This document shows, one piece after another, positions 1 to 24,967 of a DNA stretch of 24,967 bases. Every line of letters begins with the position of its first letter. Positions within the stretch are counted from its first letter, which is position 1. This DNA comes from a virus, in the IMG/VR virus record IMGVR_UViG_3300035698_018091, positions 1 through 24,967 of that record, one strand, 5' to 3'. Below the pieces are notes generated by a model. The model worked only from the letters and a program-made list of their open reading frames with translations, was not told the origin of the DNA and did no database searches. The translations under genes and the position numbers were made by a program.

Positions 1-656
1 CTATTATATTATTAGATCATCATGATACGGCATTAGATTTACATGATCCAGTTAATAATTTTTATGTAATACTTGGTTTATTTGCTACTACATTAACTCT
101 TAATTTTTTAAAGGGTTGGGTTAATATTGATTTAACACATTTAGATGAAATTGCATATCTTATTAATGATTATGATTTATGGCAACATAAAGATCCTCGT
201 AGTAAGGCATTAAATGAATTGTATTATAAATATTGGGATACTAAATTTAGATGTAGATTTAAAGATGGTCATGTTAAATTTACAGATGATGAGAAACGAT
301 ATATTAAAAATAAAAAGAATGACTTTAATAATTTTTATAATGATTTAAATTTATATGAATTAGAAACTATTAATGGTGTTTATATAACAACTACAGATTT
401 TGTAAATGATTGTTGTCATAAATTATTAACTGAAGAAGATTATAAAATTGTATTTGCGTTTGTTCCAAAATACAATAACGTAAGTGTTAGATGTAATGAA
501 AATTTACATGTTGGTGAAGTTTTAGCTTTTCTTAATCTTGGTGGTGGTCATCCAGATGCTGGTGGTTTCCGTAATGAATATTTAGATAGTGTTAATATTA
601 ATATTAAAAAAATAGAAGATTATATTTATTCTAATTATCCATTATTAAGGAGATGA
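1..656 (+). CDS. DHH-DHHA1 family phosphoesterase (5' end missing)
   Basis: The open frame runs in from the window edge (codons start at base 3), so the N-terminus is missing. The first visible residues carry the DHH signature (LLDHHDTALDL), followed by a DYDLW..P.SKALN stretch. The C-terminus has the DHHA1 substrate-binding glycine motif GGGHPDAGGFR. These are hallmarks of DHH phosphodiesterases such as NrnB-type oligoribonuclease and cyclic-nucleotide phosphodiesterases, which use metal ions to cleave short RNAs or cyclic (di)nucleotides. The substrate cannot be read from the sequence. It ends one base before the polymerase start, which suggests co-transcription. An internal TTG at 219 is not the true start, because the DHH motif lies upstream of it. 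The family is sure; the role is inference. Confidence 0.85.
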   Translation, partial: IILLDHHDTALDLHDPVNNFYVILGLFATTLTLNFLKGWVNIDLTHLDEIAYLINDYDLWQHKDPRSKALNELYYKYWDTKFRCRFKDGHVKFTDDEKRYIKNKKNDFNNFYNDLNLYELETINGVYITTTDFVNDCCHKLLTEEDYKIVFAFVPKYNNVSVRCNENLHVGEVLAFLNLGGGHPDAGGFRNEYLDSVNINIKKIEDYIYSNYPLLRR

Positions 657-657
657 T

Positions 658-3513
658 ATGTTTATAAGTGTTTATTATGATGGTAAAAAGAATAAGATAT
701 ATCATAAGTTTGTTAATGAAGATGGTAAAATAAAAAGAACATATGAAAAAAATATATTTAAATATTATGTAAAAGATACTAGTGGAAAATCTGATAAAAC
801 AGATATTTTTGGTGTACCTGTTATTGAAAAAACCAGTACTAAAAGAGATGGGATGAAAGCATTAGTAGAATCTGGTGAATATTGTTGTGAAACAGATATT
901 GGACAAGATATATTATTTTTACAAAATACATATGGTGGTCAAAAATTAGAAATTGATATGAATGTTATTATGGTTGCTAATATTGATATTGAAATTGAAA
1001 GTGGTGATGAATTTCCTAAAGCAGAAGATGCTAAATATCCTATTAATTTAATAACAGTTAAATTTAGTAATGGTGATATTCATACTTTTGGTAATAGAGA
1101 ATATATTAAAAATGAAGATAGTAATGTTGATAATTATTATTGGATACCTGATGAAAAAAATTTATTGGAAAAATTTATTACCGTATTTCGTAAATATAAA
1201 GTAGATATTTTAACAGGTTGGTATATTAATGGATTTGATATTCCTTATATTATAAATAGAAGTAATATCTTAGGTATAGAAAAAACTTTATCACCATTAA
1301 ATAAATATGATAAAAATAAAAATGGTGTTTATAGTATTCCTGGTATTTCTATTTTAGATTATATAGAATTATATAAAAAATATAGAATGAAAGTTAGGGA
1401 AAGATATAGTCTTAATTTTATATCTAATATTGAGTTAGGTGAAAGTAAATTAGATTTAGATGGGCAAATTAATGATAGTTATAAATATAATTGGGATCAA
1501 TTTGTTGAGTATAATGTTCAGGATGTTTTATTGGTAGATAAACTAGAAAAGAAATTGAAATTTATAGAACTTGTAGTCGGATTTAGTTATCAAGCATTAG
1601 TTCCATTTGAAAAACCATTAAATCAAATGCCATTAATAACAGGATATATTCTTAATTATTTACATTGTAGAAATATGGTTATGCCACCTAGAAAAAATAA
1701 TATTAAAGAATCTTATCCTGGTGGTTATGTTTACGCTAAACCAGGATTACATGAAAATGTTATTACATATGATGTGGAATCAGAATATCCACATATGATT
1801 ATGAAATATAATATTAGTCCAGAAACTTTGGTTTTAAATCCAACTAATACTGAAGGTCTTATAAGAACACCGGCCTCTCCAAATTTTACTGAGATTAAAA
1901 AAGAGGGATATCATATAAAATCTGAAGTTAAACCTTTTGGTGGTATTTATTATGATGGTAGTAAACAAGGTGTTTTACCTGCTATTATAGAAAAAATATT
2001 TGCTGAACGTAAATATTTTAAAAATAAAAAAGCAGAAGCTAATGATAAAAATAATTTAGTAGATGCTACTTATTATGATGTTCAACAAAAGATTAGAAAG
2101 ATTCTTATTAATTGTTTTCATGAAAGTACTGATATTATAACAGTTAATGGTATTAAGAAGATTAAAGATGTCTGTGTTGGTGATATGGTATATTCAATAA
2201 ATAAAGAAACTAAAGATCTTGAAATAAAAATTGTAGAAAAAACATATGTATATGACTATGATGGTGATATGCATAGGATTAGAAATTCTAAAGTTGATAT
2301 ATGTGTTACACCAGAACATAAAATGTTAATAGAAAAAAATGATTGTATTAATAAAATAGAAGCTAAAGACTTTGTTTTAGAAGATCGTATTATTCCTATT
2401 CATAATAAAGATTGTGATGCTATATTTTTTGATTTTGATGAATATGAACAAGATGAACTATTAGGAATTACTATTAATGTTAATAATATTAAATTATTTA
2501 ATAAATCTATTGATATTATAATAAAAGCTGGATATATACCATGTTATATAATTTTGAATAGCAAATATTATATAACATGGGAAACTTCTAATATTAATAT
2601 TAGTAAAGATGATTGTTCAACTGAATATTTTAAAGGGAAAGTATATAATATAACTGTAGCAGATAAACATACTGTATGTGTTGGTTCTAATGGCAAGTTT
2701 ATGTGGACTGGACAATCGATGTATGGTGTCATGGGAAATAAGTATTTTCATTTTTATAATATATCTAATGCAACAGCTATTACTCTTGGTGGACAAGATC
2801 TTATTAGATTTTTATCTAAAACTACTTCAGATTATCTTATGCAAAAATATGATCTTAAAACAGATCCATTAGTTTTAATAGACACAGATTCTAATCATTT
2901 TAGTTTAAAAGAATTAATTGATAAACTTGGTGTTAAATTTAAAGATAATCAAGAACTTATTGATTGGATGAATAAATTTGACGCTAATTTAATGGTTGGT
3001 TTTTATCAAAAAATATTAGAAATATATGCTAAAAGATTTAATACTAAACAAAATATAAATTTTAAAAGAGAAAAGATATGTAAAAATGAATTGGTATTAG
3101 CTAAAAAGATGTATGTTTGTCAAGTTGTTGATAATGAAGGTGAGATATATTTAGAACCTAAAATATTAAATACAGGTATTGCTGTTGTACGTACATCAAC
3201 ACCTGTATTTTGTAGATCTAAAATATTAGATTTACAAAAAGAATTATTTGAATCTAAAGATCCATTACAAATTATAGAAAAAATGGTTAATATTAAAAAA
3301 GAATTTATGAAACAAGATATTGATAATATTGCAGCACCTAGTGGTATTAATAATTATGAAGAATATGAGGAAGCTACTGATGGTATTTATGGTCAAGGTT
3401 TTTTAAACTATAAAAAAGCTACTCCTATACATGTTAGAGCGGCGTTAAATTATAATCATACTATTAAAAATATGGGATTAGATTACAACCTATTACTAGT
3501 GGTACTAAATTAA
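658..3513 (+). CDS. Family B replicative DNA polymerase (gp43-like), intein-containing, frameshifted near 3' end
   Basis: Replicative polymerase with 3'-5' proofreading. Visible motifs are Exo I (D110, E112), Exo II (N191 to D194), Exo III (D289), polymerase motif A (DVESEYP, 372-378), motif B (KILIN / SMYG, split by an intein after residue 485) and motif C (IDTDS, 741-745, catalytic D742 and D744). An AAGGAG ribosome site precedes the ATG. The frame ends at 3513 with an unrelated tail (NLLLVVLN) shortly after GLDY, while the expected continuation, QPITSGTKLKF onward, lies in the -1 frame to 3728. As written, the product lacks about 80 residues of thumb and the C-terminal tail where T4-like polymerases bind the clamp. 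The break could be a real mutation, recoding, or a one-base sequence error. The family call is very secure. Confidence 0.95.
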   Translation: MFISVYYDGKKNKIYHKFVNEDGKIKRTYEKNIFKYYVKDTSGKSDKTDIFGVPVIEKTSTKRDGMKALVESGEYCCETDIGQDILFLQNTYGGQKLEIDMNVIMVANIDIEIESGDEFPKAEDAKYPINLITVKFSNGDIHTFGNREYIKNEDSNVDNYYWIPDEKNLLEKFITVFRKYKVDILTGWYINGFDIPYIINRSNILGIEKTLSPLNKYDKNKNGVYSIPGISILDYIELYKKYRMKVRERYSLNFISNIELGESKLDLDGQINDSYKYNWDQFVEYNVQDVLLVDKLEKKLKFIELVVGFSYQALVPFEKPLNQMPLITGYILNYLHCRNMVMPPRKNNIKESYPGGYVYAKPGLHENVITYDVESEYPHMIMKYNISPETLVLNPTNTEGLIRTPASPNFTEIKKEGYHIKSEVKPFGGIYYDGSKQGVLPAIIEKIFAERKYFKNKKAEANDKNNLVDATYYDVQQKIRKILINCFHESTDIITVNGIKKIKDVCVGDMVYSINKETKDLEIKIVEKTYVYDYDGDMHRIRNSKVDICVTPEHKMLIEKNDCINKIEAKDFVLEDRIIPIHNKDCDAIFFDFDEYEQDELLGITINVNNIKLFNKSIDIIIKAGYIPCYIILNSKYYITWETSNINISKDDCSTEYFKGKVYNITVADKHTVCVGSNGKFMWTGQSMYGVMGNKYFHFYNISNATAITLGGQDLIRFLSKTTSDYLMQKYDLKTDPLVLIDTDSNHFSLKELIDKLGVKFKDNQELIDWMNKFDANLMVGFYQKILEIYAKRFNTKQNINFKREKICKNELVLAKKMYVCQVVDNEGEIYLEPKILNTGIAVVRTSTPVFCRSKILDLQKELFESKDPLQIIEKMVNIKKEFMKQDIDNIAAPSGINNYEEYEEATDGIYGQGFLNYKKATPIHVRAALNYNHTIKNMGLDYNLLLVVLN
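2113..2715 (+). other. Mini-intein in polymerase motif B
   Basis: Residues 486-686 (201 aa) interrupt motif B exactly between KILIN and SMYGVMG. The insert starts with Cys486 and has block A (CFHESTDIITVNG), block B with the conserved T and H (VTPEHKM), blocks F/G (KVYNITVADKHTVCVGSNG) and an ending WTGQ before the extein Ser. The penultimate residue is Gly, not the classic His, as in a subset of phage inteins. A middle stretch (DELLGITINVNN) looks like a decayed LAGLIDADG half-motif, so the homing endonuclease is probably dead. Splicing would restore a normal Kx3NSxYG motif. Confidence 0.88.
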
Positions 3514-3728
3514 AATTTATACAGATTCATAAAAATAATTATTTTAAACAAGATATTATAGCTTTTATTAATCATTGGCCAGAAGAATTTAATGATATAT
3601 TTGAAATTGATTATGAAACTCAATGGAAGAAGAAATTACAAAATATTATAGAAAGATTTTATAAAGTATTAAATTGGGGTACTATAGATTTAAATGCAAA
3701 TAAAATGAATTCGTTTTTAGAATTTTAA
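3483..3728 (+). pseudogene. Out-of-frame 3' end of the DNA polymerase
   Basis: In the -1 frame relative to the main polymerase frame, this stretch encodes LQPITSGTKLKF, then NHWPEEFNDIF and IDYETQWKK, ending MNSFLEF. This matches the C-terminal layout of T4-type family B polymerases: a GDKIKF-like thumb segment, an IDYDTQFEK-like segment, and a short hydrophobic clamp-binding tail. It has no start codon or ribosome site of its own. A single extra T in GATTAC (3481-3486) would join the frames seamlessly as GLD-LQP. The -1 frame is closed by TAA at 3465-3467, so any shift must fall between 3468 and 3513. Confidence 0.85.
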
Positions 3729-3744
3729 AGAATATGGGGGAAGT

Positions 3745-4806
3745 ATGGCAGATGATATTTTAAGTAAAATACTTAAACAGTCAGATAGTGTTTATAAATC
3801 AGTTTTAAGGGCTTCACAATTTTATGATAAAAAGGAAGATTATATAGTAACAGATATTCCGTTATTAAATGCTGCACTTGGTGGTGGGATAGATAGAGGT
3901 TTACCTAGTGGTGGGGTATTAACTATTGCTGGTGAATCTAAAAGATTTAAAACTTTATTTGGTTTGTATTTGATACAGGCATTTCAGAAAAAACATAAAG
4001 ATGGTGTTGTTATTTATTATGATACAGAATTTGGTGCTCCACCTACATATATTAAAAAATTTGGATTAGATGTTGATAGAATAATTCATATACCTATTAC
4101 TTGTGTTGAAGATTTTAAACATGAAATAGCAACACAATTAGATATGTTAAAGAAAGAACGTAAGAATCATAATGTTATGATTTTTGTTGATAGTCTTGGT
4201 AATTTAGCATCTAGAAAAGAAATAGATGATGCTATTGCTGGAAATGAAAAAGCTGATATGACTAGAGCTAAAGCCATGAAATCTTTATTTAGAATTATAA
4301 CAGCTGATATTAATATTTTAAGCATACCATTTGTATGTATACAGCATACATATAAAACACAAGAAATGTATTCTAAAAATGTTCTTTCTGGTGGAACAGG
4401 AAATATTTATAATAGTAATGATATTTGGATAATTGGTAGACGTGAAGATAAGGATACTAATAAAGAACTTAATGGATATGAATTTATAATTAATGTTAAT
4501 AAATCAAGAAAAATTAAAGAAAAATTAAAGTTTCCTATTACAGTTCATTGGGGAGATGGTATTCATAAATATAGTGGTTTAGCTGAATTAGCTAGTAAAT
4601 ATGATATTATTGAAGAATGTAAAATTGGTAGATCTAAAGGATATAAATATGGTGAAATAGAAGTTAAAGCAAAAGATATTGATATTGATAAAGAATTTTG
4701 GGATAAAATATTCAAAGAAACAGATTTTGCTAAAAAATTAAATTATGATATAGCTATTAATCCGGATGAGGAAACAGAAACAGATGAGTCAAATAGATCT
4801 GCTTAA
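3745..4806 (+). CDS. uvsX: UvsX/RecA-like recombinase
   Basis: Strand-exchange ATPase of the RecA superfamily that builds presynaptic filaments for recombination-dependent replication and repair. At 353 aa it is close to T4 UvsX (about 390). The N-terminal part is followed by GGGIDRGLPSGGVLTIAGES and the Walker A motif GESKRFKT (63-70); a Walker B-like MIFVDSLGNL follows, then the QHTY and SGGTGN stretches. The C-terminus is acidic (EETETDES). A strong ribosome site (gggggaag) sits just upstream of the ATG, and the gene follows the polymerase tail directly. Its last codons overlap the helicase start. RadA/Sms-like annotation is possible in automated calls, but the T4-like neighbours favour UvsX. 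Confidence 0.88.
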   Translation: MADDILSKILKQSDSVYKSVLRASQFYDKKEDYIVTDIPLLNAALGGGIDRGLPSGGVLTIAGESKRFKTLFGLYLIQAFQKKHKDGVVIYYDTEFGAPPTYIKKFGLDVDRIIHIPITCVEDFKHEIATQLDMLKKERKNHNVMIFVDSLGNLASRKEIDDAIAGNEKADMTRAKAMKSLFRIITADINILSIPFVCIQHTYKTQEMYSKNVLSGGTGNIYNSNDIWIIGRREDKDTNKELNGYEFIINVNKSRKIKEKLKFPITVHWGDGIHKYSGLAELASKYDIIEECKIGRSKGYKYGEIEVKAKDIDIDKEFWDKIFKETDFAKKLNYDIAINPDEETETDESNRSA

Positions 4807-6187
4807 TCCAACGGACTTTGAGAAGATTCTTCTCAAAGTCCTATTTGTGGATAAAAGACGACAGGAAAAATTATTACCATATCTTAATATTGATATTTTT
4901 ATAGAATCTAATGCTAAAAAAGTAGTTAATGAGCTTTTAGTTTTTATAGAAAAATTTGATAGATTTCCTAAATTAAAAGAAATAGAAATTGATATTGATA
5001 ATACTGACGTATATAAATATCTAACAACTTGTATTGATATTAATATTAATGATTATAAAGATGATTGGTTAGATGATAAAATAGAAGAATATTTTAAAAC
5101 AATGATGATATCAAATATTAATGTTGATATTTCAGAACATCTTAAAGATGGTAATTTTAAAAAGATTGAAGAATTAAATAATCTTTTAAGAGAAGCATCT
5201 GTTTTTAGTTTTAATGATAATATTGGGCTTAATATTTTTAGTGAAAATGGTGAACAGGCTATGTATGATCATTTTCATAATGATGATATTTATATACCAA
5301 CAGGTATTACATATTTTGATAAACTAATTGGTGGTGGATTTCATGAAAAAACACTTTCGTTATTTCTTGGTCAAACTAATATTGGTAAATCTATAATACT
5401 TGGATGTCTTGCTAGTTCGGCTCTTTTACAAGGTAAAAATGTATTATTTGTATCTATGGAAATGAGTGAAGAAATGCTTACTGAAAGAATAATGTCTGAT
5501 ATTATGGATGTTAGTATGAATAATTGGAAAAATATGAGTAGAGAAAATTTTCATGCTAAATTTAACGAATCTCGTAAATTAATTAAACATGGATTAGTTG
5601 TAAAAGAATATCCTACTTCTAGTATTAATACTAATACAATTAGAAATTTATTAAAAGAACTTAAAGGTAAGCAAGGTTTTATTCCAGATTATATTGTAGT
5701 TGATCATTTACATATTATGTTACCTATAAGAAATAGAAAAAGTGATAATAGTAATACTTCATATAAAAATGTTGCAGAAGAACTTCGTGCTCTTGCTATT
5801 GAAGAAAAAGTTCCAGTTGTAAGTGCGTTACAAACAAATAGAGGTGGTTATGATCAAGCGGAAATTGATTTAACATCTACTGGGGAATCAATAGGAATTA
5901 CTACTGTGGCTGATATTATGATAGCAATAGTTCAACCAGATGAATATAGAACTTGTGAAAATAAAAAATTTGGTTGGATTATTATTAAGAATCGGTACGG
6001 TTTAAATAAAATAAAAACTACTGTATGTATTGATTATGATAAAATGAGAATAAGTGAAAATCCAGATGCTTTGAATGCTCCAATAGCTAAAGATGTTCTT
6101 TCTGAAGCTGCTAATATTGTTAATATAACTTTAAAAACAAATAAAGATACAAAATTTAAAAATGCTATTGAATTTGATGATGATTAA
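4784..6187 (+). CDS. Replicative DnaB-like helicase (gp41-like)
   Basis: Hexameric 5'-3' helicase that unwinds the fork with the primase. Starting here gives 467 aa, near T4 gp41 (475). An N-terminal alpha-helical domain is followed by a RecA-fold ATPase: Walker A GQTNIGKS (196-203), VSMEMSEEM (about 223-231), Walker B VVDHLHIM (D307) and the motif SALQTNRGGYD (347-357). The ATG at 4784 is preferred over the upstream ATG at 4766 because GAGGAAA precedes it, while 4766 has no ribosome site. The start overlaps the end of uvsX, implying translational coupling. A perfect 13-bp hairpin lies within codons 10-20. Confidence 0.93.
   Translation: MSQIDLLNPTDFEKILLKVLFVDKRRQEKLLPYLNIDIFIESNAKKVVNELLVFIEKFDRFPKLKEIEIDIDNTDVYKYLTTCIDININDYKDDWLDDKIEEYFKTMMISNINVDISEHLKDGNFKKIEELNNLLREASVFSFNDNIGLNIFSENGEQAMYDHFHNDDIYIPTGITYFDKLIGGGFHEKTLSLFLGQTNIGKSIILGCLASSALLQGKNVLFVSMEMSEEMLTERIMSDIMDVSMNNWKNMSRENFHAKFNESRKLIKHGLVVKEYPTSSINTNTIRNLLKELKGKQGFIPDYIVVDHLHIMLPIRNRKSDNSNTSYKNVAEELRALAIEEKVPVVSALQTNRGGYDQAEIDLTSTGESIGITTVADIMIAIVQPDEYRTCENKKFGWIIIKNRYGLNKIKTTVCIDYDKMRISENPDALNAPIAKDVLSEAANIVNITLKTNKDTKFKNAIEFDDD
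4813..4841 (+). repeat. Perfect 13-bp inverted repeat inside the helicase start
   Basis: Arms GGACTTTGAGAAG (4813-4825) and CTTCTCAAAGTCC (4829-4841) pair without mismatch around a 3-base ATT loop, 6 bases after the uvsX stop. No T-run follows, so it is not a standard terminator. It could be an RNA processing or translation-control hairpin. Confidence 0.75.
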
Positions 6188-6197
6188 AGGAGGATTT

Positions 6198-6542
6198 ATG
6201 GTTCATCAAAAACAGGAACGTAATATAATTGATCGAATAAATTTAGATGATGTTGGTAAAAAAATGTTTGAGAATCAAATAGATTTTAGTAAATTTTTTA
6301 TAAATAATAAAAGACTTAGTTCTATTACAATAAAAAATATAAATGTTCTTATACGTAGATGTTGTAAAATTTATAATATACAAATATTTGATTGTTTATT
6401 AATAATAGATGATAGATATATTGATTTAGTTAAAATAATACAAATATTAGATGGTGAGAATATACAAACTCTTAAAGAAGAAATTGGTAAACGTACTAAT
6501 ATTAAAACTAAAATAAAAAATATTATGGATTTTTTAAATTAA
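6198..6542 (+). CDS. Small protein of unknown function between helicase and gp59-like genes
   Basis: A 114-residue protein I do not recognise by motif. The ATG at 6198 follows a near-perfect AAAGGAGG and is better than an in-frame ATG at 6162 inside the helicase gene. It is rich in Ile, Lys and Asn, predicted mostly helical, with no membrane segment. In T4, gene 33 (late transcription coactivator, 112 aa) lies directly upstream of genes 59 and 32; this gene has the same position and size, and its C-terminus IMDFLN resembles the LDFL-type clamp-binding tail of gp33. That link is only positional and short-motif evidence. It is the last gene before the 6549 promoter. Confidence 0.75.
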   Translation: MVHQKQERNIIDRINLDDVGKKMFENQIDFSKFFINNKRLSSITIKNINVLIRRCCKIYNIQIFDCLLIIDDRYIDLVKIIQILDGENIQTLKEEIGKRTNIKTKIKNIMDFLN

Positions 6543-6548
6543 AATAAA

Positions 6549-6583
6549 TTTGATTTTTTTAACTTTTATGTTTTATATTAAAG
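6549..6583 (+). promoter_or_regulatory. Promoter, copy 1 of an identical 35-bp element
   Basis: TTGATT (6550-6555), an 18-base spacer and TATATT (6574-6579) form a sigma70-like promoter about 30 bases upstream of the gp59-like gene. The whole 35-bp stretch, spacer included, is identical to 13941-13975 upstream of dUTPase. The conserved spacer suggests either recent duplication or a phage regulator binding there. Confidence 0.72.
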
Positions 6584-6607
6584 CGCAAAAGAAAGAAAGG
6601 ATGGATA

Positions 6608-7192
6608 ATGACACCATATAAAAGTAGTATTTGGAGAGTGTTTTCGATTATCCAAAATGTTAAAAAAAGTGTTGATGGTAAGATTATAAATATTGATACA
6701 TTAGTTGCTAGAACATGGTTTGATAATGCGCCTAAATATGTTGTAACTATTTGTAAAAAAATATATAATGATCTTGAAAACAGTTGGTATAGTTATCAAG
6801 ATTTTATAATATATCTATATTATCAATATATTTTTGAATCTAAAATAAATTTTAAAAACTTAAAGTATGATAATGTAAAACTCGCATTAGAAATACTTAG
6901 TTTAAAGGAGGTAAATAAAAATCAAGGGATCATAACTGAATTAAATAAACAAGTAGGGTTGAGAGGTATTGAAGATTATTTTGCAATTAGTGAAGATGGT
7001 GAATCAATAATTTATAAATTAATAATACAAGGTCTTATATCACCGTTATTTTTTATAAAATATCAAAAATATGCTAATAAAACTATGAAACAAAAATCAA
7101 AAAAATACCAAGAATTTGAAATAATAATAATACATTTAAAACAACATTTAATTACTAAGATGGGAGCAAAAAATGCCAGCAAGAAAATTTAA
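6608..7192 (+). CDS. gp59-like helicase loader (tentative)
   Basis: A 194-residue protein directly upstream of the ssDNA-binding protein, the position of gene 59 (217 aa) in T4. T4 gp59 loads gp41 helicase onto gp32-coated DNA. Overall similarity is low, but the C-terminal segment SIIYKLIIQGLISPLFFI lines up well with the gp59 segment that reads SYIFKLL...IISFETFI. It is basic, helical and without membrane segments. The AAAGGATGG ribosome site precedes the ATG, and the 3' end overlaps the next gene by 20 bases, implying coupling. Structure comparison would decide; otherwise it is an unknown replication-operon protein. Confidence 0.6.
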   Translation: MTPYKSSIWRVFSIIQNVKKSVDGKIINIDTLVARTWFDNAPKYVVTICKKIYNDLENSWYSYQDFIIYLYYQYIFESKINFKNLKYDNVKLALEILSLKEVNKNQGIITELNKQVGLRGIEDYFAISEDGESIIYKLIIQGLISPLFFIKYQKYANKTMKQKSKKYQEFEIIIIHLKQHLITKMGAKNASKKI

Positions 7193-8051
7193 ATTTGATT
7201 GGAATGTAGCAAAACAAGATGTTAAGAAAGAAGAAAAATCAAATAAAAGAAGTGACAATGATGAAAGATTTTATAAGTTGAAACAGAAAGAAGATGGTTG
7301 TGGTCAAGCAATTATTAGATTTCTTCCAGCACCAGATAGATCAATTCCATATGTAAAAACAGCAAAACATTGGTTTCAGGGAGATAATGGTTATTATATT
7401 AATAACTGTCCTACTGCTATTGGAAAACTGTGTCCAGTATGTAATGCTAATACTAAAATTTGGAAAGATAATGATGAAAATACAGCACGTAGATTAGTTG
7501 GAAAGAAAAATAGACAGATTAAATATATTAGTAATATTTTAGTTATTAAAGATCCACAGTGTCCAGAAAATGAAGGTAAAACTTTTTTGTATGCTTATGG
7601 TACTAAAGTTTATAATAAGATTATGGGTAAATGGATGCCTGATGATGATAGTATAGAAACACCTTGTATTATCTGGGATTATTATGATGGTGCTAATTTT
7701 AAATTAATAGTTAAAAGAAATTCACCTAAAGATTGGCCTATTTATGATGATTGTAGTTTCGAACAACCAACTGCTATTAGTAAAGATGATGCCGTATTAG
7801 AAAAGATTCATAAGAGTAGATTTAATATTGCACCTTTCATTGAGGAAGATCAATTTGATAGTTTTGAAACTCTTGATACACGTTTTAAGAGTGTAATGGG
7901 AGAAGATAGTACTTCTAGTACTTCTAGTACTTCTAATATAACACAGACAACTAAACCAGTTGTTGAGGATATTAAAACTGAAGTATCAAAAACTGATCTT
8001 ATTTTTGATGATAGTAGTGAAGCAGATTTTTTATCAAGTGTTCGTAATTAA
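7173..8051 (+). CDS. Single-stranded DNA-binding protein (gp32-like)
   Basis: Coats ssDNA at the fork and recruits helicase loader, polymerase and recombination proteins. The 292 residues follow the gp32 plan (301 in T4): a basic N-terminal cooperativity region (MPARKFKFDW, KK-rich), a core with a zinc site H66-C79-C87-C90 (KHWF...NCP...LCPVC), then a Ser/Thr linker and an acidic C-terminal tail (FDDSSEADFL) of the kind that binds partner proteins. Nine linker residues come from three exact copies of a 9-base repeat. It is followed by an intrinsic terminator, so it closes its transcription unit. Confidence 0.9.
   Translation: MPARKFKFDWNVAKQDVKKEEKSNKRSDNDERFYKLKQKEDGCGQAIIRFLPAPDRSIPYVKTAKHWFQGDNGYYINNCPTAIGKLCPVCNANTKIWKDNDENTARRLVGKKNRQIKYISNILVIKDPQCPENEGKTFLYAYGTKVYNKIMGKWMPDDDSIETPCIIWDYYDGANFKLIVKRNSPKDWPIYDDCSFEQPTAISKDDAVLEKIHKSRFNIAPFIEEDQFDSFETLDTRFKSVMGEDSTSSTSSTSNITQTTKPVVEDIKTEVSKTDLIFDDSSEADFLSSVRN
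7908..7934 (+). repeat. Three tandem copies of a 9-base repeat in the gp32-like gene
   Basis: AGTACTTCT occurs three times in a row, encoding STS-STS-STS (residues 246-254) in the linker before the acidic tail. The unit is a multiple of three, so copy-number change would alter linker length without breaking the frame. Confidence 0.9.
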
Positions 8052-8065
8052 GTTATTTAATTATT

Positions 8066-8100
8066 ATAAAGGGGTGAAATTCCCCTTTATTCTTTTCTTT
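8066..8100 (+). terminator. Intrinsic terminator after the gp32-like gene
   Basis: A perfect 9-bp stem (ATAAAGGGG at 8066-8074 with CCCCTTTAT at 8082-8090) around a 7-base loop is followed by a T-rich run to about 8100. It lies 14 bases after the stop codon of the gp32-like gene. Confidence 0.85.
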
Positions 8101-8102
8101 TA

Positions 8103-8120
8103 ATATAAAGATCTTTATAT
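8103..8120. promoter_or_regulatory. Perfect 18-bp palindrome overlapping the primase start codon
   Basis: ATATAAAGATCTTTATAT reads the same on both strands, and its last two bases are the A and T of the primase ATG. No good Shine-Dalgarno sequence is present upstream. It could be a protein operator, or an RNA hairpin limiting primase translation. The role is inferred. Confidence 0.6.
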
Positions 8121-9150
8121 GATAAATATTAGATATAGGCATTTGATTTTAGATCGATATTTAAAACTTGCTTTATATATGAAATATAAAACTAATTTCA
8201 TAGAAAGAAGTGATTATTATAATTTTTCTTGTAATGTATGTGGTGATGCTGATGGTAAAAAACGTGGATTTATTTTAAAGAATAAAATGCCTTGGGTTTA
8301 TTATTGTCATAGAGTTGATTGTAATGCTAATATGACTGCTAATAATTGGCTTAAATTATATTTTCCTAATCAATATAGAGAATATAGACGTGAAATTAAT
8401 AGATTAAATGAAGATGACACTCAGGAAATTATTACTCAACAATTAGAAAAATATCGTATTAAAAAAGAAGTAGAAAAAAAGAAAGAAATAACAAACAAGA
8501 AAATAAAAGAAATAAAAGAACATAAACAATTTTTTCCAGTTTTAAAGGGTCAGGGTTTAATATTTGATAAAGCTAAATCATTTATAGATAAACGTAAAAT
8601 ACCAGAATCTATATGGAAAAAATGGTATGTTTGTACTGATGGTAAATATAGAAATCGTTTAATAATACCATTTTGGGATGATAATAATAAAATTTATTAT
8701 TATCAAGGTCGTGCATTATTAGATCATATGACACCGAAATATTTAAGTAGAAATGATGGTAGTAAAAAAGCAATATATAATATTTATAATATTAATAAAG
8801 AAAAAGAAGTAATTGTTGTTGAGGGGCCAATAGATTCTATGTTTTTAGAAAATAGTATTGCTATATTAGGTGCTAACATAAGTAAAGATATCCAAAAAAA
8901 ATTAAATGTTTTAAATTCATATTATTTATTTGATAATGATGCTGCTGGTTATTATAAAAGTTTAGAATTATTATCTTGTAATAAACCTGTTTTTTTATGG
9001 AAAAAATATTTAAGAATTAATAAAATATTTAATAAAATAAAAGATATAAACGATTTGTATTTATATCAAAATAAAAATACTACTTTTAGTTTTAATGAAT
9101 TGTTATCCTATTTTAGTACTTCAATTCACGATAGGATTTATTTAAAATGA
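8119..9150 (+). CDS. DNA primase (gp61-like, zinc finger + TOPRIM)
   Basis: Makes RNA primers for lagging-strand synthesis with the gp41-type helicase. The length, 343 aa, matches T4 gp61 (342). The N-terminal zinc-binding module is C38-C41...C63...C68 (CNVCGDADGKKRG, YYCHRVDC). A Lys/Glu-rich helical stretch spans about 108-137. A TOPRIM domain follows with VVEGPIDS (E235, D239) and the metal-binding LFDNDAAG (D272, D274). The ATG sits in an 18-bp palindrome without a clear ribosome site; an in-frame TTG at 8143 would be an alternative start that still keeps the zinc finger. The stop overlaps the next gene's ATG (ATGA). Confidence 0.9.
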   Translation: MINIRYRHLILDRYLKLALYMKYKTNFIERSDYYNFSCNVCGDADGKKRGFILKNKMPWVYYCHRVDCNANMTANNWLKLYFPNQYREYRREINRLNEDDTQEIITQQLEKYRIKKEVEKKKEITNKKIKEIKEHKQFFPVLKGQGLIFDKAKSFIDKRKIPESIWKKWYVCTDGKYRNRLIIPFWDDNNKIYYYQGRALLDHMTPKYLSRNDGSKKAIYNIYNINKEKEVIVVEGPIDSMFLENSIAILGANISKDIQKKLNVLNSYYLFDNDAAGYYKSLELLSCNKPVFLWKKYLRINKIFNKIKDINDLYLYQNKNTTFSFNELLSYFSTSIHDRIYLK

Positions 9151-9797
9151 AAATAGCTGGAATAGATTATAGTGTTAATTGTCCAGGAGTAGTTGTTCTG
9201 GATTTAAATGAAAATTTAGATGTTGTATCTAAAGAATTTCTAAGTTTTACACAGAAAAAGAAAGATACTACAGATAATATATTGTATTATAAAAAGAAAG
9301 ATTTTAATAATGTATATCAACAATATATTTGGATTAGAGATAAAATAAAAAAAATTGTTAGTGGATGTTTATATATAGCCTTTGAAGATTACGCATATGC
9401 GGCTAAAGGTAAGGTTTTTAATATTGCCGAAACAACATCTGCTATGAAGATTTGGTTATTTGAACATGGAATTAAATTAAGATTTTATGATCCAAAGAGT
9501 ATTAAGATGTTTGCTACTAAAAATGGTAATGCTAATAAAGAATTAATGATAGAAACATACGAAAAACTTCCAATGGAAGATAGGTTTGATTTATCAAGTT
9601 TAAGTACTATTAAAACCAAAGAAGATATATGCGATGCTTATTGGTGTGTCAATTTATTATTATTAGAATTAAAATTAAGACGTGGATTAGTAGATTTAAA
9701 AGATTATGATGAAAAAACCATTCGAATATTTAATAGAATAACACATAGTAATCCAGAAAATATTCTGGTGCGTAATTTTATAGAAAGGAAGTATTAA
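9147..9797 (+). CDS. RuvC-like RNase H-fold endonuclease (putative Holliday-junction resolvase)
   Basis: At 216 residues it has the acidic layout of RuvC-family nucleases: D7 in the first strand (MKIAGIDYSVN), E80 in YIAFEDYAY, and the D160/D163 pair in KEDICDAYW near the C-terminus. RuvC-type enzymes cut branched DNA such as Holliday junctions. In this phage it would resolve recombination or packaging intermediates, because no T4 endonuclease VII-like gene is seen here. It overlaps the primase stop (ATGA) and its own stop overlaps the next start. Its last 39 residues are duplicated downstream in the mini-ORF at 9797-9982. Confidence 0.8.
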   Translation: MKIAGIDYSVNCPGVVVLDLNENLDVVSKEFLSFTQKKKDTTDNILYYKKKDFNNVYQQYIWIRDKIKKIVSGCLYIAFEDYAYAAKGKVFNIAETTSAMKIWLFEHGIKLRFYDPKSIKMFATKNGNANKELMIETYEKLPMEDRFDLSSLSTIKTKEDICDAYWCVNLLLLELKLRRGLVDLKDYDEKTIRIFNRITHSNPENILVRNFIERKY

Positions 9798-10047
9798 TGA
9801 ATTTATCAGATTTTATTGAAGATGATATTTTAATATATGATGATATTTTAGATTTTGATATATTAAGATGTGGATTAAAAGATTTGAAAGATTATGATGA
9901 AAAAATTATTCAAATATTTAATAAAGCAACAAAAAATTCAGAAAATTTTACGGTACGACCATTTTTAAAAAGGAAATATTAATGAATTTATCAGATTTTA
10001 TTGAAGATGATGATGTTTTTACGCATGACGATATTTTAGATTTTGAT
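9678..10047 (+). repeat. Diverged tandem duplication of a gene junction (about 188 bp unit)
   Basis: Copy 1 (9678-9865) covers the 3' end of the RuvC-like gene and the first 69 or so bases after the 9797 ATG. Copy 2 (9866-10047) repeats the same arrangement and continues into the exonuclease. Copies share AGA-CGT/TGT-GGATTA at the start, GATTATGATGAAAAA, AGGAAxTATTAATGAATT around the start codon, and GATATTTTAGATTTTGAT at the end. They differ by substitutions and one missing codon, so the event is not recent. Confidence 0.85.
9797..9982 (+). CDS. 61-residue chimeric mini-protein made by tandem duplication
   Basis: Its first 21 residues (MNLSDFIEDDILIYDDILDFD) nearly match the start of the following exonuclease; residues 24-61 (GLKDLKDYDEKIIQIFNKAT and on to FLKRKY) match the C-terminus of the preceding RuvC-like protein. 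It is exactly what a tandem duplication of the junction between the two genes would leave. It keeps an AGGAAG ribosome site, an ATG overlapping the upstream stop (TAATG) and an intact frame, so it is probably translated. It carries no catalytic residues of either parent. It may be a by-product with no function, or a small partner mimic of either parent; neither can be told from sequence. Confidence 0.7.
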   Translation: MNLSDFIEDDILIYDDILDFDILRCGLKDLKDYDEKIIQIFNKATKNSENFTVRPFLKRKY

Positions 10048-10890
10048 CTTCATAATTTAATATATCGTAATATTTTTGTAAGTGCTAATAGTATGAAAAA
10101 AGCTGGTATTGTTGATCTAGAAGAAACTTGGATTAATTGGAAATTTCTTATGTTACAATCTATATTTACATCAATTAAAAAATTTACACCAACTAGAGTT
10201 ATATTTGCTGTAGATGCTAATAATGGTTGGAGAAAAGATATATATCCAGAATATAAAGTTAATAGAAAAAAGGCTAGAGATAAGTCTATTGTTGATTTTA
10301 AAGCCTTTTTTCCAGTTATGCAAGATTTTATAGTAGAATTAAAAGATGTTTTTACCAACTTTTTTGTTATACAAACATCTAGATGTGAAGGTGATGATGT
10401 TATATCAACATCTATTAAAAAAGTATTTCCTAATAGTAAACATACAATTATATCATCTGATAAAGATATGATTCAATTGATGCAAAAAAAACATGTTAAT
10501 GTTTATAATCCACTAAAAAAAAATTATGTTAATACATTAGATGCTAAAAGAGATTTAAATATTAAGATATTAATGGGTGATATAAGTGATAATATTTCTG
10601 GTGTAAATATTAGAGTTGGTATAAAAACAGCAGCTAAAATTTTAAATGAAGGTTTACAAGAATATATTGATAAACATAATGTTCAAGCAGAATATGATAG
10701 AAATCAACAATTAATTAATTTAGATTTAATACCAGTTAAATATACACAAGCAATTCAAACTGATTTTGACAATTATAATATTCAAAAGTTTGATGGAGAT
10801 AAATGTTTGGAACTTTTAATTAAATATAAATTTTCTACATTAATAGAAGATTTTCAAATATATGAACAATATCTAAAAAATATACAATAA
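9982..10890 (+). CDS. rnh: 5'-3' exonuclease (T4 RNase H/FEN family)
   Basis: Removes RNA primers and flaps during Okazaki-fragment processing. The 302 residues match T4 RNase H (305). The metal-binding acidic residues are visible in order: D22 (FDLHNLIYR), D78 (FAVDANNGWRKD), E136/D138/D139 (CEGDDVIST), D160/D162 (SSDKDMIQL) and D200/D203 (MGDISDNISGV). The basic YKVNRKKARDKS stretch corresponds to the DNA-binding arch. About 15 extra acidic residues at the N-terminus (MNLSDFIEDDD) are shared with the mini-ORF upstream. The ribosome site AAAGGAAA is part of the duplicated segment. Confidence 0.88.
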   Translation: MNLSDFIEDDDVFTHDDILDFDLHNLIYRNIFVSANSMKKAGIVDLEETWINWKFLMLQSIFTSIKKFTPTRVIFAVDANNGWRKDIYPEYKVNRKKARDKSIVDFKAFFPVMQDFIVELKDVFTNFFVIQTSRCEGDDVISTSIKKVFPNSKHTIISSDKDMIQLMQKKHVNVYNPLKKNYVNTLDAKRDLNIKILMGDISDNISGVNIRVGIKTAAKILNEGLQEYIDKHNVQAEYDRNQQLINLDLIPVKYTQAIQTDFDNYNIQKFDGDKCLELLIKYKFSTLIEDFQIYEQYLKNIQ

Positions 10891-10893
10891 ATT

Positions 10894-11355
10894 ATGAAGC
10901 ATAAAAATGGATGGTCTCAAGGTAAATATGATTTGATTAATCCTAATAAATATATAGGAACTAAAGTACCTTTTTATAGGAGTTCATGGGAATCTAGAGT
11001 TATGTATTATTTAGATAATAATATTAATATATTAAAATGGGGTAGTGAAAATGTAGTTATCCCATATCTATTTGATATAGATGGTAAAATTCATAAATAT
11101 TATATTGATTTTTATGTTAAAGTAAAAGATAGACAAGGTAATATTAAACAATGTTTATTAGAAGTTAAACCTAAAAGGCAACGAAATAAACCTAAAATAC
11201 CTAAAAGAAAAACTAAAAAAGCCATGCGGAATTATAAAATAGCTTTGCATACTTATATTAAAAATCAAAATAAATGGCGGGCAGCAAAACAATTTTGTAA
11301 AAAGAAAGGATTAATATGGAAAATTTTAGACGAAGGAAATATTTTTAATGGTTAA
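10894..11355 (+). CDS. Head-completion nuclease, T4 gp4-like (PD-(D/E)XK, TnsA-like)
   Basis: A 153-residue basic protein resembling T4 gp4, which is needed to complete filled heads before tail joining. Motifs follow the family: FYRSSWE (E33), YYIDFYV (D72), LLEVKPK (E90, K92), then a Lys/Arg/Pro-rich segment and a C-terminal YIKNQNKWRAAKQFCKKKG. E33, D72, E90 and K92 form a restriction-endonuclease-like active site shared with TnsA. It starts 3 bases after the exonuclease stop with no evident ribosome site, so translation may depend on re-initiation. It is the one virion-assembly-type gene inside the replication cluster. Confidence 0.8.
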   Translation: MKHKNGWSQGKYDLINPNKYIGTKVPFYRSSWESRVMYYLDNNINILKWGSENVVIPYLFDIDGKIHKYYIDFYVKVKDRQGNIKQCLLEVKPKRQRNKPKIPKRKTKKAMRNYKIALHTYIKNQNKWRAAKQFCKKKGLIWKILDEGNIFNG

Positions 11356-11536
11356 AATAAATCATGCGTTAAGAAAACCTATAACTAGATTATCTCGAAT
11401 CGAATTAATAGAAAGTATTACTAAATTAAATTTTTTTGTTACGCATAAAAAATTTATTTATGATAAAAAAATATTTAATGAAAGGATAGTTGAAATTAAA
11501 AAACAATTAAAATTTTATAATAAGGAGAATATCTAA
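11348..11536 (+). CDS. Small basic protein of unknown function
   Basis: This 62-residue protein is not one I recognise. It is Lys/Ile-rich, probably helical (SRIELIESITKLNFF, ERIVEIKKQLKF) and lacks cysteines or membrane segments. GAAGGA precedes the ATG. It overlaps the gp4-like gene by 8 bases and its stop overlaps the RNR ATG (TAATG), so it is translated within the same operon; the reading frame is tight on both sides, which supports a real gene. Confidence 0.65.
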   Translation: MVKINHALRKPITRLSRIELIESITKLNFFVTHKKFIYDKKIFNERIVEIKKQLKFYNKENI

Positions 11537-13770
11537 TGTGGGATTGGAAGCAAAATATTAGTAAAGAACAATTTAGTAAAAAATATATGATAAATGGAGA
11601 ATCTAATGAAGAGCAAGTATGTAATGATGTCGTAGATGAAATTGCTAAATGTGAAATTCCTAGTATTAGAGTTGATATTAAAAAACGCTTTAAAATAATG
11701 CTTAATAATAGAGAATTTATACCAGCGGGTAGAATATTAGCAAATGCTAGATCTTATAGTAAAATAAAAAATTATAATAATTGTTTTACTATAGGTATCA
11801 AAGATTCTATGGAAGATATATATAATAGTCTAAAAGAAGATGCTTTAATATCAAAAGTTGGTGGTGGTGTTGGTATGAATGTCAGCAGTCTACGACCAGA
11901 AGGAACCGTTTTATCAAAAGGTGGAGAAAGTAGTGGTCCTATATCATTTTTAAAAATATTTGATCAAAGTGCTAAAACAATAATTACTGGCGGTCACAGG
12001 AGAGCGGCTCATATCGCGTTAATGGATATTAGTCATCCTGAAATTGAAGCATTTATTACATGTAAGCAAGGTGATAAAAATAAAACATTGACCCAATTTA
12101 ATATTAGTGTTATTCTAACAGATGTTTTTATGGACACATTAGAAAAAGATGGCGATTGGGATCTTATATTTAAAGGAAAGATATATAAAACAGTTAAAGC
12201 TAAATATTTATATGATTTATTGACTAAAAATGCCTTTGAAAATAATGAACCTGGTATTTTTAATATTGATACTGTTAATAAATATAATAATGGATATTAT
12301 GATTTTGATCTTACTGTTGTGAATCCATGCGGGGAAATTTGCATGCCAGAATATAGTTTATGTGATTTAGGTCATATAAATTATAGTGTATTTGTTAGAA
12401 ATCCTTTTACACCAGAAGCTTATATAGATTATGATAGAATGATAGAAGTTATCACATTAGGTGTTAGATTTTTAGATGATGTTTTAGATGTAACTGATTA
12501 TCCTTTAAGTAAGATAGAAGATAATAGTTTAAATTGGCGTAGAATAGGTTTAGGTTTTACTGGATTAGCTGATATTTTTGCTATGATGAGAATTAAATAT
12601 GGTAGTAAAGAATCAAAAGAATTATCACATAAATTAGGATCTTTATTAAGAGATACTACATATAGAGCGAGTATTGAATTGGCTAAAGAAAAGGGGAGTT
12701 TTCCTGAATGCCAATCTGATTTATTAATAGAAGCTAATTTTATTAAAACATTACCTAATGATATTAAAAATGATATAGAAATATATGGTCTTAGGAATAT
12801 TCAAATGAATACAGTTGCGCCAACTGGAACAACATCGATGACAGTTGGCCAAAATTGTGGATCAGGAATAGAACCTATGTTTAATCTTGAATATGATAGA
12901 AATATTAGAACTGGAAGAGGTGATGACATTAAAACGGAAAAAGTAAAATCATATTCATGGTTATTATATCAAGAAATGTTTGGTGAAGATTGTGATATTC
13001 CTGATTATATGGTAACTATTGAAAATATTGGTGCTAAAGATAGTATTGATATACAAGCTATATTTCAAAAATATATTGATCATAGTATTAGTAAAACTTT
13101 AAATCTTCCTATTGATACAAAGTATGAAGATTATAAAGATCTTTTTAAATATGCATATGATATAGGATTAAAGGGGTTTACTACCTTTTGGCTTGGTGGA
13201 TCCATGAAAGGTATTCTTGGTAATACATTAGTAGAAAATGATAGACCTAAATATATAGAACGTCATAGTGCTCCTAAAAGACCAATAGAATTAGAATGTA
13301 AAATTAATTATATTACTGTACAAAATAAAAAATATTTAGTATTAGTTGGATTATATAATGGAACTGTTTATGAAATTTTTGTAGATGAATATACTTATAA
13401 TATTAAAAAACAAGATGGGTTTATTATTAAAAAGGGTAATTCTAAATATCAATTAGTTATTGATGATGAAATAATTATTGATAATATTGGAAGTACTTTT
13501 GATCAAAATTATGGGACTCTTTCTAGATTAATATCAACAAGTTTACGACATGGTGTACCTTTACAATTTTTAGTTGAACAACTTGGTAGAGATAAAAATT
13601 TTCTTGGATTTGAACGATCTGTATCTAGAGTATTAAAGAAATATATTAAAAATGGTGAAGTAGTTCAAAGTGGAACTAAATGTGGAAATATTGAATGTGG
13701 AGGAACTAATATGATATATAGAGATGGTTGTAAAACCTGTTTAGATTGTGGTTATAGTGCGTGTGGTTAA
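11536..13770 (+). CDS. nrdJ: Adenosylcobalamin-dependent (class II) ribonucleotide reductase
   Basis: Reduces ribonucleotides to deoxyribonucleotides using a B12-derived radical, so it needs no separate beta subunit and no oxygen. The 744 residues include NNCFTIG (C83), VGGGVGMN (109-115), the active-site NPCGE (N263, C265, E267), SLCDLG (C276, the likely partner of C83) and an APTGTTSM loop. The C-terminal region has the NrdJ-type accessory domain (YITVQNKKYLVLVGLYNGTV) and a cysteine-rich tail CGNIECGG...GCKTCLDCGYSACG, which regenerates the active-site disulfide. AAGGAG precedes the ATG. It depends on host or environmental cobalamin. No nrdA/nrdB is present in the window. Confidence 0.92.
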   Translation: MWDWKQNISKEQFSKKYMINGESNEEQVCNDVVDEIAKCEIPSIRVDIKKRFKIMLNNREFIPAGRILANARSYSKIKNYNNCFTIGIKDSMEDIYNSLKEDALISKVGGGVGMNVSSLRPEGTVLSKGGESSGPISFLKIFDQSAKTIITGGHRRAAHIALMDISHPEIEAFITCKQGDKNKTLTQFNISVILTDVFMDTLEKDGDWDLIFKGKIYKTVKAKYLYDLLTKNAFENNEPGIFNIDTVNKYNNGYYDFDLTVVNPCGEICMPEYSLCDLGHINYSVFVRNPFTPEAYIDYDRMIEVITLGVRFLDDVLDVTDYPLSKIEDNSLNWRRIGLGFTGLADIFAMMRIKYGSKESKELSHKLGSLLRDTTYRASIELAKEKGSFPECQSDLLIEANFIKTLPNDIKNDIEIYGLRNIQMNTVAPTGTTSMTVGQNCGSGIEPMFNLEYDRNIRTGRGDDIKTEKVKSYSWLLYQEMFGEDCDIPDYMVTIENIGAKDSIDIQAIFQKYIDHSISKTLNLPIDTKYEDYKDLFKYAYDIGLKGFTTFWLGGSMKGILGNTLVENDRPKYIERHSAPKRPIELECKINYITVQNKKYLVLVGLYNGTVYEIFVDEYTYNIKKQDGFIIKKGNSKYQLVIDDEIIIDNIGSTFDQNYGTLSRLISTSLRHGVPLQFLVEQLGRDKNFLGFERSVSRVLKKYIKNGEVVQSGTKCGNIECGGTNMIYRDGCKTCLDCGYSACG

Positions 13771-13771
13771 A

Positions 13772-13927
13772 ATGAAATTAACAACTATTAATAAAATAAT
13801 ACAAACAGTAGGTGTAAATAAAGATAAACTAATTTTATTTATAGGTCTAGCAGACTGCAATCTAAGAGGTGTAGATTGTAGTCTGTCTACTAATTGGAAA
13901 TTAAATAATTGGAATATTTCTTCATAA
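13772..13927 (+). pseudogene. 51-codon ORF with a decayed radical-SAM-like motif (possible QueE remnant)
   Basis: It starts one base after the RNR stop and encodes MKLTTINKII then LFIGLADCNLRGVDCSLSTNW. QueE-type radical SAM proteins have FIRLAGCNLRCxxCDT near the N-terminus; here the Cx3Cx2C cluster is present except that the middle Cys is Gly (CNLRGVDC). At 51 codons it is far shorter than QueE (about 200 aa). It therefore looks like the truncated, inactive start of such a gene, or a small unrelated protein. NrdG-type activases share the cysteine spacing, but LAxCNLR is more QueE-like. A 13-bp hairpin overlaps the motif. Confidence 0.4.
13851..13885 (+). other. 13-bp hairpin downstream of the ribonucleotide reductase
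   Basis: CAGACTGCAATCT (13851-13863) pairs with AGATTGTAGTCTG (13873-13885): 12 Watson-Crick pairs and one G-T wobble, around a 9-base loop. It is not followed by a T-run. It could stabilise the 3' end of the RNR message or be a factor-dependent stop signal. Confidence 0.6.
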
Positions 13928-13940
13928 TATACAAATAACT

Positions 13941-13975
13941 TTTGATTTTTTTAACTTTTATGTTTTATATTAAAG
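13941..13975 (+). promoter_or_regulatory. Promoter, copy 2 of the identical 35-bp element
   Basis: TTGATT (13942-13947), an 18-base spacer and TATATT (13966-13971) stand about 38 bases before the dUTPase ATG. All 35 bases equal 6549-6583. It probably drives the dUTPase, clamp and clamp-loader unit. Confidence 0.72.
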
Positions 13976-14012
13976 TAAATAATTTTTACACTAATATAAA
14001 AAGGAGTTTATT

Positions 14013-14444
14013 ATGCAAGATGTGTTTTTTAAGAAGATGTATGAAGATGTAAATATACCAGAATATCAATCTGATAATAGTGTAGGTTTTGATTTAGAGA
14101 GTTATGAGGATATTAAATTGATGCCTAGTAAAATAGCTATTATTAGTACTGGATTAAAAATTCAAATGGCTAATAATTTAGAACTACAAATTAGATCTAG
14201 AAGTGGTTTAGCATGTAAATATGGTATTATTGTTATTAACGCACCTGGAACTATTGATCCTGATTATACAGGAGAAATAAAAATTGGTTTAATTAATCAT
14301 AGTAAAACAAGTTTTGATATTAAAAAGGGTGATCGAATAGCACAAGGTGTATTTAATGAAGTACCTTTAATTGTTATTAAAGAGACTATTCATATTAAAG
14401 AAACAAATCGTGGTGAAGGTGGGTTTGGTAGTACAGGTATATAA
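14013..14444 (+). CDS. dut: dUTP pyrophosphatase
   Basis: Hydrolyses dUTP to dUMP, limiting uracil in DNA and feeding dTMP synthesis. All five trimeric dUTPase motifs are present in 143 aa: motif I VGFDLES (24-30), motif II RSRSGLA (61-67), motif III GTIDPDYTGEIKIG (79-92, catalytic region), motif IV GDRIAQGVF (106-114) and motif V RGEGGFGSTG (133-142). Ribosome site AAGGAG. It is the first gene behind the 13941 promoter, so nucleotide clean-up leads the clamp operon. No thymidylate synthase is seen in the window. Confidence 0.95.
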   Translation: MQDVFFKKMYEDVNIPEYQSDNSVGFDLESYEDIKLMPSKIAIISTGLKIQMANNLELQIRSRSGLACKYGIIVINAPGTIDPDYTGEIKIGLINHSKTSFDIKKGDRIAQGVFNEVPLIVIKETIHIKETNRGEGGFGSTGI

Positions 14445-14464
14445 ATTAATTTAAAGGAGTTTAA

Positions 14465-15169
14465 ATGAAAGAACAGATTGAGTTTAAAAAAGAATGTTTA
14501 GATTTTATTCAGAAATTAACTAAAATTAATACATCTATGTTAATGTCAAAAAATGAGGAAAAGAATCTTCTTATTATAAATCGTTTAGATGACAGTAAAA
14601 CTATAGCAGTTCAAATGACAGCGCCATTAGATGGTTTTAATTTTAAAGAAGATGTAATTGGTTTTTATGATTTTTCAGAATTTTATAATTTATTATCTGT
14701 ATTTAAAGATCCAAAAGTTAGTCAAAATGGTAGAGAATTAACTATTCAAAGTGATACAGCTAGAATTAAATATGTATTATCAGAAACCTCTATTATTTCT
14801 AAAGGCCCTAAAAATGTTAGATTTGGAAATATTATTGCTAGTATTAATTTAAATAGTACAGATATACATGAAATTCAGAAAATGATTTCTTTGATTTCAG
14901 CAAAAAAGATAACATTAAGAAATAATGGTGATAATATTTTAGTGCGATTAGGTAATAAGAATTATGATCATTCATTTGAAAAAATGTATGCATTAAATAA
15001 TGATATTGGTGATAATATTTTAAATATGGATATTAAAACTGATGTATTTTCTATGTTACCAGAAGGTGATTATGTTATTGATATTACTGAACAGGGTATT
15101 AGTAGATTTTCTATGAATAAAGGTGATATTAATATTAAAATATTTGTTGTTGAAAGTGAAGGTGTATAA
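14465..15169 (+). CDS. DNA polymerase sliding clamp (gp45-like)
   Basis: A ring-forming processivity factor that tethers the polymerase and, in T4, also activates late transcription. The 234 residues match gp45 (228) in size and order: an N-terminal helix FKKECLDFIQKLTKINTS, a strand-rich core with FYDFSEFYNLLSVFKDP typical of gp45, and an acidic profile. It has no catalytic residues. Ribosome site AAAGGAG. It is followed without a gap by a small cysteine-motif gene and then the clamp loader, the usual T4-like arrangement. Recognition rests on pattern and context, not on an invariant motif. Confidence 0.85.
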   Translation: MKEQIEFKKECLDFIQKLTKINTSMLMSKNEEKNLLIINRLDDSKTIAVQMTAPLDGFNFKEDVIGFYDFSEFYNLLSVFKDPKVSQNGRELTIQSDTARIKYVLSETSIISKGPKNVRFGNIIASINLNSTDIHEIQKMISLISAKKITLRNNGDNILVRLGNKNYDHSFEKMYALNNDIGDNILNMDIKTDVFSMLPEGDYVIDITEQGISRFSMNKGDINIKIFVVESEGV

Positions 15170-15612
15170 TGGAAGAATTTTATAATAATAAATATGAAGC
15201 TGAAGTAGTTGAAGAATTAGTTGATGTTAGTACAGGAGAAGTTGTTGATTCTTCAACTATTAAACCTTTTGATATAATAAAATCATTAGCCAAGCAAATG
15301 AATATGGAAATAAGAGATCCTAAACCTGGTTGTAAACATTGTGGTGGTGAAGGGTATATTGGTAGAGATGCTGAAACTAAAAGCCCTATACCATGTCATT
15401 GTATTTATGTTCCAAAAACTGAAAACGAAAAAACTAATGAAGCTTATTTTGATCAGCAAAGACCTAAAGTTAATAGAAAAAGAGTTAGGGATGTTATGAA
15501 ATCTATGGGTAGACAACAAAGACTTACAATGCAAAAATCTAAAATGAATTTTACTACATCAGCTGATAATACTACTAAAAATAAAAGGAAGAAAATGAGG
15601 AAGAAAAAATGA
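15169..15612 (+). CDS. Small protein with a DnaJ-like half zinc motif, unknown function
   Basis: A 147-residue protein sits between clamp and clamp loader. The middle carries CKHCGGEGYIGRD (about residues 55-67) and PCHC about 12 residues later, together a plausible four-Cys zinc site of the CxxCxGxG type. The N-terminus is acidic (AEVVEELVDVSTGEVV) and the C-terminus very basic (NKRKKMRKKK), suggesting nucleic-acid contact. It overlaps the clamp stop by one base (TAATG) and overlaps the clamp-loader start by 4 bases. I know no function; being translationally coupled with the clamp genes hints at a role in replication or clamp-dependent transcription. Confidence 0.75.
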   Translation: MEEFYNNKYEAEVVEELVDVSTGEVVDSSTIKPFDIIKSLAKQMNMEIRDPKPGCKHCGGEGYIGRDAETKSPIPCHCIYVPKTENEKTNEAYFDQQRPKVNRKRVRDVMKSMGRQQRLTMQKSKMNFTTSADNTTKNKRKKMRKKK

Positions 15613-16544
15613 GTGATAAGCAAACTTATGATATTTGGGTTGAAAAATATAGACCAATAAAATTTAAAGATGTTTTAATGCCAGCTGATACCAAAAAATT
15701 CTTTACTACTAAAATGAAACAAAAAAATATTGATAATCTTTTATTGGTATCATCATCTCCTGGGACTGGTAAAACTACTACAGCTAAATGTATTTGTAAT
15801 GATATGGAAGCTGAATATGATTATATTAATATTAGTAAGGATAGTGGAGTTGATACATTAAGATCTAGAATTTCAAAATTTGCTTCTTGTAAATCTTTTA
15901 GTGGTTCACCAAAAATTATGATATTAGATGAATTTGATGGTGCAAGTTCTCAATTACAAAAAGGTTTGCGCGCTGCTATAGAAGAATATCATAATAGTTG
16001 TAGATTCATTTTAATTTGTAATTATATTACACATATTATACAACCATTAAGATCTAGATTAACAGAAATTAATTATGATTTAAGTGAAACTAAAGTAATA
16101 GCTGAAATGAAACCTAAGATTGTAACTAGACTTATTGTTATTTTGAAAAATGAAAAGGTAGAATTTAGTATAGATACAATTCAACAGTTAGTTGATACAT
16201 ATTATCCTGATATAAGAAAAATGTTAGGATTATTACAACAATTTTCTACTGTTAGTGGTTGTATTACACCTGATATTTTTGACTATCAAGCTATTGATTC
16301 TGAATTTTACGATCTTATATTAAATAAAAAATTTCCGAAGGCTAGAAAATATGCTATTGAACATGGATATAATTACGATGAAATATTTACTTCTTTATTT
16401 AATAATTTTCTTCCATTAGTAGATAAAAGTAAATACGCACAAATTTTATTAATAATTGGTGAATATATGTATAGAAATGGATTTGTTATTGATAAGGAAA
16501 TTAATTTTGCTTGTATGCTAATGGAAATTATAGGAGTTTTATAA
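15609..16544 (+). CDS. Clamp loader ATPase subunit (gp44-like)
   Basis: AAA+ ATPase that opens the sliding clamp and places it on primed DNA. The 311 residues (T4 gp44: 319) begin with the loader signature WVEKYRPIKFKDV. Walker A is SSPGTGKTT (49-57), Walker B MILDEFD (104-110), sensor-1 region FILICNY (133-139), and the arginine-finger motif, usually SRC, appears as RSRL (148-151). The collar domain follows. AGGAAG and AGGAAG-like sites precede the ATG. Its usual partner gp62 is not adjacent here but two genes further on. Confidence 0.92.
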   Translation: MSDKQTYDIWVEKYRPIKFKDVLMPADTKKFFTTKMKQKNIDNLLLVSSSPGTGKTTTAKCICNDMEAEYDYINISKDSGVDTLRSRISKFASCKSFSGSPKIMILDEFDGASSQLQKGLRAAIEEYHNSCRFILICNYITHIIQPLRSRLTEINYDLSETKVIAEMKPKIVTRLIVILKNEKVEFSIDTIQQLVDTYYPDIRKMLGLLQQFSTVSGCITPDIFDYQAIDSEFYDLILNKKFPKARKYAIEHGYNYDEIFTSLFNNFLPLVDKSKYAQILLIIGEYMYRNGFVIDKEINFACMLMEIIGVL

Positions 16545-16545
16545 A

Positions 16546-17259
16546 ATGGTAAAAATAATTGTAGCAAGACATAATGAAGCTATATTTCAAGATTATTTAA
16601 GAAAAACTTTAGATATGATAACTGCTCAAGTATGTGAGATTCATAATGAAGCTGATATTAATAAAAATACTATGAGTATTAAATATAATAAAGGCATTAC
16701 AGCTCTTTTTAAGGAGGGTATTAATGATAATGATGTCATAGTATTTGTTCATGAAGATGTGCGCTTATTAGACCCTTATTTTATCCATAAGTTGGAATTA
16801 GTGTTTCAAGATAAGAAAGAAATAGGATTATTAGGTGTTATTGGAACATCTGTATTAGAAGAAAATGGAGCTTGGTGGAAAACAGCTGATAAAAATCTTA
16901 GAGGTCATATAATACAAGAAAATAAAGATAAAGAATTTCATTTAATAAAAGGTAATATTGGTTTTTATGATGATATGCTTTGTGTTGATGGACTTTTATT
17001 TGCAGTTAGAGGTAAATTATTAAATGATGGTATAAGATTTAATGAAGAATTAAAAGGTTTCGATTTTTATGATATTGATATTTGTATGCAAATATTAAAA
17101 GCTGGTTATAAGATAGGATGTGCTGATATTTTAGTTTGCCATAAAAGTACTGGTGATGGTAGTTTAAATAATAACTGGAAAACTAATAAAGATATTATTA
17201 TAAATAATTTAAAACAAGAAGGTTTTAAATTCCCATTGAAAGCTGGAGATTTTAAATGA
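16546..17259 (+). CDS. Glycosyltransferase family 2-like protein (StrF-type)
   Basis: A 237-residue protein with the pattern of the small GT-A glycosyltransferases of the StrF-like group: VKIIVARHNE at the N-terminus, NKGITALFKEGI, the metal-binding acidic motif VFVHEDVRLLDP (H69, E70, D71), DGLLFAVRGKLL and FDFYDIDICMQILKAGYKIG, a typical acceptor/base region. It would move a sugar to an unknown acceptor; phage uses include DNA-base or virion-protein decoration. It lies between the two clamp-loader subunit genes with tight spacing (1 base after gp44; 4-base overlap with the next), so it is expressed with the replisome. Substrate unknown. Confidence 0.75.
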   Translation: MVKIIVARHNEAIFQDYLRKTLDMITAQVCEIHNEADINKNTMSIKYNKGITALFKEGINDNDVIVFVHEDVRLLDPYFIHKLELVFQDKKEIGLLGVIGTSVLEENGAWWKTADKNLRGHIIQENKDKEFHLIKGNIGFYDDMLCVDGLLFAVRGKLLNDGIRFNEELKGFDFYDIDICMQILKAGYKIGCADILVCHKSTGDGSLNNNWKTNKDIIINNLKQEGFKFPLKAGDFK

Positions 17260-17765
17260 ATTTTTTTTCTGATATAAATAATATCTATCGGCATAGAAAT
17301 ATAATAGCTGAATATGAGAAAGAATTAATAGATTTACATAGTTATATGCCGGAATATTTTATATGTGAAGAATTTGTAGATCCAGAAATGTTCCATAAAT
17401 GTAATAAAAAATCTTTGGAATTTATATCTCCGAGGATTTTAATAACAGCTGATTCTATAAGAGAATATTTTGGTAAGAAGATGACTATTAATGACTGGAA
17501 ATTTGGTGGTCATAGAATGTGGAGTGGATTACGGACTCCTAGTTCATTTTATTATAGTCCTACTTCACAGCATAATTTTGGGAATGCTATTGATTTTTTA
17601 ATTGATGGTATTGATAGTATAGAAATTCGTAATGAAATTATATTAAATCAAAAACATTTTGCTTTTAAATATATTACTAGGATGGAAGATTTTAAAAATA
17701 TGTCATGGATTCATATAGATTGTGCTAATATAAAAAATAATAAAATAAAGATTGTAGGTAAATAA
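17256..17765 (+). CDS. M15-type peptidase (D-Ala-D-Ala carboxypeptidase-like)
   Basis: The 169-residue protein holds SGLRTP (90-95), SQHNFGNAIDF (105-115) and WIHIDC (151-156). These give the three zinc ligands H106, D113 and H153 of the M15 fold, a family including endolysins and VanX/DacB-like peptidases that cut peptidoglycan cross-links. There is no signal peptide or cell-wall-binding domain, and no holin nearby, so an ordinary lysis role is uncertain; it may be a virion or cytosolic peptidase. ATG overlaps the glycosyltransferase stop (ATGA) and its stop overlaps the gp62 start, placing it in the clamp-loader operon. Confidence 0.75.
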   Translation: MNFFSDINNIYRHRNIIAEYEKELIDLHSYMPEYFICEEFVDPEMFHKCNKKSLEFISPRILITADSIREYFGKKMTINDWKFGGHRMWSGLRTPSSFYYSPTSQHNFGNAIDFLIDGIDSIEIRNEIILNQKHFAFKYITRMEDFKNMSWIHIDCANIKNNKIKIVGK

Positions 17766-18151
17766 TGAAAATATTTGACCATTTAAATAATTTAACATCA
17801 AAGAAAATTGATTATGATGAATTTAATGATGAACAAGTAAAATCATATGATCCTTATATGATAAATAGATTTATTAGTATGGAAAATCTTTATTTAAATT
17901 TTGTTGGTATGATAAATATGTATAATATACCTAAAAAAAATCATTATAATTATTATTTAAATCATATGGCAAAAACTAGACTTTGGAATAAGTACATTAA
18001 AAAACCAAAAGAAATTAATAAAAAAGAAACTGAATGTTTAATGGATTATTTTGAAATAGGAAAAAAAGATGTTGAATATTATATTAAATTCTTATCAGTT
18101 GAACAAATAGCTGATATAGTAGGGAAATATGATTATGGAAAAACAAATTAA
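17765..18151 (+). CDS. Clamp loader small subunit (gp62-like)
   Basis: At 128 residues, the N-terminal half matches the pattern of T4-like gp62: MKIFDHLNNLTSKKIDYDEF, then FNDEQVKSYDPYMINRFISM, then a Tyr/Lys-rich helical part. gp62 joins four gp44 subunits to form the clamp loader and has no ATPase site. The protein is shorter than T4 gp62 (187), though similar short versions would be expected in distant relatives. It overlaps the peptidase stop by one base, has AGGT upstream, and overlaps the next gene by 23 bases. Separation from gp44 by two unrelated genes is unusual. Confidence 0.72.
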   Translation: MKIFDHLNNLTSKKIDYDEFNDEQVKSYDPYMINRFISMENLYLNFVGMINMYNIPKKNHYNYYLNHMAKTRLWNKYIKKPKEINKKETECLMDYFEIGKKDVEYYIKFLSVEQIADIVGKYDYGKTN

Positions 18152-18668
18152 AAATTTTAATTATATTGCTATGGATATTAAAAAGAAACCGTATTATGTA
18201 CCTATTATTGCTAAAAATAAAGATGAATTAATTGGATATTTAAAAGGATTTTTAGATTTTCAATCCTTAGTATTAAATAGTGATTTAGAAGAATTACCGT
18301 TAAATTTTTATGTTGCTAAACCAATATTAAATTCTATGAAATATAATGATGTATTACCTGATGGAAAATTTAGAACTGATATGAATATTAAAGAACAAAC
18401 TACATATATAAATGATATTATTAAAAATAATACTATTAAATATGGTTTAACAGATAATGATATTAATATATTAAATAGTGGTGATTATATTTTAGATTTT
18501 GAATGTCCTCATTGTAATAATTATTTGGCATTTAAAAACTTTAATGATATTCCAGATACAGTTTTTAGATGTCCAGAATGTAATAAAATATTAATAGATT
18601 ATACTAGAATTAATGAAGATAAAATTAAATATATAAACTTAGGTAAAAATAAAGGAGAAAGGAAATGA
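18129..18668 (+). CDS. Zinc-ribbon protein of unknown function
   Basis: This 179-residue protein has a C-terminal zinc ribbon, CPHC (about 131-134) and CPEC (about 153-156), preceded by an alpha/beta region I do not recognise (FNYIAMDIKKKPYYVPIIAK). An AGGG lies close before the ATG at 18129; ATG 18135 (MEKQIKNFNY) is an equally good start with better spacing. It overlaps the gp62-like gene by 23 bases and the next gene by 4, so it is part of the clamp-loader transcript. Zinc ribbons in such positions are often nucleic-acid or transcription-related, but nothing specific can be claimed. Confidence 0.7.
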   Translation: MIMEKQIKNFNYIAMDIKKKPYYVPIIAKNKDELIGYLKGFLDFQSLVLNSDLEELPLNFYVAKPILNSMKYNDVLPDGKFRTDMNIKEQTTYINDIIKNNTIKYGLTDNDINILNSGDYILDFECPHCNNYLAFKNFNDIPDTVFRCPECNKILIDYTRINEDKIKYINLGKNKGERK

Positions 18669-18847
18669 CTAAAATCATTGAAAACAAAGTTAAGTGTAAA
18701 AGTTGTGGAGATATAATTGTTAGTACACAAAATGGAAGAAAAGTTAGTTGTAGTTGTGGTAGTACAATTATAGATGGTGGTTTATTTGAATTAATTAGAG
18801 AAGGTAATGATTTTGATGAATTGACAAAATATTTTTTAAATGATTAG
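18665..18847 (+). CDS. 60-residue zinc-ribbon-like small protein
   Basis: It contains KCKSCGDIIVST and VSCSCGSTIIDGG, i.e. CxxC and CxC pairs about 15 residues apart, a compact zinc-ribbon pattern seen in small phage and bacterial proteins of unknown function. It has a strong ribosome site (GGAGAAAGGAA) and overlaps the upstream stop by 4 bases (ATGA). The acidic C-terminus (REGNDFDELTKYF) may be helical. Function unknown. Confidence 0.7.
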   Translation: MTKIIENKVKCKSCGDIIVSTQNGRKVSCSCGSTIIDGGLFELIREGNDFDELTKYFLND

Positions 18848-18856
18848 GAGCTAATA

Positions 18857-19540
18857 TTGAGAAAGAAAGTTATATTAATTAGTGGAAAAATGCAAAGTGG
18901 TAAAAATTCTTTTGCTGAATATATAAAACAACAATTCCGTAGTCGAGGATATAGTACAAAAGAAGATTTATTTGCTAAAGGTGTTAAAGATGGATGCAAA
19001 TCTGATTTTAAAATGGTTACTAATTATATTAATAAAATTGTAGCTGAAACTATAACAATATTGAGTATTTATGATACAATATATAAAGAACATAATAAAG
19101 ATGCTAAAAAAAGATTAAAAGATTTGGTTATAACTGATAATAATTGGTATGAAGATAAAACTGAATTAAGTAGATTATTATTACAAACATATGGAACTGA
19201 AATATTTAGAAATAAAGTTGGTATAAATTATTGGGTTGATATGATTAAAAAACGTGCCAAATCTAGTAAAAAAGATGTGTATATTATTACAGATACACGA
19301 TTCCCGAATGAAATAATTAATCTATATGATAATAAATATGATTTAATATCTATTAGAATTAATAAAAAAATGAATAGAATTAGTAAAAAAGATAATCATA
19401 GTAGTGAAAAAGCATTAGATGGATTTAAAGAATGGAATTATATTGTTGATAATAATAAAGATTTAAAAACATTACAAAAATCTAGTAGAACAATTGCTCG
19501 TGATATTATAGAAATGGAGGAAAATAATGCCATTGTTTGA
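18857..19540 (+). CDS. Deoxynucleoside monophosphate kinase (T4 gp1-like)
   Basis: Phosphorylates dNMPs for DNA synthesis. The 227 residues resemble T4 gp1 (241 aa). The P-loop is GKMQSGKNS (10-18), right after VILIS; DTRFPNE (in YIITDTRFPNEI) is typical of the phage dNMP-kinase family, and NHSSEKALDGF gives a lid-like segment. Translation must start at TTG (18857), with AGGAG 8 bases upstream, because the next ATG falls inside the P-loop. It overlaps the following gene by 14 bases. With RNR, dUTPase and DHFR it supplies nucleotide precursors. Confidence 0.85.
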   Translation: MRKKVILISGKMQSGKNSFAEYIKQQFRSRGYSTKEDLFAKGVKDGCKSDFKMVTNYINKIVAETITILSIYDTIYKEHNKDAKKRLKDLVITDNNWYEDKTELSRLLLQTYGTEIFRNKVGINYWVDMIKKRAKSSKKDVYIITDTRFPNEIINLYDNKYDLISIRINKKMNRISKKDNHSSEKALDGFKEWNYIVDNNKDLKTLQKSSRTIARDIIEMEENNAIV

Positions 19541-19805
19541 TTATAAATGTGTCGAATGTGGATTTCAAGATGAATATATAAAAAGTATTAGTGTCCCTAA
19601 AGATTTACAGCCACCTGAAAAATGTCCTAAATGTGATGGTGAAATGCAAAAATTAATGGATTGGGATTGGTCTAAAGGTCATGGAGGATTAGAATTTGTT
19701 GGTCGTGATTGGAATAGTCAGAAAGGTTTTAGGGATTGGAAAAAAGGTAAAAGTGCTGATTATATAGCAAATGTATTAACTAATCCAAATATAAATCCAT
19801 ATTAA
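19527..19805 (+). CDS. FmdB-like zinc-ribbon protein
   Basis: At 92 residues, it begins MPLFDYKCVECGFQDEYIKS and has CPKC about 25 residues later. This is the FmdB/CxxC_CxxC regulatory zinc ribbon (MPxYxYxCxxCG...CPxC), widespread but without a firm function. The rest (GGLEFVGRDWNSQKGFRDWK) is Trp/Gly-rich and unassigned. TGGAGG precedes the ATG. It is the third zinc-ribbon gene within 1.7 kb. Confidence 0.8.
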   Translation: MPLFDYKCVECGFQDEYIKSISVPKDLQPPEKCPKCDGEMQKLMDWDWSKGHGGLEFVGRDWNSQKGFRDWKKGKSADYIANVLTNPNINPY

Positions 19806-19819
19806 TAAGGGAGATTAAA

Positions 19820-20014
19820 ATGGCAGGTAAAGGTAGTAATAGAAGACCAGAAAATAGTAAGAATTTTAATATGAATTGGAATAATATAAATTGGAATGAT
19901 ACTATATCTTATAAAACTTTAAAAACAATGGATGCTTGTGTTAAAAATATGGCTAGTGGTAAAATTGGTGATGTTATTAATATTGAAAGGATTAATAAAG
20001 AGTTAAAGGGGTAA
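19820..20014 (+). CDS. Small basic protein, unknown function
   Basis: A 64-residue protein starting MAGKGSNRRPENSKNFNMNW, resembling short phage and bacterial proteins with a GKGSxRRPxN head and NW repeats (NMNWNNINWND). No catalytic or metal motif. GGGAG before the ATG and tight spacing to both neighbours support translation. Function unknown. Confidence 0.65.
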   Translation: MAGKGSNRRPENSKNFNMNWNNINWNDTISYKTLKTMDACVKNMASGKIGDVINIERINKELKG

Positions 20015-20019
20015 TTACT

Positions 20020-20202
20020 ATGAATATTAAAGAAAATACAAGTATTTGTACAGATGATTTTATGTATGATTTATTTTATGGTGGTTATATTAAACCAGAA
20101 GATATATTAGTAGATCAAAATGATATTAATAAAGTGAGATCTGCTATTGATATAATATTGGAATATAATAATTCTTGTAAAAATCATATAGTTGAAATAT
20201 AA
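20020..20202 (+). CDS. Small acidic protein, unknown function
   Basis: A 60-residue acidic protein with no recognised motif. AAGGGG lies about 9 bases before the ATG, 6 bases after the previous gene. It is the last gene of the long clamp-to-kinase run; its stop is directly followed by a consensus promoter at 20205. Confidence 0.6.
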   Translation: MNIKENTSICTDDFMYDLFYGGYIKPEDILVDQNDINKVRSAIDIILEYNNSCKNHIVEI

Positions 20203-20204
20203 TA

Positions 20205-20233
20205 TTGACATTCTTATTATTATAATATATATT
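20205..20233 (+). promoter_or_regulatory. Consensus sigma70 promoter
   Basis: TTGACA (20205-20210), a 17-base spacer and TATATT (20228-20233). It starts two bases after the stop codon of the 60-residue gene. Predicted initiation near 20240, only about 27 bases before a strong terminator hairpin. Confidence 0.75.
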
Positions 20234-20239
20234 AATTGG

Positions 20240-20306
20240 GAATTTGGTTAACTTCTTATAAAATGTAAAAGAACTTCCTAGGTTGCAACACGGGAAGTTC
20301 TTTTTA
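20240..20306 (+). ncRNA. Candidate short RNA between promoter and terminator
   Basis: A consensus promoter (20205) and a strong terminator (20267-20305) bracket about 66 nt with no plausible ORF. The expected product is a small RNA ending in a 12-bp hairpin. The upstream part contains AACTTC, which could compete with the terminator's left arm, so a conditional leader is also possible. Not matched to a known RNA family. Confidence 0.4.
20267..20305 (+). terminator. Intrinsic terminator
   Basis: AAAAGAACTTCC (20267-20278) pairs with GGAAGTTCTTTT (20293-20304), followed through a T-run at 20301-20305. The loop contains the palindrome GTTGCAAC (20282-20289), which could extend the structure. It ends the unit started at 20205. 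Confidence 0.85.
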
Positions 20307-20316
20307 TATTTAAGTT

Positions 20317-20345
20317 TTGACATTAATGTTTTTTGAATATATATT
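20317..20345 (+). promoter_or_regulatory. Consensus sigma70 promoter for the DHFR unit
   Basis: TTGACA (20317-20322), a 17-base spacer, TATATT (20340-20345), 28 bases before the 20373 ATG. Placed directly behind the terminator, it isolates the downstream genes (20373-21758) from upstream transcription. Confidence 0.75.
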
Positions 20346-20372
20346 ATTGTTTTAATATTAAAAGGAGATTAA

Positions 20373-20651
20373 ATGAAAAAAATAAATTTATTTGGATCAA
20401 AAGAAAGTGTTGGTAATTTTGATGATTTCTTTGATATTAATAAATATAAAAATATACAAGAAGCATATAAAAATGATGATTTTGTGAAAGGAGATTTTTT
20501 TAAAGATGATAATGATATATTATATATTAAGTTAATACATGTTAAAACTAATAAAGAAAAATTACATCAGTTATCAATACAAAAATGTTATTTTGGATTA
20601 GATCATGGCGATGATGACGTTGCTTATAATATGGCTATGGAATTATTATGA
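20373..20651 (+). CDS. Protein of unknown function
   Basis: A 92-residue acidic protein with no motif I recognise (KESVGNFDDFFDINKYKN...LDHGDDDVAYNMAMELL). AAAGGAG sits before the ATG and it is the first gene after the 20317 promoter. Its stop overlaps the ATG of the 37-residue gene (ATGA), showing translational coupling. Probably a small soluble phage early protein. Confidence 0.7.
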   Translation: MKKINLFGSKESVGNFDDFFDINKYKNIQEAYKNDDFVKGDFFKDDNDILYIKLIHVKTNKEKLHQLSIQKCYFGLDHGDDDVAYNMAMELL

Positions 20652-20761
20652 CAGAAAAAAGATGTAAGGAATTAATGGAACAAGTTGGCATGCCTAATAG
20701 TATTAGTTTGATGTTGGCTTTATATCAAGTAACTAATGAAACTGAACAAAAATTAGATTAA
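20648..20761 (+). CDS. 37-residue small protein
   Basis: It reads MTEKRCKELMEQVGMPNSIS then LMLALYQVTNETEQ. It starts in ATGA overlap with the previous gene, as many real genes in this window do, and has the look of small phage proteins with a GMPxSxSLxxAxxQV pattern. Two short helices are likely. No function can be given. The short length limits confidence. Confidence 0.55.
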   Translation: MTEKRCKELMEQVGMPNSISLMLALYQVTNETEQKLD

Positions 20762-20795
20762 AATTAACAAAATTATTAAAAGAAGGGTTATTAGA

Positions 20796-21269
20796 ATGAA
20801 ACCAATAATTTCATCAATAGCAGCAGTTAGTAAGAATAATATCATTGGTAATGGTCCAGATATACCATGGCATATAGTAGGAGAACAAGAACGATTTAAA
20901 CTACTAACAACCGGTGAAACTATTGTTATGGGAAGAAAAACATATGAAAGTATTGGTAAGCCATTACCTAATAGAAATACTATTGTAATGACAACACAAG
21001 ATATTATAATAGAAGGTGTGACTATTTGTAATAATGTTGATTCTGTTCTTGAATATACCAAAGATTTAAATCAAATTTTTATATGTGGAGGTCAACAAAT
21101 ATATGAGGCGTTCTGGGATATCACAACAGTATTATATTTAACCACAATTGAAATAGAAGTAGATGGTGATATTTATTTTCCTGAAGTTGGAGATGAATAT
21201 AAAACTATATGTTCTAAATATGTTAAAGCTAATATTAATTATATTGAACAGACATTAGTTAAATATTAA
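20796..21269 (+). CDS. Dihydrofolate reductase
   Basis: Reduces dihydrofolate to tetrahydrofolate with NADPH, supporting thymidylate synthesis. In 157 aa the family pattern is complete: ISSIAAVSKNNIIGNGPDIPW (Met20-loop region with the substrate-binding acid in DIPW), VMGRKTYESIGKPLPNRNTIV (NADPH binding), and IFICGGQQIYEAF (the GG cofactor loop) near residue 100. An AAGGG site precedes the ATG. T4 also has a DHFR gene (frd), near gene 32. No thymidylate synthase is visible here; it is probably elsewhere in the genome. Confidence 0.93.
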   Translation: MKPIISSIAAVSKNNIIGNGPDIPWHIVGEQERFKLLTTGETIVMGRKTYESIGKPLPNRNTIVMTTQDIIIEGVTICNNVDSVLEYTKDLNQIFICGGQQIYEAFWDITTVLYLTTIEIEVDGDIYFPEVGDEYKTICSKYVKANINYIEQTLVKY

Positions 21270-21291
21270 TTTAAAAGAATAGAGGTAATAA

Positions 21292-21510
21292 ATGATTTGG
21301 TATATAATAGGTTGGCTTATTTTAGGATTAATAGGAATGTGTATGTGTATATATTATGATAATATTAATCGTAATATTGATATTAAATATTTAATAGAAG
21401 TTATTTTTTTAATATTTCTTGGTCCAATATCTATACTAATGTTTTTTGAATGTATAATAAGAATTAAATGGGGTGATAATATCATATTCAAACAAAGAAA
21501 AATGAAATGA
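21292..21510 (+). CDS. Small two-helix membrane protein (paralogue A)
   Basis: At 72 residues it has two hydrophobic segments, about 2-21 (IWYIIGWLILGLIGMCMCIY) and about 35-56 (around IFLGPISILMFFECII), then a short basic tail. No signal-peptide cleavage site is obvious. It shares layout and short identities (MIW..., IK, LGP.IL) with the next gene, suggesting tandem duplication. GAGGT precedes the ATG. It might affect the host membrane, for instance in holin-like or superinfection roles, but nothing in the sequence proves that. Confidence 0.65.
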   Translation: MIWYIIGWLILGLIGMCMCIYYDNINRNIDIKYLIEVIFLIFLGPISILMFFECIIRIKWGDNIIFKQRKMK

Positions 21511-21758
21511 TTTGGATAGTGTATTGGTTTTTACTGGGTATATTTACAGCTATATTTATTATATATACAGTGTTTAAATATTATGATCATATAAGAATTA
21601 AACATATTATTATGTTACCTTTTATTATTGTATTAGGCCCTAGTATTATATTATATATGATTGTATATCTATTTCACATAATGTATGTAATACATGATAG
21701 TAGAAAGGACCATAGGATATTAAATAAAATAATTATTAAAAATAAAAATAAGTCTTGA
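21507..21758 (+). CDS. Small two-helix membrane protein (paralogue B)
   Basis: At 83 residues it has hydrophobic segments at about 2-22 (IWIVYWFLLGIFTAIFIIYT) and 35-60 (around MLPFIIVLGPSIILYMIVYL), then a strongly basic tail (KDHRILNKIIIKNKNKS). Similar in plan to the previous gene (MIWxxYW.L.G, IKxI...LGPxxIL), with which it overlaps by 4 bases (ATGA). The stop TGA lies inside the -35 element of the next promoter (TCTTGACA). Function unknown. Confidence 0.65.
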   Translation: MIWIVYWFLLGIFTAIFIIYTVFKYYDHIRIKHIIMLPFIIVLGPSIILYMIVYLFHIMYVIHDSRKDHRILNKIIIKNKNKS

Positions 21759-21783
21759 CATCACCCCTGATATCACATATATT
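21755..21783 (+). promoter_or_regulatory. Consensus sigma70 promoter for the RNA ligase
   Basis: TTGACA (21755-21760), 17-base spacer, TATATT (21778-21783). The -35 overlaps the stop codon of the upstream gene. The spacer holds a small palindrome TGATATCA (21768-21775) and two GAyATCAC copies, a possible operator. Confidence 0.75.
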
Positions 21784-21787
21784 ATTT

Positions 21788-21849
21788 AAGGGTTATTTAC
21801 TAACCTCCTTGTTTTCTCTCTAATGGGTTGGTCTTTCGGGGCCGACCCA
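21788..21849 (+). promoter_or_regulatory. Structured 5' leader of the RNA ligase gene, with terminator-like hairpin
   Basis: From the predicted start near 21790 the leader holds a small hairpin (GGTTA/TAACC), then CCTCCTT, then a strong stem of about 11 bp: TGGGTTGGTCT (21824-21834) with GGGCCGACCCA (21839-21849, G-T wobbles allowed), closed by a UUCG tetraloop. AATTTTAAC follows, a weak T-run. The stem is the most GC-rich spot nearby and lies just before the ribosome site AAAAGG. It may be a terminator/attenuator or a translation control element. Confidence 0.65.
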
Positions 21850-21869
21850 ATTTTAACTAAAAGGAATAT

Positions 21870-22916
21870 ATGAATAATTGGAATTGGGATGAATTACAAG
21901 CTTTAATAGATTCTAAGCATATAAATTGTAAAAAACATCCATATATGGATTTATGGATTTATAATTACACAAAGAAAACACAATATGATTGGTTATGGAA
22001 TAAATATACAATAAATTGTAGGGGTTTGATATTAGATGTAAATAAAAATGTTATAAGTCAATGTTTACCTAAAATTTTTACAACAGATCAATTAGAACAA
22101 TCTAATATTGAAATACCAAATTTACCATTTTGTGCATTTGATAAGCCAGATGGTTTTATGGGCATAACATATTGGCATGATAATAAAATTTATTTAGCCT
22201 CAAGAGGTAGTTTTGATTCGCCAATGGCAATTGAAGGTACTAAAATGCTACAAGAAAAATATAGTAATGTAGATTTTGATCCTAATATTACTTATATTTT
22301 TGAAAATATTTATCCTAATCATGGTCAAAAACTTGTATGTGATTATGGTAATGATAGAAAATTAATATTATTAGTTATGATTAACACTAAAAATGGAAAT
22401 GAAATTGATTTAAAATACGCTCCAGATGGACTTGATATTGTAAAAGAATATAAATGTGATACTTGGCAAGATCTTACATCAAAATTTGATTGTAATAATA
22501 GAGAAGGATTTGTCGTTGTATTTAAAAATGGATTTAGATTAAAAATTAAATATGAATGGTATAAACAAATATCTTATATAATAAAACATACTAGTGCTAA
22601 ACGTATATTTAATCTTATTAGTTCGGGTGAAAATCAAATAGTATATGATTTAATAGAAACTGCTCCTGATAATATTGGAACTTGGATTAAAGATTGGGCT
22701 AATAAAATATGGGATGCATATGATGATATTGTATTTGATGCCAATCAAATATATAGAGAAATTAGAATAAAGATTGGGCATGCTGATAGAAAAACATATG
22801 CTATGGAAATAAAAAAATATCCAAAATATGCGTTTGTTTTACATAAAATATCAAATCATAAAAATTATGATACTGTATTATGGAGATATTTATATAAAAA
22901 ATTAATAAAGTCTTGA
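21870..22916 (+). CDS. RNA ligase (T4 Rnl1-like)
   Basis: ATP-dependent RNA ligase that seals 5'-phosphate and 3'-OH ends; in T4 Rnl1 repairs tRNAs cut by host anticodon nuclease. The 348 residues show the nucleotidyltransferase motifs: INCRGLILD (48-56) as in the Rnl1 family, motif I DKPDG with adenylated Lys92, LASRGSF (109-115), motif III IFENIYP (143-149), motif IV EGFVV (212-216) and motif V LKIKYEW (224-230, K225/K227). The C-terminal third is helical, as in Rnl1. It has its own promoter and leader. No polynucleotide kinase is in the window, though one could be elsewhere. Confidence 0.87.
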   Translation: MNNWNWDELQALIDSKHINCKKHPYMDLWIYNYTKKTQYDWLWNKYTINCRGLILDVNKNVISQCLPKIFTTDQLEQSNIEIPNLPFCAFDKPDGFMGITYWHDNKIYLASRGSFDSPMAIEGTKMLQEKYSNVDFDPNITYIFENIYPNHGQKLVCDYGNDRKLILLVMINTKNGNEIDLKYAPDGLDIVKEYKCDTWQDLTSKFDCNNREGFVVVFKNGFRLKIKYEWYKQISYIIKHTSAKRIFNLISSGENQIVYDLIETAPDNIGTWIKDWANKIWDAYDDIVFDANQIYREIRIKIGHADRKTYAMEIKKYPKYAFVLHKISNHKNYDTVLWRYLYKKLIKS

Positions 22917-22942
22917 CTTTATAACTTGTACATATGTATATT
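22913..22942 (+). promoter_or_regulatory. Promoter for the HD hydrolase gene
   Basis: TTGACT (22913-22918), an 18-base spacer, TATATT (22937-22942). The -35 overlaps the RNA ligase stop codon. A 10-bp palindrome TACATATGTA (22929-22938) spans the spacer and -10, a possible operator. Initiation near 22949 would leave a 5' leader of only about 11 bases, mostly the ribosome site. Confidence 0.68.
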
Positions 22943-22959
22943 GAATTAAAGGAGTTAAA

Positions 22960-23493
22960 ATGACAGCTAAAATAATAAAAGCGGTTGAATTTGCTATAGA
23001 AGCACATTATAACCAACCATATAATTACGGTCCTTATAAATATCATTTAGAATATGTTAGTGCTGTTTTATTAGATGCTGGAGTGAAGCCACACGAAAAT
23101 AATAAGGATGAATGTATTATAATTGCTGCTTATTTACATGATATATTAGAAGATACTAATACTAATTATAGTGATATTAAAAAATGTTTTGGTTATTATA
23201 TAGCTGATATTGTATATGCAGTAACGGATGAACTAGGTAAAAATAGAAAAGAAAGACATGAAAAAACATATCCTAAGATTAAGAAGTTATGTGTTAATAG
23301 AATAATTAAAATAGCTGATAGAATAGCAAATATGGAAACTGGTGGTAAGAATGATATGTATTTAGAAGAATATAAAGATTTTAAAGATGCTATTAAACCT
23401 AATGATATTAATGATATAATAGAACAAAAATTATGGGATAGATTAGATAATATTGTTATTGTTGAATTAATGAAAAGAATAAATCACTTTTAA
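22960..23493 (+). CDS. HD-domain hydrolase, Mesh1/SpoT-like (putative (p)ppGpp hydrolase)
   Basis: The 177-residue single-domain protein has the ordered metal and catalytic residues of the RelA/SpoT-type hydrolase family: H29 (YKYHLEYV), H60-D61 and E64-D65 (YLHDILEDT), and D120 with N124 (IKIADRIANME). Spacing is close to the small alarmone hydrolase Mesh1 (H35, H61, D62, E65, D66, D122 as I recall). VTDELGKNRKERHEKTYPKI is also typical of the family. No synthetase domain is attached. It would break down alarmones such as ppGpp, or a related nucleotide, in the cytosol. It has its own promoter and AAAGGAG site. Confidence 0.82.
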   Translation: MTAKIIKAVEFAIEAHYNQPYNYGPYKYHLEYVSAVLLDAGVKPHENNKDECIIIAAYLHDILEDTNTNYSDIKKCFGYYIADIVYAVTDELGKNRKERHEKTYPKIKKLCVNRIIKIADRIANMETGGKNDMYLEEYKDFKDAIKPNDINDIIEQKLWDRLDNIVIVELMKRINHF

Positions 23494-23506
23494 TAATTAA
23501 ATATTT
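23478..23506 (+). repeat. 29-bp direct repeat, copy 1 (3' end of HD gene)
   Basis: AATAAATCACTTTTAATAAT and the next 9 bases occur identically at 24175-24203, 697 bases downstream. Here they encode the last HD-protein residues and the spacer before the first repeat gene. They mark the left edge of a tandemly duplicated unit. Confidence 0.9.
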
Positions 23507-23529
23507 AAAATAAGGAAATTAAAATTAAA

Positions 23530-24210
23530 ATGATAATAACAAAAGAATTATTAGAAAAATATGATGCTTGTAAAAGTGGTATTAAATTTTTTAAAAATAA
23601 CTTTAAACAACTTGATACCAATAAAATAAAAATTACAGGTGATTATAAACATTTTTATGATTGGATTCAAAAGTTACCCGAAATAAAAGTTGATGATAAA
23701 GGTAATATTATACAGAAAAAATATCCAAGTGGTTATATTATTAAATATAAATATGATGATAGAGGTAATATAATATGGGAAAAATCTTCAAGTGGTCATA
23801 TTTATGATTACAAATATGATAAAAATAATAATATGATATGGGAAAAAGATTTTGATGGTTATATTCTTGAATGGAAATATGATAAAAATAATAATATAAT
23901 ATTGTATAAAAATTGTAATGGTGATATTGAAGAATATAAATATGATCAAAACAATAATAAGATCTGGGAAAAAGATCCATGGAGTAATATTGAAGAGTAC
24001 AAATTTGATAAAAATAATAATATGATATGGCAAAAATATTGGAATGGTCATATTCAAGAATATAAATATGATAAAAATAATAATCTAATTTGGGAAAAAG
24101 ATGTAGCTGGTTATATTAGTGAATGGAAATATAAAAAAGATTCAAAAGATAGACTAGTTGAAATTATAGAAAATAATAAATCACTTTTAATAATTAAATA
24201 TTTGAATTAA
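23530..24210 (+). CDS. YD/RHS-like 21-residue repeat protein, copy 1
   Basis: The 226 residues comprise an N-terminal domain (1-54, LLEKYDACKSGIKFF... LPEIK), seven consecutive 21-residue repeats (55-201) of pattern DKNNNxIWEKDxxGxIxEYKY, and a C-terminal tail (202-226). The pattern resembles YD/RHS repeats (YDxxGNxIxxxxxxG), which form beta-strand spirals, but there is no RHS core, signal peptide, protease site or toxin domain. The next gene is a paralogue with the same N-terminal domain. The last residues (KSLLIIKYLN) come from a 29-bp repeat that, in another frame, ends the HD gene, so the tail seems to be a duplication product. Function unknown; binding or scaffold roles are plausible. 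Confidence 0.75.
   Translation: MIITKELLEKYDACKSGIKFFKNNFKQLDTNKIKITGDYKHFYDWIQKLPEIKVDDKGNIIQKKYPSGYIIKYKYDDRGNIIWEKSSSGHIYDYKYDKNNNMIWEKDFDGYILEWKYDKNNNIILYKNCNGDIEEYKYDQNNNKIWEKDPWSNIEEYKFDKNNNMIWQKYWNGHIQEYKYDKNNNLIWEKDVAGYISEWKYKKDSKDRLVEIIENNKSLLIIKYLN
23692..24132 (+). repeat. Seven tandem 63-bp coding repeats
   Basis: Seven units of 63 bases encode the 21-residue repeats of the first repeat protein. They have diverged at many positions but keep frame and length exactly. Confidence 0.85.
24175..24203 (+). repeat. 29-bp direct repeat, copy 2 (3' end of first repeat gene)
   Basis: Identical to 23478-23506 but read in a different frame, where it encodes the C-terminal tail of the first repeat protein. 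It precedes the second repeat gene by about the same distance as copy 1 precedes the first. Confidence 0.9.
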
Positions 24211-24221
24211 GGATATATAAA

Positions 24222-24967
24222 ATGTTAATTACAAAAGAATTATTAGAAAAACATAATGCTTGTAAAAGTGGTATTACATTTTTTGAAAATAACTTTAACA
24301 AATTAGATACTAATAAAATAAAAGTTACAGGTGATTATAAGGGTTTTTATAATTATATTCAAACTTTACCTGAAATTAAAGAAGATAATAAAGGTAATAT
24401 TATTTGGCAAAAAAATTCAAGTGGTAATATTTATGAATATAAATATGATAAAAATAATAATCTAATATGGGAAAAAGATCCAGATGGTGATATTTGTAAA
24501 TACGAATATGATAATAAAAATAATATTATTCTAGAACGAGATTGGAATGGTGATATTTGTAAATACGAATATGATAATAAAAATAATCTAATTTGGGGAA
24601 AAAATTATAATGGTGATATTATTGAATGTAAATATAACGAAAATAATAATATAATATGGAAAAAAGATTCTGATGGTGATATTTATGAATACAAATATGA
24701 TAATAAAAATAATAGGATATGGTATAAAGATTTTGATGGCTATATTACTGAATACAAATATGATGAAAATCATAATAAAATATGGGAAAAAGATTATAAT
24801 GATAATATTTCTGAATTTAAATATGATAAAAATAATAATTTGATATGGGAAAAAGATTCTAATGGTAATATATGGGAATGGAAATATGATGAACATAGTA
24901 ATGTGATATGGAATAAAGATTCTGATGGTAATATATGGGAATGGAAATATGATCGAAATCATAATAG
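24222..24967 (+). CDS. YD/RHS-like 21-residue repeat protein, copy 2 (3' end beyond window)
   Basis: An ATG at 24222, after AAGGA, opens a frame that stays open to the window edge (248 codons). Residues 1-54 (MLITKELLEKHNACKSGITF and on to LPEIK) are a close paralogue of the first protein's N-terminal domain. Nine full 21-residue repeats follow (55-243), then the start of a tenth. Some repeats are nearly identical at DNA level: 24484-24524 and 24547-24587 share 41 identical bases at a 63-base offset, showing recent repeat expansion. Whether a different C-terminal domain follows cannot be seen. Confidence 0.8.
   Translation, partial: MLITKELLEKHNACKSGITFFENNFNKLDTNKIKVTGDYKGFYNYIQTLPEIKEDNKGNIIWQKNSSGNIYEYKYDKNNNLIWEKDPDGDICKYEYDNKNNIILERDWNGDICKYEYDNKNNLIWGKNYNGDIIECKYNENNNIIWKKDSDGDIYEYKYDNKNNRIWYKDFDGYITEYKYDENHNKIWEKDYNDNISEFKYDKNNNLIWEKDSNGNIWEWKYDEHSNVIWNKDSDGNIWEWKYDRNHN
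24384..24967 (+). repeat. Tandem 63-bp coding repeats (nine or more units)
   Basis: At least nine 63-base units; the pairs beginning about 24484/24547 and 24851/24914 are nearly identical, so recent unit duplication has occurred. The array continues past the window. Confidence 0.88.

What the first reader, a model, noticed from the sequence alone, without database searches (positions are those of the whole stretch)
23530..24967. Tandem paralogues of a 21-residue YD/RHS-like repeat protein with expanding 63-bp repeats
Two neighbouring genes share a 54-residue N-terminal domain (ACKSGIxFF...LPEIK) and differ in repeat number (seven versus at least nine). Some repeat units are almost identical, so the arrays are changing now by unit gain or loss while staying in frame. 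No toxin, secretion signal or RHS core is seen. This may be an unrecognised, fast-evolving phage protein family for binding or decoy functions.
Basis: partly seen in the sequence, partly recalled or inferred. Interest (0 to 1): 0.7.

Follow-up and report, generated by a model that had tools for sequence, protein, structure and literature searches.

The report
Tandem phage genes with expandable repeats
This phage carries side-by-side copies of a small gene made of a short head piece plus a string of 21-residue RHS/YD repeats; related phages put the same repeat string on another head and the same head on other repeat strings, so it looks like a fast-changing phage surface kit whose job is still unknown.

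Summary
YD1 (23530-24210) has a 54-residue cap, seven perfect 21-residue units and a degenerate eighth. YD2 (24222 to the contig end) has the same cap and at least nine units. "Almost identical" units is overstated: the best pair is 56/63 bases.

The repeats are genuine RHS/YD repeats (PF05593, TIGR01643; model matches Rhs shells, Z 14.9), but seven units are too few to close a shell. No toxin, RHS core or secretion signal is seen.

New findings:
(1) The 42 bp ending at 23513, upstream of YD1, match the 3' end of YD1 (39/42) and encode the same C-terminus and stop out of frame with the preceding HD gene. They are probably the scar of a lost third copy. An unrelated phage (L027) shows the same scar.
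(2) The cap is a remote relative of an ITKExL..ACxxGxxWF cap that elsewhere precedes SSG, TTG, AGxGI or Ala-rich repeats. YD arrays also occur behind DUF7666, which elsewhere precedes NTG repeats. Caps and tails are thus exchanged.
(3) Tandem copies go with YD tails (7 of 14 contigs, against 0 of 49 for NTG tails).

Most likely it is an accessory, non-virion, evolvable binding or decoy protein. That function is inferred, not shown. New variant of a known kind.

The parts
23472..23513 (+). Probable 3' remnant of a lost upstream copy (YD0): its last 13 codons and stop (EKNKSLLIIKYLK*), overlapping the 3' end of the HD-domain gene in another frame
   Evidence: 39/42 identical to 24169-24210; next best 42-mer match in the window is 27/42; reading frame shown; 57/65 over the longer segment
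22960..23493 (+). HD-domain phosphohydrolase gene whose last ~10 codons lie in the shared segment
   Evidence: PF13328 4.4e-8, phrog_990 1.2e-28; homology to other phage HD proteins ends before the shared tail
23530..23691 (+). YD1 N-terminal cap, 54 aa (MIITKELLEKYDACKSGIKFF...)
   Evidence: 76% identical to the YD2 cap; profile of caps from other repeat proteins finds it, E 1.4e-5, above all decoys
23692..24132 (+). YD1 array: seven 21-residue YD/RHS units
   Evidence: AF2 pLDDT above 90 over most of it, Rhs-shell match
24139..24207 (+). YD1 degenerate terminal unit DSKDRLVEIIENNKSLLIIKY plus LN
   Evidence: BLOSUM62 score 26 against the terminal unit of the L007 protein; 0 of 709 out-of-frame and 0 of 4684 in-frame 21-mers reach it
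24222..24383 (+). YD2 N-terminal cap, 54 aa
24384..24967 (+). YD2 array: nine full units and the start of a tenth, cut by the contig end

Best explanation
Shown: the locus is part of a tandem family of small phage genes, each a short N-terminal cap followed by an in-frame array of 21-residue YD/RHS hairpins and, in YD1, a degenerate closing unit. Strongly suggested: copies are gained and lost, leaving a scar of a third copy upstream. In relatives, units are gained, lost or converted in frame, and caps and repeat tails occur in different combinations. Inferred: the array folds as an open, curved piece of Rhs-type beta-sheet in which some side chains (positions 2, 6, 9, 12, 13, 15, 17) vary and the rest hold the fold. 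The protein acts inside the infected cell, not in the virion, as a binding or decoy scaffold against a variable host factor, and the cap is the constant part that docks or caps the array. Copy and unit turnover would then be the way the surface is diversified.
For: RHS family and fold. Scar of a lost copy; the same anatomy in L027. Exchange of caps and tails. Tandem clusters. Unit turnover in relatives. Non-structural context: in the window, among replication and nucleotide genes; in L007, in a + strand cassette of small genes while the terminase and capsid genes are on the - strand. No secretion signal-like hydrophobic start. Unit variability is concentrated at positions 17, 12, 6, 9 and 2, while positions 5, 7 and 16 are invariant.
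Against: No host target, expression or fitness data. The cap is poorly modelled (pLDDT 66). Cap homology to the other caps rests on about 25 N-terminal residues (E 1e-5 to 7e-3). No PADLOC hit. No close relatives of this phage were found, so its own repeat-number variation is untested. The arrays in the window are not homogenised.
Confidence: 0.42

Rival explanations
1. Virion-associated fibre, adhesin or decoration protein: the YD array is an external binding surface, as in Rhs and teneurin proteins.
For: All solved YD-array relatives are secreted or cell-surface proteins or toxins; SSG/collagen-like tails behind related caps resemble tail-fibre families.
Against: Gene neighbours in the window are replication and nucleotide metabolism genes; in L007 the gene is on the strand opposite the late structural genes; small size; multiple tandem copies per phage in the DUF7666 relatives.
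Confidence: 0.15
2. Immunity or antitoxin-like proteins: tandem paralogues act like a polyimmunity locus, neutralising variable toxins, possibly RHS/YD toxins by mimicking shell strands.
For: A related cap precedes weakly Imm5-like proteins (L089, L090; E about 1e-3, below the Pfam cut-off); tandem paralogous immunity genes are a described pattern (PMC3482391).
Against: No toxin gene nearby in the window; YD arrays are not among the immunity folds seen in the passages of that paper that were read; the Imm5 matches are sub-threshold and lie outside the cap.
Confidence: 0.12
3. Low-constraint, largely passive repeat genes kept by slippage-like duplication, with little specific function.
For: AT-rich genome (24% GC); another 188-bp tandem duplication at a gene junction at 9674-10047; one copy in L030 looks frameshifted.
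Against: Cap dN 0.14 against dS 0.31; invariant core positions in 16 units; constant 21-aa period without indels in nearly all copies; recurrence in unrelated phages with different caps.
Confidence: 0.2
4. A truncated orphan of a full RHS toxin gene.
For: Genuine RHS repeats.
Against: YD1 and the L007 protein are complete ORFs with a cap conserved from Met1 and a terminal unit; neither has an RHS core or toxin.
Confidence: 0.05

Closest known systems
RHS/YD repeat proteins (PF05593, TIGR01643; Rhs cores such as 8uxt, 8qja, 8qjd; teneurins)
   Same: Repeat sequence, 21-residue period, hairpin strand pattern and predicted fold (Foldseek 7.6e-13, Z up to 14.9).
   Different: Seven to nine or so units against a whole shell of about 1000 residues or more; no RHS core, toxin or secretion part; phage gene; tandem paralogues with their own cap.
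DUF7666 (PF24703) phage proteins with YD or NTG-type repeats
   Same: Small phage proteins with a short N-terminal domain plus a repeat array of variable length; the YD-tailed ones are often tandem paralogues too (20 DUF7666 matches in one 102-kb contig).
   Different: The N-terminal domain is not detectably related to the window cap; no DUF7666 match in the window.
Cap ITKExL..ACxxGxxWF proteins with SSG, TTG or AGxGI repeats (e.g. Edwardsiella phage GF-2 ORF-55, Komagataeibacter phage phiKX1)
   Same: N-terminal 25 residues, starting at the start codon, recognised by profile; followed by an in-frame array that varies in length.
   Different: Different repeat type and a conserved C-terminal segment (VGENGIEA...) in the SSG-tailed ones; no tandem copies noticed.
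Klebsiella phage K64-1 gp352
   Same: ACKSGIDFF cap at the N-terminus (38% identity to YD1 over 48 residues; profile E 3.8e-4).
   Different: No recognised YD array.

Membership tests
RHS/YD repeat (PF05593 / TIGR01643) | Matches the curated repeat model above its cut-off | tested here: met
   PF05593 41.5 and 64.2 bits (cut-off 22); TIGR01643 45.2 and 61.5 bits (cut-off 15.8)
RHS/YD repeat (PF05593 / TIGR01643) | Folds as Rhs-type hairpin beta-sheet | tested here: met
   AF2 repeats at pLDDT above 90; Foldseek 7.6e-13 to Tse15, VIA-align Z 14.9 to an Rhs core; a predicted model, not a solved structure
RHS polymorphic toxin / RHS element core protein | RHS core (NF041261 cut-off 2000 bits), closed shell, C-terminal toxin, secretion part | tested here: not met
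   NF041261 30-39 bits only; no core or toxin model in YD1; 226 aa; the C-terminus of YD2 is unseen
DUF7666 (PF24703) | DUF7666 N-terminal domain | tested here: not met
   No Pfam match in YD1 or YD2; A8 profile finds nothing in the window but 20 places in G009
ITKExL..ACxxGxxWF cap proteins (unnamed) | N-terminal cap profile built without the window proteins | tested here: met
   E 1.4e-5 (YD1) and 1.9e-4 (YD2); best decoy 0.27; covers about 25 residues only
ITKExL..ACxxGxxWF cap proteins (unnamed) | Second half of the cap (DD/DWAxWL motif) | tested here: inconclusive
   Not aligned by the profile in the window proteins; alignment gapped there
Imm5-like immunity proteins | Imm5 or Imm5_like domain | tested here: not met
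   No match in YD1 or YD2; only sub-threshold in L089 and L090
Known anti-phage defence proteins (PADLOC) | Match to a PADLOC model | tested here: not met

The most novel reading that the evidence does not exclude
Phages share a modular diversification kit: a few small N-terminal caps are exchanged among unrelated repeat scaffolds (YD hairpin sheets, NTG/SSG/AGxGI solenoid-like arrays), and the YD versions are amplified in tandem so that unit and copy turnover produce many variants of an intracellular binding surface aimed at host factors or defences.
Probability: 0.25. Interest if true: 0.8.

Novelty: new variant of a known kind. Interest (0 to 1): 0.5.

Why it matters
YD/RHS repeats are known from secreted toxins and teneurins. 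Here they appear as short stand-alone arrays in phages, in tandem gene families, on a cap shared with other repeat proteins. If the arrays bind host factors, this is a general way for phages to vary a surface by recombination of repeats, and the families (cap without a Pfam entry, DUF7666) become targets for direct tests. Even if the function proves dull, the cap-and-tail exchange explains many scattered 'collagen-like' or 'RHS' hypothetical phage proteins.

Tried and rejected
Single-protein scan of viral contigs with YD1: no confirmed relative. K64-1-based cap alignment: none in viral contigs. Bacterial genome scan with the cap+YD alignment returned six loci matched over the repeat part (from query residue 28 on), none over the start of the cap. 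HD-gene neighbours in other phages (L008-L014) carry no YD gene. Simple tandem duplication with the breakpoint inside the HD gene, so that YD1's C-terminus would be HD DNA read out of frame, was considered for the 42-bp repeat. It is less likely, because the YD1 C-terminus is itself a degenerate YD unit similar to the L007 terminal unit (shared 15-mer: 0 of 1418 out-of-frame matches as good) and L027 shows the same scar. The Streptococcus phage YS34-rum match is a full RHS toxin, only repeat-related. The AF2 cap model was too weak for a fold search. The Erwinia phage Pavtok match (E 6) is taken as chance. Literature searches found no account of such phage proteins.

Full report
What is there. 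The window is a whole 24,967-bp virus record, probably a genome fragment, with a T4-like replication set: family B DNA polymerase, RecA-like protein, DnaB-type helicase, clamp loader, ribonucleotide reductase, RNA ligase; its RecA-like protein is closest to UvsX of Stenotrophomonas phages at 46%. At its right end are an HD-domain gene (22960-23493) and two paralogous genes. YD1 (23530-24210) has a 54-residue cap, seven 21-residue units and a degenerate eighth; YD2 (24222 to the end) has the same cap and nine units plus the start of a tenth. The units match PF05593 and TIGR01643 above the curated cut-offs.

How similar the units are. Unit identity is 73-75% within and 74% between the genes. The best pair shares 56 of 63 bases and the longest exact stretch is about 41 bp. 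Between the two caps dS is 0.31 and dN 0.14. Relatives do show change. Two contigs 99.3-99.8% identical around the gene (L072, L073) differ by one 54-bp in-frame insertion in a cap+FSG-repeat gene. Two YD genes (L112, L113) are identical except for seven changes within 21 bp, as a conversion tract would leave. In L027 some units match at 61-62 of 63 bases.

A lost copy. The 65 bp spanning the end of the HD gene and the spacer before YD1 match the end of YD1 and the spacer before YD2 at 57/65. Over the last 42 bp the match is 39/42, against 27/42 for the next best place in the window. In the YD frame the HD-side copy still reads EKNKSLLIIKYLK-stop. The conserved part of other phage HD proteins ends before this segment. 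The YD1 C-terminus is itself a degenerate YD unit like the terminal unit of the L007 protein, at a score that no out-of-frame stretch of the window reaches. The simplest reading is a third copy upstream that was deleted, leaving its 3' end fused under the HD gene. In L027, a different phage with a different cap, the stretch before the first of two tandem YD genes is again the end of a YD gene (ACTGAACAATAA, TEQ-stop, the C-terminus of both copies) plus the same spacer.

Relatives and modular build. The only clear relative of the whole protein is a single-copy gene in L007 (43-58% identity over cap and repeats, seven units plus a terminal unit). It lies in a + strand cassette of small genes between late genes on the other strand. 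The repeats, however, occur behind a different cap, DUF7666, in several phages, and DUF7666 elsewhere precedes NTG/AASG repeats. The window's own cap is a remote relative of an ITKExL..ACxxGxxWF cap: a profile built from 18 caps of non-YD proteins, most with repeat tails, ranks YD1, YD2, K64-1 gp352 and L007 first among 6,624 real and decoy sequences (E 1.4e-5, 1.9e-4, 3.8e-4, 7e-3; best decoy 0.27). Those caps mostly precede SSG, TTG, AGxGI or Ala-rich tails. So at least two caps and several repeat tails occur in different combinations.

Tandem copies go with YD tails. Of DUF7666 contigs, 7 of 14 with YD tails have two or more copies within one fetched locus, against 0 of 49 with NTG-type tails (Fisher p 6e-6). 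The contigs were reduced by hand to one count each, and shared ancestry of the phages is not corrected for. One 102-kb contig gives 20 DUF7666 matches, including some fragments.

Structure. AlphaFold2 with three sequences gives pLDDT above 90 over most of the array and a poor cap. The array matches Rhs cores (Foldseek 7.6e-13, VIA-align Z up to 14.9). With about 14-16 strands it can only be an open curved sheet, since solved shells have many more repeats (inference). Across the 16 units, positions 5, 7 and 16 are invariant and positions 17, 12, 6, 9 and 2 vary most. A cap-only model is low in confidence (pLDDT 66, three short helices).

Function. Not shown. Context, lack of a signal sequence, multiplicity and variability favour an accessory intracellular binding or decoy protein; rivals are a virion protein, an immunity-type protein, or weakly constrained repeat genes. 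There is no PADLOC match, and no paper describing such proteins was found in the library held, which lacks most subscription journals.

Limits. YD2 is truncated by the contig end, and other contigs break inside such arrays too, so repeat counts from short-read assemblies need care. The host is unknown. No near relatives of the window phage were available.

Noticed in passing
658-3513: The family B DNA polymerase gene carries an in-frame intein (Pfam Intein_splicing 1.6e-6, below the curated score, residues 497-671).
   Followed up: partly
9674-10047: 188-bp tandem duplication across the junction of the RuvC-like gene and the 5'-3' exonuclease gene, creating a chimeric 61-aa ORF (9797-9982): a second case in this genome of duplication at a gene boundary.
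   Followed up: no
23746, 23935, 24061, 24438: TATAAATA, the T4 late promoter consensus (from memory), recurs inside the arrays because it spells Tyr-Lys-Tyr; probably codon usage, not promoters.
   Followed up: no
L089 and L090, from 1501: The ITKExL..ACxxGxxWF cap in front of weakly Imm5-like, Ala-rich proteins in viral contigs (E about 1e-3, below the cut-off).
   Followed up: partly
L030 3699-4432: One DUF7666+YD copy in a five-gene tandem run appears split by a frameshift.
   Followed up: no
L007 1098-3440: The terminase-like gene region of this T4-like contig appears to contain an intein-like insert with an HNH-like ORF (by eye).
   Followed up: no
L046 3338-3949: In Pseudomonas phage PspYZU05 a DUF7666 gene is followed by a gene made of SGxW repeats: yet another repeat protein beside a DUF7666 gene.
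   Followed up: no
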